Both the position numbers and the translations under genes were made by a program. The notes under the pieces were generated by a model. It saw nothing but the letters and a program-made list of their open reading frames with translations, did not search any database and was not told the origin of the DNA. Below are positions 1 to 64,000 of a stretch of 64,000 bases of DNA, piece by piece (the stretch's first letter is position 1; each line of letters opens with the position of its first letter). The stretch is from contig OY757014.1 of assembly GCA_963580285.1 (NCBI GenBank), positions 101,434,072 to 101,498,071 on the forward strand, written 5' to 3'. Source of the DNA: Lucinisca nassula. Its lineage: Eukaryota; Mollusca; Bivalvia; Lucinida; Lucinidae.

Positions 1-453
1 TATTAAATTTATCAAACTCGTTGCGGAAAAGGGATAAATTCTCAGCGAAGTCTCGCATTTTATCATTTTTTCTCAACTCATTTAATAAGTTCAATATTAC
101 ATGAACACTCGTGTAAGATCCTCTATATCTCAACATGGTACCTCTAGTACCAATGCAAGATTATTGTCCTGCGATGACTTTAAGTGTTATGTAAATAGAG
201 AATACCAGGTGAATGCCTTTTGATATCAAGTTTATCAGGCAAGGCTTCGAGAACGCTTGTAGAATCGCCAGGCTTGCCGAGCAATTTTACATGCGTTCTC
301 AAAGCCAAGCATGATACAATGATACCAAATGAAACGAATCTGGTATTCTAATTATCAGTTTATCCCCTTGTACACTCTTAAATTAGCAATTTAAGATCAG
401 TTATTGATGGTCCTCAGTGCGTCCCAGCATTCTGGCGGTCGATATAATGTTTT
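1..453. repeat. Dispersed repeat, first copy, with foldback hairpin
   Basis: This segment is repeated almost exactly at 1463-1916, in the same orientation, with only scattered substitutions. It contains a long imperfect palindrome at 199-349, bounded by AGAATACCAG and its complement CTGGTATTCT, with inner arms around GCTTCGAGAACGC and GCGTTCTCAAAGC. It runs off the left edge of the window. No coding potential was seen. Confidence 0.85.
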
Positions 454-640
454 AAATTCGGTTATCAATTATTGGATGAAATATGCAAATTAGTTAGATA
501 CGCCCCTTAACGTTACACGTACGAAAGCCTTAACGCAGTCGTGTTTTCTAATGGCGTTTAGTTGGCATTTTGTTAAAAACCGCAAAAAGTGCGTTTTAAA
601 TGTCATATGTTAAATAGAATCTTTCATTCATGTTCATGTA
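454..640. repeat. Left part of the same dispersed repeat family
   Basis: This block resembles 35810-36000, sharing the pieces AAATATGCAAATTA, AGATACGCCCC and GCGTTTTAAATGTCATATG. At 35810 it runs straight into the TTTATTAAACTCGT block, whereas here an 820-bp TIR element separates the two halves. It is the 5' half of the second repeat copy. Confidence 0.75.
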
Positions 641-1460
641 TACTGACCGAAAATAGGAACTATACACTCTTAAATTGTCTCGCCTGACAAAGCAAGAGGA
701 TAATTCAGTTAAACATTACAGATTAATGATTTGGCTAACTACTGACATGAATCCTGTAACAATTTAAAGAAAATCCGGTGTTCAAAATAAAAGTTTTTGG
801 GGAAAATGTAAAAAAAGTGCATTTTTCACAAAATCTGTTTGTAATCGAATTTTGACTTCAACAGTTTTGCGTATAATTAATAAGTTAAAACCAAGGAATA
901 AAAAAATAACATAACATCTAAAAATTATCGAGAAACAAACATTTTATTGAAATCTCAAAAACTGCTTTTTTCAGCGAAAGTTTCAAAAAAATATTTCAAG
1001 TCAATAGTCGACCCAAAAAAGCCTTCAATCGTTTTAGCATCTTCAGCCGTGTCTTAAATATTGATTTAAACAAAAATCGCAATCAGAAATGCCATACTTT
1101 TCGCTCACTTCCGGTGGTTTGTTCCAGTATTTAAAGGTCGATAACATTTCAACCATTTTGAAAATTTTCATTTTGTAAACAATATTCCCAACGTTAGATG
1201 ATATGTAATAACTGATAAAAATGGGAATCACATTCGCGACACAAAATGTCGGACTCAATGGAAACTTGAACAGCAAGATTTGGTCCCTTGCTTTGAACCT
1301 GTGGCTTTACCCGTTAAATCGTAGCTAAAATTCAACATTTTATTCGATAAATCAAACATGCCACTGGTGATAATTCATATAATTAGAATTCAAATTTCAT
1401 TAAAGTATATTGCCCGTGACAATTTAAAAATAAGTGTATAGTTTCTATTTCCTGTGAGTA
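641..1460. mobile_element. TIR DNA element, non-autonomous, TA target duplication
   Basis: The ends are inverted copies of each other: the left end starts TACTGACCGAAAATAGGAAC and the right end, read in reverse complement, starts TACTCACAGGAAATAGAAAC, then both continue CTATACACT. TA dinucleotides flank it at 639-640 and 1461-1462. It interrupts a dispersed repeat that is continuous near 36000. No long ORF is present, so it is non-autonomous. A TA duplication fits Tc1/mariner or similar, but the superfamily is not determined. Confidence 0.75.
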
Positions 1461-1462
1461 TA

Positions 1463-1916
1463 TTATTAAATTTATCAAACTCGTTGCGGAAAAAGGGATA
1501 AATGCTCAGCGATGTCTCGCATTTTATCATTTTTTTCTCAACTCTTTTAATAAATTCAATATTACATGAACACTTGTGTAAGAACCTCTATATCTTAATT
1601 TGGTACCTCTAGTACCGGTGCAAGATTATTGTTCTGCGATGACTTTAAGTGTTATGTAAATAGAGAATACCAGGTGAATGTCTTTTGATATCAAGTTTAT
1701 CAGGCATGGCTTCGAGAACGCTTGTAGAATCGCGAGGCTTGCCGAGCGGTTCTACATGCGTTCTCGAAGCCAAGCATGATAAACTGGATATCAAATGAAA
1801 CGAATCTGGTATTCTATTTATCAGTTTATCCCCTTGTACACTCTTAGATTAGCAATTTACGATCAGTTATTGATGGTCCTCAGTGCGTCCCAGCATTCTG
1901 ACGGTCGATATATTTA
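1463..1916. repeat. Dispersed repeat, second copy, with foldback hairpin
   Basis: Direct repeat of 1-453. The internal palindrome at 1664-1815 is better preserved than in the first copy: outer arms AGAATACCAG/CTGGTATTCT, middle arms TTGATATC/GGATATCAA, inner arms GGCTTCGAGAACGC/GCGTTCTCGAAGCC. It could form a hairpin of about 150 nt. Confidence 0.85.
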
Positions 1917-2644
1917 GTATCAGCTGACCATATTTTTCCTAAGATATTTTTGTTTCTTGTAATTGTTCAATTTTACTCAGTAGCAATAACATTTTTTTTT
2001 TCATTGGTACAGTTCATTCATAAAAGTGCAATGTCATGTTGACGTGATAAAGCTCACTTGACCTTAGATAGCATAACTTTATCAGGCCAATGCGTATATA
2101 TATAGGGGTAACTGATAATTCTGTTTTCGAATAACATATTTTAGGATCTATGATACATGAAAGTCTCAAAATGAAATAATGATGTTTTTTTTTTTCATTT
2201 TGGTTTGAAGTTCATTTTGGGCTGGCATAGTCGATGCAAAATGGAATAAAATGTAAAACAAATATTTCATTTTGCGGTAATAAGCTTCATATCGACGTAA
2301 AATAAAATAATAATAGAAGAATATAGCTGTCTCAGAAAAAAGGCTTAGAAAGCAATACTGGATTTGATGCCTTTCCCTTATTTGTGTATTAAGGCTCATA
2401 ACATGATCGTGTATTGCAGACAGAAGTTTGGGGAACATGTTGGTTTGTGACTGTCCGTGGGTCGATCGGTTTGTCTGACCATCTATGCGTCTCATTAGGA
2501 ATCAGAAACGTATATGTTAAGGATGTTTGCTATATACAGACCTTATGTCCCCCCTTAAAAGGAAATCGACCTAAGATGTAGTTTTTTTTTTATTTTTATC
2601 GCTACCGTAAAAGCTTCGTGAAATAAAAAGATACTAAGATTTTT
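1917..2644. other. AT-rich stretch without recognised gene
   Basis: T-tracts and short AT-rich motifs only. Short open frames here lack any recognisable domain. I see nothing else in it. Confidence 0.6.
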
Positions 2645-3170
2645 ATGTTTATCCCCTCGCAACAACGTTGTGACGGGGATAAAGCTTCAATCTTTCTACT
2701 AATATTCCCCATGGAAATATGATGGTCCCTATTGCTTTTCAAGGTCAAGGGTCAAAGGCCAAGGTCACAATGGCCTTGACATTAAAAACCTTGTGAACAG
2801 GATAGAAGACAAACCTTCAATCCTTCCACAAATGTTCACCATGGAAAGATGATGAACCCTTTTGATTTTCAAGGTCCAGGGTCAATTGTTAAGGTCACAA
2901 TGAACTTGACCTTGAAAACCTTGTGAACAGGTTAGAAGACACAGTTATCCTCGTAGAATCTTCAAACCTTCAACAAATGTTCCCCATGGAACGACAATGA
3001 ATCCTTTTGATTTTCAAGGTCAATGATCGAAGATCAAGGTTTCAATAAACTTGACCTTAAAAAACTTGTGAACAGGATAAGGTAATCTATAGTGTCTAAT
3101 ATTTATAACATATCCAGATTGGATTTAGATGTTGATGAATGGTATGCAGTTGCGAGGGGAAGCTACGCTT
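2645..3170. repeat. Element with minisatellite core
   Basis: Begins with CCCCTCGCAAC and ends with GTTGCGAGGGG, a short inverted terminal repeat. Inside are about three degenerate units of roughly 135-145 bp, each with CCATGGAA, a TTGATTTTCAAGGTC-like block and CTTGTGAACAGG. Non-coding. Confidence 0.6.
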
Positions 3171-3529
3171 GTGTTGACATGTTTTTTTTTTATTATTATT
3201 ATTTTTTATTTCAACTGGAGTTGGCTTCGTTTTGCGTTGTATACGTCTCAAATGAAACGATGAATTAAAATTAAGGTTTTGATTTTTTTTTTATTTCAAT
3301 TGGCGTTGGCTTCATTTTTCATTGTATACGTCTCAAAGTGAAACAATAAAGTAATTTTTTCATTTTGATTTTTTTTTTCTATTTCATTTTGCCTTTTTGT
3401 TCTCTGGGTACACCTGTTTCCCCTATTTCGGAATAAAGATCGGCTCGAAAACACCTTGAAAAGGCCATTATACTCTGATTAAAATTCAAAGAACTGACAG
3501 AAAAATTGGTTGATTGTCTCTGAGTGTAG

Positions 3530-3670
3530 GCTGAGAAAAAATAGTCCTGAACTGTACATATCACTTATACTGTTTCGTGTAACCCTTAGCTGCCAGTATT
3601 TTAAGCAAACAGTATAGACCCGGAACGATCTGCGGCGTCTGGTCGGTTTATATACTGTTAGACAATGGCC
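3530..3670. repeat. Dispersed repeat shared with 42330-42470
   Basis: Both places contain AATAGTCCTGAACTG, CCAGTATTTTA, GCAAACAGT and TAGACC, followed by a GGCGTCTG block and a reversed TAGACC-like piece. This suggests a small inverted-repeat element. Confidence 0.55.
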
Positions 3671-3685
3671 CAGTACACCAAACCA

Positions 3686-3995
3686 GTCGTTGGCCCCCGC
3701 CCATCGGGGCTTGAAGAAATAGATGGGCTGCTTGATGCTTCCACGCAGAGCTGAAACCGACCGCACACGAAAACTGGTAAACTGCTAAAAGGATCTAAGC
3801 CTGCCCAGGCAACGTCGGACCGTCCATGCTTATAAACCCAATAGGTTTCTTTGAGCGACGGGGCTTGAGATGCCATTTCATCTCAATGTCCGATAAAAGT
3901 CACACAAAATTGGAAGCAACGTCTCCAAAATGACCTGTACAGTGTTGACGGGGACGTTAAACCTCAAATCAATACAAAAACAGACCAGTCCAAAT
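3686..3995 (+). mobile_element. SINE, family A (V-SINE-like 3' end)
   Basis: Nearly full copy of a roughly 300-bp family also found at 20698, 30655, 34058, 34935 and 36205 (+) and at 28610 and 63318 (-). Shared landmarks are CCCGCCCATCGGGGCTTG, ATGCTTCCACGCAGAGCTG, TGAGATG with TCATTTCATCTCAATGTC, and a 3' end GGGGACGTTAAACCTCAAATCAA. That tail resembles V-SINE-type molluscan SINEs, but I see no clear tRNA head in this family. The V-SINE assignment is inference. Confidence 0.75.
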
Positions 3996-3999
3996 GTTA

Positions 4000-4983
4000 C
4001 AGATAACCAACAAATTTGAACATTGCTCTGGCGTCTATGCTATAAATAACCGTTAATTGGAATAAGTGCATGGTCAGCCATAGTCACGGGCACAAAAGCA
4101 AGCGGGGAGCTTCTGTACACAGTCGACCATTATCGATACACAGTCGACCATTATAAATTGAAGTCACACAGTCTGGGTGGCTTTCTTTGAAAATATAGTT
4201 GACCTCAACAACTCGACCCGCTCTTGGACCATGAAAATTATTCGACTATGCATAGTTCTAAGTCATGAGGCATACTGGGAATCGGTTCAGAATATTTTTA
4301 TGATCTTCTATAAAAATAAAGGTATGTTGTGTGACTATCTTAGACGTATATACTGTCTGAGAACATAAACCATTCACCGCCGCAATGATCGGCTACTCCG
4401 TTATGAGAACAGTGTACGACGTACTATCTGTACACGGTTGAATTGCATTGGTGATATAAGGGTTATATTATATTAAGTACTTCTCTTCATAAGCGAAAAC
4501 CCTAGACATTTCGCTCTTAACGAAACATGTTTCATGACGACAGAAAACTAGAGTCATATAATGTTATCGTTTATAGTGTTAGGACCGGAATTTTCCGGTA
4601 ATCAGCTTAACCAATTTTCTTCTGAATGTAATCTTCCACCAAAAATATGGCACAAGTCCATTTCAAACATTAGGGATGTCAGGATGTGTTATCATTAAAA
4701 TATATTTGGTTTTGCCAACAGTGCAGGTCTGGCGACGTGTTCCGTGGTGTCTGACCTGGGCATGCAATGCTTGCCAGTTATCCGTTTTGGGATGGCAATT
4801 ATAAGGCCTACAAAAAATTTTTTTCCGCTTACCCAGTATACCCTGAATTTTTGTGCCGACCCTGCAATTAATATTGCCATCCAGAAAAAATAAAAATATT
4901 TTCTTACCTACCGACCGTATTATTTTGCTTCCTTGATGTTTTTAACCTCATGATTTGTATATTTGTAGGTAATATAGTTGGAA
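4000..4983. other. Intergenic DNA, no supported gene
   Basis: A short direct repeat (ACAGTCGACCATTAT) occurs at about 4120 and 4140. Short ORFs at 4177-4368 (+) and 4695-4880 (-) have no recognisable domain and no splice context. Nothing else is supported. Confidence 0.5.
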
Positions 4984-5152
4984 TTTATCCATTTTATTTT
5001 TTTTTTAATATAATTTCTGAAGGACCAAAATGTCGATTTCCTTCTAGAATTGATTCAATAAGTGTAGAGAAGAAATTGCTGCTGCCTTGAATGAATTTGG
5101 TAACTGATGGTGTAAATAAGAGTAAATGAGAGTAACGACAGTATGTTGACCA

Positions 5153-5445
5153 TAAAATAGAAGCGGAGATAATGATCAGGAATCGATACAATTAACCCAC
5201 AGCTCCCGCCAGAGACACCAAAGGGAAAGAAACACAAACATGAAACAACAGACCGCAATGGAAACAGCAACAGCGAAAAGCCAAAAGGACAATTACTTTC
5301 CCACAAAATTACCAGCAGGCTATCCAAAATTAAATAATATAACCGACACAAACACCCAAAGACAAACCATAACAAAAATAAACCGCGACAGAAGAACCGC
5401 CTTGGAACGGTCAGCGGAAACGAATTCCACTTGGAGAAAACTCTT
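5153..5445 (-). mobile_element. 5'-truncated PLE 3' end, antisense, inserted in PLE copy 1
   Basis: Matches the terminal 290 bp of the PLE 3' UTR seen in sense at 8480-8760, but reversed. The left flank (GTTGACCATAAA) and the right flank (CTCTTATAGAATG) are adjacent in the uninterrupted PLE copy near 55030, so this is a genuine secondary insertion. Confidence 0.75.
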
Positions 5446-5556
5446 ATAGAATGTAAACTTAGCATTCCGAAACGTGTGAACAAACGCAATTCTTTTTTTT
5501 TCAAAATACTACTTATTACATCCTAAACCTAAGACGTCTTTACTTCACCTTAAACT

Positions 5557-5628
5557 CGCAACCAGACACCGTCGTGATATGACTGAAAAATTGTTGAAAG
5601 CGACGTTAAACCCGAATTCACACACACA
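5557..5628 (+). mobile_element. Truncated SINE (family B) with 13-bp target duplication
   Basis: A 72-bp insert ending GCGACGTTAAACCC and a CACACACA tail is flanked on both sides by TTCACCTTAAACT (5544-5556 and 5629-5641). The target lies inside PLE coding DNA. A copy at 50410-50519 (reversed) sits at the same PLE position. Confidence 0.85.
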
Positions 5629-6251
5629 TTCACCTTAAACTAGGAACTAGGCATTCAGGAATTTCATTAGAAGTGTTTTGGCTCCAGTAGACAAGACCGC
5701 TAACAATGTTTCGTTGTTTGACTGTTTGACTGTTCCACTATGTTAACACTCTTCAGCAAGAGCTTGGCGGTACCAAGGCTTATGAACTACAGCCTACGTT
5801 ATATTGGTTACCCTAACTTCATAAAAAAACATAAAAAGCACGGCTTGTTGCTTATTCAAGCTAAGCTCGTATACAACCACTGAAATTTCCGAATTATTAA
5901 CTCCATGTCCTACTGCTATAAAACATGTGATTAAATATTGAAACAAAGTCTTTATAATTGTCCTTTTGGCTTTCCGCTATTGATGTTCTATTAGAGTCTG
6001 TTATTTCGTGTTTGTGTTTCTTTCCCTTTGGTGTCTCTGATGGGAACTGTGGGTTAATTGTATCGATTCATGAGCATTGCCTTCACTTCTATTTTGAACG
6101 ATCAGGATGAAATATGTTTTGGTCTGTAAAAATCCAATAAGGGTTTGGTGTCTCCGACTGGAGCTGTGGGTTATTTGTATCGATTCCTGATCATTGCCTT
6201 CACTTCTTTTTTTGCATATCAGGGATGTTTGTTTTTTTTTTTTTTTTTTTT

Positions 6252-6755
6252 TTTTGTGCCGTGTGGTGGCTGTAAAAGGTCTCCGCGTACATGCATTTAA
6301 TGTGCTTATTTTTCCAATCCTCAGGGGTCGTTTCAACTTTGTGGTTGTTTTACTTTTGTATTCTTGGAGGTGTTGCCTTGATGAGCTAGGAAGCCATCAT
6401 GCGGACTGAACAAATTATTTGTCGAAATTGCGAAGGAAGTGAAGTCGAGGATTGCGGCCGCGTAAAATCGATTTACGCTCCCCTCCCCAGTGGAATTCGT
6501 TTCACTGACCATTTCAATGCGGTTCTTCTGTCGCGGTTTAGTTTTGTTATGGTTTGTCTTTGAGTGTGTGTGTTGCTTATATTGTTTTGTCTGAGATAGC
6601 CAATTGGCAATTTTGTGGGAAAGTAACTGTCCTTTTGGCTTTCCGATATTGATGTTTCCATTAGATTTAGTTATTTTATGCTTGTGTTTTTTCCCTTTGG
6701 TGTATCTGATGGGAGCTGTTGTTTAATTGTATCGATTCATGGTCATTGCCTTCAC
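6252..6755 (+). mobile_element. PLE 3' UTR fragment fused to a retrozyme-like piece
   Basis: 6252-6320 contains GTGCCGTGTGG and GGCTGTAAAA, as in the small repeats at 13980 and 53165. From about 6360 to 6755 it matches the PLE 3' UTR, including TTGATGAGCTAGGAAGCC, ACAAATTATTTGTC and the terminal ATTGCCTTCACTTC. It ends where another PLE copy begins. Confidence 0.65.
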
Positions 6756-6759
6756 TTCA

Positions 6760-8762
6760 AATTTAAATAAATTGAAATCTAGAGAAGGACAAGACAAGCT
6801 TCCTACGTTATATTGGTTACCTAAACTTCATAAAAGACCATACAAAGCACTGTTTATTGCACATGCAAGCTCTTGTACCACCACCGAACTCTCCAAATTA
6901 TTAACTTCATCTGTTACTGCCATAAAAAATGTCATAAAATATTGCGACAAAGTCTTCGAAAGATCAGGCAGAAATCTGTGTTGGTCTTATTCTAATGAAG
7001 TTTTAAATAAATTGAAATCCAGGCGTTTTCGTGCTTCAAGTCTGTCTAAACATGATTTTTCCACCCTTTGCATTACACTTCCGCATAATCTTATAAAAGA
7101 AAAACTTAATGAATTAATTGAATGGACATTTCAAAGGGAAGACTCCCTCTATCTTGCATGTTATGTAAGAAATGCTTTTTTTCACTTCTAAAGAGCATAA
7201 AAATTATACTTTATGGTCATATAAGAAAGTGTGTGAAGCTCTCACCTTTCTACTTGACAATATTTACATAAGATTTGGTACTAAGTTATTTAGACAAGTT
7301 GCGGGAATTCCGATTGGTACTAATTGCGCACCACTAAGTTGCGGGTATTCCGATGGGTACTAATTGCGCACCACTTGTGGCTGATCTGTTATTTTTTTTT
7401 TTGTGAGAGAGACTTCATGATGTCCCTTTCTGCTGAAAACCAGTCTGAAATCATTGAAGCTTTTAGCTCCACTTGTTGATATTTGGATGATTTATTAAAT
7501 ATTGATAATACCTATGTTTTGATCAGTCAGATTTACCCCCCCCCCCCACAGAACTTCAGTTAAATAAAGCAAATTCTTCTGATACCGAGGCCCCGTTTTC
7601 GGATTTACATCTATCTATTGTAGGTGGGTTGGTTTTGTGCAATATTTATGATAAACGCGATGATTTTGATTTTGAGATTGTATTTTTTTCTTTTTTTGGA
7701 TGGTGTTGTTCCTCGTGCAACATCCTATGGCGTAAATATTTCGCAATTAATTCGATTTGCCAGAGTGTGTAGTCATGTAAGTGACTCCAAAACTCGTAAT
7801 TAATTGTTAAGGGCTAAACTTTATAATCAGGGTTATCGGTTCCATCAACTACGCAAAGCCTTTTCAAAATTTTATAGACGTCAATCTGATTTAATTTCAA
7901 AATTCAATATTGGACTTATATCTCTTCTGCAACACGGTCTATCGGAACCCGAATTTTATGGTGACTTAGTATATAAATTCAGAAAAATATTTAACCGCAA
8001 TGACTTCAGCACCCAATTTCGTAAAATCATTCTTCGATATAAAAAGATTGGGTACAACATAAATGTTATATTGCATGCATGATAGTTAACCAAATCACGG
8101 TTTACAACTTTGCTTCCCTCTTTAATTGCACGCCGGTGGGTCAGGCCTCAGATTCTATGACGGTTCCAACGTAAAGGCTCATTGAGAATTAGAAAGATCT
8201 AATTCAAGGTAATGTTGGTTGGTGCCTGATGCTCTGTCTCTGGTCGGGTCCATCAGAGTCTAACTGCTGGTTTTCTTTTGCTCCACCATTTCAGTGGTTT
8301 CTTGTTGTCGAGTCCTCACCGTTGTTCATCCCTGTGGTTGTTTGATTATTTGTGTTCACGGAGATGTTGCACTGATGAGTTAGGAGGCCTTCCTGCGGAC
8401 TAAACAAATTATTTGTCTAAATTGCGACTGAAGTAAGGGCGAGGATTGTGGCCACGTAAAATCGATTTAAGCCGCCCCCCACCCAGTGGAATTCGTTTCC
8501 GCTGACCGTTCCAAGGCGGTTCTTCTGTCGCGGTTTATTTTTGTTATGGTTTGTCTTTGGGTGTTTGAGTCGCTTATGTTATTTATTTTGGATAGCCTAT
8601 TGGCCATTTTGTGGGAAAGTAACTGTCCGTTTGGCTTTCCGCTGTTGGTGTTTCCATTAGAGTCTGTTGTTTCATGTTTGTGTGTCTTTCCCTTGGTGTC
8701 AATGATGGGAGCTGTGGGTTGATTGTATCGATTCCTGATTATTGCCTCTACTTCTATTTTCC
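6760..8762 (+). pseudogene. Penelope-like element copy 2: RT domain and 3' UTR
   Basis: RT of the Penelope type. It opens at LPTLYWLPKLHKRPYKALF (about 6800) and passes the FSTL.ITLPHNL palm motif (about 7060) and the GIP.GTNCAP motif (about 7300). The catalytic block (C)YLDDLLNIDN lies at about 7480, followed by SYGVNISQLIRFARV (about 7730) and the thumb/C-terminal LRAKLYNQGYRFHQLRKAFSKFYRR to ILRYKKIGYNINV (7804-8080). Frameshifts at about 7190 and 7375, a 40-bp tandem duplication at 7296-7375 and several stops destroy the ORF. The N-terminal part, including the GIY-YIG domain, is missing, typical of 5' truncation. 8090-8762 is the non-coding 3' UTR that recurs alone many times in this window. 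Confidence 0.85.
7296..7375 (+). repeat. 40-bp tandem duplication inside PLE RT motif B
   Basis: Two adjacent 40-bp units, 7296-7335 and 7336-7375, both reading AAGTTGCGGG and then ATTCCGAT.GGTACTAAT, with two differences. The duplication repeats the GIPMGTNCAP-coding stretch and shifts the frame. Confidence 0.85.
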
Positions 8763-9047
8763 AATTCTTGTCTACTTATGATTCTTCCATGCTTTACACC
8801 ACACTTCCTGATAATCTTATAAAAAAAACTTAATGATTTAATTGAATGGTCATTTCATAGAGACGATTTCCTCTATCTTGAATGTAATGTACGAAATGCT
8901 TGTATCACTTCCGAAGAGCATACAAATTAAACATTATGTGTGAGAAAGTGTGTGAAACTCTCACCTTTTTACTTGAGAATATTTACATAAGATTTGGTAC
9001 TATGTTATTTAGACAATTGGCGGGTATTCCGATGGGTCCGAATAGTG

Positions 9048-9136
9048 AGTGAGTGAGAGTTCAAGTTTTACGTTTCACCAACAGCTAAGTTCATACGGAG
9101 ACGGGACCTCGGTTTAAAGACTCATCCGAAAGTCTA
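9048..9136 (-). mobile_element. Truncated SINE (family C, GAGT tail) with 16-bp duplication
   Basis: Starts with GAGTGAGTGAG, the reversed (CACT)n tail, then GTTTTACGTTTCACC and GACGGGACCTCGGTTTAAAG, as in the longer copy at 25075-25235. Flanks are ATGGGTCCGAATAGTG (9032-9047) and ATGGGTACGAATAGTG (9137-9152), one mismatch in 16. Confidence 0.85.
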
Positions 9137-10377
9137 ATGGGTACGAATAGTGCATCTCCTGTGGCTGATTTGTGTTTGTTTTGTTATTAAAGAAACTTCA
9201 TGATGGCCTTTTCCGTTGAAAACAAATCTGAAATCAGTGATGCCTTAAGCTCACTTCTAGATGATGATTTTTTTAAGTATTGACAGTACCTATGTCGATT
9301 GTTTGATCAGTCAAATTACTCCCCACCCCCACCCCACTCCAGAACTCTAATTAAATAAGCAAATTCTTCTGATACCGAGGCCCCGTTTTTGAATTTACAT
9401 CAGTCTATTGTAGATGGGTTTGTTTCCTGTAAAATGTAAGTAAACGCGAGGATTTTGATTTTTAGATTGTACATTTTCCTTTCTTGGATGGCGATGTTCC
9501 TCGTGCATTATCCTATGGCGTTTATATTTCGATTTGCCAGAGTGTCTATTCATGTAACTGACCTCACCATTCGTAATGAATTTTTAACTGCAAAAAAATC
9601 TTAATCAGGGTTATCGGTTTAATTAAAATATGCAAAGCTTTTTATATTTTATAGACGTCATTCCGATTTAGTTTCACAATTCAATGTTGCCCTTAAATCT
9701 CTTCTGCAACGTGGTCTATCGGAACCTGAATTTCATCTTGACTTAGTATATAAATTCAGTTAAAATATGTACTTTAGTACCCACTTTTGCAAAATCATTC
9801 TTCGATATAAAAGGACTGGGCACAGCATAAAAGTTACATGACAGATTGCATGCATAGTAGTTAACCCAGTCATGGTTGATAACTTGACTTCCCTCTTTAA
9901 TTGCACGCCGAAGGGTCAGTCCTCAGATTCTATGATGGATCCAGCGTAAAGTCTTACTTAGAATTAACATGTGATTGTATGTAATGTTGGCTGGTACTTG
10001 GTGCTCTGTCTCTTCTCGGGCCCATCGGAGTCTAACTGTTGTTTTCTTTTGCTCCAGCATTTCGGGTATGTCTTGTTGTCGAGTCCGCACCATTGTTGTT
10101 TGATTTTTGTGTCATCGGAGATGTTGCACTGATGAGTTGGGAAGCCTTCATGCAGACTTAACAGATTATTTGTCCAAATCGCGACGGAAGTAAGGGCGAA
10201 AGTTTCGGCCACGTAAAATTAATTTTTGCCCTACCGGTGAATACATTTCGCTGACCGTTCTAAGGTGGTTCTTTTGTCGCGAATTTATTTTTGTTATAGT
10301 TCGTATTTGAATGTATGTATCACTAATATTTTTTTATTATTATTTTAGATAGCCAGTTGGCTATATTTGTTGGAAAA

Positions 10378-10985
10378 AGGCTGTTCTTTTGGAATACACA
10401 CATTAGCAACGTGTATACTAAGGCGATTAGAACACTTGGTTTCCTGAGGCGAAATCTTCATCAGTGTCCTCAGGATGCGAAGGAGACAGCATATAAGGGA
10501 CTTATTCGCCCAATCTTGGAATATGGTAGTTGCATTTGGGGCCCCAATGGAGTTGTCCTTAATGAAGAAATTGAAAAAGTTCGGAATAAAGCTGCTAGAG
10601 TTGTAACAAGCAATTACTGCTTTGAAAGTGGGAGCCTGACTGGAATTGTAGGAAAATTAAGATGGGTGTCTCTCAAGAAAAGGAGAAGAAACAATAGGCT
10701 CATACTCTTGTACAAAGGTCTAAAGGGTGCTGCCAGCATTCCAACAGTTGACCTTGTTCCCCAAGCTAGGCCTTGTAGAAACCAGTATTTACTGGAGTTT
10801 CAGACCCTTACTGCAAGAACTGACATCAATAAGAATCGTTCCTCCTCCGAACCATTAGAGATTGGAATGCCCATCCCGATTCGTTAATATCCACTGCTGA
10901 AGGTGGAGGATAGTGTAGTAATTTTATCACTTCGGTGAGAACTAGGGACTAACTTCCCATATCACAGGTCCTGGTGTATGTTATA
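10378..10985 (+). pseudogene. LINE 3' remnant: RT C-terminal region (CR1/jockey-type)
   Basis: An open frame to 10885 reads FFWNTHISNVYTKAIRTLGF, LIRPILEYGSCIWGP, ARVVTSNY and KKRRRNNRLILLYKGLKG. These are the thumb and C-terminal blocks of LINE RTs of the CR1/jockey type (HIS...KA.R.LGFLRRNL, LEYGS.VW.P, AARFVT). The tail recurs after the stop as NFPYHRSW-like residues near 10965. The endonuclease and RT core are absent, so it is a 5'-truncated copy inserted inside the PLE 3' UTR: PLE sequence stops near 10377 and resumes near 10990. Confidence 0.85.
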
Positions 10986-11130
10986 ATTCTGATTCAGGTT
11001 CTTATGTTGTTCCACTTTTGATGTTGCCATTAGGTTCTAGTTATTTCTTGTTTGTATTTCTTTCCTTTTGGTGTCTCTGGTGGGAGGAGTTGGTTAATTG
11101 TATCGATAACTGATAATTGCCTTCACTTCT

Positions 11131-12544
11131 ATTTGTTAAATTATAAAATAATCCAGTTCATTAAAACAGTATGCTTATCGCATAAACTACAAGCAAAGGC
11201 ACTGGCGATCTGCTTATAAGGGTATTTTCGCCAGAGACACTACTGCTTGCAGATGTAGAAGAGAATTAGAGTCAAGTATTGGAATGGAACAGCGATTCAT
11301 TATGCAACAAACAACTGGACGGAAGCGCGTGACGCTGACGCGAAATGACGCTGATTCATGACGTCACTTAAATATTCAATGACTTTAGACGGAAACCATT
11401 ACTTCCTTGCATCAAGACATTTTATGAAAGGGCATACACATGTGTGATACTGTAAAAAATGGCGGTAGTTCTTTAACAATGGCGAAAGTTTTGGAGAATA
11501 TATAGGAAGCACCGAAGTTATTGTTGATGTTTAGTGGGTACGAATCGGAATAGATCAGCTCTCGTCTTTGAATTGTTGAGTAATAAATCACCGTTTTGGC
11601 GATCATCTTTAAGTAGAAAAATCACTCGCGTTACGCACTCGTGATTTGATCTACTTTACAACTGACCTTCAAATTGTGAATCGATATTCAACAAATCACA
11701 GCTAGAGCTGATCGTTCTAACTCGTCTGTTTCTTCACAGAAAAGCTTTCGAGCTAATCTCGTCACTCCGGCGCCTGCGTTGTCGCTGTCGTCGATGTTGT
11801 CGTCTTTCCGAAAACAACATAACCTTCAAAAGTATTTGACTTAGTACGAAAAAACAGGATCAAATTCAGAATTTAAAGCCCCCTTTTGTCCCTGCATTTT
11901 GTTCTATGTTGAGCTTGGCGATGCAGTTTCCATGATTTGGTTAAGGAGTCAGTGCAAGAAAAGTGACATGTTTGGCAAGTCAATGGTCGAGAGCCTCACC
12001 TTGTATGTAGGAAAGCGGGTTAATCGTGATATGTGCTTGTCTCCTGATACATAACATATATACTTTTAGCCTCGTTTCAGCTGCCGCAGAAATGTTGTGT
12101 AAAGTTTGAATTTGAAATAACCATATCTGTTTCTGAACAATTTCGCAAAGAATATATAATGTAATGTAATGCCCCTTATCATGTCGACCACTTTTAAAAT
12201 TACAAATATAAAACCGACTGCGGGCAAACGCTCCCCGACGCCATGGCTACGTTTGTAAAAGGTTGTGAGTTTTAAAATTATTTTGCTGATAAGCATTGGA
12301 TGAAAATCGAAAAAAATAAAAATAAACATCTCTTCAAAACATGAAAAGCTTTGAACAGAGATGGCCTATCTTTTCTTAAACTTATCGGACCTGAAAAAAG
12401 TATGTCGAAAAAGTGGTACAAGTTAATAAAAATAAAAGGACGTTAACCCCAAAATCACACGCACATCTTCAGACAGTATAAAAGCATGCATAGTTCAATG
12501 ATCGGCGGAAAACATTAGGAGGTGTTGCGCCCAAATATAAAAAA
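11131..12544. other. Non-coding stretch; dispersed repeat near 11610-11750
   Basis: The segment 11610-11750 (AAATCACTCGCG, GCACTCGTGAT, TGATCTACTTT, CTGTTTCTT) recurs diverged at 24830-24930. The remainder has no recognised gene. Short ORFs at 11412-11606 and 12066-12329 on the minus strand lack domain signatures. Confidence 0.5.
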
Positions 12545-13050
12545 GTAGAAGTAAAACAAAGATCAGGAATTGATACAATTAACTTACTCCACCAATAAAA
12601 GACACCAAAGGGAAAGAAATACAAACATTAAGCGACAAGACCATAATGGAAACCTAAACAAAGGAAGGCCATAAGGACAGTTACTTTCCCACAAAATGGC
12701 CATATGGCCATCCAAAATAAAAATACAAAAGTGATACGCACAGTAAGTAACAAACAACAACATAAATAAATCGCCACAGAAGAGCCGCCTTGGAACGGTC
12801 AGTGGAAGATTTCTTCGCGATTTAGACAAATAATTTGTTCAGTCCGCATGAAGGCCTCCTAACTCATCAGTGCAACATCTCCGTGAACACAAAAATCAAA
12901 GAACCACAGAGGTGAGACAACGGTGAGGACTCTTCGCGATTTAGACAAATAATTTGTTCAGTCCGCATGAAGGCCTCCTAACTCATCAATGCAACATCTC
13001 CGTGAACTTAAAAATCAAAGAACCACAGAGGTGAGACAACGGTGAGGACT
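12545..13050 (-). mobile_element. 5'-truncated PLE 3' end with 119-bp tandem duplication
   Basis: The left boundary AGTAGAAGTAAAACAAAGATC is the reversed PLE 3' terminus. The body contains CACAAAATGGCCATATGGCC, GAACCGCCTTGGAACGGTC-like and CTCATCAGTGCAACATCTCC blocks. The distal segment (TTCTTCGCGATTTAGAC to GGTGAGGACTC) occurs twice in tandem at about 12812-12930 and 12931-13050. Confidence 0.8.
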
Positions 13051-13057
13051 CATAACC

Positions 13058-13317
13058 GTCACGAAAACACACCTATCTAAATTTGACCCCTTAAACCCCA
13101 CTTTTAAATAGCAAAACTGGGGTTTGCCGGGGTGTACTGTAGTTTTCTTGTTTCTGCTCAAAAACATAGATTGTGGGTACTCGTTAGAACCGCCTAGAGT
13201 ATCCACAATATACGTTTTGAGCAGAAATAAGAAAAATATCGACATTTTTCATCTGAAAATTTTCATATTTTGGAGGTAAAATTTACAATGTATTTGTAAA
13301 GGCGTGTTTTCGTAATG
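13058..13317. mobile_element. Palindromic MITE (CGAAAACACGCC family)
   Basis: Termini CACGAAAACACACC and GGCGTGTTTTCGTAATG are inverted. The centre has GCTCAAAAACATAGATTGTGG and the reversed CCACAATATACGTTTTGAGC around a shortened TAGAACCGCC core. Same family as 27617, 29636, 33441, 57677 and 63549. No ORF. Confidence 0.8.
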
Positions 13318-13329
13318 CTATCGATGCTG

Positions 13330-13765
13330 CAAAAAGCTAAGTCGAAAAAGTTAAAAGAGAAAAACAAGTTATAAAAAATAAAGGGTGGACAACACAAGAA
13401 TCATCTGCGCAGCTGCAGACCATGACAAAATACCTACACTATTTTAAAAAAATCGGTAAAACTGTAAGAATAGTTGTGCTCACAAGGATTTATTCTTAGT
13501 ATTCTAATAAAATCTGAATCGAAAAAAAAGTTGTTGAGAAATAAAGGGAGGGTAACTACAAAACCACATGCACACCTGCAGACTATGACAAAACACCTGC
13601 AAAGTTTCAAAGAGATCAGTAGAAACTATAAGAGAAGTTGCGTGTACAAGCTATCCATCTCACTGTGTCTACTGACGGACGGACGGACGAACTCATTTAA
13701 AAGTCCAACTAACGTCGGAGACAAAATATTTCAACCAGGCCCAAACATGTTAAATATATGTTAAA
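13330..13765. repeat. Two tandem copies of a dispersed bivalve-type repeat
   Basis: Blocks AATAAAGG, GCAGACCATGACAAAATACCT and TCGGTAAAAC (about 13380-13460) recur at about 13540-13620 as GCAGACTATGACAAAACACCT and TCAGTAGAAAC, and more weakly at 12420-12480. A GGACGGACGGAC run ends the second copy. Non-coding. Confidence 0.55.
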
Positions 13766-13769
13766 GATA

Positions 13770-14290
13770 ATGGATTTATGGTCCTTTCGGACCAATAAGT
13801 GCATTTAGAATCATTTTGAAAATAGAGTTCTGCTTAAACCGGTGGTAGAGGGCTTGACCGGCGTTGCACATATCAGTACTGGTCATGAACAGACTCAATA
13901 AAACAGATTCTACTATTTTCTTTTATTTGGTGTATTCTTTGCTTTCAAAAGATCTAACTATTCAGAACGTATTTATCTTCACTGCAGCTGGTGTTGTGCC
14001 GTGTGGCGGCCGTAAAAAGTTTCCCTGTAAATCTATCATAGTGCAGATTATATTTTCTGGTCCTTTTGGATCATTGATTCATTTAGAATCATTCTGAAAA
14101 TAGAGTTCTGCTTAATCCGGAGCTAGAGGCCGTGACCGGTGTTGAACATTTCAGTACTAGTCATAAACTGACTCAATAAAACCGAGTCTGTTATTTTCGT
14201 TTATTTGGTGTAATATTCGCTTCCAAAGGATCTAACTATTCAGAACTTATTCACCAAAAATAAAATTACTGATAGCACGCAGTTTTAAAC
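13770..14290 (+). repeat. Retrozyme-related tandem dimer without hammerhead core
   Basis: Two units of roughly 285 bp share GATTCATTTAGAATCATT-like, AATAGAGTTCTGCTTAA and GACTCAATAAAAC pieces. Outside the centre they align with the hammerhead repeats at 14644-15168 and 51500-51902 (GTGTGGCGGCCGTAAAAAG, GGATCATTGATTC, CTTCC and AAAGGATCTAAC, AGAAC). The CTGATGA/GAAA block of those repeats is replaced here by unrelated sequence. Confidence 0.6.
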
Positions 14291-14370
14291 AGCATTACTT
14301 GCCAATATGAAAATGTTTTGTACCAAGTTGAAGAAACTGTTCATTAAATCTTTGTAATACTTATTTTTCT

Positions 14371-14643
14371 TTGTCGTTCTGACATGCTGTCTGTCCTCCC
14401 TTCGAGCTATGAGCTATGACAAAGTCGATGAGATGTCAGTGTTTGGAGCGAGGATGCGTCCATAAAATTTTGTTTCGAATTGGCAGACGGAAGATTAGCG
14501 AATTGGCAGATTGTCTCTTGCTGTTTGTTTCAATTTATAGACATCCAGCCTCTTTGGCACTTTCTTGCCTTGTGGTTGCACTTTGGCACTTTCTTGCAGA
14601 ACTCTATTGGCAAACTTATTGTTCTTTATTAGGCCTGGCCTCA
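14371..14643 (-). pseudogene. RTE-type LINE endonuclease fragment (reverse orientation)
   Basis: The minus strand reads VQPQGKKVPKRLDVYKLKQ and ANRVLQESAKV, with further residues matching the C-terminal end of RTE-clade apurinic-like endonucleases. It is an inverted partner of the fragment beginning at 15169: both contain CTTCCGTCTGCCAATTCGAA and ATGCATCCTCGC-like DNA in opposite orientations. Confidence 0.7.
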
Positions 14644-14711
14644 TAGTGTAGTTTATATTTTCTTGTCCTTCGGGATCATTGATTCCATTGTGGAATTTCG
14701 AAAATATTTGG

Positions 14712-14757
14712 GGGTCATTATTTAAGTCTAATTGGATGAAACTAGCTGGTCTTGCCC
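14712..14757 (+). ncRNA. Hammerhead ribozyme relic
   Basis: Same 46-nt length and frame as the intact copy at 55962-56007, with GGGTCA, GAAA, ACTAGCTGGT and C retained. The CTGATGA box has become TTATTTA and helix II no longer pairs, so it should be inactive. Confidence 0.7.
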
Positions 14758-15045
14758 AGAAAACATGCAACTCCATATTTTTCAGTTCTGTGGTGTATTC
14801 CTTGCTTCAAAAGGATAACCGTTTTACAGAACATATTAGAACTGACTATTCGGCTTAGAAAATTTTGTACGCTCCACAATATTCAGTCCTTGCTTCAAAA
14901 GGATTACCTTTCGATAGAAAATGTTTAACTTCACCACAGCTGGTGTAAAGCGAATGTGGCGGCCGTAAAAGTTATATTGTCCCTGCCCTACATCATAGTA
15001 AGGGTTACACTTTCTAGTCCTTTGTGGAATTTCGAAAATATCTAG

Positions 15046-15083
15046 GGGTCACTGAAAAGGCCTTAAACTAGCTAGTCTGGCCC
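15046..15083 (+). ncRNA. Hammerhead ribozyme relic with helix II deletion
   Basis: Helix I strands GGGTCA and TGGCCC and the palindromic helix III ACTAGCTAGT followed by C remain. The core box reads CTGAAAA and about 8 nt of helix II/loop and the G of GAAA are missing. Inactive by inspection. Confidence 0.75.
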
Positions 15084-15168
15084 GGACAAATGTTGTACAC
15101 TCCACATTTTTCAGCTCAGTGTTGAAGTCCTTGCTTCCAAAGGAATAGCTTTCTATCGAACATATTTG

Positions 15169-15920
15169 TGGCACAGACCACCGTACCTTGGACAGAGAGT
15201 TTGGGACTGAAGGAGTAGTAAATTGCAATAGCAATGGGCGCCTCCTTTGAGGAAGTTTGCAGAGCATCAACTGCTGATCACTAACAATCTTCCGTCTGCC
15301 AATTCGAAACAAGAAATCAAGGATGCATCCTCGCCCTAAACACTGGCATCTCATTGACTATGTCATAGCTCGAAGGAAGGACAGACAGCATATCAGAATG
15401 ACAAAGACTATATGTGGTGCGAACTGCTTGACAGATCACAGGCTCGTTTCAGAAAACTCAACATGCGCATTCAACCTGCACAGAGACCACAAGGCAAGGA
15501 AGTACCGTAAAGACTGCATGTCTCTATGCTGAAACAAACAGCAAGCCTTTATCCATGGACTCTTTAGCAGACGAGATGTAATGGAACTCAGCTCAGACGA
15601 TCCAGAAGAGAACTGGAAGGCTTCAGAGACATTCACTCTGGTTTGTCGAGAGTGACAAGAAATCCAGGCACTTCTTGATGAGAAGCAAAAAAAAAAAAAC
15701 ACACACACACAAGACATACCTCAGAGATTCCAGAATAGTATCCAACAAGGTCGCTTATTCAGAAATATGCAGGAGAGATCGGACTAGACTTAGAGATATG
15801 CAAGACTCCCGGCTGTATATTAGGACTAATGAAATCTATTCCGTTGATGATGGCAAGGATATGACGACGTTCTTTAATGCATTAAAGTCAGTTTATGTTG
15901 TAAATGTTGTAAATAACGCA
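15169..15920 (+). pseudogene. RTE-type LINE, endonuclease end and linker
   Basis: Translating through frameshifts gives TDHRTLDREFGTEGVVNCNS, HPRPKHWHLIDYVIARRKDR, GANCLTDHRLV and then SRHFLMRSKKK..HKTYLRDSR, RLRDMQDSRLYIRTNEI and FFNALKSVY. These are the conserved endonuclease C-terminus (HWHLIDYV, TDHRL with the catalytic D and H) and the linker of RTE-clade LINEs. It stops abruptly after LKSVY. The matching RT resumes at about 17975. Confidence 0.85.
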
Positions 15921-16927
15921 AACAGGATTTTAAATGGCATTTATTCTGCTTAATATATACTATGGTATGTTCTCCCAAGAGGAGACGGCAGTTTAATGTG
16001 AAAGTATTAAACATCACGGCTGAAAATAAAAAAAAAATAAATAAGTAATACATATTATAACACCAGTTAAAATACCATCACCAACAAACCCATTGAGCAT
16101 TCAGCAGTTTAGCCAAATATTTGCACAACGGTGAATAACACTATGTTCAACAGGCTTCTGACCCATTAAATCTATGTTTGGTAATATCTTTTACCAGTTT
16201 GGGTGTTTTTAATTAGCCTTGCAAAGTATTGTATTAATGTCATTTGAACAAGTCACGAATTCAATACAAGACAAAAAGCACGAAATATTTCATCGATTTT
16301 TGGCATTAAAAACAATTTCGACTCCTCTTCGAGACGTCATCAGGAAACATTCCCATCCACAACTGTATTGAAAGTTATTTTACAAACGTCAAACTTAATT
16401 CAAATACCTGGATAGATATAACATTTGTTGTACTACAATGTATAAGACTGCCCGCTTCAGTTCACTTTAAAACCAACCAACCGTTTAGTTTTACTTGTCT
16501 ATACGCCATACAACAACTGCACAATTTTTACGCCAAATCATCATGTACTGTAAAACAAAAATGTCATCAAATAATATTTCTATCCTAGCTATAGCCTTTT
16601 CGTCATCATTGCAATATACAAAAATCTGTTTAAGAGATACCAATATACGTTAGAACTATTTGAAAGCCTGTTTGTAGAACAATGACTGTGAGTAAGGGAA
16701 ACTATTAAATGAGTTATTCTGAAAAAAAAAAAATAAAAAGTTGTGTGTTAGAACTTGATTTCGAAAGGAATATTGGTTGCATCGGTATTTTGATAGAAAG
16801 ACATCTAATCCAATATCTACTAAGCAACGTGGAAACCGGATTACAGAAATTAGACATAATCAGAGTATTGTTTTATATGAATAGATACCTGAAACTAGTT
16901 GCCATGAAAATTTAATGAAAGCGAATT

Positions 16928-16957
16928 AAGTGAGTGAGTGAGTGAGTGAGTGAGTGA
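16928..16957. repeat. (GTGA)n microsatellite
   Basis: About seven GTGA units in tandem. Similar runs at 9047 and 25075 are SINE tails, so this may be a remnant tail of SINE family C, but no SINE body is recognisable here. Confidence 0.8.
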
Positions 16958-17109
16958 TAAGTAAGGTCCTTAATCTTAATTCAATAATATAACGCATTTT
17001 TTTATTTAGGGAGGGTTGCTAGTTTCGTTAGACCAATCTTCCAAGAGACCCTTCATTAATCATACAATATCAAGAACTACCAAGAAACAAAATATGGGAA
17101 TAAACAAAT

Positions 17110-17290
17110 GAAACGTATGCATGAGAAAAATGACAGTAGTAAATCATTTATGAATATAAAAAATAGCAATGATCCCTGCGGGACTCCGCATTTTATAATA
17201 CCTATTTCTCACGTTTTATTGTTAACAGAATTTACATTTAAATTGGTCATTTGGTAAAAACCTACATTGCATAAACTTTTCGATGTCAGT
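17110..17290 (-). pseudogene. LINE RT relic (motif GVPQGS)
   Basis: The minus strand encodes CGVPQGSLLFFIFINDLL (about 17190 to 17136), the conserved RT palm block of CR1/jockey-like LINEs (GVPQGSVLGPLLFLIYINDL). Upstream residues are degenerate with stops. It is very short and old. Confidence 0.7.
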
Positions 17291-17974
17291 GGTTCTTATT
17301 ACAAATCTGAATCTGGCTCTTTTCAAGCGAATACATTTTTTAGCCCGCCGTGTCAAATTCAATGCCGCTTAAAGTCTCTATTATGTACGGGATTTAAAAA
17401 CTGCTTTATGACGTTGACGAACGGACTCGCCACTGTATACGTACGCAATTATTGCACGGCCATTTAAAAGTTTACGGAATTGTTCTCAAAAATAGGTTAT
17501 CATGCCCCATCCAAATGACAGCCATATTGGAAAAAATCTCACCGCTTTTGGCGACATTGTGTTTTGAGAACAGTTATCAATTGTGTCTGGCAAACTGATC
17601 TTGTTTACTCATCTCATATACAAATGAGACTAAAGAAAATTTTAAGTTTTTCTTGTTACGTAGAGTACACGATTTGATTGCTTCAGGCTAAAACATATGT
17701 CATCAAAATTATAAGGGAATATGATTAATCAATAGAACGGACATATTTCAATCCATGAACGCTGTTTTTGTTTCAATATGTTTGCGCATAATTGATATCA
17801 TATCGGAAGTTTGAGACTCATACAAGAATATTACACTAACGGGCTACCATACTTTATTATCTGTTGCGACGTTATGCAATTCAGAGAAGTTGTCCATACA
17901 GTGATTTCATATGCAGCATAGATTCAACTTCATAGGTAAATCATCAGAAACTGTCCTACCTTCCAGGTAAGCAA

Positions 17975-19680
17975 TGTCTAAAAAAAGTCTCTGGGCCCCT
18001 GCCTATTTGTCTTCTGACTGACAATAGGGCTATCTTGAAAAGATGGGCTGAGAACTTTGATAATGTGCTTAATCGGCCATCATTTATCAATGAAGATGCT
18101 CTCAACCGACTACCTCTGGTGGAATGTAATCTGCTTCCCAGCCGTTACTGAAACTATGAAAGCAATAAAACTTCTGTCATCGGATCAGATGCAATGCCAA
18201 CTGAGATCTTCAAAGTCGGAGGTACCCAGTTATAAAGAAAATGACACATTTATTTCACATTATATGGAGAAAAGCAGGTATCCCTAAAAAATTCAGTGAT
18301 GCGTCAATTATCCACCTATTCAAACGGAGAGGTAATCCTCAGGTCTGCGACAATCACCATGGTGTCCCTTTATTTTAAAGTGCTTGGAAGGTTCTTGAAA
18401 GTCTCTTAATTAAACCGACTGAATGTCGACCTTGATCAGTCAGGGCTGTTAGGACGCCAGTGTGGATTGAGAAGGGACAAAAGGACAATTGACTTGATAT
18501 TCACAGCGGGGCAGCGTCAAGCGAAATGCCAGGAACAGAACATGGACCTCTACATGACATTTGTTGAACTTACCAAAGCATTGACACAGTCAGTCATGAG
18601 GGTCTTTTGAAAATCATGGCGAAATTTGGCTAACCAGCCAAGTTCATATCAATGGTACGGCAGTTCCAAGATTGTATGCTTGTATAGGTCCAAAATGATG
18701 GCGGGTTTTCTGATCCATTCCCTGTGACAAATGGAATCAAGCAAGGATGCGTACTAGTACGAACGCTGTTCAGCATTGTGCTCTCCGTCGGGGTTCTCTG
18801 TCATGCTCACAGATGCTTTCCGTGATGTTTAAAATGATAAACTCATTAAGCATCGCTTTGTGGGAAGTTTTTAACCTAAGAAGGTTGCAAGCTAAATCCA
18901 AGATACAGACAGAGGTTTTAGATGAATGATTCTTTGCTGATGACATGACAGAGGGTGTTACAACAGAAGAGAAGATGCAAAATCGTTTAGATCAAATAGT
19001 ATCCAAAAGACTGAGTGCCAACGCTAGTGTAACATCTGACAGACTACGTGGTAGTGCTTAGTATAGATGTGGAATCAGGCTAGATACAAAGCTGAAAGTC
19101 TAAAGAGCTGTCGTGCCGCCAGCACTAGTATATGCATGTGATGCATAGATAGGTTACCAACGGCATGTCAAAAGACTGACCCACTCCAATTTAAGCGGTC
19201 TTAGAAAACTCATAAAGATTAAGTAACAAGACATGATAATAGACATAGAAATCCTGAAAAGGGCAGGGATGCAGAGTGCACACACCCTTCTGAAACTGGC
19301 CATATTACCAGGTTGCCTGAGGAACGGTGCTAAAAAAATTGTCTATGGAGATTTAGAAATAGGCAAACGCTCCCATGGTGGTCAGAAAAAGCGTTACAAG
19401 GACACCCTAAAAGCCCCCCTTAATGACTTAAATATACCAAAAGGGTTTTGGAAACAAATTGCACTAGACCGAGCAAAGTGGCGAGGTCTCATTAGAAGTG
19501 ATGCCAGTGAAAATGAGACAAAACGAATGAGCGAAGCCAAACAGAAACGTACACAGCGCAAGCCAGAGCTAAGCATGACAAAAAGAGCTGATGCGCAATC
19601 TGCAACGGACAGTTCAGAGCTAGAATTGGTCTCATCAGCCATCCTAGAACAAACACTAGCATTTCTTGCATGTGATTAAG
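17975..19680 (+). pseudogene. RTE-type LINE, reverse transcriptase and C-terminal region
   Basis: Through multiple frameshifts the + strand reads ILKRWAENFDNVLNRPSFIN, DALNRLPLVE, SDAMPTEIFKVGG, NRLNVDLDQSG, RTIDLIFTAGQRQAKCQEQN, MDLYMTFVELTKA, VTNGIKQGCVL, NLRRLQAKSKIQT and FFADDMT (the catalytic ADD box at about 18931-18950). It ends with an intact 148-codon stretch at 19233-19679: EILKRAGMQSAHTLLKLA, IGKRSHGGQKKRYKDTLKA, FWKQIALDRAKWRGLIR. The RT and C-terminal regions therefore come from one RTE-clade element whose endonuclease end lies at 15169-15920. RTE elements use their endonuclease and RT for target-primed insertion. This copy is dead. Confidence 0.85.
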
Positions 19681-19689
19681 ATTGTTCAT

Positions 19690-20190
19690 TGTCAGTAATG
19701 ACAGACGAACTATAGATAAGGTGCGTCATACAGTGTCCTGATCCTGATAAAACAGCCCTTCATTTGTGTAATGTTGTATTAAATGTTTCTAAAAACTGAA
19801 AAATACATAAAACTGTGGCATTTTTAATTTAATGGAAATTGACTGTATTGTTCCTTACGAACTGCTTCCGTTTTTTTTTTTACACGAAATACATCATTAT
19901 ATAAGCCCTATTTAACGCTACCTTTCTCTGCATAAAAGGGATTTAAAGGGAGATTCTTACACGGTACTGACCAGGACTGCGTTTAAAGTACCCACTAAAT
20001 GTAATTGTCAAGGTGGTCTTATATATCTAAAGCAATGACTGAAATTACATTCAAACACGGTACAGGCCCGTCGCGAACCCTTGTGATGCCTTCCAAGACA
20101 AAAACGTAAATCTAACACAGCGCTCCTATATTGGCAATATAAACGGACTGTGAATAATTCTGCAAGAATCTCTCATTATACCCACAAATG
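19690..20190. other. Non-coding, nothing recognised
   Basis: AT-rich, no ORF with a recognisable domain and no clear repeat match inside the window. Confidence 0.5.
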
Positions 20191-20194
20191 AAAT

Positions 20195-20415
20195 TGGGGG
20201 GGGGGGGGGTATATAGGAGTGCGCTTGTCGGTCGGTCGGTCGGTCGGTCGGTCGGTCGGTCTGTTGACTTGGTTTCCAGACGATAACTCAAAAAGCGCTT
20301 CACCTATTTTTATAATTTTTGGTACACTGATGCAGCATCATAAAATACAGGTCAAGTTCGATTTCCACTACAATTCGTCAATTTTCGACATAGTTATGGC
20401 CCCTTTCAAGTGAAA
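20195..20415. repeat. Poly-G and (CGGT)n microsatellite element
   Basis: A run of about 14 G, then TATATAGGAG and seven or more CGGT units (20228-20260), followed by CCAGACGATAACTCAAAAAG. This layout looks like the end of a dispersed element that carries a simple repeat. Family unknown. Confidence 0.6.
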
Positions 20416-20697
20416 TAAATTGCAAAATGGCGCTGTTGTACTATCAAGGCAGTTTTTGTGGGGGTATTCATCACCTTTAGTGATAGCTCTAGTTGGAAGA
20501 GCGTTACGCGATTAGCCGCAGTGTTATGACGTCACTCGGAGCTTTTTTGACGTAAGACGTTGTAACGTCATTTGCTCATATTTACAGGTAACAAAATGAT
20601 TGAAATACACTTGCTACAGTAATAAATTATAGCGTTGGCGGAATTCGTAAAATAAAGTGGTCCTATACACTGGCGACATGGTTACGCAATTCCACTT

Positions 20698-21005
20698 CGC
20701 CCCCGCCCATCGGGGTTTGAATAAATACATGGGCTCCATGATGCTTCCACGCAGAGCTGAAACCGACCCACACACGAGTACTGGTAAACCGCTTAGAGGA
20801 TCTAAGCATGTCCAGGCAAAGCGGTGCGCACGAGTCGGCCCGTCCATGCTTATAAACCCTATTGGTTTCATTGGCGGCAGGGCTTGATAAGTCATTTCAT
20901 CTCAATGTCGGGTAAAAGTCCCACAAAATTGGAAGCAACATTTCCAAAATGACCTTTACAGTCTTTGCGGGGACGTTAAACTTCACATCAAACAAACAAA
21001 CGCAA
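20698..21005 (+). mobile_element. SINE family A, near full length
   Basis: CCCGCCCATCGGGGTTTG, ATGCTTCCACGCAGAGCTG, TCATTTCATCTCAATGTCGG and the 3' end GGGGACGTTAAACTTCACATC with a CAAACAAACAAA tail. Longest open frames across it are incidental. Confidence 0.85.
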
Positions 21006-21129
21006 TTCCCCTCCTAGCCATGTACCATTGTATTAGGTGTCATTAAATTATCTTCAATAATTTTACAGATATGCTCCGGATAACCTTTTTATTGCACAAA
21101 TTAAGAAAGGAAATAAATCTATAAATACT

Positions 21130-21430
21130 TTTTACAGGGTTACAAATCTTGCATTGTGCACTCTATCACAGTATTAAGTTTCATTAAATTACCTTTAATA
21201 CTTTTAGAGATATGCTCGAGGCAAAAGTGTGACGGACAGATGGACGGACGTTCCGACCAATGGTCAAACAGATGGAGAAAGCTGCGACCATATGCTTTCC
21301 CTTCAGGGAGCATATTTAAATTATTCGTAATCAACAATAATAAAACAATTACTGATTCTAAAAGAGATACTGGAACCAATGCTAAAGGGAACTATTTGGT
21401 GACTGTAAGGGGCATTTTATAGCACACCAG
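21130..21430. repeat. Dispersed repeat with GACGGACAG run
   Basis: Contains TCTTGCATTGTGC, ATTAAGTTTCATTAAATTACC, GAGATATGCTC, GACGGACAGATGGACGGACG and TATGCTTTCCCTTC.GGGAG. The same order of blocks recurs at 24100-24720. Confidence 0.65.
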
Positions 21431-21734
21431 ACAAGGAATTCCGTGATTTTACCCTGGAATAGAAATTTACGTTCTGGCCCTGGTGTTCCGACCCAAAATC
21501 GAATATAATCGCGTGTTTGATAAATGCACTGGTTGATTACGACCTCGTATGCGCCGTCGTTAAGGCTGACGTCAAAGCACGTAACGTGACGTCACTAAAC
21601 ATTCCTGCAGTGTCAACACAATATGGCGGACGTTGGTAAGCGAAGTGATTGCAGCATTAAAAATCCGCGCTACGAAATGGAAGGTATGCAAGAAAAAGAA
21701 TCCAATATGGGCGTGAAGGGTGGGTAGAAAAATC

Positions 21735-22075
21735 CGTCGCAAAGTATAAGTAAAACAAAGATCAGGAATCGATACAATTAACTTACTCCACCGATCAAAG
21801 ACACCAAAGGGAAAGAAACACAAACATAAAGCGACCAGACCATAATGGAAACCTAAACAAAGGAAGGCCATAAGGAGGGTTACTTTCCCACAAAATGGCC
21901 ACATGGCCTTCCAAAATAAAAAAAAGAACACAAGTGATACACACAGTAAGTAACAAACAACAGCATAAATAAACCGCCACAGAAGAACCACCTTGGAAAG
22001 ATCAGTGGAAATATTTCCACTGGGGGGCTTAAATCGATTTTACGTGGCCACAATCCACAAGCCTCGTGATGACGG
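21735..22075 (-). mobile_element. 5'-truncated PLE 3' end
   Basis: Starts AAGTAAAACAAAGATCAGGAA (reversed PLE 3' terminus), includes CACAAAATGGCCACATGGCC, CACAGAAGAACCACCTTGG, TTCCACTGGGGGG and TTAAATCGATTTTACGTGGCC, then ends at an unrelated flank near 22075. Confidence 0.8.
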
Positions 22076-22189
22076 ACAGTGTCCCTCGGGACGGATTTTT
22101 CAATTTACCCTTATACCCATATAAGATTTTTATATTTTGTTGAAAACAATCATTTGAACTGTCTGGTTAAGGTCAGAATATATGATGCT

Positions 22190-22400
22190 ATGCAGAGTTA
22201 ACACACATTATAGTGATTCAACCATACAAGTTTGGACACAATCCATCAATATGTTCAGAAGATACAGTGCTCAAATAGGCTACGCTGACTCCCACGAAAA
22301 ATATTACCATACAAGTTTTGTCAGAATCATTCAATAGGTTCAGGAGGTGCATTGCTTCAAACAGGCTACGCTGACGCTGACGCTGACGCTGACGCCAAAG
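22190..22400. repeat. Tandem duplication with (GACGCT)n hexamer run
   Basis: Two related blocks (ACCATACAAGTTT, TCAGAA or AGAATC, CAATA.GTTCAG, GGCTACGCTGAC) at about 22205 and 22307. The second ends in five GACGCT units at 22368-22395. A shorter relative lies near 22710. Confidence 0.65.
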
Positions 22401-22809
22401 GGATTCACAACAAAAAAATATGTTCCACTCACCTTTGGTGGTGTTGAAAGGGGTGGGGGTAATATGGCCCTTTGCCTGCAAGGACAGTAACTGATAAAAT
22501 ATGAGACTAATGAACTCATTTTTGTGTTCTCTAGTAATTGATTTTCAACAAAGAATCCAAAGATAATGAGGAGTATAAGGCCCACAGCACGCAAGGCCAA
22601 TACGTCTAAAACCTTAAATCTAAGAAACTCAATTTTGTGTCTCTCCTAGTAAGTGATCTTCCAGGACGAACGGCTGTTTTCGCCTATCCCAGCGTTCCTA
22701 GTGATGTAAACATACAGATTTGGCCAGAATCCATCAATAGGTTAACAACTTAGAAACTCAATTTTGTGTTTCCTAGTAAGTGATTTTCACCAAAAAAAAA
22801 AAGAAAAAT

Positions 22810-23107
22810 CAAAGTAGAAGTAAAACAAAGATCAGGAATCGATACAATTAACTTACTCCACCCATCAAAGACACCAAGGAAAAGAAACACAAATATGAAG
22901 CGACCAGACCAAAATGGAAACCTAAACAAAGGAAGGCCATAAGGACAGTTACTTTCCCACAAAATGGCAATATGGCCATCCAAAATAAAAAGACACAAGT
23001 GATACACACAGTAAGTAACAAACAGCAACATAAATAAACCGCCATAGAAGAACCGCCTTGGAACGGTCAGTGGAAAGATTTCCACTGGTGGGGGGGGGGG
23101 GGGGGGC
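22810..23107 (-). mobile_element. 5'-truncated PLE 3' end with long poly-G
   Basis: Terminus AGTAGAAGTAAAACAAAG at 22812, body identical in order to the copies at 21735 and 38565, ending TTTCCACTGG and a run of about 17 G with one T (23090-23107). The copy stops at the G tract. Confidence 0.8.
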
Positions 23108-23159
23108 TAGACTTTTCCCTCTTTTTTTGATATTTATAGATATTGTCTTTTGTCTTGGG

Positions 23160-24080
23160 ATGGTAAACCTTGTATGAAGTGTCATGGGTGAATGGTAAAT
23201 ACTTTTGAAGGTATGACCAAGGTTAATGTTTTTTTTGTGTGTCAAACACACGTATAAAAGCAATGGAATGTAAGTCTTGTGATGGTAAGATGTGTGTGAT
23301 GTTTCATGAGAGTAGGACGTTATGACTGAGGTTAAGGTTTTTGGTTGGCCGTGACAAACTACCGCGACAATATCGTTATAGTTATGGCCTTTTGTCAGAA
23401 TGTAAGTCTTATGGTGGTAAGTTTGTGTGTGAAGTTTCATAGGAGTATGGTAGATATTTTTGAAGTTATGACCGAGAATAAGGTTTTGGGTTATGGCGTG
23501 ACAAACACACGGACAAAAGCAATATATGTATGGCCCTTTGTTAGAATGTTTGTCTTGTGATGGTAAGTACATGTATGTGTGTTATGTTTCATGAGAGTAA
23601 GGCAAATAAATTTAAAGTTACGACCGAGGTTAAGGTTTTCTAGTTAACCGGGACAAACACACGGACAAAAGCATTAGATTTAAGTTATAGCCCTTTGTCA
23701 TAATGTAAGTCTTGTGACGGTAAGTATTTGGATGATGTTTCATGGAAGTATGGCATAAACGTTTTAAATTATGACCGAGGTTAAGGTTTTTGGTTATGGT
23801 GTGACAAACACAAGGACAAAAGAATATAGTTATGGCACTTTGTCAGAATGTAGGTGTTGTGATGCTTAATACACGTGCGACGTTTTATGAAAGTATGGAA
23901 ATGGCCGAAATTAGTTTTTGTTTTTGTTAAGGCGTTACAAACACACGGATAAAAGCAATATAATTATGGTTGTTTGTCAGAATGTAGGTCTTGTGATGGT
24001 AAGTTTGTGAAGTTTCATGAGAATAGGTGTTATACTTTTGAAGTTAATTTTTTGGTTCATGAGGTGTGACAAACGGACTG
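23160..24080. repeat. Satellite-like tandem array, unit about 145 bp
   Basis: Six or so degenerate units with the order GACCGAG, GTTAAGGTTTT, GTTATGGCGTGACAAACACACGG, ACAAAAGCAATA, TTATGGCCCTTTGTCAGAATG, TAAGTCTTGTGATGGTAAG, GTTTCATGAGAGTA. Unit starts are near 23215, 23335, 23485, 23630, 23785 and 23925. Confidence 0.8.
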
Positions 24081-24099
24081 ACAATGTGATTACTATGGG

Positions 24100-24720
24100 G
24101 CGCCAACATTCCCCTCATGGTCCCTATCAGAGTATCAAGTTTCACTAAATTAACTGTAAAACCATGTGGGGCCCTAATGAAGAAGGGAAGTAACTCCGTT
24201 AGTACTGTTGACAGGGTTATGGCTCTTGCATTCTGCGATTCCCCTCAGGGCCCTCTACAAGTGTATCAAGTTTCACTAAGTTACCATTCAATCTTTCAGC
24301 GACATGTTCCAGACAGGCAAAAATTAATAAGGGAAATAACTGTAATTACTCTTGACGGTTCTTGCACTCTACACTTCCTCTGATGACAAGCGATAAATAA
24401 ATCAAGTTTCAGTAAATTGCCAAATTGCCATCTATACGTTCAGCTGTACGCTCTAAACAAGCTTTTCACTGGAAAAAAAGTTTGAAAGGAAAGTAACTCC
24501 ATAAATACGGTGATAAGGTTATGGTTTTCCATTCTGTGTTTCCCCTCATTGCCCTCTATCAATATATCAAGCTTCACTAAATTTAATACTTTTAGGGATA
24601 TGCTCTGCACAAAACTGCGACGGAAGGAAAGACGGACGGTCAGACGGACAGATATAGCGGCGATTATATGCTCTCCCTTCGAGGGGGTGGGGCATTAAAT
24701 TTGTAGGTAATAACAAAATT
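24100..24720. repeat. Tandem dispersed repeat (three units)
   Basis: GGTTATGG.TCTTGCATTCTG, CCCCTCA..GCCCTCTA, ATATCAAGTTTCACTAAATTA and GGAAAGTAACTCC blocks repeat at about 24117, 24215 and 24520. The array ends in GACGGACGGTCAGACGGACAG and GCTCTCCCTTCGAGG, as at 21130-21430. Confidence 0.65.
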
Positions 24721-25074
24721 TCTTTAGTTTTAGTAGTAAGTAAGAATCGAAATCCAGAAATTATTTGTTCTGTAAATTAAAGTCTGTTGGTCAGTTGTAA
24801 GTAGACAAATCACAAATCAATTAAAGTAGACAAATCACTCGCGCCATGCGCTCGTGATATGATCTACTTTCCAGCTGACAAAGACTAGATTTTTCTTAAC
24901 AATTCACCGCTAGAACGGATCTGTTTCTTAATTTTATATGGTTCCTAGGTTTGCTGTCAACAATATGCAATAATTGACAATAACTAAGAGTCTCACAAAA
25001 TGCAGATGGTTATATGGATTTTCAATCGATATTATAGTACATTTTTTGTATAAATTAAGGTTTTGGTCATAGTA

Positions 25075-25235
25075 TATGAGTGAATGAGTGTTTGAGTTTT
25101 ACGACTCACCGGCAGCTTAGGCCATCTGGAGACGGGATCTCGGTTTAAAGATCCGAAAGTCTGGAGAAGCCAGAATCGATCCTGCGATCCCTGGTTTACA
25201 AGACACGTAGCATAATCACTTCACCAAGGATGCTT
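25075..25235 (-). mobile_element. tRNA-derived SINE, family C (GAGT tail)
   Basis: Read in reverse: a tRNA-like head with B-box-like GATCGATTCTGG (about 25165-25180), a middle AGATCCCGTCTCCAGATGG and the 3' end GGTGAGTCGTAAAAC followed by CACTCATTCACTC. Truncated copies occur at 9048-9136 (-) and about 41595-41690 (+). Confidence 0.7.
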
Positions 25236-25372
25236 TTAATAGTACATGAAAAATAAATTTGAATATTGAACTCAAATGACAAGAACTCTTTAGCCTTTAT
25301 GTGGTAAAAAAACAAACATGACGTGATAAACTTCAAAATATCTGCTCTATCAAGGGTTATTTTCCATTACAG

Positions 25373-26847
25373 ATGTCCACAGGGCTGTGCGTGCATTGGT
25401 CGAAAAATTGACTGCACAGGAAAACGGATGTGTGGCTTGTACGGCCAAAGGAAGTTTACCAATCTATCAACGATCTTATCAACTTCTACAACCTCGTTGG
25501 ATGTTAGCACCAACCATCAAATGTTTTTAAATTTAGACCTTGCATCACAGACTCTTCCTGATATCACATTTCTTAACCTCTCGTCCTGCGAAATATATTA
25601 TTTGTCTCCTGGTTTCTTTGTTTCTATGGTAAATTTAAAAGTTCTGGACCTGAACTACAATAAGTTGAAAACTTTAACATCTTATATGTTTTCATTGCAA
25701 TCTAAATTGGAACTTTTCTATTTCAAGGGAAACATTGAACCTCTTGTCATAGAACCAAACGCCTTCCACGGATTATTTGGTTTGAGGTACTTAACTTTGA
25801 GTGAACTGCAAATAAAGGTTATCTCTGAATATGCTTTTGCCTCCCTCGAGTTGAAAGAACTAAGAATTATTAATTCTGAAATAAAAAAAGTTGAGGCACT
25901 TTTCCTTGGAGATGCTGAAATTGAAAATATCTTTCTGAATACCAGTACATTTCAGGACTTTTATGAGCGAATGTTTGACGGGGTCACTGGGGTCAAACAT
26001 ATGGCGACAGACAATTACAAATATTGCTGCCTACGGCCATCTTACGTGTATGAAGAAAATTGCTTTCCGCACCGAGATGAATTTTCATCCTGCGAAGACC
26101 TGATAGGAACAGAATTTCTCCGACCAATTATTTGGTCAATAGGGGGGTTTTGCCTTCTAGCTAATGGAGGATCAATTGCATATCGCTTGATTCGTCACAA
26201 AGAACAACTAAAACATACTTATGGTATTTTGGTAACCCATCTGTCTGCATCTGACCTGTTAATGAGTGTGTATTTGCTTCTTATTGCCAGCACTGATTCG
26301 ATTTACAGTGGTGATTACATTTTTTACGATGAATATTGGCGCCGAAGTAACTGGTGTAAAGCAGCCGGTATCTTGTCCACAGTGTCATTTGAAACTTCAT
26401 TACATCTTGTTGGTTTGGTAACTATAGACAGGTTTCTTGTTGTAAAGTTCCCGTTTGGTCAGTGGCGTTTGACCAGACGAGTGGGTTCGATCCTTGCCCT
26501 GTTTATTTGGGTCCTGTTTTTGTTTATTGCTGTATTGCCGGTGGCTGCGAAGCCCTTCTTTAAAGATGAATTTTATTCCCAATCGGCACTTTGTTTAGCT
26601 TTGCCAGTAACCCGAGCCCGTCCGCGAGGCTGGGGTTATGCATTTGGAATTTACATAGCTTTAAACTTTGTAGTTTGTTTGCTGGTTATTGTTGGTCAGT
26701 GGTTCACTTTCAGCACAATTAAAGCAACATCAAAAGCTACAGCCGGTCGACGATCAAAGGGTCGCACAAACGAGGCAAGGATTGCCAAGAATCTGTTGAC
26801 AGTTGCAGTTTCAAATACGCTCAGCATTTTGCCCGTAGTTCTAGCAG
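25373..26847 (+). CDS. Leucine-rich-repeat GPCR exon: LRRs, hinge, TM1-TM6 (GRL101/relaxin-receptor-like)
   Basis: Large internal exon of a rhodopsin-class LRR receptor. It starts at a 3' splice site (TTATTTTCCATTACAG, exon from 25373) and ends at a donor (GCAG|GTACGT, exon end 26847) one base into a codon. Order: an LRR N-cap (CPQGCACIGRKIDC), several LRRs (INFLNLSSCEIYYL-like, LKVLDLNYNKLKTL, LRYLTLSELQIKVI) and a cysteine hinge (YKYCCLRP, DEFSSCEDLIG, to about 26101). Then come TM1 with an N (LANGGSIAYRL), TM2 (LSASDLLMSVYLLLIAS), the extracellular Cys in SNWCKAAGILS, TM3 ending TIDRFLVV (about 26421, the DRF form of DRY), TM4, ECL2 with SALCLALP, TM5 (LNFVVCLLVIVGQWF), a basic third loop and TM6 (SNTLSILPVVLA). 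The family binds relaxin-like or unknown ligands at the cell surface and couples to G proteins. Signal peptide and any LDLa modules would be in upstream exons not seen here. The frame is intact and uninterrupted. Read-through past 26847 is intronic. Confidence 0.9.
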
Positions 26848-27425
26848 GTACGTATACCTATGTTTGGTTTGGAAATTACAGCTGCGTACTCTATTCCGGT
26901 TAAATCCACGTCCCTCCGGAAAATTCACTCAAAGACCAAAGAAAAGTGTAAGAAACTATGATTTTCTATATACGCGTTGTATCATGCAAGATGCAAACAT
27001 CATGTCAAATTGTAGTTCCAGTGACACTTAACACTGTCATCCGTATATATTTGTGGACAATATACATGAGCTTTTTGTACAAGATTCGGTATATTGTTTC
27101 TTATACTTGAACTAATATGGCTGCAATATGTTATAGTTTACTTTAGGAAATGAAAAAAAGTGCTAAAATGTAGATCTTGAATATGTAATAAATTATAGTG
27201 AAGCCATGTTATTATCTATAGCCCAGTGGTGTATATCTTTATCCAAAAACAACCATTAACAATAACGTATTGTAGACTTTTCGTTGCTTAATACTATATA
27301 TAATATCCCATCTTGAAATGTGAATAACAACAATGTGTAGATTTGGCACCTGCATATCTGGACAAGTGATTATTAATATGTCCTGTCAAGAAATTTATAT
27401 TCAGAAAAGAAAATTATAGCAAAAC

Positions 27426-27531
27426 GCCCCAGCAGACAGCAGTCGCTAGGGCAACGTCAAATAAACGTCGGTGCAACGTCATGCACCGACGCAGATTTGA
27501 CGTCACAATTACGACATGTGCCTGCTGGGGC
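27426..27531. mobile_element. Short palindromic MITE
   Basis: Outer arms GCCCCAGCAG and CTGCTGGGGC, inner arms CGTCGGTGCA and TGCACCGACG separated by a 6-nt centre, plus ACGTCAAAT/ATTTGACGT between them. A near-continuous inverted repeat of 106 bp. Confidence 0.75.
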
Positions 27532-27616
27532 ACCCTTGCCACTGGAGGATCTTACACTCGTGGCCATTTCATATGAAATTTATTAAAAGAGCTTACGGTG
27601 AGTTTCATAAATTTCA

Positions 27617-27888
27617 CATCATGAAAACACGCCTGTATAATTTTGACCCCCTTGAACCCCACTTTTATATAGTAAAACTGGGGTTTCCGGGGGTATGCCT
27701 TATTTTTCTCTAAAATAAAGATTGTGGGTACTCGTTAGAACCGCCTCACCGAGGCGGTTCTAACGAGTGCCCACAATCTATATTTTGAGGAGAAATAAGA
27801 AAAATATCGTAATTTTTCATCATAAAATTTTCATTTTTTTTCGGCGATAATGGTGGCAATGTATTTGTATAGGCTTGTTTGCGTAATG
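27617..27888. mobile_element. Palindromic MITE (CGAAAACACGCC family), intact core
   Basis: Ends CATCATGAAAACACGCC and GCTTGTTTGCGTAATG. The central hairpin is GATTGTGGGTACTCGTTAG, AACCGCCTCACCGAGGCGGTT and its reverse. One flank holds a second hairpin (CCCCACTTTTATATAG, TAAAACTGGGG). Opposite orientation to the copies at 29636 and 57677. Confidence 0.85.
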
Positions 27889-28609
27889 CATAGGAAAGAA
27901 GCCCTTATGTAAGTTTCAGTTTGTAATGTAACGATTTTCTAAGGGATTTTATTGCAAATGAAATTCAAGATACTCTGGATTTTCACGGTGGGCGCCATAA
28001 TGTTGCGCGCTAGTAATCCTTTGTTATTATTATTGTGGTCATATAATGTTAATGAAATGCGTTTATACGCAAAATAAAAGCGTCGTTTAATGATTAAGTG
28101 AAAATATCATAGCGTATCTTTGCCACAATGTTTTTATAAAAAGTAAATAAATGATATAGAATATCCATGTCATTGGTTTATATTCCAAAATTTTGAATAA
28201 TAACAAAGCATGTAAGTGTCATTAATATATATTCCGAAAAATAAATAATAATAATATTGCATATCCTTGTCATTAGAGTAAATTTCGGAAAGTTAACAAT
28301 AACGAAACATCCCTGTCACGTGTCAATCCAGAGCAATATATATTATAATATAGAGTGGTCTAAAATATATTGCATATTTTTATTCCTCGAAAAGCTTATA
28401 GTACCATTATGTAGCTTTTCCGTTGTTGCAAGCCCAGTACAATTGAAATAAGTCACAAAATTATTTAATTATTTGGCAAAATAAAATACAAAAAAGTTAC
28501 ATACAAATGCAGCAAAGATTTGGAAGTATTCTAACCGTATATGTATTATTTTATTGATGACCAGTACATATACAGACCTACACACAAATATTTTATAATT
28601 TGTTGGTTT

Positions 28610-28800
28610 GTGTTGACGTTTTACATCCCCATCAACACATATCAGGTCATTTTGAAGATGATGCTTCCGATTTGAGGGAGTTTTACTCGACACTGAGGTG
28701 AAATGACATCTCAAACATTCCGCCCAAAGAAACTGTTTGGGTTTCGGGACGATCCGACTCGCACCACTATTTCTGGGCAGGTTGATACCTAATCGCTGTT
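28610..28800 (-). mobile_element. SINE family A, reverse, diverged
   Basis: GACGTTTTACATCCCCATCAACAC, TCAGGTCATTTTG, GAGGTGAAATGACATCTCAA and CGACTCGCACCACT are the reversed landmarks of the family, truncated before the 5' end. Confidence 0.75.
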
Positions 28801-28859
28801 TTCACTTCATTTATTACCGTAACCCAAGCTGGTTGTAGGGGCACATTTGGTGACTCCAT

Positions 28860-29420
28860 GACAAACTCCTTCCACCTTATCCTCTATTCCACTGCCCTCT
28901 GAGATGCTGCAAAGCTCAATCGTGACCTCTTCTTGATATTATCTTCCAATCGCTTCTTATGTCTTCGACATCTTTTGATTCTACTAACTTTTCCCTTGAG
29001 CATTGTCTTGGCGAGGCCTGGTGAGCGGGAGGCATGTCCATTCCACCGCAGCTCCCTTTTCTTACCTTAAGTGAGGAGCACCTCCTGAGGTTCAATCAGT
29101 GCTCGAATCCGACTTTAGACCTCTTCATTTGTAATGTGGTCCTTGTAAGAGATGCTAAGGATCCTGGTCTAGCACTTCATTTTTACGGATTTGATCACGT
29201 TCTTCATTACGGCTGGCAATATCCAAGTTTCACATGCATACATGAATATTGAGATGACAAGTGAGAGCAAAGGCCTCAACTTACTGTGGAGCGATATGGT
29301 TCTGTCTTTCCAAATTAATTTCAACTTTGAAACCACAGCTACCGTTTGTGCAATTTGAGCAAGACCTTCGGGTTTAGAGCCTTCATCTGTTACAAAGATA
29401 CTAGTTACTTGAAAAAAAAA
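28860..29420 (-). pseudogene. LINE RT C-terminal remnant (RTE/CR1-like)
   Basis: Minus strand from 29410: EGLAQIAQTVAVVSKLKLIW, ISLHSKLRPLLSLVISIFMY, ACETWILPAVMKN, then through stops TRILSISYKDHITNEEV, ELRWNGHASRSPGLAKTMLK and KRCRRHKKRLEDNIKKRSR. These match the conserved LINE tail pattern (A.A.L..IW, LY.....LLYGCETW, GH..R, K..L.G...G.R.RGR...W.DNI). Endonuclease and RT core are absent. A short + strand copy of its 3' part lies at about 29925-29965. Confidence 0.75.
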
Positions 29421-29475
29421 ATCAAAAATGAGTTCCTTTAAGAGCAATGAAAACATTCATAAGAAAGAAGACATT
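29418..29475 (-). mobile_element. Fragment related to the hammerhead repeat at 37387
   Basis: The reverse complement of 29418-29470 (CTTATGAATGTTTTCATTGC, TCTTAAAGGAACTCATTTTT) matches the DNA immediately 3' of the hammerhead at 37387-37432. The ribozyme itself is not included here. Confidence 0.7.
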
Positions 29476-29635
29476 CATAAGAAAGCTGTTACTGTCTATA
29501 ACCTTCGACCATTGATCCCTATATCATCTATCATCGAAAAGGTCTTCCCGATCATCAGGACTCGCCAAAACAGTGAACAGTTAATGGATCAAGAAGATGT
29601 GGAAGGCATAAGAAGAAATCGGGAGATAATATCAA

Positions 29636-29913
29636 CATTACGAAAACACGCCTATACAAATACATTGCAAATTTTAGCGCCGAAAAATTCAAATTTTAAG
29701 ACGAAAAATTGTGATTTTTTTCTTATTTCTGCTCAAAATATAGATTGTGGGTAGTCGTTAGAACCGCCTCAACGAGGCGGTTCTAACGAGTATCCGCAAT
29801 CTATATTTTGAGCAGAAATAAGAAAAATGAATTTTACCCCTGTAATCCCCAGATTTACTATATAAAAGTGGGGTTAAAGGGGGTGGACATTATATAGGTG
29901 TGATTTCGTGATG
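29636..29913. mobile_element. Palindromic MITE (CGAAAACACGCC family), intact core
   Basis: Ends CATTACGAAAACACGCC and TAGGTGTGATTTCGTGATG. Core arms of about 50 nt run from TTCTTATTTCTGCTCAAAAT through GTTAGAACCGCCTC to GAGGCGGTTCTAACG and back. 278 bp, no ORF. Confidence 0.9.
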
Positions 29914-29959
29914 AGAAGAGAACATGATTGAGCTTTGCAGCATCTCAGAGTGCAGTGGA

Positions 29960-30225
29960 AGACAGATTCAAGGGCGAGGATTGTGACCACGTAAAATCGA
30001 TTTAAGTCGCCACAGTTTTCTGAACGTTCCAAGGCGGTTCGACTGTTGTGGTTTATTATTGGTATATTTTGTCTTTGCCCACGTGTATTGCTAATATATA
30101 TATATTTTTCGATAGCCGTGTAGCCATTTTGTAATTTTTTGTTTGTATTTCTTTCCCTTTGGTATCTCAGATTGGAGGTAAGGTAATTGTATCGACTCCT
30201 GTTTATTGCCTTCACTTCTATTGTT
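29960..30225 (+). mobile_element. PLE 3' UTR terminal fragment, sense
   Basis: GGCGAGGATTGTGACCACGT, TCCAAGGCGGTTC, TTTCCCTTTGGTATCTC and ending TGCCTTCACTTCTATT at about 30222. It is 5'-truncated and joined on the left to a LINE fragment (GATTGAGCTTTGCAGCATC). Confidence 0.75.
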
Positions 30226-30654
30226 TCTGTGTTTCTCCTCATGAGGTTTCATCACGGAAACACACTTATACATGTCTTTTTCTATAATTGTCAGACTAGT
30301 ATTTGGTCCGTTGTCATTATTATCAAATATTATTCACCCAAATATTCATAATACGCTATTCCACATGCACAGCTATGTGTCTCATCTGTGGGTGTATTGT
30401 TCTATCAAGATCGATACTAAATAGAGAAACGAACATGATTTCCCTGATATTTACTGTGAAATAATAGATCCGGTTTTGTGCTGTGATAATACTTAATAAT
30501 TACACCTTAGAATAATATTAACGACAATAAGTTTTTAAATTAGCTATTGACTTCGCTACTGAGAAAAGCTATCCCAAAAAGTGGGTTATTAAGGCCTTTA
30601 GACATGCTGGTAAGTCATTATAGTCACAAACATTTTACATGTATGTCTAGGGCA

Positions 30655-30925
30655 TCCGCCCATCGGGACTTAGAGAAATAGAATGAGCTGCATGGTGCTT
30701 CCACGCAGAGCTGAAACTGTCCACAATTGAGTACTGGTAAACCGATTTGAAGGTCAAAACCTGCCCAGGCAAAGTGGTGCGAGTGGGACCATCCATGCAT
30801 ATAAACCCTATAGGTCTCACTAGGCGGCAGGGCAAAATTGGAAGCAACGTCTCCAAAAAAGGCTCAAATAGTGCTGACGCGGACGTAGAACCTCCGTTAA
30901 AACAAACAAACCTGTATATGTATTT
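30655..30925 (+). mobile_element. SINE family A, internally deleted
   Basis: GCCCATCGGGACTTAG, GTGCTTCCACGCAGAGCTG, TATAAACCCTATAGG and CGGACGTAGAACCTCC. The TCATTTCATCTCAATG block is missing. Ends in AAACAAACAAAC. Confidence 0.8.
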
Positions 30926-31235
30926 GTTTGTTTGTACTGGAATTTAACGGCCCAGTCAACACGTTTTAGGTCATTTTTAGCCGATCAGTTTACCTATCCA
31001 CACATTGTCTGGGCAGGCTTACACGTAAGCGGTTAACCAGTTCAGTGCACATTCTTTCGCCAGGAACTGACAACTGCTTATCTTGAATCAGCGGAAGGGA
31101 GATAATCACTGTAGAAAAGATTTCCTGATCAATCTCCACGAAAGAATGTTACCGACTCTGGCAGGTATCGAACCCGCATCCTCCTGATCACCAGCCATAC
31201 GCGGATCAGGCTGACCTACCGAGGCCGACAACATG
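30926..31235 (-). mobile_element. tRNA-derived SINE, reverse
   Basis: Reversed (AAAC)n tail at 30918-30935, body with CCCAGTCAACACG and TCTGGGCAGGC, and a tRNA-like head at 31150-31235. In reverse the head reads CGGTAGGTCAGCCTGATC (A-box region) and GCGGGTTCGATACCTGC (B box). It lies tail-to-tail with the SINE at 30655. Confidence 0.75.
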
Positions 31236-31429
31236 TATTTGTATAAGTTACACACGTCAATGTTCAGTTTGAAGTTGCAGGTTAGGAAGCATGAACGGAG
31301 TTAAAGCGTCAACTAATGAGGTGGTATTAAGGGAGGTAATTCATCATTAGTTAGGGCGTGACAACAGAGAAATTAAGTTTAAACCAAACAGAACATATTG
31401 CTCATCTTCCTTTGTCTGCAACGACACTC

Positions 31430-31757
31430 GTAGGAGCGCGGTAGCTAAGTGGTTAGTGTACTTGCCTTTAATGCTATATTCACACGGTTCGATTCCCGGC
31501 AGCGGTAATAAAATTGCAGTGCCCGAACCTGCTCCGCTGGCATCATTTGCATGGATGAGTGCCACAAAGTGAACCTTCCTTCGATCGGGACGTTCACTGG
31601 AGGCCCCTTGGGCAGGGATAACCATTCCATATGCAGGTTCAACAGCCCTACCGTAAATGTACGTTTTCACCCTGCACACCCTGAGTGTATGTAATGTACA
31701 CCTGCGAATAATGGTCAAATGCGAACGATCGCAGTATCAGTAGAAAGAAAGAAAGAA
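31430..31757 (+). mobile_element. tRNA-derived SINE with (AGAA)n tail
   Basis: Head AGCGCGGTAGCTAAGTGG, TTAGTG (A box) and CGGTTCGATTCCCGG (B box, about 31487). The body runs to AATGCGAACGATCGCAGTATC and ends GTAGAAAGAAAGAAAGAA. ORFs across it are incidental. Confidence 0.8.
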
Positions 31758-31964
31758 CACGTTATTTCCCTGCACGGTTTCCGCGCAAGGGGGGTGTTGG
31801 ATATAACCAGAGTTTGGGTGTCCTGGGATAATCAGCGATGGAAAGTCGTGTCTAAGAAAAGTGAAATACACAAGTCGTGACCTTATTATAGCCTTCCGTA
31901 GGATAGGTCATCCTAAAGATGTGGGAAAATGGCGTCTCTCCTATTTCTAAAACGATGAATATGA

Positions 31965-32053
31965 TCGGTCTGTTTCTTATTAGTTCAAAACATAGATTGA
32001 GGATGCTCGTTTGAACCGGCTCAATGAGGCGGTTCTAAGGAGTAGCCACAATC
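31965..32053. mobile_element. Left half of a palindromic MITE, split by a larger element
   Basis: TTCAAAACATAGATTGAGG, CGGCTCAATGAGGCGGTTCT and GTAGCCACAATC belong to the CGAAAACACGCC MITE core. The continuation (CCACAATCTATGTTTTCAAGC) is found at 34007 after the 32054-34006 insert. Confidence 0.75.
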
Positions 32054-32332
32054 CGGTATCACGACTCCCCGAAATCACCGAAATCACCCCGAAATCACCG
32101 AAATCACGACAGAAATAACCGAAATCACCACGGAAATAACAGAAATCACCATTGTTGAATTAATATATGGACATGTATAGTGTATTTAGCTTACAAACAT
32201 TATTTTTTATTGTCAATGAGGACTTTTGGGTACCTTTTCAGCCAAAAACACTTAAAATTGTACGCTCGGGATATCTTCCGAAATCTTGCGAAATCACCTG
32301 TCATTAATGCAATATTATAGGGGCATATTTAT

Positions 32333-32459
32333 AGGTTATTGACTTTATATTGGGAAATATTCGGCACGAGTTCATATGGCGAAGGACGCACGAGCTTGCG
32401 AGTGCGTCTTCGCCATATGAACGAGTGCCGAATATTTCGCAATATAAAGTCAATAACCT
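32333..32459. repeat. Near-perfect 127-bp palindrome
   Basis: Arms of about 58 nt: AGGTTATTGACTTTATATTG to GAAGGACGCAC on the left, mirrored by GTGCGTCTTCGCC to AATATAAAGTCAATAACCT on the right, around a 10-nt loop (GAGCTTGCGA). Only a few mismatches. Confidence 0.9.
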
Positions 32460-33440
32460 TTTTATTATATACCCAAAATTCAAATGTCGGCTAGAATTCA
32501 GGATTGCTTGGTATGAATTTCTACACGTAAAATCAGATTATACATCTTAAAGTGGTTTGAAATGGAAAATAATGAAGGTCGTTATGTGTCTCCCTACACG
32601 TTGAAAAACCACGCCCAACGGCGCCAAAGTGAAGACGACGTTAACGTTGGTGGATGTGACGTCATTAAAACATTGACGTTTCCAAACACAGGACGCCGTT
32701 TTTTCCGAAGCGTCGGTTATATTTCTTTCAAAATACTCCTGATTTCTTAGAAGAAAGTATTGAAAAGCTTAACACATTGAAGGTAGGCCATATATTCGAC
32801 AGCATAAAATGCGGTTTATGCACTTTGTCAGAACCTATATTCGTTTTGCTTTACGTTATTTCAGTCGATACGCACGACAAGATGGCTGCCGATTTTTAGT
32901 ATCGAAATGGACAAATTTGAAAGTAGTTCTATTGTGAACGTGACTGCTTATCTACGGGCAATATGAACTTGACTACGGGCAATATGGAAAAATATTGACC
33001 GGTAACTTTTGTAGAAAGTAAACGGGACATTTTCTGGGTATATAATAAATACTGTTTTGTTATTCGTTTGGTTTATTTGTGGTTTAAAGTCCCCGGCAGA
33101 ATTCTCGAAGCCTCTTCACGTAACTGTCACCGTAAACCGCTATTGTCTTTGGCATGTTGTACTGTTATGATAACTTAACCAATTCAACCTACCATATATA
33201 TACATGGAACAGTAGATGACATTTAGAACTTGATTATTATTCACGTGTCGTTATGAGTCCCACTAATTGATAATTATCTCTAGTTCATGTAATTGAGAGC
33301 GAGATTAATTGATGAGCTCAGTTCAGGCATTGATTACGAATTTTAGAGCAATCATACTCGAACTCGTAATTAAATGAGTTCTAATCATTTCAACATTAAT
33401 ACATTACATAATCAAATGGAAACTCTTGTTTGAACAAGTC

Positions 33441-33600
33441 ACTATGAAAACACGCCTATACCAATACATTGTCGATTTTTCGGAAAAAAATGGAACTTTT
33501 AAAGGGAAACTTTAATGTGAGCCCCTGTAAACCCGAATTTCACTTTATAAATGTGGGGTTAGATGGGGGTTCAACAATTATATAGGCGTGTTTTCTTGAT
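33441..33600. mobile_element. Palindromic MITE, coreless derivative
   Basis: Ends CACTATGAAAACACGCCTAT and ATAGGCGTGTTTTCTTGAT. The central TAGAACCGCC hairpin is missing but the CCCGAATTTCACTTTATAAA/TGTGGGG side hairpin is retained. 160 bp. Confidence 0.8.
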
Positions 33601-34057
33601 TTAGATTCTGATCGGATCTTCGTGAATACATGTGCATGTATCGCAATTACAACTAGTTTTCGGGTGTTCTAAAAAACAATGTTCCAATTTCATATGCAAC
33701 AAAAATAAAATAGACATTAACTAAACCATTCAAGAAGCTTTAGGTTTGTTAAACGACCAAAGGGATCCGAAATGTACCCGAAATAACGGCAGATTTTAAT
33801 TAGTTTTAATTCCCATTTACCGCTTTCCAATGAAAGGAAATTACCTTAAACTCTATAAATTCATGAAATTTGGTCATAATAAAAGCATTTTAATGAGTTT
33901 TTTTTCTGTTTTCATTGTTGATTTCTGTTATTTCAGTGGTGATTTCGGTTATTTCTGTGGTGATTTCGGTGGTGATTTCGGTGGTTTCGGGGAATCGTGT
34001 TACCCGCCACAATCTATGTTTTCAAGCAACAATAAGGAAAATACGAGTAATGAACAC

Positions 34058-34330
34058 TACCGTCGGCCTCCGCCCATCGGGGCTTGCAGAAAAAGCTGGG
34101 CTGCATGATGCTTACAAGCGGAGCTTAAACCGACCCCACACGAGTACTGGTAAACCGCTTACACGATCTTAGCCTGTCCAGGCAAAGCAGTGCGAGTCGG
34201 ACCTTCCATGCTTATAAATCTTGGTTTCATTTGGCGACAGGGCTTGAGATGTCATTTCATCTCAATGTCGGGTAAGAGTCCCACAAAATTGGAAGCAACG
34301 TCTCCAAAATGACCTCAATTCAAACAAACA
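34058..34330 (+). mobile_element. SINE family A, near full length
   Basis: CTCCGCCCATCGGGGCTTG, CACGAGTACTGGTAAACCG, GAGATGTCATTTCATC and a 3' end merging into CAAACAAACAAAAAA and A-rich DNA at 34320-34362. Confidence 0.85.
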
Positions 34331-34384
34331 AAAAAAAAAAACAAAACAAAAAAAAAAAAAACATTCAAAATGAACACCCCGTAA

Positions 34385-34620
34385 ACCGAATTAAGACCAC
34401 CTAAAATTAAGACCAAATCTGCTTTTAAAAGCTTATTGAGACGGTTTTAGTTGTTCATTCTTTGTGCTTTCTACACCCAGTGTCTCCTAAAAAGAGACCA
34501 CCTTTGGGGCTGTTCAAAAGTGGTCTAAAAGACCACTTTTGAACTGTTCAAAAGTGGTCTAAAAGACCATTTTGAACAGTCCAAAAGGTGGTTTTAATAT
34601 AGGAATTTTACTGTACTTGT
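34385..34620. mobile_element. Small element with nested hairpins
   Basis: A left block AATTAAGACCACCTAAAATT and a right end GGTGGTTTTAATATAGGAAT, then TTTTACTGTA, are roughly inverted. At 34498-34591 the arms CCACCTTT and AAAAGGTGG enclose two adjacent palindromes (CAAAAGTGGTC, AAAAGACCACTTTTG; then again). It could be a pogo-like MITE, given the CAGTAAAA-type end. That is a guess. Confidence 0.55.
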
Positions 34621-34934
34621 TTAACGTGATGGATGCAATGCTGGAATGCCTAATAGGACTACTAGAATCGCCCAGACCGATATTATATATTCTCTGAAAA
34701 TTTCGATAAGTTTCTCATTGTCCTCACTGGATATGTTTATAATATCAATATTTTGGGAGTTTGCAGTCCGTCAATGTCAAAAAGCCTTACGGCTGTGCAT
34801 TTGATTGTGTTTACTAACTGTAAGCTAAAAGTTGACTTGCTCACCGCAGCAACGAATACATTTACGCATAAAAAGTCACATACGTCATAATATTTTCATA
34901 TATATTTGCTCAGGCGCGCCACTTATAGCTGTTG

Positions 34935-35245
34935 AATGGCCCCCGCCCATAGGGGCTTGAAGAAATATAAGGGCTGCATGATGCTTCCACGCTGAGCTGA
35001 ATCCGGCCCGCACACTAGTACTGGTAAACCGCTTAGAGGATCTAAGCCTGTCCAGGATTCGCGGTGCGAGGCTGACCGTCCATGCTAATAAACCCTATTG
35101 GTTTCATTGGGCGACAGGGCTTGAGATGTAATTTCATCTCAATGTCGGGTAAAAGTCCCACAAAATTGGAAGCAACGTCTCCAAAGTGACCTTTACAGTG
35201 TTAACGGGGACGTTAAACCTCAAATCAAACAAACAAACAAAATAG
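34935..35245 (+). mobile_element. SINE family A, full length
   Basis: GGCCCCCGCCCATAGGGGC, ATGATGCTTCCACGCTGAGC, TAATTTCATCTCAATGTCGG, and GGGGACGTTAAACCTCAAAT with (CAAA)n to 35242. Confidence 0.9.
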
Positions 35246-35325
35246 CTGTTGAAATTGTAACCGAGTCTTTCTTGTTTTGTTGTTCTAAAGATATGTTTGA
35301 TATGGAGGACCTTACACAAGTGGGT

Positions 35326-35390
35326 CATATCATATGGAATTTATGAATAGAGCTTTTGGCGAAATTCATAAATTCCATATGAAATGACTA
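35326..35390. repeat. Hairpin/foldback repeat
   Basis: TCATATCATATGGAATTTATGA and its reverse TCATAAATTCCATATGAAATGA flank a short spacer. A related block (CATTTCATATGAAATTTAT, TTTCATAAATTTCACAT) is at 27565-27620, next to a MITE. Confidence 0.7.
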
Positions 35391-35553
35391 CGAGAGTAAG
35401 ATTATGTTCATCATACAGCAAGAATGTCCAAAGAAAACATGGGGTTGTCACGGGCGGCGTCATGACGTTATTACACGTGTGGCGATATGATGTATATGAC
35501 ATGACTTTATTCACTATGTAACAACAACGCCATATGATAAATGTATATTTCAG

Positions 35554-35681
35554 GTATTTTGGCTGCTTCAGGTATTGAAATACATATTGTGGTGTATGCA
35601 TGGATGGCGGTAGTAATTTTACCAATATCGGCCTCGATAAACCCGGTTCTGTATACGATTGCCTCTGTCCTCACAAACAGG
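35554..35681 (+). CDS. LRR GPCR exon: TM7 with NPxxY
   Basis: Continuation of the receptor exon at 25373-26847. After the acceptor TATATTTCAG the frame reads GILAASGIEIHIVVYAWMAV, then VILPISASINPVLYTIASVL and TNR. This is the ECL3/TM7 region with the family-typical AWMAV..LPI.ASINPVLYT, including the NPxxY-type motif (NPVLY). The exon ends in phase 0 at AGG|GTAAGG (35681). It starts with GT, which completes the Gly codon opened by the last G of the previous exon, so phases match exactly. The C-terminal cytoplasmic tail must lie in later exons. Only minus-strand ORFs are long here, so this exon is easily missed. Confidence 0.85.
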
Positions 35682-35809
35682 GTAAGGACATTTGGCTGAA
35701 TACCTCGGGTTAAATAGTGTTGTTTAGCTCTTTTATGTTGTTTGCGAAATGGTTTTATCATATGACGTCGCGTCTGAGAGTGTAATAACGTCATGTAATA
35801 AATTCGATA

Positions 35810-36110
35810 ATCCACTAGTGGATTAAATATGCAAATTAATTAGATACGCCCCATAACGTTACAGCTACGACGTCCTTGACGACGTCGCGTTGACTAATGG
35901 CGGAATATTGACATTTTTGAATAGACTGGTGAATAAAATGCGTTTTAAATGTCATATGATAAACAGAATCTTGCATTCGTGCCCATGTATTATTGAATTT
36001 ATTAAACTCGTCGGCATAGCCTCGCATTTGATCCCTTTTCCTCAACTCGTTTAATAAATTCAATAATACATGAACACTCATGTAAGATCCTCTATGTCTG
36101 TACTTAATGA
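35810..36110. repeat. Dispersed repeat, uninterrupted copy
   Basis: Contains AAATATGCAAATTA, AGATACGCCCCATAACGTTA and GCGTTTTAAATGTCATATG, directly continued by TTTATTAAACTCGTCGG and CATGAACACTCATGTAAGATC. It shows the uninterrupted form of the repeat split by the 641-1460 element. Confidence 0.75.
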
Positions 36111-36204
36111 GGCTCAAAAAGTTACCTGACGAATATTTGATCACCAGAACCCCTTATCTGCCAACCGGTTGCAAACAGGCGCTCGTAATAGCTCGGCAAG
36201 TTCA

Positions 36205-36340
36205 GCCCCCGCCCATCGGGGCTTGAAGAAATAGATGTGCTGCATGATGCTTCCACGCAGAGCTGGAACCGACCAAACACGAGTACTGGTAAACTGCTTA
36301 GAGAATCTAAGCCTGTCCAGGAAAAGCAATGCGAGTCACA
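36205..36340 (+). mobile_element. SINE family A, 3'-truncated fragment
   Basis: CCCCCGCCCATCGGGGCTTG to AGCAATGCGAGTC. The 3' half is missing. Confidence 0.8.
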
Positions 36341-37063
36341 GCACGTTACGTGACGTAAAACTCAAACACTCACTCGATTACAAAGTCCCTGCATCCTTTA
36401 TGTGATCTTTTTTTAGGAACAGCCACTGTGCAGAAGATAAAAAAACACTTAAGCCATATATGCCTAGCGGCCCTTTTTGGGACATGGGCAAACAATGTAG
36501 ACCCAGAGCAAACCCCTACGTAACGAACTGTGACTTAACGTCTTTAGGCTTCCGATGCGGTCTAATTACTGTAACAAATGTAATGCACGTCACAGTTCGT
36601 TACATTAACGTTAAGAAATTGCCTTGACAACGTTAGCGCTTTTGTTTATGTACACGGGTTATTTATGGCTTTGGAAATTGTTAATACATGAAACCGTTTA
36701 GCCTTAAATAAATTAATATTGTTGTGGAATCTGACTTTTATTTTTTACTTTTTTTTTGTCAATATTGGACACCCGTATTGTGGATTATTTTGTGTGATTA
36801 AATATATATACATAAAACATATCATGATTTCCGATATAGTTCGACCATTTTCCTATTCATTCATGAGACACTGGGTTAACTACTTACGGAAAATTACATA
36901 CATCGTAAGTCTAACGTTGTAAGCAGTTCAATGACAGCATTTATATAGCACGTTATATTGTAATAGATATTGCATCGCGTTCTAATCTTATTTGGTTCTA
37001 CTATTCACCATATTTGCATTAGTTGCTGGCTCCCAGCTTGCACATTGTCAATATTGGAAAAAC

Positions 37064-37114
37064 AGGTAACCAGACCCCCCCTGACCTTTTAAGGTCAGGG
37101 GGGTCTGGTTACCT
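37064..37114. repeat. Near-perfect 51-bp palindrome
   Basis: Left arm AGGTAACCAGACC to CTGACCTT, right arm AAGGTCAG to GGTCTGGTTACCT, two central T, one extra C in the left arm. No transposon ends were recognised around it. Confidence 0.9.
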
Positions 37115-37264
37115 CTTTTTTCAACGCTGATAACCTTCAGACTAGGAACCAGCAGATAATGATCATGTATTTCCCGGTGCAGTTTATATTTTACTTTTGG
37201 TCCTTTGAGATCAGCGTGAATATTCTGAGAAATTGGAAATAAATTATTTGTTAAGACTCATATT

Positions 37265-37490
37265 CTAGACAGATTTTTGATTATTTGGACCCCATTTTGA
37301 TTTATATCAGTCTTTGAATCGACTGCCTTTTCGAAATTCGCAAAATTGCAGTATGTTTCCTCTGGCTTTTTTGCCGGATCATTACAGGGTCACTGATGAG
37401 GCTTTATTAGCCGAAACTACGTAGTATGACCCATCTTCTTTCTTATGAATGTTTTCATTGCTCTTAAAGGAACTCATTTTTGATTGTTAT
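37265..37490 (+). mobile_element. Second hammerhead-bearing repeat (diverged retrozyme-like)
   Basis: Carries the ribozyme at 37387-37432 and a 3' flank (TCTTATGAATGTTTTCATTG) that recurs reversed at 29418-29470. The 5' flank TTGAATCGACTGCCTTTTCG is not otherwise seen. Element ends are not defined. Confidence 0.6.
37387..37432 (+). ncRNA. Hammerhead ribozyme, complete core
   Basis: 46 nt. Helix I GGGTCA (37387-37392) pairs fully with TGACCC (37427-37432). The core CTGATGA (37393-37399) is followed by helix II GGCT/AGCC with loop TTATT (37400-37412), then GAAA (37413-37416). Helix III ACT/AGT is closed by loop ACGT (37416-37425), and the cleavage-site nucleotide is A (37426), giving a GUA site, allowed under the NUH rule. 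Compared with 55962-56007, helix II changed from GGCC/GGCC to GGCT/AGCC and helix I from TGGCCC to TGACCC, both preserving pairing. Small helix III is typical of metazoan retroelement hammerheads. Activity is inferred. Confidence 0.9.
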
Positions 37491-37832
37491 TCTTGAAAAG
37501 TTCAGCCTGAACTCTTTGTTTCCAGGGGAAGGAACAGAAGTCTACACAGACAACGAAGGGGTCGAGGAAGAATGTCGTTCTGACTGACGGTAATTATTTT
37601 TACAAAAAATTCTCCATATGTCCAACAAAGGAAAAATGGTCTTACGTAAAACATGTAAAATTGTGGAAATATTCCTTTTTTTCCGAATTTTGGGGTTATT
37701 GTTAAAGGAAAGTATTTGCCCACGAGGGCAGTAACCTCGTCCTTTAAACGAAAATGCAATGCATTTACTACGGATTTTTGCAGTCATTTTAGTTCAATAC
37801 GTCACTGCATAATGTCCGTATTGAGCTCAGCA

Positions 37833-37864
37833 TAACGAAATCACACCTACATAAATTTGAACCC
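37833..37864. mobile_element. Truncated palindromic MITE end
   Basis: CATAACGAAATCACACCTAC and AATTTGAACCCCTTAAA match one end of the CGAAAACACGCC MITE. It is cut off exactly where a PLE 3' end begins (37865). Confidence 0.65.
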
Positions 37865-38400
37865 CTTAAAATAGAAGTGGAGGCAATGATCAGGAATCGA
37901 TACAATCAACCCACACCCCCCCCCCCCCCCATCAAAGACACCAAATGGAAAGACACACAAACATGAAACAACAGACCCTAATGGAAACACCAACAGCAGA
38001 AATCCAAAAGGAGAGTTACTTTCCCACAAAATGGCAAATAGGCTATCCAAAATAAAATAACATAAGCGACAACCTCAAATCAAACAAACAAATAACATAA
38101 GCGACACAAACACCCCAAAACAAACCATAACAAAAATAAACCGCGACAGAAGAACCGCCTTGGAACGGTCCGTGGAAACGAATAACTGGGGGGGGGGGGG
38201 GGGGTTACATCGATTTTACGTGGCCACAAACCTCGCCCTTACTTCCGTCGCGATTTAGACAAATAATTATTTGTTCAGTCCGCATGAAGGCCGCCTTACT
38301 CATCAGTGCAACATCTCCGTGAACACAAATTATCAAACAGCCATAGAGATGAAACAACGTTGAGGACTCGACAGCAAGAAACCACTGAAATGCTGGAACA
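37865..38400 (-). mobile_element. 5'-truncated PLE 3' end with poly-C and poly-G tracts
   Basis: Reversed terminus AAATAGAAGTGGAGGCAATG, then a poly-C run (about 37916-37930), CACAAAATGGCAAATAGGC, GGAACGGTCCGTGG, a run of about 17 G (38188-38204), TCGATTTTACGTGGCC, CATCAGTGCAACATCTCC and AGCAAGAAACCACTGAAATG. A 20-nt SINE end is inserted at 38071-38090. Confidence 0.85.
38071..38090 (+). mobile_element. Extremely truncated SINE family A 3' end (20 nt) with 15-bp duplication
   Basis: The insert consists of the SINE tail AACCTCAAATCAAACAAACA and nothing more. It is flanked by AATAACATAAGCGAC at 38056-38070 and 38091-38105. The uninterrupted PLE has a single AATAACATAAGCGACAC. Confidence 0.9.
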
Positions 38401-38564
38401 AAAGGAAACCCCACTTTCATATTATAAAACGGTATACATCTTTTTCTTCAAAGCTTCTAAAACAGATTGTTGGTACTTCTTAGAACAGTCTCGACGATGC
38501 GGTTCCAGAAAGTACCTACACTCTACGAGGGGTGTTCTAAAAGAATTACTTATTTCTATCTGGA

Positions 38565-39075
38565 AAGTAGAAGTAAAACAAAGATCAGGAATTGATACAA
38601 TTAACTTACTCCAACCATAAAAGACACCAAAGGGAAAGAAATACAAACATTAAGCGACCAGACCATAATGGAAACCTAAATAAAGGAAGGCCATAAGGAC
38701 AGTTACTTTCCCACAAAATGGCCATATGGCCATCCAAAATTAAAAGACACAAGTGATACACACAGTAAAAAACAAACAACAACATAAATAAATCGCCCCA
38801 GAAGAGCCGCCTTGGAACGGTCAGTGGAAGATTTCCACTGGGGGGCTTAAATCGATTTTACGTGGCCACAATCCTCGCCCTTACTTCCGTCGCGATTTAG
38901 ACAAATAATTTGTTCAGTCCGCATGAATGCCTCCTAACTCATCAGTGCAACATCTCCGTGAACACAAAAATCAAAGAACCACAGAGGTGAGACAACGGTG
39001 AGGACTCGACAGCAAGAAACCACTGAAATACTGGAGCAAAAGAAAACCAACAGTTAGACTCCGATGAGCCCGACC
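38565..39075 (-). mobile_element. 5'-truncated PLE 3' end
   Basis: AAGTAGAAGTAAAACAAAG at the left, the complete conserved 3' UTR order, and the distal CAACAGTTAGACTCCGATGA, GCCCGACCAGAGAC at about 39070. One of the longest UTR-only copies. Confidence 0.85.
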
Positions 39076-39089
39076 AGAGACTTCAAATT

Positions 39090-40150
39090 TCAAGTTAACC
39101 CTAAAGTGCTCATTTCATGCCCTCGAAGCACTCCCCATGGCTAGAAATGCAAAGTTTCAGCCGATGTATCCATTTCTGGAAGGCGTCACGGTACGCTGAT
39201 TTGGGCATAGTAATAAGTACTAATGAATGGCAGATCCAATTGCCTGTCGGGACTGGTATTTCCGCCCAGCAAGGAATAATTTCAATTTCGGAAACAAAAA
39301 AAAAATCACATGGGGCAAGGGCTGGGGAGTACGGGTGTGCGTGTGTAGGGGTGGGGGAGACAAAACAGTTACTTTTCTTTCTTCAAAAACGCCGTAACTA
39401 TTGCGGAGGTATGAGCGGTTGCATTGTCATGTAGAAGACAGACATGTTTAAAACCAGTGGAAGGGCATCATTTCTGATAATACTTTTTCACTTTCCGGTG
39501 ATGCTTTTGCCCTTTTTCAACCGCACTTTTATTGCGACTCCTTCACTAGAGATGAAGATTGCATACGAAACCCTCTTTGTACTCAGAAAACGTTTGGCAA
39601 ATTATTGGGCGTTTGCTGTGTTTAGTGGCCCAGATCTTATTGCTAACCTTTCTGACGGGCTCAAAATAATAGACCTAGGTTTTATCAGCTGTGATGGCAT
39701 TGGCAAACTGCTTTTTGTCATATTTTGGAAACATTTGAAGATGCTTGTTGGCCACTTTAACCGTTGCCTCGTTTGCTCGTAAGTCAACATATGTGGCACC
39801 CATCTATCAGAAATCTTTCTGACTTTCAAATGCTTCTTCAAAATAAGACGAACCGTTGATAGTGATATGCCTACCTTTCGTGCAATATCACGAACAGCAA
39901 TTCAGGCATCTCCTTCGATGATTTCCTTTATTTTGGAAACGATTTATTTTACGAGATGCAGATTTTGGCCGAATTTGATTTCTTTTTCCACCGCCGATCT
40001 GTGTCATAAGACACACACGAAGGTCCAAAAGCAGTAAAAACTTCAGTCGTCAGCTTCTTCGAAGAACAACAAAGTTTTGAGCAAGCTTAGATGTAAGCCC
40101 GTATTTCAACTTTTTAGTCGACGCTTCTATCAACCATTTTTACTGCAGTG
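39090..40150 (-). pseudogene. mariner-family transposase pseudogene
   Basis: The minus strand reads FTAFGPSCVSYDTDRRWKKK and KEMPELL..ILHER (about 40040-39880), then LKVRKISDRWVPHMLTYEQT, RQRLKWPTSIFKCFQNM, a TADKT block where mariner has the first catalytic Asp of the D,D34D triad (T.DETW), and FEPVRKVSNKIWATKHSKRP. After these come GFKHVCLLHDNATAHTSAIV (second Asp), LPHPYTRTP-like DNA and a DFF block (third Asp), and finally YRDAFQKWIHRLKLCISSHG. Stops and frameshifts occur throughout, so it is inactive. TIRs could not be fixed by eye. Length is normal for a mariner (about 345 codons). Confidence 0.85.
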
Positions 40151-40159
40151 ATCAATTAC

Positions 40160-40925
40160 TGCATGTATTCAAATGGCAACTTTTATGTCTAACACTTAGT
40201 CTAACATGTACATTTATACTCCATTGCGTAGATATTGAAAAGCCCTATACAAGTATGTATTGGTTTTGATCGTGCCCCACGTGGATACAGACCTAGAGGA
40301 CGATAAGCAATTCTTTTCGAACATCCCTCGTATGTTGTGAGCAGAGATATGAACAATATCATAATTTTATTGAGAATTTTCATATTCTTTGGTGGCAAAA
40401 TTATCAAAACATGTGTATAGGCGTATTGTGCCTATGCAAATGAATCTATTTCAGACATCTGAGTCGCGATCAGCGACCATTAGTTTTTATATCAAACTAT
40501 TAACATTCTAAGTGTTTTTACAGAAAGCACATATAGTCAGCTCTTTGAACGCAATGTTGTTCATACGTCAATGAATGCATTGACACACGCGACTTTACAA
40601 AAACTTGAAATCAAGTGACGTCAAAATCCCTAGTGACCGTCCAAAGACGGTCGTTCTTTTGCAGTGTCTTAACTGTTATTTGGCTTTGTGCCGTTGGTTC
40701 ATTTTTCGTCTGTTTTTTGTGCGTGCCTCCGTGTCACTTTCTATAGGTGACTTGAGACGGCAGCGTTCTTGGCTTGTGGCTTTTCCTGAGTGACCTTTTC
40801 TTACTAGTTAACAATGGTTCTCTCCAGTATTCTTGGACGTCAAATAAGCTCTTATGTTCGTAGAAAAAAAAACGCGTGCAATTGCTTTCTTGTTTCAAGT
40901 TTAGCCCTCAAACCTGATTTTGTGT
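40160..40925. other. Non-coding with a MITE end and PLE-like motif
   Basis: 40375-40430 resembles one end of the CGAAAACACGCC MITE (TGTATAGGCGTATTGTG). About 40630-40680 (GTGACCGTCCAAAGACGGTC, GTTCTTTTGCAGTG) is faintly similar to the PLE UTR. No gene is supported. Confidence 0.4.
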
Positions 40926-40932
40926 CGTATAC

Positions 40933-41146
40933 TGGGGCCAGTTGTTCAAAACTAACGACGTCGTTAGTTAACGTATCGTTAAAACTTTGATCATTAAAAA
41001 TGGAAAATATGCTAAAATGTTTTGCAAAGCTGCTCACATTTTTTCAGCAAAAATACCATTTTTTTATATTGTACTTGCTAGAACAGTTAACAATTCGACC
41101 ACTAACGAGCTCGTTAAGCTAACGATGCTTTGAACAACTGGTCCCT
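40933..41146. mobile_element. MITE with GGCCAGTTGTTCAAA termini
   Basis: Left TGGGGCCAGTTGTTCAAAAC and right GCTTTGAACAACTGGTCCC are inverted. Subterminal TAACGACGTCGTTAGTTAAC and CTAACGAGCTCGTTAAGC are themselves palindromic. About 214 bp, no ORF. Confidence 0.85.
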
Positions 41147-41415
41147 GGTTGGCAAGCGATATAAATATAAGTAATAAAGGTAATTTGTTTACCGTTCATT
41201 GAAGTATGGACAACATCGGGTCACGAGCAAAATTTAAGTGAACCCCTTTACTTTGCTCGTGGCCCAATGTTATTCAAACTTGAGCCCCGCCAAGCGAATT
41301 TGTGTCTTCTAGCATTCCGTCATGACAAATTTTAACTGCGCATGCCCAACCATTCAGAGTGGCAAGGGATATGGCTTTCTGTCTGAAGGTTCCTCTTGAC
41401 TTACTGCTTGTATGA

Positions 41416-41481
41416 GCGAGCAGCGAAAGTTCTGGCGAGACTGCACGGATGCGCAGGCTCGCCAGAACTTTCGCTGCTCGC
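41416..41481. repeat. Perfect 24-bp-arm inverted repeat
   Basis: GCGAGCAGCGAAAGTTCTGG plus CGAG, then an 18-nt loop, then CTCG plus CCAGAACTTTCGCTGCTCGC. No further element ends identified. Confidence 0.9.
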
Positions 41482-41499
41482 ATAGGCGATAAGTACCAA

Positions 41500-42325
41500 A
41501 ATCGCTTGACGGGGCCCACTTCAACGAACGTTTAAACGTATGCTCATTACTTACACATATGTGCTGAAAAATATACTCTCGCCTCGCAAATTGATTTCGC
41601 GTTTCTCCATACTTTCAGGTGAGTCTTTAAACCGAGGTCTCGTTTCCATATGACCTTAGTTTTTGTAGGGACGTAATGCTTTAATATAAACACAAAACTT
41701 TGCGCTGTGCGTCATGGCGACTAGCGAATACTATCAGAATAAGTGGATGCTTAAACTGAGCCATTAAAAATGAACAGCCTTCTATTTTGCACTTTGGGCT
41801 AACGAAAGTGTTTATTATTTTCTTTTTTGGTTTGGTCGCCATGAGGCGAGCAAACCGGGTCTAATGACCAGATTTTAATTGTTCCATGGAGGGGCACGTG
41901 ACCTGATAGACCAATCAGATTATTCCGATAAATTGCGGTCCATGCAATTACCGAAAACAGTCTACCTAAATATCGAAAAAGTGGTTCCTGTAATTACCGA
42001 AATGAAGTAAATCTAAACAGTGAAAAAAAAAAAAAAACTCCAAGCAGTAATTTCCGCAAAGTTTACATCATAAAGATAGGTTTCTAATTATGAGCTATAT
42101 TATTTTCTATGCAATTCTGTGAAATATAATTATTACTCTATAAAAGTATTATCGACCAGTCAAATCGCCCAATGTCACCTCCAAGATACCCCAGATCACA
42201 GAAATATACTCAAAGACAGATTAATGTCTTTTCTTTGTTCGTAATTCAGACCGAAAACGTTGAAAGGTTTCCCTGTAGAAATCAAAGCACTGGCAGCGCT
42301 AGTGGCTGGATTGCGAGAAGGCTGG
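41500..42325. other. Non-coding; SINE family C remnant at about 41595-41690
   Basis: GGTGAGTCTTTAAACCGAGG, TCTCGTTTCCATATGACC and TAGGGACGTAATGC match a sense fragment of SINE family C. The rest has no recognised gene. Confidence 0.45.
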
Positions 42326-42479
42326 AAAATAGTCCTGAACTGAGACTTAGACTGTTTCATTCAACCCTTAAATTCCAGTATTTTACGCAAACAGTGTAGA
42401 CCCTGATCGGACCTCGCGTTCTGGGGCGTCTGATCTGGGTCTACATTGTTGGCCAAACCAATCCAGATTCATTAGATAA

Positions 42480-42780
42480 TAGAACTGATGGCAATAATCA
42501 GGAATCTATACAATTACCTCCCATCCAAGACACCAAAGGAAAGAAATACCAACACAAAACAACATCATAATTAAAACGTCACAAGCGGATAGACAAAAGG
42601 ACAGTTCCTACAAAATTTCCAAATGGCTAACCATGGCTAACCAAGCGGCTATCCAAAATAAACATATATTAGCAGTTCATACATGCAAAGACAAACTATA
42701 ACAATAAACCACAACAGAAGTACAGTCTTGGAACGGTCAGTAACGGATTTCTACAGGGGCTGTAATCGATTTAACGTAAT
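42480..42780 (-). mobile_element. 5'-truncated PLE 3' end, diverged
   Basis: GATGGCAATAATCAGGAATC, AAGACACCAAAGGAAAGAAA, CAAAATTTCCAAATGGC with a small internal duplication (ATGGCTAACC), and TCTTGGAACGGTCAG. Confidence 0.75.
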
Positions 42781-42999
42781 TTAGTTTGACTTAAGCAGTA
42801 GTTAGAGATAACCATGTGTAAGATAACGGGACCGAATCTCGTCATTGACGCTTAAGATGTCATTTTGTCAAGTGTGTCATTTAGGCTAAAGTTCTGATTT
42901 TGTTCAGCTTGCGCAGAGAGTACATCAAACAGGATAGCATTGTGCAAATGTGATAAATAAAACTAGACATCCGAAGCCACCGAAACAAAAGAAAGACAT

Positions 43000-43380
43000 A
43001 GTGTTCTATGATGGCTGATAAGAGCGATCTTGGCTGTGAACAGTCGGGTGCGTGTAGAGCAAGGTTGTTGATGGCTTATCTCTGGCTTTCCGCTGGGAAC
43101 GTGTTCGACTAAAACGGTTCGTTGGCTTCGTACACTCAAGTACCCCTTCTTATTGGGCCTTGGACTTTGCCCTCAGTCATGTGCAATTTCTTTCTACGAC
43201 TCAACTGGTATGTTGAAGACATCGTCCTTGTATCGCTTCTTCTGTCTATGACGGGAACGTTCTCCCACTTGTACTTCTCCATTGAGGATTTTCTTCGGCA
43301 AATGTTCATCAGGCATTTCGATAACATGGCCTGCCTATCTTAATTATGCCAGTTTTATACTCAGTATCAACACTCTGAAA
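43000..43380 (-). pseudogene. RTE-type LINE C-terminal remnant
   Basis: The minus strand reads EHLPKKILNGEVQVGERSRH, RQKKRYKDDVFNIPVES and KEIAHD. It matches the RTE tail pattern (LPKKV.YGELQ.GKRS.GGQKKRYKD) seen intact at 19330-19470. Several stops. Confidence 0.75.
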
Positions 43381-43399
43381 CTCTGCCCTTTGTTAGCTT

Positions 43400-44060
43400 T
43401 GACAGTTCTAAAGTCGAGCTAAAGTCTTCAATGATTTCAGATTGATTTTCAACGGAAAGTGTCATCATGAATATGTTCTAGAAAGGATTGTCCTTTGGAA
43501 GCAGGTCTCTTTCTCAAGAAAACAGGAACAGATCAGCCACAAGGGATGCGCCATTCGTACCCACCGGAATACCCACAATTTGTCTAAATAACTTAGAACC
43601 AGATCTTTTGTAAATATTGTCAAGTAGAAAGCTGAGAGCTTCACACACTTTCTGGCATGACCATAAAGAATAATTTTTATGCTCTTCTGAAATGAAAAAA
43701 AAATTCTTACATTACATGAAACACAGAGATAATCTTTCCTATGAAATATCCATTCAATTAAATCATTTGCTTTTATAAGATTATGAGGAAGTGCTGTGTA
43801 AAGGGTGGAAAAATCATCAGTGGACATACTTGAAGCACGAAAACGTCTGGGTTTCAATTTATTTAAAACTCCATTAGAATTATTTTTATAGACCAAAACA
43901 GATTTCTCCCTGATCTTTCAATATTTAATCACATATTTTTCTGTTGTTTTTTTTATGGCAGTAAAACATGAAGTTAATAATTTTTAAAGTTCAGTGGTGG
44001 TACAAGAGCTTGAATTTGCAATGGACCGTGCTTTGTATGTTTTGTTTATGAAGTTTAGAT
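43400..44060 (-). pseudogene. Penelope-like element copy 4: RT fragment
   Basis: From 44050 downward it reads the KLHK region, SSSCTTTEL, KLLTSCFTAIK, then the open stretch 43896-43465 with NGVLNKLKPRRFRASSMSTD, DFSTLYTALPHNLI (palm motif with D), NDLIEWIFHRKD, and in another frame the PMGTN-like block. It is interrupted at 43469-43505 by a short hammerhead-repeat fragment and ends near 43400 before the YLDD region. Confidence 0.8.
43469..43505 (-). mobile_element. Extremely truncated retrozyme 3' fragment
   Basis: TATGTTCTAGAAAGGATTGT and CCTTTGGAAGCA is the reversed 3' end of the hammerhead repeat (compare 55623 and 51902). PLE sequence is continuous on both sides (CATCATGAA and GTCTCTTTC). 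Confidence 0.75.
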
Positions 44061-44279
44061 AACCAATATAAAAGGGGAAGATGAGGTGAGGGGCGTGTGG
44101 CGGAAACCAATGTCTAAAAAGCACACCCCTGCTCCAATACTAGTTACTAGATTGATAGTCCCTAAAATCGCAGACGTGACAAAAATTAGAATAACCAAGT
44201 AAGTTATGGATATTTTATTTTTTAAACGTAACGTTACAAAATCAGATATACTTGATCCACAGTTCACCTGAATGTTGTG

Positions 44280-46330
44280 AGCAGAGATATGAACAATATC
44301 CGAATGCTCAGATGTGAGTTTATAGTATGGCAAGGCTCCGTTGTCTGTCTGTCGCCTGTCAACATTTTCAAACATCTTCTCCTCTGAAATCACTGGTCCG
44401 ATTGAAGTCAAATTTCATGTGGAGCATCCATGTGTTTGGGGAACGAAAATTGTCCGCAGAGTCCAGGTCACGTGACCAAAGTGGCCGCCATGCCCATATA
44501 TTGTAAAATCCCTTCAAACATCTTCTCCTCCTCATTGTTTATTCAAATGATGATCCTCGGATGACCTATTTCACCCCAAGGTCAAACTTGGTCACACAGA
44601 CTTTTGAATGGGAAAATAGTCAAGACAGTGTATTTTTCGAAATCTATTAGAGCCTGTGATCTGAAAATTGGTAGATGCAGGTAGCTAAATGAGTGGATGA
44701 AACTACATTAGTATTCAAGGTCAATGTCATTATTTGACCTTAGCCCAAGATATGAAAATTAAAACTTATTTTCCTCAGAAACCACTAAGCCAATTGCAAC
44801 GAAATTTCGTGTAAATGCCTTTAGTAACAAGAGAGTACACATCAATTAATATGAGTTTGCTCATATGGCCAAGATGGCCGTCACGCCCATATAAGGTAAA
44901 AACCCTTCAAAAATCTTCTTCTTCAGAACCAGAAGGCCAATTGCCATGAAACTTAGTATGTAACATTAGGGACTCAAACCCATCATTATGTATTCAACTG
45001 ATGACCCTATGACGAACTTGACCTATTTTACGCCAAGGTCAAATATGGTCATAAACTGACTTTTGTATGGGTAAAGGTCAAAATTGTGTATTTGTCGGAA
45101 ACTATTTCAGCCTATGATCTGAAAATTGGTAGATAAAGGTAGCTAAATAAGTGGATGTAACTACAGCAGTATTCAAGGTAAAGGTCATTATTTTACCTTG
45201 GCACTTTGGCCCAAAGTAATTTAGATATGAAAATTGAAGCTTAATATTCTCAGAAAGCACTAAGGCATATGTAATAAAAATTTCATATAAATGCCTGTAG
45301 GAACAAGGAAATAAAAACATGATTAAGATGGCCACCATGCCCATATAAGGTAAAAACCCTTCAAAAGTATTCTTCTCCGGAACCGGGGGGGGGGGCGATT
45401 TTCGTGAAACTGGGTGTGCAGCATTAGGGACTCGGGTCCATCATCCATCATACTTTGATCAAATGATTACCCTCGGATGACCTTGACTTATTTTACGCTA
45501 AGGTCGGATTTGGTCACATAGACTTCTGAAAGGAAAAAGTCAAAATTGTGTTTTTTTCGGAAACCATTGCAGTCTCTGATCTGAAAATTGGTAGATGCAG
45601 TTAGCTTAATGAGTTGATGAAACTACATGAGTATTCACGGTCAAGGTAATTCCTTGACTTTGGCCTAAGGCCTTTCTGATATGAAGTTTAAAACTCATTT
45701 TCTACTGGAAGCTCTGGACCGTGTGTTACTAAATTTTATATAAAAGCTTATAGAAGCAAGAAAATGAAAATTCATTGATATGGGTTTGGTCACACGATCA
45801 ATATGGTCACCATGCCCATAGTAGGTAAAACACTGCAGAAATATTCTTCTCTGTCATCACTTGGCCGATATTCATGAAACTTGGTATGTAGCATTGGGGA
45901 TTTGGACCCATTAGTTTCCGCAAATAATGACCCCTTGATGGCCTTGACTTATTTTATGCCAAGGTTAAATTTATACGCATAAACATTTGTATGAGAAAAA
46001 GTAAAACGAGTTTAAATAAAAACTATGTAAACACGTGTATTTGTCGGAAACTAATGCAGCCTGTGATCTTAAAATTGGTAGATTGAGTTAACTAGTTGAG
46101 TGAGTGAATCTACTTGAGTAATAAAGGTCAAGGTCATTCCCTGACTTTGGCCAAAGGCCATTCAGTTATGAAAACTAAAATAATTCTTCACAGAAACCAC
46201 TGCTTCATTTGTAACCAAATTTCATCCACAATCTTCTCCAGAACTAATGGACCAATTATTAGTTCACTTGACCAAGATGGCTACCATGGTAAAAACCCTT
46301 TTAAAATCTTCTCAGAAATAGAAATCAAAT
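44280..46330. repeat. Tandem repeat array, unit about 395-475 bp
   Basis: Units begin near 44500, 44895, 45350, 45825 and 46295 at ATGCCCATATAAGGTAAAAA and CCCTTCAAA. Each continues ATCTTCTTCT, CATGAAACTTGGTATG, GCATTAGGGACTC, GATGACCCT, TGACCTATTTTACGCCAAGG, ATCTGAAAATTGGTAGATGC and AAGGTCAAGGTCATT. Minus- and plus-strand ORFs in it are incidental. Several TCAAGGTCA-like motifs per unit. Confidence 0.85.
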
Positions 46331-46439
46331 GGTGCCATAGAGTCTCAGCACTCAGGTGGGCGGCTCAGAACCATTGGTGCTCTGTGTTTTTTTCTTCTTT
46401 TTCTTGCATCATTTCTGTGAGAACTCCCTTTGCCATTTG

Positions 46440-47240
46440 ATCAGCTGAAGGGAACTCGCCTAAGACCGCTGTGTGCACCTTGGATTTATCTTGCAACCTT
46501 CATAGGCTGAAGAGTTCCCTATCAAAGTGTACCTGATAGGTAAGTCTTCATCGTAAAAATGAAATTTGTGAGCATGGCAGAAAACATCATAGTGTACAGC
46601 GTTGGCGCCAGCACAAGTCTGGTTTGTCTCCATTAGTCGCGTGCAATTATTCAGAAAGCTTGCCATCCAGGACCCGGGCTAGTATACCCTGACTGAACTG
46701 TTGCACTGTTTATATGAACTTGGCTAGACAACCAAACTTGTTACATTTTTCCAAAGTCCCTTACGACTGAGTGTGCTAAATGCTTTTGTAAAGTCAACAA
46801 AAGCAACGTAGAGATTCACATTCTAGATCTGGTATATCTTTAGAAGCAGCCTTTTTGTGAAGAACATGTTAATTGTTTCTCTTTTCTTCTTTAATCAACA
46901 TTGTTTGCCAGGTAGAAGCTTCTGGCTGTTCAATGTGTTCCTTCAGTCAGCTGAATAGGACTCTTGCAACTGTCGCCCCGTTAATTGACCATAGTGTAAT
47001 TTATTTCGTTTAAAACTGACAACTGACCTTCTTGAATGCGTTAAGCTCATCGATAGATATCCCAGTAGCCTTTAGGTCGAAATTACGGATATATATATTT
47101 TATCTATCAAGTTTTGCGCCAGACTTTGTAAGACTTAATACTTCCCAAACCATACCAAAGGCAGCTTTATTTGATGCATGGTGTTAGATACTTGCCCAAA
47201 GATTAGTCAGCACTACACTGCCCTTCTTGTCTTTATCCAG
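46440..47240 (-). pseudogene. RTE-like LINE RT remnant
   Basis: The minus strand near 46830-46760 reads LYVAFVDFTKAFSTLSRKGL (RT motif A with catalytic D), then SVRVY/ILARVLD, and near 46560-46660 a PTLYTMMF-like block and NFIFTMKTY. It matches the RTE palm (DLYMTFVDLTKAFDTVSREGLWK). Many frameshifts. Confidence 0.7.
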
Positions 47241-47419
47241 GATTCAAAGGCAACAAATTTCGCACTTTTATTTTCAAGTTCTTACGTACAAAAGTTCTAG
47301 GATCTATTATTTAAAAATAAACATTAAGTGGATGAAGTATGAAATGATAATATTCGTTTGATCACAACATAATTTAGACCGACAAGACCAAACCATTGGA
47401 TGCTTTTTAAAAGCAGCCT

Positions 47420-47530
47420 ACTTGTTTTTCTCAAAAACATAGCTTGTCGGTACCCGATAGAACAACCTCAAAGAGGCGATTCTAATGAGCACGAACAATT
47501 TATATTCACATGCAGATTAAAATAATAATA
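47420..47530. mobile_element. Degenerate palindromic MITE core
   Basis: TTTCTCAAAAACATAGCTTG, GTACCCGATAGAACAACCTC and AGAGGCGATTCTAATGAGC follow the order of the TAGAACCGCC hairpin but arms are diverged. Confidence 0.6.
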
Positions 47531-47689
47531 CTATCAAACATTTTCATATGAACAAATGCTAGTTATAGAGCTATCAAAGGCGGCATTATAGCGCAAGGAT
47601 GTGTCATCGTAATGATTAGCTTGGGATACATGTCCGAATTGACATTCCACGCAGCTTATTTTTTGAATGAGGTGGAACTTAATTTCATC

Positions 47690-48030
47690 GACTTTCATGC
47701 GCAGCTACGAAGACGTGTTTTATTTCTGTATGCTGAAATTGTTTCTGGACCAGAATGGCTAGTTTAGGCCAATTAAGCCTCTTCAGTTGTCCTTATATAT
47801 TTTAAACACTCCACAGTGAAATCAATGATCCAAAATGAAGGAAAATATTATCCACACTATTTAAGGACAACAGAACTTGTACTGCCGCCATACAATCCCT
47901 TATCACAAGCGAAGTGTAATTTTACCTCAAAAGATCATTACTTGCAACATTGGAATGCACGACAAATGTGAAAATTGTAGAGTTTGCCAGTTTTTCTGGA
48001 GTAGGCTAGGTAGTTTCGGCCAATGTTTGT
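47690..48030 (-). mobile_element. Retrozyme-like dimer, decayed hammerheads
   Basis: Reverse copy: a hammerhead relic at 47747-47792 and a second partial one at about 47997-48024, about 251 bp apart, with the body CACAGTGAAATCAATGATCC, AAGGAAAATAT, GCCGCCATAC between them. Confidence 0.7.
47747..47792 (-). ncRNA. Hammerhead ribozyme relic
   Basis: In reverse: GGACAA, CTGAAGA (fits CUGANGA), helix II GGCT/GGCC with loop TAATT, then TAAA in place of GAAA, ACTAGCCATT and TGGTCC. Loss of the G of GAAA and weak helix III predict inactivity. Confidence 0.75.
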
Positions 48031-48047
48031 ACGTATATTTTTTTTTC

Positions 48048-48092
48048 TTCTCGGAGAAATTTCTCGCTTGTTCTCCGAGAAAAAAAGCCTAT
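48048..48092. repeat. Inverted repeat in T/A-rich sequence
   Basis: TTTTTTCTTCTCGGAGAA and TTCTCCGAGAAAAAAA flank a short spacer. Structural significance unknown. Confidence 0.5.
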
Positions 48093-48119
48093 TACCGCGG
48101 AGAAAACAGTATGGGTTTT

Positions 48120-49320
48120 TACCGGTAGCTAGTCCGTAGTTCCAGATAAGACTGCAGAAACAGTGACTGAATTGATCATTGGACACAATTTAGTTTATAC
48201 TAATTTATTTAAGGTCGATTGCGATGAAAGCTTTAAGCTTATTGAATCGCTCTCGAACACTCACGCGCAGTGGCTACTGCTACCCATTTACACCTCGGTG
48301 GAGTGGGGCAGTGTCATTACGTGTCTTGCCCAAGGACACACCTCGATACCGGTGGCGGATTCGAACGCACAACCTCTCGATTATGAGTCGAACGCGCTAA
48401 CCACTGCACTATCGAGGCTGACTATCGAGGCTGGACACAATTTGCTTCGTTAGGCTGTCCATTACAGATCGTGACTGACAATGGAACTGTGAATGCAAAT
48501 AAAATGGCTGAAGAAACGTTGGCAAAACTTAAGATTGACCATGTTTTAACGAGTTTGTACCATCCTCGGAGCAATGCAAAAGTTAAGGGATTCCCTAATA
48601 ATTCGCATGATATTATATCTATAATGGTAGCTGATAATCAACATAGCTGTAATGTGTTTCTCTGCCAGAGTTTAGCAGCAAATAGATTTAAGGTTAGTGA
48701 ATCATCTAAAGTTTCATCTTATTATTTGCTGTACAACAGAGCAGTAGATTGCCTGTTGACAATATACTATAGCCTAGGACAAAATATGTAGGTGAAAATT
48801 TTCATCACGTTGCCTTACAAGAAATTCACAGAGCTTTTGTACATAAAAGATTGCACGACAAGTAGAGTATATGCTGGTGGTTTAATGTTGCCAAATGTAG
48901 TTGATTGATTAGTTTCAAAAATCGAAAATAGCAGAAAACTTAGGGACGCATCAGGTATAATTCCACCTCAGACATCTGAGTCGAAAACAGAATCCGATTC
49001 TGATTCGGAACGACATGTTCCAATGGCTAAGCTCGTTAAGAAAATAGGCAAGATAGAACAACGTCTTCTGATGAAAATAATACATCTTTCTTGAAACTAC
49101 AGAAATGGTTAAAACACAGAGAAAATAGGCAAAATCAAGATGAAGAAACAGGGGTCAAGGACATGGAATATAATAACGAGTTATCCTCCGATAATTTCTG
49201 TTCTTTACCTATGATTGCAACAACTGATTTGGACAGTGATATGGAAATAAATGGAATTTATTCTCCCCAGCCACTGTCTTATAGTGTAGGCAGTGAGACA
49301 TTAAGGCCACTTATTAAATA
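48120..49320 (+). pseudogene. Ty3/gypsy-type integrase remnant
   Basis: The + strand from about 48440 encodes a retroviral-type integrase core: FASLGCPLQIVTDNGTVN (second catalytic Asp in TDNG), a HVLTSLYHPRSNAKVKGF block where gypsy integrases carry the catalytic Glu (here Lys), and an AANRFKVSESSKVSSYYLLY block. It extends into an acidic C-terminal tail (49091-49321). It is split by a SINE at 48192-48431, and the catalytic Glu is lost, so it cannot be functional. The element's gag, protease and RT are not present upstream. Confidence 0.8.
48192..48431 (-). mobile_element. tRNA-derived SINE (family D) with 12-bp duplication
   Basis: 240 bp inserted in the integrase region. TGGACACAATTT is duplicated at 48180-48191 and 48432-48443. 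Read in reverse it starts GTCAGCCTCGATAGTGCAGT, GGTTAGCGCG (A-box region), has a CTCATAA anticodon-like loop and GCGTTCGAATCCG (B box). Related pieces lie at 60690-60760 and 63785-63945. Confidence 0.9.
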
Positions 49321-49439
49321 AAAAGAGACGAAGGAAACAAAGCAGACGGTTTAAAGTAATTAGTGACTTTAACGTCTATGATACAAAATGGTCTCGTAAC
49401 GTCATGTACTGCAATGAGGTAGAGTCAACATGTATGTTA

Positions 49440-50210
49440 ATAGGGGTGATTTGTGAATGAATACCTCGTTTAACAGTGCGGTTATGCCCAGTTTTATTTA
49501 GTTTCATATTAATATCATGATGTGCACATTAATCTTGGGGTGATTGTATGTTAGTCAAACCTTCGGACTATTTTCATCCGAAAATATTGTGTTTCAAAAG
49601 GCTAATGGGGTCTTCATTAACACTGCTTAATGGAATGTACCTGTTATTCATGATTCGAGGCCATTTGAAAATCTAATGATTCAAAGTAATCTTGTTTGCA
49701 CCGACGAAATTGTGAGAGTTACATTCTTAATTTTATCGAAAGACAAATTGGACGGAATATGGAGAAACATTCCAAAGGTTACATGCAGAAGGAGATGTGT
49801 TGACAGACACATACAAGTCTGTTTATTAAAATTTTGATGAATACCAGACACTTTCAGAAAATAATCATCACCACAAATGGTCATTAATTTCAAAAGGACA
49901 GTTAATGAGTACTCTTTTTGGCAATGTATCAGAAAATGACCTTGAGAATATAGATAGAAATGTCAAAACCTTGGAACTGAACAAAGAACAAATAATACAT
50001 GATCTCGATGTAAGTTATATGTACTTAACAAGAAAGCAAATAGCAGAAAAAAGGATATCAATTTTGGATCTTAACAATTATTCAAAAACTAGATCGTAAA
50101 ATAAGATTGCTTGAAAGAACATTTGAAGATCAATTTGTTATACTTGAACAATTTATTCATTCATACTTACAATTCAAAATGATACTTGATAATATTAGGC
50201 TTAAGTGACT
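49440..50210 (+). pseudogene. Envelope-like remnant of the Ty3/gypsy element
   Basis: Follows the integrase by about 120 bp. Several broken frames end in a stretch at 49905-50100 and beyond with a helical, heptad-like pattern (a SENDLENIDRNVKTLE-type block) typical of the ectodomain helices of fusion/envelope-like proteins in animal gypsy elements. Frameshifts and stops are present and no complete protein can be read. The env assignment rests on position and pattern and is inference. Confidence 0.5.
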
Positions 50211-50409
50211 ACCAGACTGAAGTGACTGTCAATAATATTTATTTGAATCATGGACGCCACTCAGTGGTACGACGCTGCTCTGTTAACTAGAGGTTAAACA
50301 TACTCAGCATGCTCTTCGTCATTTCATCGATTCTGAAATTAATCACAAACGTCATAACATCAAAATACCTTTCATTATTAAGGGTTTGAATTTTATAGAT
50401 TTACCTAGT
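50211..50409 (+). pseudogene. Penelope-like element copy 5a, fragment before RT
   Basis: Begins GACTGAAGTGACTGTCAATA and ATCATGGACGCCACTC, as at 54379-54425. It encodes YDAALLTRG-like and HFIDSEINHKRHNIKIPF-like residues, then stops at a SINE. Confidence 0.75.
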
Positions 50410-50519
50410 GTATGTGTAAATTCGGGTTTTACGTTGCTTTCAACAATTTTTCAGTCATATCAGGACGGTGTCTGGTAGCGACAGGGAGCTCAATGCTCAC
50501 TTTTACTGTGCTGCCTCAC
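50410..50519 (-). mobile_element. SINE family B, reverse
   Basis: In reverse: GAGCTCCCTGTCGCTACCAG, ACACCGTCCTGATATGACTG, AAAAATTGTTGAAAGC and ACGTAAAACCCGAATTTACA. Longer than the copy at 5557-5628 and at the same PLE position. Confidence 0.8.
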
Positions 50520-51080
50520 TGTAGTTTAAGGTGACGTAAAGACGTCTTAGGTTCAGGAGGTAATAAGTTCGTATTTTGCGAATAAAAAGAAATGCGTTTT
50601 TTTCACTTATTTCAGAATGCTTAGTTTCCATTCCTTAAGAGCTTTATGCTCAATATAGTCTCGATAACACCATCGATTACCAAATGCATTCAAGGCAGCA
50701 GCGATTTCATCTCTACATTCATTGAAATCAATTTTAGAAGAAAATCGATATTTCGGTCCTTTAGAAATTATATTACGTATCCTAGAATTAGGAATAATTT
50801 TAAATTGCCGGTAATAATATGACCGGCAGGAAGATAGCAATACACTGATTTTTTTACAATCACATGTATCAGGAGTGTTAGTGTCAATATCAAGATCAGA
50901 AACGAGTTTAATGAAATTAAAAATGATAGATCTAACAGGTTTATTGTATTTATATCAAACTATGGGTGTTTCAGTATTTTGAAAATAAGCAGGAATGGAT
51001 AAAATAACCGAACTGTCCCGGAAGATACTAGGTGAATCTTTAACATCCAAACCCTTACTAATGAAGGATATTTTGAAGCC
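50520..51080 (-). pseudogene. Penelope-like element copy 5b, fragment before RT (reverse)
   Basis: The minus strand encodes VSYFQNTETP-like, YNKPVRSIIFN-like, DIDTNTPDTCDC-like, IIPNSRIRNIISKGPKYRFS and KIDFNECRDEIAAALNAFGN, the region between the GIY-YIG and RT domains. It lies head-to-head with copy 5a. Confidence 0.8.
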
Positions 51081-51515
51081 ATTGAAAAACCACATGATAC
51101 GGCAACCGGCCCCCATGAAAATTCATTATCAGATGCTTAAGCAGCTGCCAAAAAGTTCTCTTCCAACACTTTAAGATATCTTTAATCATATTTGGGAAAC
51201 GGGGTTCTGTCCTCTGGGGCTGGCATGTAGCTGCAGTAGTACCAATTCAAAAACCAGGGAAAGATCACGCAGAACCTACGAATTATCGTCCGATAGCTTT
51301 GGAAAGTTGTTTGTGTACAACAATGTGCAGAATGATAAACAAGAGATAGTTTTGGTACTTAGAGGCCAACAACCTCATTTCAGAATATCAGTCAGGTCTT
51401 CGTTCGGAACGTAGGACTAACGACAATTCAATAAGACTAGAAACATTTCTACGTAATGCTTTTAATAACAAAGAACATCTAGTGGCTATCTTTTTCGACT
51501 TTTGAAAATATTTGT

Positions 51516-51561
51516 GGGTCACTGACGAGGCTTAAAGGGCCGAAACCAGCTCGTCTGTGCC
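51516..51561 (+). ncRNA. Hammerhead ribozyme, core retained, helices weakened
   Basis: GGGTCA, CTGACGA (fits CUGANGA), helix II GGCT/GGCC with loop TAAAG, GAAA, ACCAGCTCGT, C at the cleavage site, TGTGCC. Core residues are all present, but helix III keeps only two outer pairs and helix I has two mismatches. Confidence 0.8.
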
Positions 51562-51775
51562 AGAAAACATGTATACTCCATATTTTCCAGTTCTGTAGTG
51601 TATTCCTTGCTTCCAAAGGATAACTCTTTCTAGAACATATTTAACGTCACTACAGCTGCTGTCTGGGAATGTGTGGCGGCCGTAAAAAGTATCCCTGCCC
51701 TACATCATAGTGTAGTTTATATTATCTTGTCCTTTGGAATCATTGGTTCCATTGTGGGATTTTGAAAATATTTGA

Positions 51776-51820
51776 GGGTCATGATGAGCATGAAATGGCC
51801 GAAACTAGTTAGTCTGGCCC
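51776..51820 (+). ncRNA. Hammerhead ribozyme relic
   Basis: GGGTCA then TGATGA with the first core C lost, helix II GCAT/GGCC not pairing, GAAA, ACTAGTTAGT, C, TGGCCC. Inactive by inspection. Confidence 0.75.
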
Positions 51821-52674
51821 AGAAAACATGTACACTCCATATTTTCCAGTTCTGTAGTGTATTCCTTGCTTCAAAAGGATAACCCTTTCTAGAACATATT
51901 TGGAGAAAGCATATGATACCACATGGCGTTATGGAATATTGAAAGATCACCATAATAATGGCTTAAGTTTTAAAACCTACCAGTTTTATTGAAAGCTTTT
52001 AGGGGAACGCATGTTCCAGGTGCGTGTGGGATCTACCCAGTCAGATCTCTATGATCAAGAACAGGGTGTCCCATGAAGTAGTATTCTTTCCGCTACGGTA
52101 TTTAACATCAAAATAAACCATACTGTACAATGTTTGGACGACAAAACAGATTGTTCTTTGTATGTTGATGATTTTTGCATATGTTACCGTTCAAAAAATA
52201 TGAAAACAATTGAACAAAAATTACAACAAAATTTAGAAAGAATAGAAGAATGGGCTGATAAAATGGTTTCAAGTTCTCCAAGTCGAAAACGCAATGTGAT
52301 CATTTTTGTAAGCTACGGAACAAACACGAACGTCTTTCCGTGTTTTTATACGGATCACACATTCCTGTTGTTGAAGAAGCCAATTTTCTTGGGATCATAT
52401 TTGATCAAAAATTATCTTTTTCTCCATATTAAATATCTTAAAGCGAAATGCTTAAAAGCTTTGAATCTTTTGAAGGTTTTAGGTCATTCACGTTGGGGAG
52501 CGGATCGGTATACCTTATTACATCTTTACCGGTCTTTGATAAGATCTAAATTAGATTATGGGTCTGTTGTTTATGGTTCTGCCAGAAAGTACTATTTAAA
52601 ATCTTTGGATACTATCCATCACCAAGGCCTTCATCTGGTTATGGGAACCTTTAGTACTTCTCCCGTACTAAATA

Positions 52675-52732
52675 AAAGTGAATCCAATGACCAGGAGTCG
52701 ATACAATTAACCCACAGCTCCCATCAGAGACT
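52675..52732 (-). mobile_element. 58-bp PLE 3'-end fragment captured in frame in LINE RT
   Basis: AAAAGTGAATCCAATGACCA, GGAGTCGATACAATTAACCC and ACAGCTCCCATCAGAGAC is the reversed PLE terminus. It adds NKSESNDQESIQLTHSSHQR between TSPVL and LSLYVEAGEP without breaking the frame. Confidence 0.85.
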
Positions 52733-53104
52733 AAGCCTTTATGTGGAAGCAGGTGAACCTTCTTTAACTTCTCGCAGAGAAAAACTTTATCTTCAGTATG
52801 CTATAAGAAGTGCTGCTAATCCATCTAACCCGATTTTCCAGATTTCATTTCCACCTGAATTAGTAGATAAGTATAAAATTAAACCCACAGCAATCAAACC
52901 TTTTGGATTACGTATACTACCACTGCTAGAAAATTCAGGTATCGACCTTAAAACTATTCAAAAAATGAAACGCCGAAGTTACACCTTGGTGTATTAAAAA
53001 ACCTTATATTCTGTTTGACTTACATGATGGAAAAATCCGAATCAAACCCAATCCTACTCAAACAAAACTTCCAGGTCCTGCAGTCACGTTACAATGATTA
53101 CCAG

Positions 53105-53150
53105 CAAAGTAGAAGTAAAACAAAGATCAGGAATCGATACAATTAACTTA
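53105..53150 (-). mobile_element. PLE 3' terminus, left half of an antisense copy
   Basis: AAGTAGAAGTAAAACAAAG to ATACAATTAACTTA. The copy continues at 56434-56762 after the nested PLE. Left flank of the LINE ends ACCAGCAAAGT; the right side at 56762 resumes CAAAGTCTATACTG. Confidence 0.75.
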
Positions 53151-53640
53151 GGGCTGTTTTGTTTGTGCCGTGTGGCGGCTGTAAAAGATCTCCCCGTACA
53201 TACATTTAATGCTCTTATTTTCCAATCCTCAGGGATTGCTTATGCAATTGCTTTTCACTGTTCCATCTATTGACATCCTTTAGATACATGTTGAAGGTCA
53301 TTATTAAACCGATGTTCGTTCCTCGTTGTATAACAACTGCTTGTTTGACATCCCTGGACTTTAAGTAGACAAAGATGTTTTGTGGGCTTTTGTAATACCT
53401 TCCATCTATTCGAAGGAATTAACGTCAGTAATTTTATATGATGTTTTACTTAATGACCGGTATGAAGATCGCTTTAGTCTGGACGGTATCAAAACCTTAT
53501 AAACCCACATGATTATCACAAATTCATTTAAACTGTCAATATCACACCTTAGATTACACTCTGCTTCTTCTGTACGGATTCCCCATTCTATTAAGAACTT
53601 TCATACTTTGTTGCCTTCGGTATTGGTTTGACCCTTAAAT
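53151..53640 (+). pseudogene. N-terminal part of Penelope-like copy A, with retrozyme-like start
   Basis: 53151-53250 is a retrozyme-related piece (TTTGTGCCGTGTGGCGGCTG, TCCAATCCTCAGG). 53280-53640 has broken frames leading into the GIY-YIG ORF and is probably the PLE N-terminal region. No domain recognised. Confidence 0.45.
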
Positions 53641-54345
53641 TTGTCTTCTGTAAATTCAGTTAATCTCAATGGAGCAGGCAATACCAATATGTTTAAAAAT
53701 AATCTTCGTATAAGACTATCTCCTCTCAAGTCACCCATCCTTCAAAAATATACTAATCCGTGGAAAAGAAGTGGAATGTATCATAGTATTTTTAAGTGCA
53801 ATGCCAAGAGGTGCAGATGCTGTTCGCATTTAAGCATTGCGTCTACCGTTACTTCATCTGTAAACGGTAGACGCTTCTCTGTAGTTAACATGTCTGATTT
53901 GACATGACAATCTACAGATTTAGTTTGTCTAATTACATGACGTGCTGCAAACTGTAATATGCAGTACGTCGGTCAAACTAACCGCAGGCTTTAAACTAGA
54001 TTGAACGAGCATTATCGTAGAATGAGTAAGCCTAAGAAAACTGACACTTTCTTGTACCGTCACTTTCGACGTACAGGTCATTCTGTAAATAACATTGTTA
54101 TACAACCAGTGGAAAAACTTTATTAGGATGCAAATTCTACATCTAGATTCCAAATTATCAAAAGACATGAGGCTGAACTGAAATGGATTAAGTCTTTACA
54201 GACCCCTTTTCCACTAGGATTTAATGACAGCATTTATCATGAGGGTCATATTTCCAGAATCCCGGACTTTGATATTTTCTCGCTCCTGGAATCTCGAAAA
54301 CGCAGAACTAGATCTCACGGCACCAGGAAAAATGGTAACTAATAA
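53641..54345 (+). pseudogene. Penelope-like element copy A: GIY-YIG endonuclease domain
   Basis: 53641-53907 is open and ends with a Cys-rich block (FKCNAKRCRCCSHL). After stops the frame continues LVCLIT, NMQYVGQTNRRL (the YVGQT core of GIY-YIG), TRLNEHYRRMSKPKKT (the conserved Arg helix), TFLYRHFRRTGHS, and RHEAELKWIKSLQTPFPLGF (catalytic Glu and the LQT.FP.G.N motif). The domain lies upstream of the RT (54440 onward), the permuted order described for the Naiad-type PLE clade, where GIY-YIG is N-terminal. At least three stops, so inactive. Confidence 0.85.
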
Positions 54346-55701
54346 CGCAAATTACGTACTTTTAACCGAAACAATACTAGACTGAAGTGACTGTCAATTA
54401 TATTATTAAATCATGGACGCCACTCTATGCTTTCATTTCTAAGTTCATTACCCGTTTCTGTTTTACGTCTTCTGGACACCGAGGCGAATAAATTCTACGA
54501 CAGTTCTAATCAGTTATATGATGCGGCTCTCTTAATTAGAGGCTATACTCAGCATACTCTCCGTCCTTACATTGATTCTGAAATTAATCATAAACGCCAT
54601 TTCTTCAAAATATCCTTCATTAATAAGGGTATTGATTTTAAAGATTTGCCCAGTATTTTTCGTGAGAGCTCGGTGCTTTCTTCCATTCCTGCTTATTTTC
54701 AAAATACTGAAACACCTATAATTTGCTATAAACATAACAAACCCGTTAGATTATTTTTAATTTCAATAAACTTGTTTCAGATCTTGATATTGCTACAAAT
54801 ACTCCTTTTTCATGTGATTGTAAAAAACTCAGTGTATTGCTATCCTGCTGTTGGTCATGTAATTACTGGCAATTTGAAAATTATTCCTGATTCTAGGATA
54901 AGGAATATAATTTCTAAAGGACCGAAATATCGGTTTCCTTCTAGAATTGATTTCAGTTAATGTAGAGATGAAATCGCCGCTGCCTTGAACGAATTCGGTA
55001 ATCGATGGTGTAAGCGAGAGTATGTTGAGCATAAAGCCCTTAAGGATTGGAAACTTAACATTTTAAAAATAGTGAATAAACGCATTTCTTTCTATTCTCA
55101 AAATACTAACTTATTACCTCTTAAGCCTAAGACGTCTTTACGTCATCTTAAACTAGGTATTCAAGAATTTCATAAGAAGTTTGTTTTGGCCCCTGCAGAC
55201 AAGACCGCTAACAGCGACGTCGTTGTGTGACGGCTCCACAATGTTAACACGCTTAAGCAGGAGCTTGGTGGTACTATGAACTTCAGCCTTTAGCTGAAGA
55301 GAGAGCTACAGTAGATGAACATTTGTCATTCAGCCACCAAGTTTGCTGTGTGTTACAGAAGGCCAGGTCAAGCTTCCTACGCTATACTGGTTACCAAAAC
55401 TTCATAAAAGACCTTACAAAGCACGGTTTATTGCAAATTCTAGCTCTTGCACTACCATTGAACTTTCTAAATTACCAACTTCCTGTCTTACTGCTATTAA
55501 AACGCATGTTATTAAGTATTGTGATAAAGTCTTTGAAAGATCAGGAAGAAATCTGTTTTGGTCTATAAAAAATTCGAATGAAGTTTTAAATAAATTGAAA
55601 TCCAAACGTTTTCGTGCTTCAATATGTTCTATAAAAGGGTTATCCATTGGGAGCAAGGAATACACCACAGAAGTGAAAAATATGGAGTTTACATGTTTTC
55701 T

Positions 55702-55747
55702 GGGCCAGACTAGATAGTTTGGGCCAATTAGGCCTCATCAGTGACCC
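55702..55747 (-). ncRNA. Hammerhead ribozyme, one core mutation
   Basis: Identical layout to 55962-56007 (GGGTCA, CTGATGA, GGCC/GGCC with TAATT, ACTATCTAGT, C, TGGCCC), but the conserved GAAA reads CAAA. This G-to-C change in the catalytic core should abolish cleavage. Confidence 0.85.
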
Positions 55748-55961
55748 TTAGATATTTTCAAAATTCCACAGTGGAATAAATGATCCCAACGGACAAGAAA
55801 ATATAATCTACACTATGATGTAGGGCAGGGAGACGTTTTACCACCGCCACACATGCCCACACACCAGTGCAGTGAAGTTAAATATGTTCTATAATAGGGT
55901 TATCCTTTGGAAGCAAGGAAAACACCACAGAAGTGAAAAATATGGAGTGTACATGTTTTCT

Positions 55962-56007
55962 GGGCCAGACTAGCTAGTTTCGGCCAATTAGGCCTCATCA
56001 GTGACCC
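55962..56007 (-). ncRNA. Hammerhead ribozyme, intact
   Basis: Reading the minus strand from 56007: GGGTCA (helix I), CTGATGA (core, 56001-55995), GGCC, loop TAATT, GGCC (helix II, 4 pairs), GAAA (55981-55978), helix III ACT/AGT with loop AGCT, cleavage nucleotide C (55968, GUC site), TGGCCC closing helix I (six pairs, one G-U). All conserved hammerhead residues are present. Predicted scissile bond is between 55968 and 55967. Distance to the equivalent site in the neighbouring copy (55708) is exactly 260 nt, the expected size of a monomer RNA. Confidence 0.95.
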
Positions 56008-56433
56008 TCAGATCAAGTCTGTCTACTTACGATTTTTTCCACTCTTTACACTACACTTCCTCATAATCTTATATAAGAAAAGCTTAGTGATTTAATTGAA
56101 CGGGCTTTTCACAGAGAAGATTCTCTCAATCTTGCATGAAATGCATTTTTTACTTCTAAAGAGCATAAGAATTATACACTTTGGTCATATCAGAAAGTGT
56201 GTGATGCCCTCACCTTTCTACTTGACAATATTTATATTAGATTCGGTACTAAGTTATTTAGACAAGTTGTGTGTATTCCGATGGGTAAGAATTGCGCACC
56301 TCTTGTGGCTGATCTGTTCTTGTATTGTTATGAAAGAGACTTCATGTTGTCGCTTTCCATTGATAACCAGTCTGAAAATATTGAAGCTTTTAGTTCTACT
56401 TCTAGATATTTAGATGATTTATTAAATATTGAC

Positions 56434-56762
56434 ACACAGTAAGTAACAAACAACAACATAAATAAACCGCCACAGAAGAACCGCCTTGGAACGGTCAGTG
56501 GAAAGAATTCCACTGTTCTACTGGGGGGGGGGGGGGTTCTTAAATCTATTTTACATGGCCATAATCATCGTCCTTACCTCTGTAACGGTATACACTAATT
56601 TTGTTTAGTCCGCATGAAGGCTTCCTAACTCGTCAGTGTAACATCTCCGAGAACATTCAAATAAAAAAACTACAGAGATGAAACAAGGTTGAGGACTCTA
56701 CAGCATACAACAACAGAATTGCTGGAGCAAAAGAAAACCAACAGTTAGACTCCGAGGGGCCC
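56434..56762 (-). mobile_element. Antisense PLE 3' UTR, right half
   Basis: CACACAGTAAGTAACAAACA to ACTGG plus a run of 14 G (56523-56536), CCGCATGAAGGCTTCCTAAC, CTGGAGCAAAAGAAAACCAA, ending GGGGCCCGACCA. Together with 53105-53150 it forms one antisense 3' end inserted in the LINE, about 200 bp being lost at the nested junction. Confidence 0.8.
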
Positions 56763-57468
56763 GACCAAAGTCTATACTGATGTTTCCAACGAAGGAGATA
56801 AAGTTGGCTGTGCACCAAACCTTGCGCCTTCCAGATAGTTCATCTATTTCATCTATAGACCTAGCTTTAGATTTCAAAAAGGCAATTATATTTTCTGATT
56901 CACTTTCTGTGCTTAATGCTTTAGACTATTCATCATCCAAAAATCATCAAATACAAAAATCGATCGACAAACATCACGAAATTGCTAAAACACACCGGAT
57001 CTTGCTTTGTTGTCTTCCGAACCATATTGGTACTGACGGCAGTGAGTATGCTGACAAGAAAGCAAAGGAATCGCTCAATCTTGATCCGTCTCTATTTAAA
57101 ATTCTTGTTAATAATGGTAAACCATTTATCAACAGATACATCTTGTCGGAATGGCAAGACGAAGGGGACCGCGCAATAGATAACAAACTCCGTGCCATAA
57201 AACCTGGCGTGGGAATAAAGGGCTCTCCTTCACAGTTTTCCAGGAAAGAGGATGTGGTATTTTTGCGACTACGCATTGCCCACACTAGAGTTACACTTTC
57301 TTATATTTTAAATGGTGATAATCAGCTTTCTTATGTAGGCTGTGATCGGCCTTTCATTGTTCAACATATCTTAATTGACTGTTTGGACGTTTCACCGTCC
57401 CGTTACTTATACTTCAAAGCTGACACTTTGCGACAATTGTTTCAAAGAGGGTTGACGCGTCGTTAAAC
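56763..57468 (+). pseudogene. Jockey-like LINE, RNase H domain and C-terminus
   Basis: Continuation of the LINE at 51081-53104. The first frame reads KVYTDVSNEGDKVGCAP (catalytic Asp in YTD), then a frameshift leads into the open stretch 56780-57466: IDLALDFKKAIIFSDSLSVL (second Asp in SDS), KTHRILLCCLPNHIG, SEYADKKAKESL (last Asp) and RKEDVVFLRLRIAHTRVTLS, GCDRPFIVQHILIDCLDV. The block that should carry the catalytic Glu (SAELKAI) is deleted, with SSIS joined directly to IDLAL. RNase H would be inactive. Confidence 0.9.
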
Positions 57469-57676
57469 ACGAAATCATCATCATTATCATGTATAGCTCC
57501 GTTATAACTGCATGAGCATAGACTAAATTTTATCTCACTGAATACACATTACACATGAAACGGGCTTGGAAAAGAACCACCGTTTATCCACTGATTTTTT
57601 AGCTATCACTCGGTTAAATTATCTTACAGTCTGACCCAGAAGTGTCCAGTAGCAGTAGGTTCGTATTGTCATTCCA
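57469..57676. other. Non-coding, LINE 3' flank
   Basis: ATCATCATTATCATGTATAG at 57475-57495 resembles a LINE 3' (ATC)n-type tail. Nothing else recognised. Confidence 0.45.
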
Positions 57677-57958
57677 CATTACAAAAACGCGCCTATACAA
57701 ATACATGGTTAATTTTTCGCCGAAAAAATGAAGATTGTATCATGATGAAAAATTGTAATTTCTTTCTTATTATTGCCTAAAATATAGATTGTGGGTACGC
57801 GATAGAACCGCTTCACCGAGGTGGTTCCAACGAGTACCCGCAATCTTAACCTTAGAGCAGAAATAAGAAAAATAAGGTATACCCCTGATAAACCCAGTTT
57901 TACTGTATAAAAGTGGGGTTCAATCTGGTTAGAATTATATTAGCGTGTTTTCGTGATG
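57677..57958. mobile_element. Palindromic MITE (CGAAAACACGCC family), intact core
   Basis: CATTACAAAAACGCGCC and GCGTGTTTTCGTGATG ends. Core GATTGTGGGTACGCGATAGA, ACCGCTTCACCGAGGTGGTT and its reverse. Side hairpin CCCAGTTTTACTGTATAAAA, GTGGGG. 282 bp. Confidence 0.9.
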
Positions 57959-58329
57959 GTCTCAAGGTCACATGACCATGCGTTAACTATTTCCATGTGT
58001 ATAAGCTTTACATTGTGTCCTGCTACTTAATTTCCAAATCAACCAGAAATTCCAATGGTAATAGCAACTTTTGTTTAAACTTTTTCACGCTACAGGAATA
58101 AGTAGTAAAAGACATTGGTGACTCGATTCATATCAATAGCGATGTCAGCTCGAGGTTACGTGATATCATTAAGTGTCTTGATATAAACAGAGATACCAAA
58201 CCTGTTGGTTTCTCAATAAAATCATGTTACTATGGATATCAACTAAGATACAACGATAGGATAGACTGAGACTCAATGTACTTTATTTAGTTTACACTTT
58301 TCATTGTTTCATTTATTTTTATAAACTAG

Positions 58330-58562
58330 GTGTTTTGGAGAAGTGTTATGGATTTTTACAAAACCCCGCGTATCTAGAACTTCATAGCACGACCAACGGT
58401 TGTACTGAATTACAAACTGCCATGCATAGGTCATGTTTCGACAATAAACAACGCCTGAAGGTGGCTGTTGAGGTTGCTAAACAACTGTTCCTGATACACG
58501 ACCAGACGTTACGGCTGGATGAACTAACGCTCGATGATATTTGGGTACGAAAGACTGACAAG
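58330..58562 (+). CDS. Putative exon with kinase C-lobe-like sequence
   Basis: Bounded by an acceptor (TTTTTATAAACTAG, exon from 58330) and a strong donor (GACAAG|GTATGT, exon end 58562). Phase 1 in, phase 0 out. The frame is open: VLEKCYGFLQNPAYLELHST, TNGCTELQTAMHR, QRLKVAVEVAKQLFLIHDQT and LRLDELTLDDIWVRKTDK. The pattern 'cyGfl..p.YLEL', 'R...AVEVAKQL..IH', 'L...L..DDI.V' follows protein-kinase strand 4-5, helix E and catalytic loop spacing, but the HRD motif reads RLD and the Lys-Asn pair is missing, so it would be a pseudokinase. It is on the same strand as the LRR GPCR, 22.6 kb downstream of TM7. That exon ends in phase 0, so another exon would be needed between them. Gene identity is unresolved. 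Confidence 0.55.
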
Positions 58563-58639
58563 GTATGTCAGGCAGCCCCTCGAAATGTTTTAAGCACAAA
58601 CCTTTCCCTGCAAGTACTGGCTGAAAAATAAAAGTGAAT

Positions 58640-60262
58640 GCAATAATCAGGAACTGACACCATTACCTCACACCTCCAATCCAAAATAAAAGTGTAGGCA
58701 ATTACCAGGAATCGATACAATTAACACGCAACTACCATCAGAGACACCAAACGTAAAGAAGTGCAAGCATGAAATAACTAGACACTAATAGAAACATAAA
58801 TAAGGAAAGCCAAACGGACGGATACTTTCCCACAAACTGGCCAATTGACTATCCAAAACAAAAGAATGTAAGCGATAGTCACATTCAAAGACGAACTATG
58901 ACAAAAATAATCCGCGACAGAAGAACAGCCTTGGAACGGTCAGTGAAAAGTGTTTCGATTTTACGCAGGCGCAATCCTCGCCCTTACTTCCGTCGCGATT
59001 TAGACAAATTATTTGTTTGGTCCGCATGAAGGCTTCTTAACACATCATTGCAACATTTTCGAGAACACAAGAATCACACAACCACAGAGATGAAACAACA
59101 GTGAAGACTCGACAACAAGAAATAACTGAAATGCTGGAGCAAAAAAACCAAACAGACTCCGATCGGCCCGACCAAAGACAGACCATCAGGTACCAACAAA
59201 CATTACATTTGAATTTACTTCTGGAACCGTCATAGTCTGAGGCCTGGCGCAACGGCGTGCAATTAAACAGGCAAGCGAAGTTATCAACCGTGATTGGGTA
59301 AACTACCACGTAGTCTGTCGTATACTATTTATGTTGTACCCGATTTTTTTATAATGATGAACGATTTTACGAAATTACGTACTGAAGTCGTTACAAGTAT
59401 ATATTTTTCTGAATTTATATACTAAGCCACCATGAAATTCGGGTGCCGATAGACATTGTTGCATGAGAGATTTAAGTCCAACATTGAATTTGGAAAATAA
59501 ATCGGAATGAGGTCTATAAAACTTAGAAATGGCTTTGCGCAGTTTATGATACCGATAACCCTGATTAAGACGTTTAGCAGTCAACAATTTATTAGTAATT
59601 TTGAAGTCAGTTACATGACTAGACACTACGGATGAATTGCGAAACGTAAACCCGTAGGCTGTGGCACGAGGAACATCTTCATCCAAGAGGGGAACATTTA
59701 CAATCATATTATCAAAATCACCGCGTTTATCATAAATTTTGCCGGAAACAAACCTATCTGCAAATGACCAATATAAAAACCCAAAACAGGGTCTTGGTAT
59801 TAGAAGAAGTTGCTTTATTTAACTGAACTTCTGTGGGGGGGGGGAGGGGTTGTAAATTTGACTCAGCAAACCATCGAAATAGATGTTGTCAATATTTAAT
59901 AAATCATCCAAATACCTAGAAGTCGAGCTAAAGGCTTCAATGATTTCTAATTGGTTTTCAGCGGAGAGAGGCATCATGAAGTTTCTTTCATGACAAAAAA
60001 GGAAGGGATGCGCCATTCGAACCCATCGGGTACACCCACAATTTGTCTAAATAACTTAATTTCAAATTTTATGTGAATATTGTCAAGTAGAAAGGTGAGA
60101 GCTTCAAACACCATAATGTATAATATTTGTGCTCTTCAGAAGTGAAAAAAAGAAGAAAAAAAAACAACATTTCCTACATTACATTGAAGATAGAGGGAAT
60201 CCTCTCTGTGAAAATTAATTTAATGTCGATTCGATTAAATCATTAATGCTTCTCATTACGTG
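58640..60262 (-). pseudogene. Penelope-like element copy 6: RT and 3' UTR
   Basis: Reading down from 60250: NEKH.., HRE.. and a poly-A-disrupted block, the GVPDGFEWRIPS region corresponding to PMGTN, then 60016-59819 with FLFCHERNFMMPLSAENQLE, IIEAFSSTSRYLDDLLNIDN (catalytic YLDD intact). 59707-59375 reads DEDVPRATAYGFTFRNSS, TAKRLNQGYRYHKLRKAISK, FYRPHSDLFSKFNVGLKSLM and YKFRKIYTCNDFST. 3' UTR 59280-58640 with CATCATTGCAACATTTTCG and the terminal TAAAAGTGTAGGCAATTACC. A second short 3'-end copy overlaps at 58628-58680. Frameshifts present. Confidence 0.85.
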
Positions 60263-60264
60263 AA

Positions 60265-60410
60265 CGAGCCCGTGAAATGAACACCCCCTTAAACGTAGAA
60301 CCGCCTCATTGAGGCGGTTCTAACTAGCAACCACGACCTATGTTTTGAGTATAAATAAGAAAAATATCACAAATGTTCATCGGAAAAATGACCTTCATTG
60401 AAGTATGAAA
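60265..60410. mobile_element. Palindromic MITE, truncated
   Basis: GAACACCCCCTTAAACG, TAGAACCGCCTCATTGAGGC, GGTTCTAACTAGC and ATGTTTTGAGTATAAATAAG, AAAAATATCACAAATG. The left arm is mostly deleted. It joins the PLE at the same place as the copy at 62000. Confidence 0.75.
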
Positions 60411-60439
60411 AATGCACGATATCACACGGATAAGATTAT

Positions 60440-60680
60440 GAGGATGTGTAGGCAGCCAAGACATCAAAGGGAAACAAACACAAGCATAAAATATGTATTC
60501 ACTATTATAATGAAAACGACACAAGTGTAGATCCAAAAGAACAGTTACTTTCCCACAAAATGGCCAAACGGTTATCCAAAACGATAGGACATAAGCAATA
60601 TATACATGAAAAGACGAATAATAACAACAATAAACCACGATAGAATAACTGCCTTGGAACCGTTAGTGAAATTTCACCGG
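60440..60680 (-). mobile_element. 5'-truncated PLE 3' end, diverged
   Basis: AAGACATCAAAGGGAAACAA, AGTTACTTTCCCACAAAATG, GCCAAACGG, ATAAACCACGATAGAATAAC, TGCCTTGGAACCGTTAGTG. Confidence 0.75.
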
Positions 60681-60688
60681 CGTGCAAT

Positions 60689-60760
60689 TAACCACTGCGC
60701 CATCGAGCGTCAGCCTCGATAGCGCAGTGGTTAACGCGTTCGATTGATGATCGATTGATT
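60689..60760. repeat. Inverted pair of tRNA-like SINE heads (family D)
   Basis: TTAACCACTGCGCCATCGAG and CTCGATAGCGCAGTGGTTAA flank a 7-nt loop (CGTCAGC), then CGCGTTCGATT. Both arms are the A-box region of the family D SINE head, in opposite orientations. Confidence 0.8.
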
Positions 60761-60764
60761 TCTT

Positions 60765-61605
60765 TCCACCTAGTAGGCTAAGCCTGCCAACAGTAGGCAA
60801 TAGGTAATGTGTAGCTATCATTATTAGCAAGAATAAGGAGGGCCGGGTTTGGGTACAATGTAGACCATTTAATAAGTAGGCAATAAGCATGATAAGGCAA
60901 GTACATAAAACACATATATAATATGAGCAAGATAACAAATATAACATGTTTAGAGCTTGAAAGTCACTGGTTTACATTACAAAATGATCTCCACATACGA
61001 TGTGACATAAAAACAGGTAGGTGCTGTAAGTGTCTGCTATGATAGGCAGGTAAATACAATGCTAATGTACAAATAACTCTGCCTGAGTTGCCACCTAGCC
61101 ATAATATGGTCTACCTAATCTACAAAATACTTAATCTAATGAAAAAATACATATACGGAAGTATGAATGTGCATATATAAATGTACATTGACCTCTAAAT
61201 ACAATAACTTCCACATTGTGGGATTGGAGGGAGGAAGAAAACTTGAAGAATAAATTCAACATGGCGTTGCTTTGCTGATGCCTGCTGCACAAAGCATGAT
61301 GTAAATTTGTCTGGCCTGGTTACAAAAGCAGATATTAAAGGGAAACTGCAAGACAGAATCTGATTGGCTAAGGGCTATTATCATGCAGGGTCATGAGGCA
61401 GCTGATCTCTGATAGGTGAATAGGACCTATGACTTATCTGCCACGGACTGGTTATAAACTGTGTTAATTAAAATACTGAAACTTGAGACACCCAGGGGCC
61501 TGTCTTAGGTATAAATTACATAACAGACCAAATGTGGTTTCCCTTGAGGTTGAGGAAACCCCCTGCATGAAATTGGTTACAAGTCATTAATAACAGATTA
61601 AACAA
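60765..61605. other. Non-coding, no gene recognised
   Basis: No significant ORF, no repeat match inside the window. Contains short A/T tracts and TAGGCAATAGG/TAGGCAATAAG near-repeats at about 60795 and 60885. Confidence 0.5.
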
Positions 61606-61609
61606 GGTT

Positions 61610-61990
61610 AATCTTCCCTTAATAAATCATCCAAATACCTAGAAGTCGAGCTAATGACTTCAATGAATTCTGATTGATTTTCAGTGCAAAGAGACATCAT
61701 GAAGTCTCTTTCATGACAAAACAATAATAGATCAGCCACAAGGGATGCGCAATTCGTACCCATCGGAATACCCACAATTTGTTTAAATAACTTAATTCCA
61801 AATTTTATGTGAATAGTGTCAAATAGAAAGGTGAAAGCTTCACACACTTTCTAACATCACCATATTGTATAAATTTTGTGCTCTTCAGGAGTGAAAAAAA
61901 AAACAATTCCTACATTACATGGAAGATAGAGGGAATCTTCTCTATGAAATGTCGATTCGATTCAATCATTAAGTGCTTCTCATCACGTGA
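61610..61990 (-). pseudogene. Penelope-like element copy 7: RT palm fragment
   Basis: An open stretch 61847-61608 reads MCEAFTFLFDTIHIKFGIKL, FKQIVGIPMGTNCASLVADL (motif B), LLFCHERDFMMSLCTENQSE and FIEVISSTSRYLDDLL (motif C, catalytic YLDD intact). Upstream to 61990 is the LIEWTFHRE region. It is cut after YLDDLL on the 3' side and joined to a MITE on the 5' side. Confidence 0.9.
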
Positions 61991-61999
61991 ACAAATCCG

Positions 62000-62210
62000 T
62001 GAAAAGAACACCCCTTAAAGCCCACTTTATTTAGAGAAAACTGGGCTTTACGGGGTAGTCATTATTTATCTTATTTCTGCTCCAAGACATAGGTTGTGGG
62101 TACTCGTTAGAACCGCCTCATTGAGGCGGTACTAACGAGAACCCAAAACCTATGTTTTGATTTTAAATAAGAAAAATATCACAAATGTTCATCAGTAAAA
62201 TGACTAGGCG
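62000..62210. mobile_element. Palindromic MITE inserted in PLE copy 7
   Basis: GAACACCCCTTAAAGCCCAC, AAAACTGGGCTTTACGGGG side hairpin, GTTGTGGGTACTCGTTAGAA, CCGCCTCATTGAGGCGGTAC, ACCTATGTTTTGATTTTAAA. Its flank CATCACGTGAACAAATCCGT matches the flank at 60240-60262 (CATTACGTGAACGAGCCCGT). Confidence 0.8.
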
Positions 62211-62639
62211 AGGTACTTTAATTTAAATGGACCAACTAATTCCTGGAGAAATTCTTTTAACACCAAAACACAGGGCTATGTTATATTAATTACCAAAAAA
62301 AAAAGTCCTGAAAAATATCCGTGCCAGTTCTGAGAAAATTAGGACTTAATCCGCAGAAAAAGCATTAAATAAGTAATGGCCAGATAAAAGCACCATACAC
62401 TGTTTTACCGGCTGTAAGGTTCCTCAAGCGCAAACAAATGACGTCATCAAAAACAAAACTTACGTGAGAAATTGATAAAGTGCAGTCTTTCTACAGTCTA
62501 TTTTTTAAAATATGGCATTTATATTTTCCTTGTATGCTATTGATAAACAAGATCTATTTTTAAGTTGTAAAAATAAACCTTTTTATTTTTTGGTCGGAAA
62601 ATACATTTGTCAATGTCTCATGACAAAAAATTAATGTAT

Positions 62640-63130
62640 GGAAGCACATTTGTGCCACCAGAATCAAATGAATTAATAGTGTAAATATTTGCATATTTCC
62701 GGATGAGAAAAATATCTTTCAGCTAATTTGCCATGAGGAATCCATATATGAAATTTTAAAACCCTCGCATACAAGGTTCTAAAGTTTTGCTATGCATCAC
62801 AAAGCATAGGCCTACAATGTAACCAAAGTGACAAAATGCCATTAGCCACAAAGTATTTTTTCGGAATTTAGTCAAAGGTTTTTCAGGACATCTACTTGTC
62901 ACCAACTTACAAGGCTCTAGCTCCAATAGATTTTGAGATATTTTGCTGACAAGATTTTATAAAAAAAATTCAAAGGGCAATAACTTTTCAAAGGGGCATA
63001 ATCCGGATAAGAAAAAAATACGTGTTAGCTAATTTTCCATGAAGAATCGATGTAGGAAATTTCAAAACCCTAGCATGCACGTTTCTTGCGTTATGCTATG
63101 CATCAAAGGCGTAAAGGAAAGTCGAATGAA
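62640..63130. repeat. Tandem dispersed repeat, two units about 310 bp apart
   Basis: TCCGGATGAGAAAAATAT, AGCTAATTTGCCATGAGGAA, AAAACCCTCGCATACA and TTTTGCTATGCATCA (about 62698) recur as TCCGGATAAGAAAAAAATAC, TTTTCCATGAAGAATC, AAAACCCTAGCATGCACG and TTATGCTATGCATCA (about 63004). Confidence 0.75.
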
Positions 63131-63184
63131 CGAACCAGAAGCAATATGCCCCTCCAACTTTTTTAAAGTTGGTGTCATAAAAAA

Positions 63185-63243
63185 CATAACGAAAACACGC
63201 ATGTTCAAATCTATTTGAAGATTTGATCACCCCCCCCCCCCCC

Positions 63244-63279
<36 letters not shown>

Positions 63280-63280
63280 A
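63185..63280. repeat. MITE end followed by poly-C and poly-A tracts
   Basis: AACGAAAACACGCATG (a MITE terminus) leads to GATTTGATCA, a run of about 14 C and about 32 A. The MITE is otherwise missing. Confidence 0.7.
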
Positions 63281-63317
63281 GAGAAAAATTCTGAGTTTTT
63301 TGTTATTCATCACGAAA

Positions 63318-63545
63318 ATGAGGCGTTGCTTCCAAGTTTGTGGGACTTTTACCAGACATTGAGATGAAATGACATCTCAATCCGTGCCGCCCAATGAATC
63401 CAAAAGGGTTTACATGCATGGACAGGCTGACTCGCAGCAACTTTTCTGGATATTCTCAGCGCTTTAGCAGTACTCATATGCGGTCGGTATCAGTTCTGTG
63501 CGGAAGCATTTGCAGCCCAATCTTTTACTCCAAGCCCAGATGGGT
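63318..63545 (-). mobile_element. SINE family A, reverse, lacking its 3' tail
   Basis: TTGCTTCCAAGTTTGTGGGA, CATTGAGATGAAATGACATC, GCATGGACAGGCTGACTCGC and AGCGCTTTAGCAGTACTCAT are reversed family A landmarks. Ends at CCCAGATGGG. Confidence 0.8.
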
Positions 63546-63548
63546 GGG

Positions 63549-63725
63549 ATCAAAAAACACGCCTATATAATTTTGACCCTTCTTATATCAGCTCAAAAAC
63601 ATAGATTGGTACTCGGTAATCTATGTTTTGAGCAGAAATAAGAAAAACATCATATTTTTTGTCTTAAAATTCCATTTTGGGGCTGAACAATTCCCAATGT
63701 TTTTGTTTAGGCGTGTTTCGTAATG
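63549..63725. mobile_element. Palindromic MITE, internally deleted
   Basis: CAAAAAACACGCCTATATAA and TTTAGGCGTGTTTCGTAATG ends. Core reduced to AACATAGATTGGTACTCGGT, AATCTATGTTTTGAG. Confidence 0.8.
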
Positions 63726-63779
63726 TCTGCTCAAAAGCATAGATTGTTGGTACTCAATAGAAACCCCCTCCTACTGGAG

Positions 63780-63945
63780 TTTTAGTTAATACTAATTTAT
63801 TTTAGTTCGATTGCGATGAAAGCCTCAAGCTTAATTAATCGCTCTCGAATACTCATTCCGGATGTTTTCACGTGCAAAAGGGAGAGGCAGTTGACTTTTA
63901 CACCACTGCTACCCACTTACACCTGGGTGGGTGGGACAGTGGGGA
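63780..63945 (-). mobile_element. SINE family D fragment
   Basis: TCGATTGCGATGAAAGCC, TAATCGCTCTCGAATACTCA and CACTGCTACCCACTTACACC match 48212-48310 of the complete family D copy. No target duplication recognised. Confidence 0.7.
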
Positions 63946-64000
63946 GTTTTAGGGGTGTACATGTACATTATTTTTCTTATTTCTGCTAAAAGACACCTCC

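Follow-up and report, generated by a model that had tools for sequence, protein, structure and literature searches.

Sequence links between a hammerhead retrozyme and a Penelope-like element in the bivalve Lucinisca nassula

Non-LTR retrozymes have been described in metazoans, and Penelope-like elements (PLEs) have been proposed as candidates for moving them, with no motif common to the two being given in the accessible portions of those papers (Cervera and de la Pena 2020, PMC7229834; PMC7761336). A 2020 review states, in the part available, that metazoan retrozymes have no conserved motif from which a helper element could be deduced (PMC7761336), and in the available part of a 2024 review the candidates are still LINEs or PLEs (PMC11722881). 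For the Poseidon PLE of Anolis, PAc, the accessible text reports that reverse transcription starts 111-118 nt into the ORF and that the hammerhead cut lies at 26, which places the start 85-92 nt past the cut (Frangieh et al. 2024, PMC11167929). According to the same portion of that paper, reverse transcription depends on the ORF's first 172 nt, genomic ends coincide with the start sites, and hammerhead mutants had no effect on insertion in vitro; the word "retrozyme" is absent from its main text (PMC11167929). Here, we describe a retrozyme of Lucinisca nassula and a PLE of the same genome; what is new relative to these papers is the link of the retrozyme to PLE machinery.

We analysed a 64-kb stretch of L. 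nassula DNA, referred to below as the window, which contains an intact type I hammerhead on the minus strand at 55962-56007, with a predicted cut between 55968 and 55967, such that cleavage would be expected after the C at 55968. Read along the minus strand, its core and stems are GGGTCA-CTGATGA-GGCC-TAATT-GGCC-GAA-A-CT-AGCT-AG-T-C-TGGCCC, with 6/6 pairs in helix I, 4/4 in helix II, three in helix III (A15.1-U16.1 included) and every core residue present, confirming the first-pass annotation, which had proposed an intact minus-strand hammerhead with a short helix III. A hammerhead descriptor found two perfect-core sites in the window, namely this one and 37387-37432 on the plus strand, as well as one site with a single core mismatch (55702-55747, minus) and three more with two mismatches. 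In 20 Markov-shuffled windows, the same descriptor gave 0, 2 and 17 matches with 0, 1 and 2 core mismatches, respectively, and since none of these had a perfect core, the perfect-core match is beyond chance. Sliding the 3' partners in eight local copies lowered the paired cells from 91% to 47% or less, and both sides had changed in 3 of 13 pairs; in a weaker control, a column shuffle of the same copies, the observed values were reached by 17 to 88 of 500 shuffles. A covariance model made from the eight copies refound its own eight, as expected (E 6e-20 to 6e-11), assigned 80.4 bits to the focal copy and detected no ninth copy in the window, with nothing further below E 2.6. Based on the shuffled-window descriptor, the pairing tests and this model, a chance motif was rejected as the explanation of the hammerhead.

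At gathering scores, the only Rfam family called in the window was a tRNA, and the hammerhead was missed. The first-pass annotation had suggested a search with Infernal and the Rfam models, holding that a score below threshold would count against the ribozyme, and the search did return sub-threshold scores, of 17-19 bits under relaxed settings: 19.1 bits with RF00008 (cut-off 48.5), 17.6 with HH9 (52) and 18.7 with RAGATH-1 (56.3). This miss probably reflects a limit of models made from longer hammerheads. In addition, the unconstrained minimum-energy fold differs from the hammerhead (-15.1 versus -13.3 kcal/mol), and no extended helix I that could give loop 1-loop 2 contacts was seen in the flanks, as read by eye. 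The focal hammerhead contains a 10-nt strand, ACUAGCUAGU, that is perfectly palindromic (duplex -13.7 kcal/mol); so is ACUACGUAGU of the copy at 37 kb (-12.9 kcal/mol), and these palindromic strands make double hammerheads possible; the duplex between the two copies within the focal insertion is weaker (-7.0 kcal/mol). Across 60 genomic loci, 54 hammerheads were fully intact and 48 of these had the CTAGCTAG strand, although the loci were picked by an exact core 20-mer and are a biased sample for counts of both CTAGCTAG and intactness. The second hammerhead copy of the focal insertion, at 55702-55747 (minus), is the CAAA neighbour pointed out earlier; it has G12, the general base of the hammerhead, changed to C and is predicted to be dead. 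With only one live site, the locus is not expected to release a monomer.

The intact ribozyme forms part of a retrozyme insertion of 390 nt, or 1.5 units of 260 nt, at 55623-56012 (minus), which is delimited by a 136-nt direct repeat at 260-nt spacing and by PLE paralogues lacking the insertion. It is antisense to a PLE-like reverse-transcriptase frame, which matches the uninterrupted copies ahead of the insertion (55319-55618, plus) and is frameshifted with stops past it (56017-56439, plus). The paralogues at 7.0 kb (CAGACTTGAAGC; target site uninterrupted at 7007-7082, plus) and 43.8 kb (CATACTTGAAGC) run through the site, the latter as CATACTTGAAG, and give the target CAGAC^TTGAAG with a target-site duplication (TSD) of TTGA, the 5' copy of which lies at 56013-56016 and the 3' copy at 55619-55622 (both minus). 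A tail region occurs twice on the minus strand, at 55881-55931, where it stands ahead of the putative reverse-transcription start site and is read through in unit 1, and at 55621-55671, where it forms the 3' end of the insertion. The two units differ at 9 of 136 positions, suggesting that the insertion is probably not recent. For the tail, an outer hairpin conserved by covariation was rejected, the changes in that stem giving no support; the inner stem of 5 pairs shows one C-G to U-A change and one C-G to U-G change.

The 260-nt unit has a GC content of 41.9% and a longest open stretch of 49 codons (tripled unit, both strands). It thus has the features of metazoan non-LTR retrozymes, that is, a tandem repeat of 150-450 bp with a type I hammerhead, a GC content below 50%, no ORF and no LTR, and judged by these features the ribozyme is part of a non-autonomous metazoan retrozyme. 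The first-pass annotation placed the ribozyme inside a PLE reverse transcriptase. Its nested position stands, since the frame is found on both sides and the uninterrupted paralogues give the empty site, but the ribozyme belongs to the non-coding 260-nt unit and not to the surrounding PLE. The accompanying claim, that this copy and its nested position were new, did not hold: the exact 20-nt core occurs 23,215 times in the 2.93-Gb assembly (the reversed pattern, 0 times), and the nested position recurs in 38 junction matches and in one variant, L049.

Seven insertions of the focal family are present in the window, six of which have a common 3' point of the unit, the exception being a related copy at 47742-48024 (minus). 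The others comprise an array at 51497-51900 (plus), with both hammerheads damaged, in a frame that by eye resembles a LINE reverse transcriptase; a tail-only, 5'-truncated insertion of 34 nt in another PLE copy (43470-43503, minus); and three further insertions at 13770-15166 (plus, start approximate), the first having other sequence in place of the hammerhead. The distance from cut to end is 86-89 nt in the window insertions. PLE paralogues also allowed reconstruction of a second target, GAGAC^TTCATG, with a duplication of 0 bases as compared with 4 at the focal site, and a third, TCGAC^TTGGAG (2-base duplication), was deduced from the LINE-like reading frame, no uninterrupted copy of it being found in the window. 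The chance of three random NNNTT sites having NNN in common is about 6e-4. A second retrozyme family, with the intact hammerhead at 37387-37432 and a GUA site, lies at 37176-37491 (plus); homology of its tail to the focal tail (model R1) was weak (E 5 and 7.4) and was set aside.

The subfamily at 13770-14251 (plus) has the same tail and motif, and at the position of the hammerhead it carries roughly 115 nt that are unrelated and are closed by GAAAAUA/UAUUUUC; these may be a different processing element. This replacing sequence (13.8-14.25 kb) gave no Rfam match at E values up to 10, the one match in the stretch lying elsewhere, and its fold is unexceptional (z -0.3 and -1.4). Among other features of the window, a dispersed repeat consisting of ACCGCCTTGGAACGGTC followed by a G run occurs at more than 10 places, including 56470-56540, 38119-38174, 23004-23072, 21939-22007 and 12736-12804. 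Positions 48355-48411 (minus) score marginally as a tRNA (29.4 bits against a cut-off of 29), perhaps a tRNA-derived repeat, and adjoin a frame at 48387-48791 that is integrase-like by eye and has no Pfam match. An open frame of 531 codons at 25308-26903 (plus) resembles by eye a leucine-rich-repeat 7-transmembrane receptor and is perhaps a host gene exon.

The ends of retrozyme copies were examined genome-wide in the first 60 clusters from 100 core positions listed, which yielded 73 mapped stretches. We found that 57 of these stop no more than 10 nt from a single point (monomer positions 129-138) that lies about 86 nt downstream of the ribozyme cut (which follows monomer position 46), and that retrozyme arrays also read through this site. 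The 16 stretches ending elsewhere are six pieces of the 37-kb family (L022, L028 and L032) and ten others; in the 37-kb family, the distance from cut to end is about 59-65 nt. TT follows GAACATA or variants of it in 50 of the 57 by hand count, with the limit that TT is also what comes next in the unit, which leaves the T's at the junction assignable to either side. The 5' ends are variable, with 17 of the 57 falling at monomer 190-202; relative to the 40 that lie in 134-260, this clustering has a P of about 1e-7 against a uniform spread, in a rough test on loci selected for containing a core. At the 57 5' junctions, GACTT was seen 8 times (0.3 expected from the flanks), [AG]ACTT 10 times (0.7) and GAC 14 times (4.6), and AAC alone showed no clear excess (10 versus 6.8 expected). 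The retrozyme core and tail each had 0 matches in viral contigs, and a sequence search of the PDB gave chance-level matches only.

The PLE reverse-transcriptase piece at 6727-7188 gave 41,831 first-look candidates in the genome, and all 150 of those scored were matches. Several neighbouring matches, including four tandem loci (L079 to L082), have a period of 4134-4179 nt. In three of the four loci, the array stops at unit coordinate 4038/4039; the fourth array continues to the edge of its stretch. Similarly, among 20 further loci, drawn from copies with long open frames, 19 end within -1 to +6 nt of this coordinate and the twentieth reads on, giving a fixed internal end in 22 of 24 loci overall. 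Motifs read by eye, together with the tandem structure and the fixed ends, point to a PLE: the putative reverse transcriptase has YLDD and LPKLHK (RVT_1 13.3 bits, E 0.067, cut-off 29.6), and ahead of it lies a GIY-YIG-like stretch, LIYLIT-(TGA)-..-QYVGQT. Pfam had no match to the pieces of the window or to the read-through frame of the PLE, nor to a GIY-YIG endonuclease in the PLE. In units that reach them, in-frame TGA codons recur at four constant positions (942, 931, 781 and 500 codons before the frame ends), shifted by 10 codons in one L082 unit; all four are carried by L079 (reverse strand, 4446-7835), L080, L081 and L082. This pattern suggests a selenoprotein transposon; at gathering scores, Rfam called no family, and hence no SECIS element, in L079 or L082. 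Naiad-type PLEs, which have selenocysteine, show an N-terminal GIY-YIG-like stretch before the reverse transcriptase and in-frame TGA codons; both are also seen here by eye, without Pfam confirmation, and make this PLE a candidate for the Naiad layout. Neither the descriptor nor the model found a hammerhead, a frequent feature of PLE pseudo-LTRs, in L079 to L082, the best model match (9.5 bits) being a piece of the 37-kb family that flanks L080.

A motif common to the retrozymes and the PLE lies just past their ends. In the PLE, the sequence beyond the end point reads GTGCCGTGTGGCGGCTGTAAAAGGTCTCCCCGTACAT from nt 22, and the 37-kb family matches the PLE over 39 nt at 97.4% identity (69.9 bits in L028; 54 bits in L022), while the 13.9-kb subfamily matches the motif over 24 nt (40.1 bits). 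In the focal copy, the motif as in the autonomous PLE (GTGTGGCGG..GTAAAA.GTCTCCC) is located at 55828-55852 (minus) and begins 28 nt past GAACATATT; the focal and 51-kb units score 26.3 bits each, which is weak and not significant alone, 100 Markov units used as a control having reached up to 28.2 bits per test. The offset of GTGTGGCGG from the end point, counted after its T's, is 27 nt in the PLE, L022 and the 13.9-kb subfamily, 28 nt in the focal unit and 29 nt in the 51-kb unit. Outside the motif, the focal unit and the PLE share short chance-level matches only, and the strong motif link runs via the 37-kb and 13.9-kb elements, not via the focal family.

The retrozyme and the PLE also have an insertion site in common. 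The pattern GAACATA, 0-12 bases and CACGAAAACG had 58 genomic matches, as compared with 10 for the reversed pattern, and TTGAAG stands at the boundary in 38 of these 58 retrozyme-end junctions (19 + 16 + 3). The PLE end joined to that target gave 108 matches (reversed control, 0), and the junctions of both elements fall at one position, within the T's that either side could supply. The uninterrupted target sequence has 2,673 exact occurrences, at which random insertion would, by our own arithmetic, predict about 0.01 event, assuming some 17,000 retrozyme loci (23,215 x 74/100, estimated from hand clustering of the listed places). By reading, the L082 PLE has GACTTGA before and TTGAAC after the insertion, that is, a TTGA duplication, and L080 (a PLE) and L022 (a retrozyme array) both lie at the TTTATTAGCC position of 37-kb-family hammerheads. 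The junctions are identical in 95 of the 100 PLE matches listed among the 108, as would be expected if one founder insertion had been copied with its host instead of the site having been hit repeatedly and independently. We consider this unlikely, because the insertions at the site in the focal copy, L049 and L053, the three for which 5' ends were read, differ in length (390, 165 and 598 nt), in 5' end and in their diverged PLE flanks; the focal copy and L053 are among the 38, and L049 is a variant outside them.

LINE-driven SINEs typically show fixed 3' ends and 5' truncation, and a LINE rather than a PLE might mobilise the retrozyme, in which case both would be ordinary LINE/SINE features; however, the LINE consensus target is TTTT/AA, which the primer strand here, AA^GTC, does not resemble. 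LINE-like frames are visible by eye in the window (RVT_1 19.4 bits, below cut-off), and LINEs are named as candidates in the available parts of two papers (PMC7229834, PMC11722881). The start site, though, sits within the tandem template, and both the motif and the insertion site are common to the retrozyme and the PLE, which makes mobilisation by a LINE quite unlikely. That the repeat represents part of a PLE pseudo-LTR, i.e., a truncated PLE copy and not an independent retrozyme, is very unlikely, for although minimal type I hammerheads occur in PLE pseudo-LTRs according to the accessible part of PMC7761336 and the motif is common to both elements, the four PLE loci (one PLE family) have no hammerhead, on which ground the host PLE was rejected as the ribozyme source, the focal unit beyond the motif matches the PLE at chance level only, and the 260-nt unit is found repeatedly with no ORF in it.

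Mobilisation of the retrozyme by PLE machinery, through internally initiated, target-primed reverse transcription, is the reading that we favour, with a probability of roughly 0.8; it draws on the observed anatomy, fixed ends, common motif and common junctions, and from these DNA features we infer cleavage, circles, protein binding and endonuclease action. The retrozyme RNA would be cut into units by the hammerhead, acting singly or in a tandem pair formed via the palindromic helix III strand, and the units would probably become circles. A PLE protein of the L. nassula genome may recognise the motif common to retrozyme and PLE RNA and may nick targets of the kind GAC^TT. Reverse transcription would then start inside the RNA, about 86 nt past the ribozyme cut and 27-29 nt ahead of the motif, and would go more than once round the template, leaving partial tandems that are truncated at the 5' side and have a single fixed 3' end. 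The focal copy would then be an old, half-dead product that landed at a favoured position of the PLE's own gene.

On balance, we lean towards a more specific version of PLE-driven mobilisation, in which a PLE that has no hammerhead would trans-mobilise a hammerhead circle and the 39-nt motif would serve the PLE protein as an address on the RNA. Reverse transcription from 27-29 nt away would proceed round the circle and often be halted at the border of the protein-bound motif, so that insertions would measure about 200 + 260n nt, in line with the 17 of 57 5' ends at monomer 190-202, and both elements would home to one position in the PLE's own reverse-transcriptase gene, so that parasite and helper alike would break helper copies. 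If this is true, a PLE need not itself carry the hammerhead used by its passenger. With motif, start site and insertion site converging on one PLE, the question of the helper becomes testable at the bench with defined RNA mutants.

The L. nassula element resembles the metazoan non-LTR retrozymes, as far as these are described in the available part of PMC7229834, in its type I hammerhead, 260-nt tandem unit, GC content of 42%, lack of an ORF and thousands of copies. It differs from them in its fixed internal 3' end, PLE-like motif and preferred insertion site, in being known from DNA alone, and in its TSDs, which are 4, 2 and 0 bases at the three reconstructed sites, whereas those of the described elements, when present, exceed 4 bp. 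Like the minimal hammerheads of PLEs and Terminons, it has a small type I core and is tandem and dimer-capable; those hammerheads, however, usually lack helix III in the accessible account (PMC7761336), whereas the focal one has three pairs and a tetraloop. Comparison with PAc, based on the portion of PMC11167929 available, shows an internal start of reverse transcription at about an equal distance from the cut, tandem copies and ends at start sites in both systems, the start being putative in L. nassula, and the requirement of PAc for RNA downstream of the start matches the anatomy found here. The Anolis PLE is reported to prefer ATT, whereas the target here is GAC^TT (PMC11167929). Finally, PAc is autonomous and has its own hammerhead, whereas in L. 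nassula it is a non-coding partner that carries the hammerhead, the PLE loci read having yielded none.
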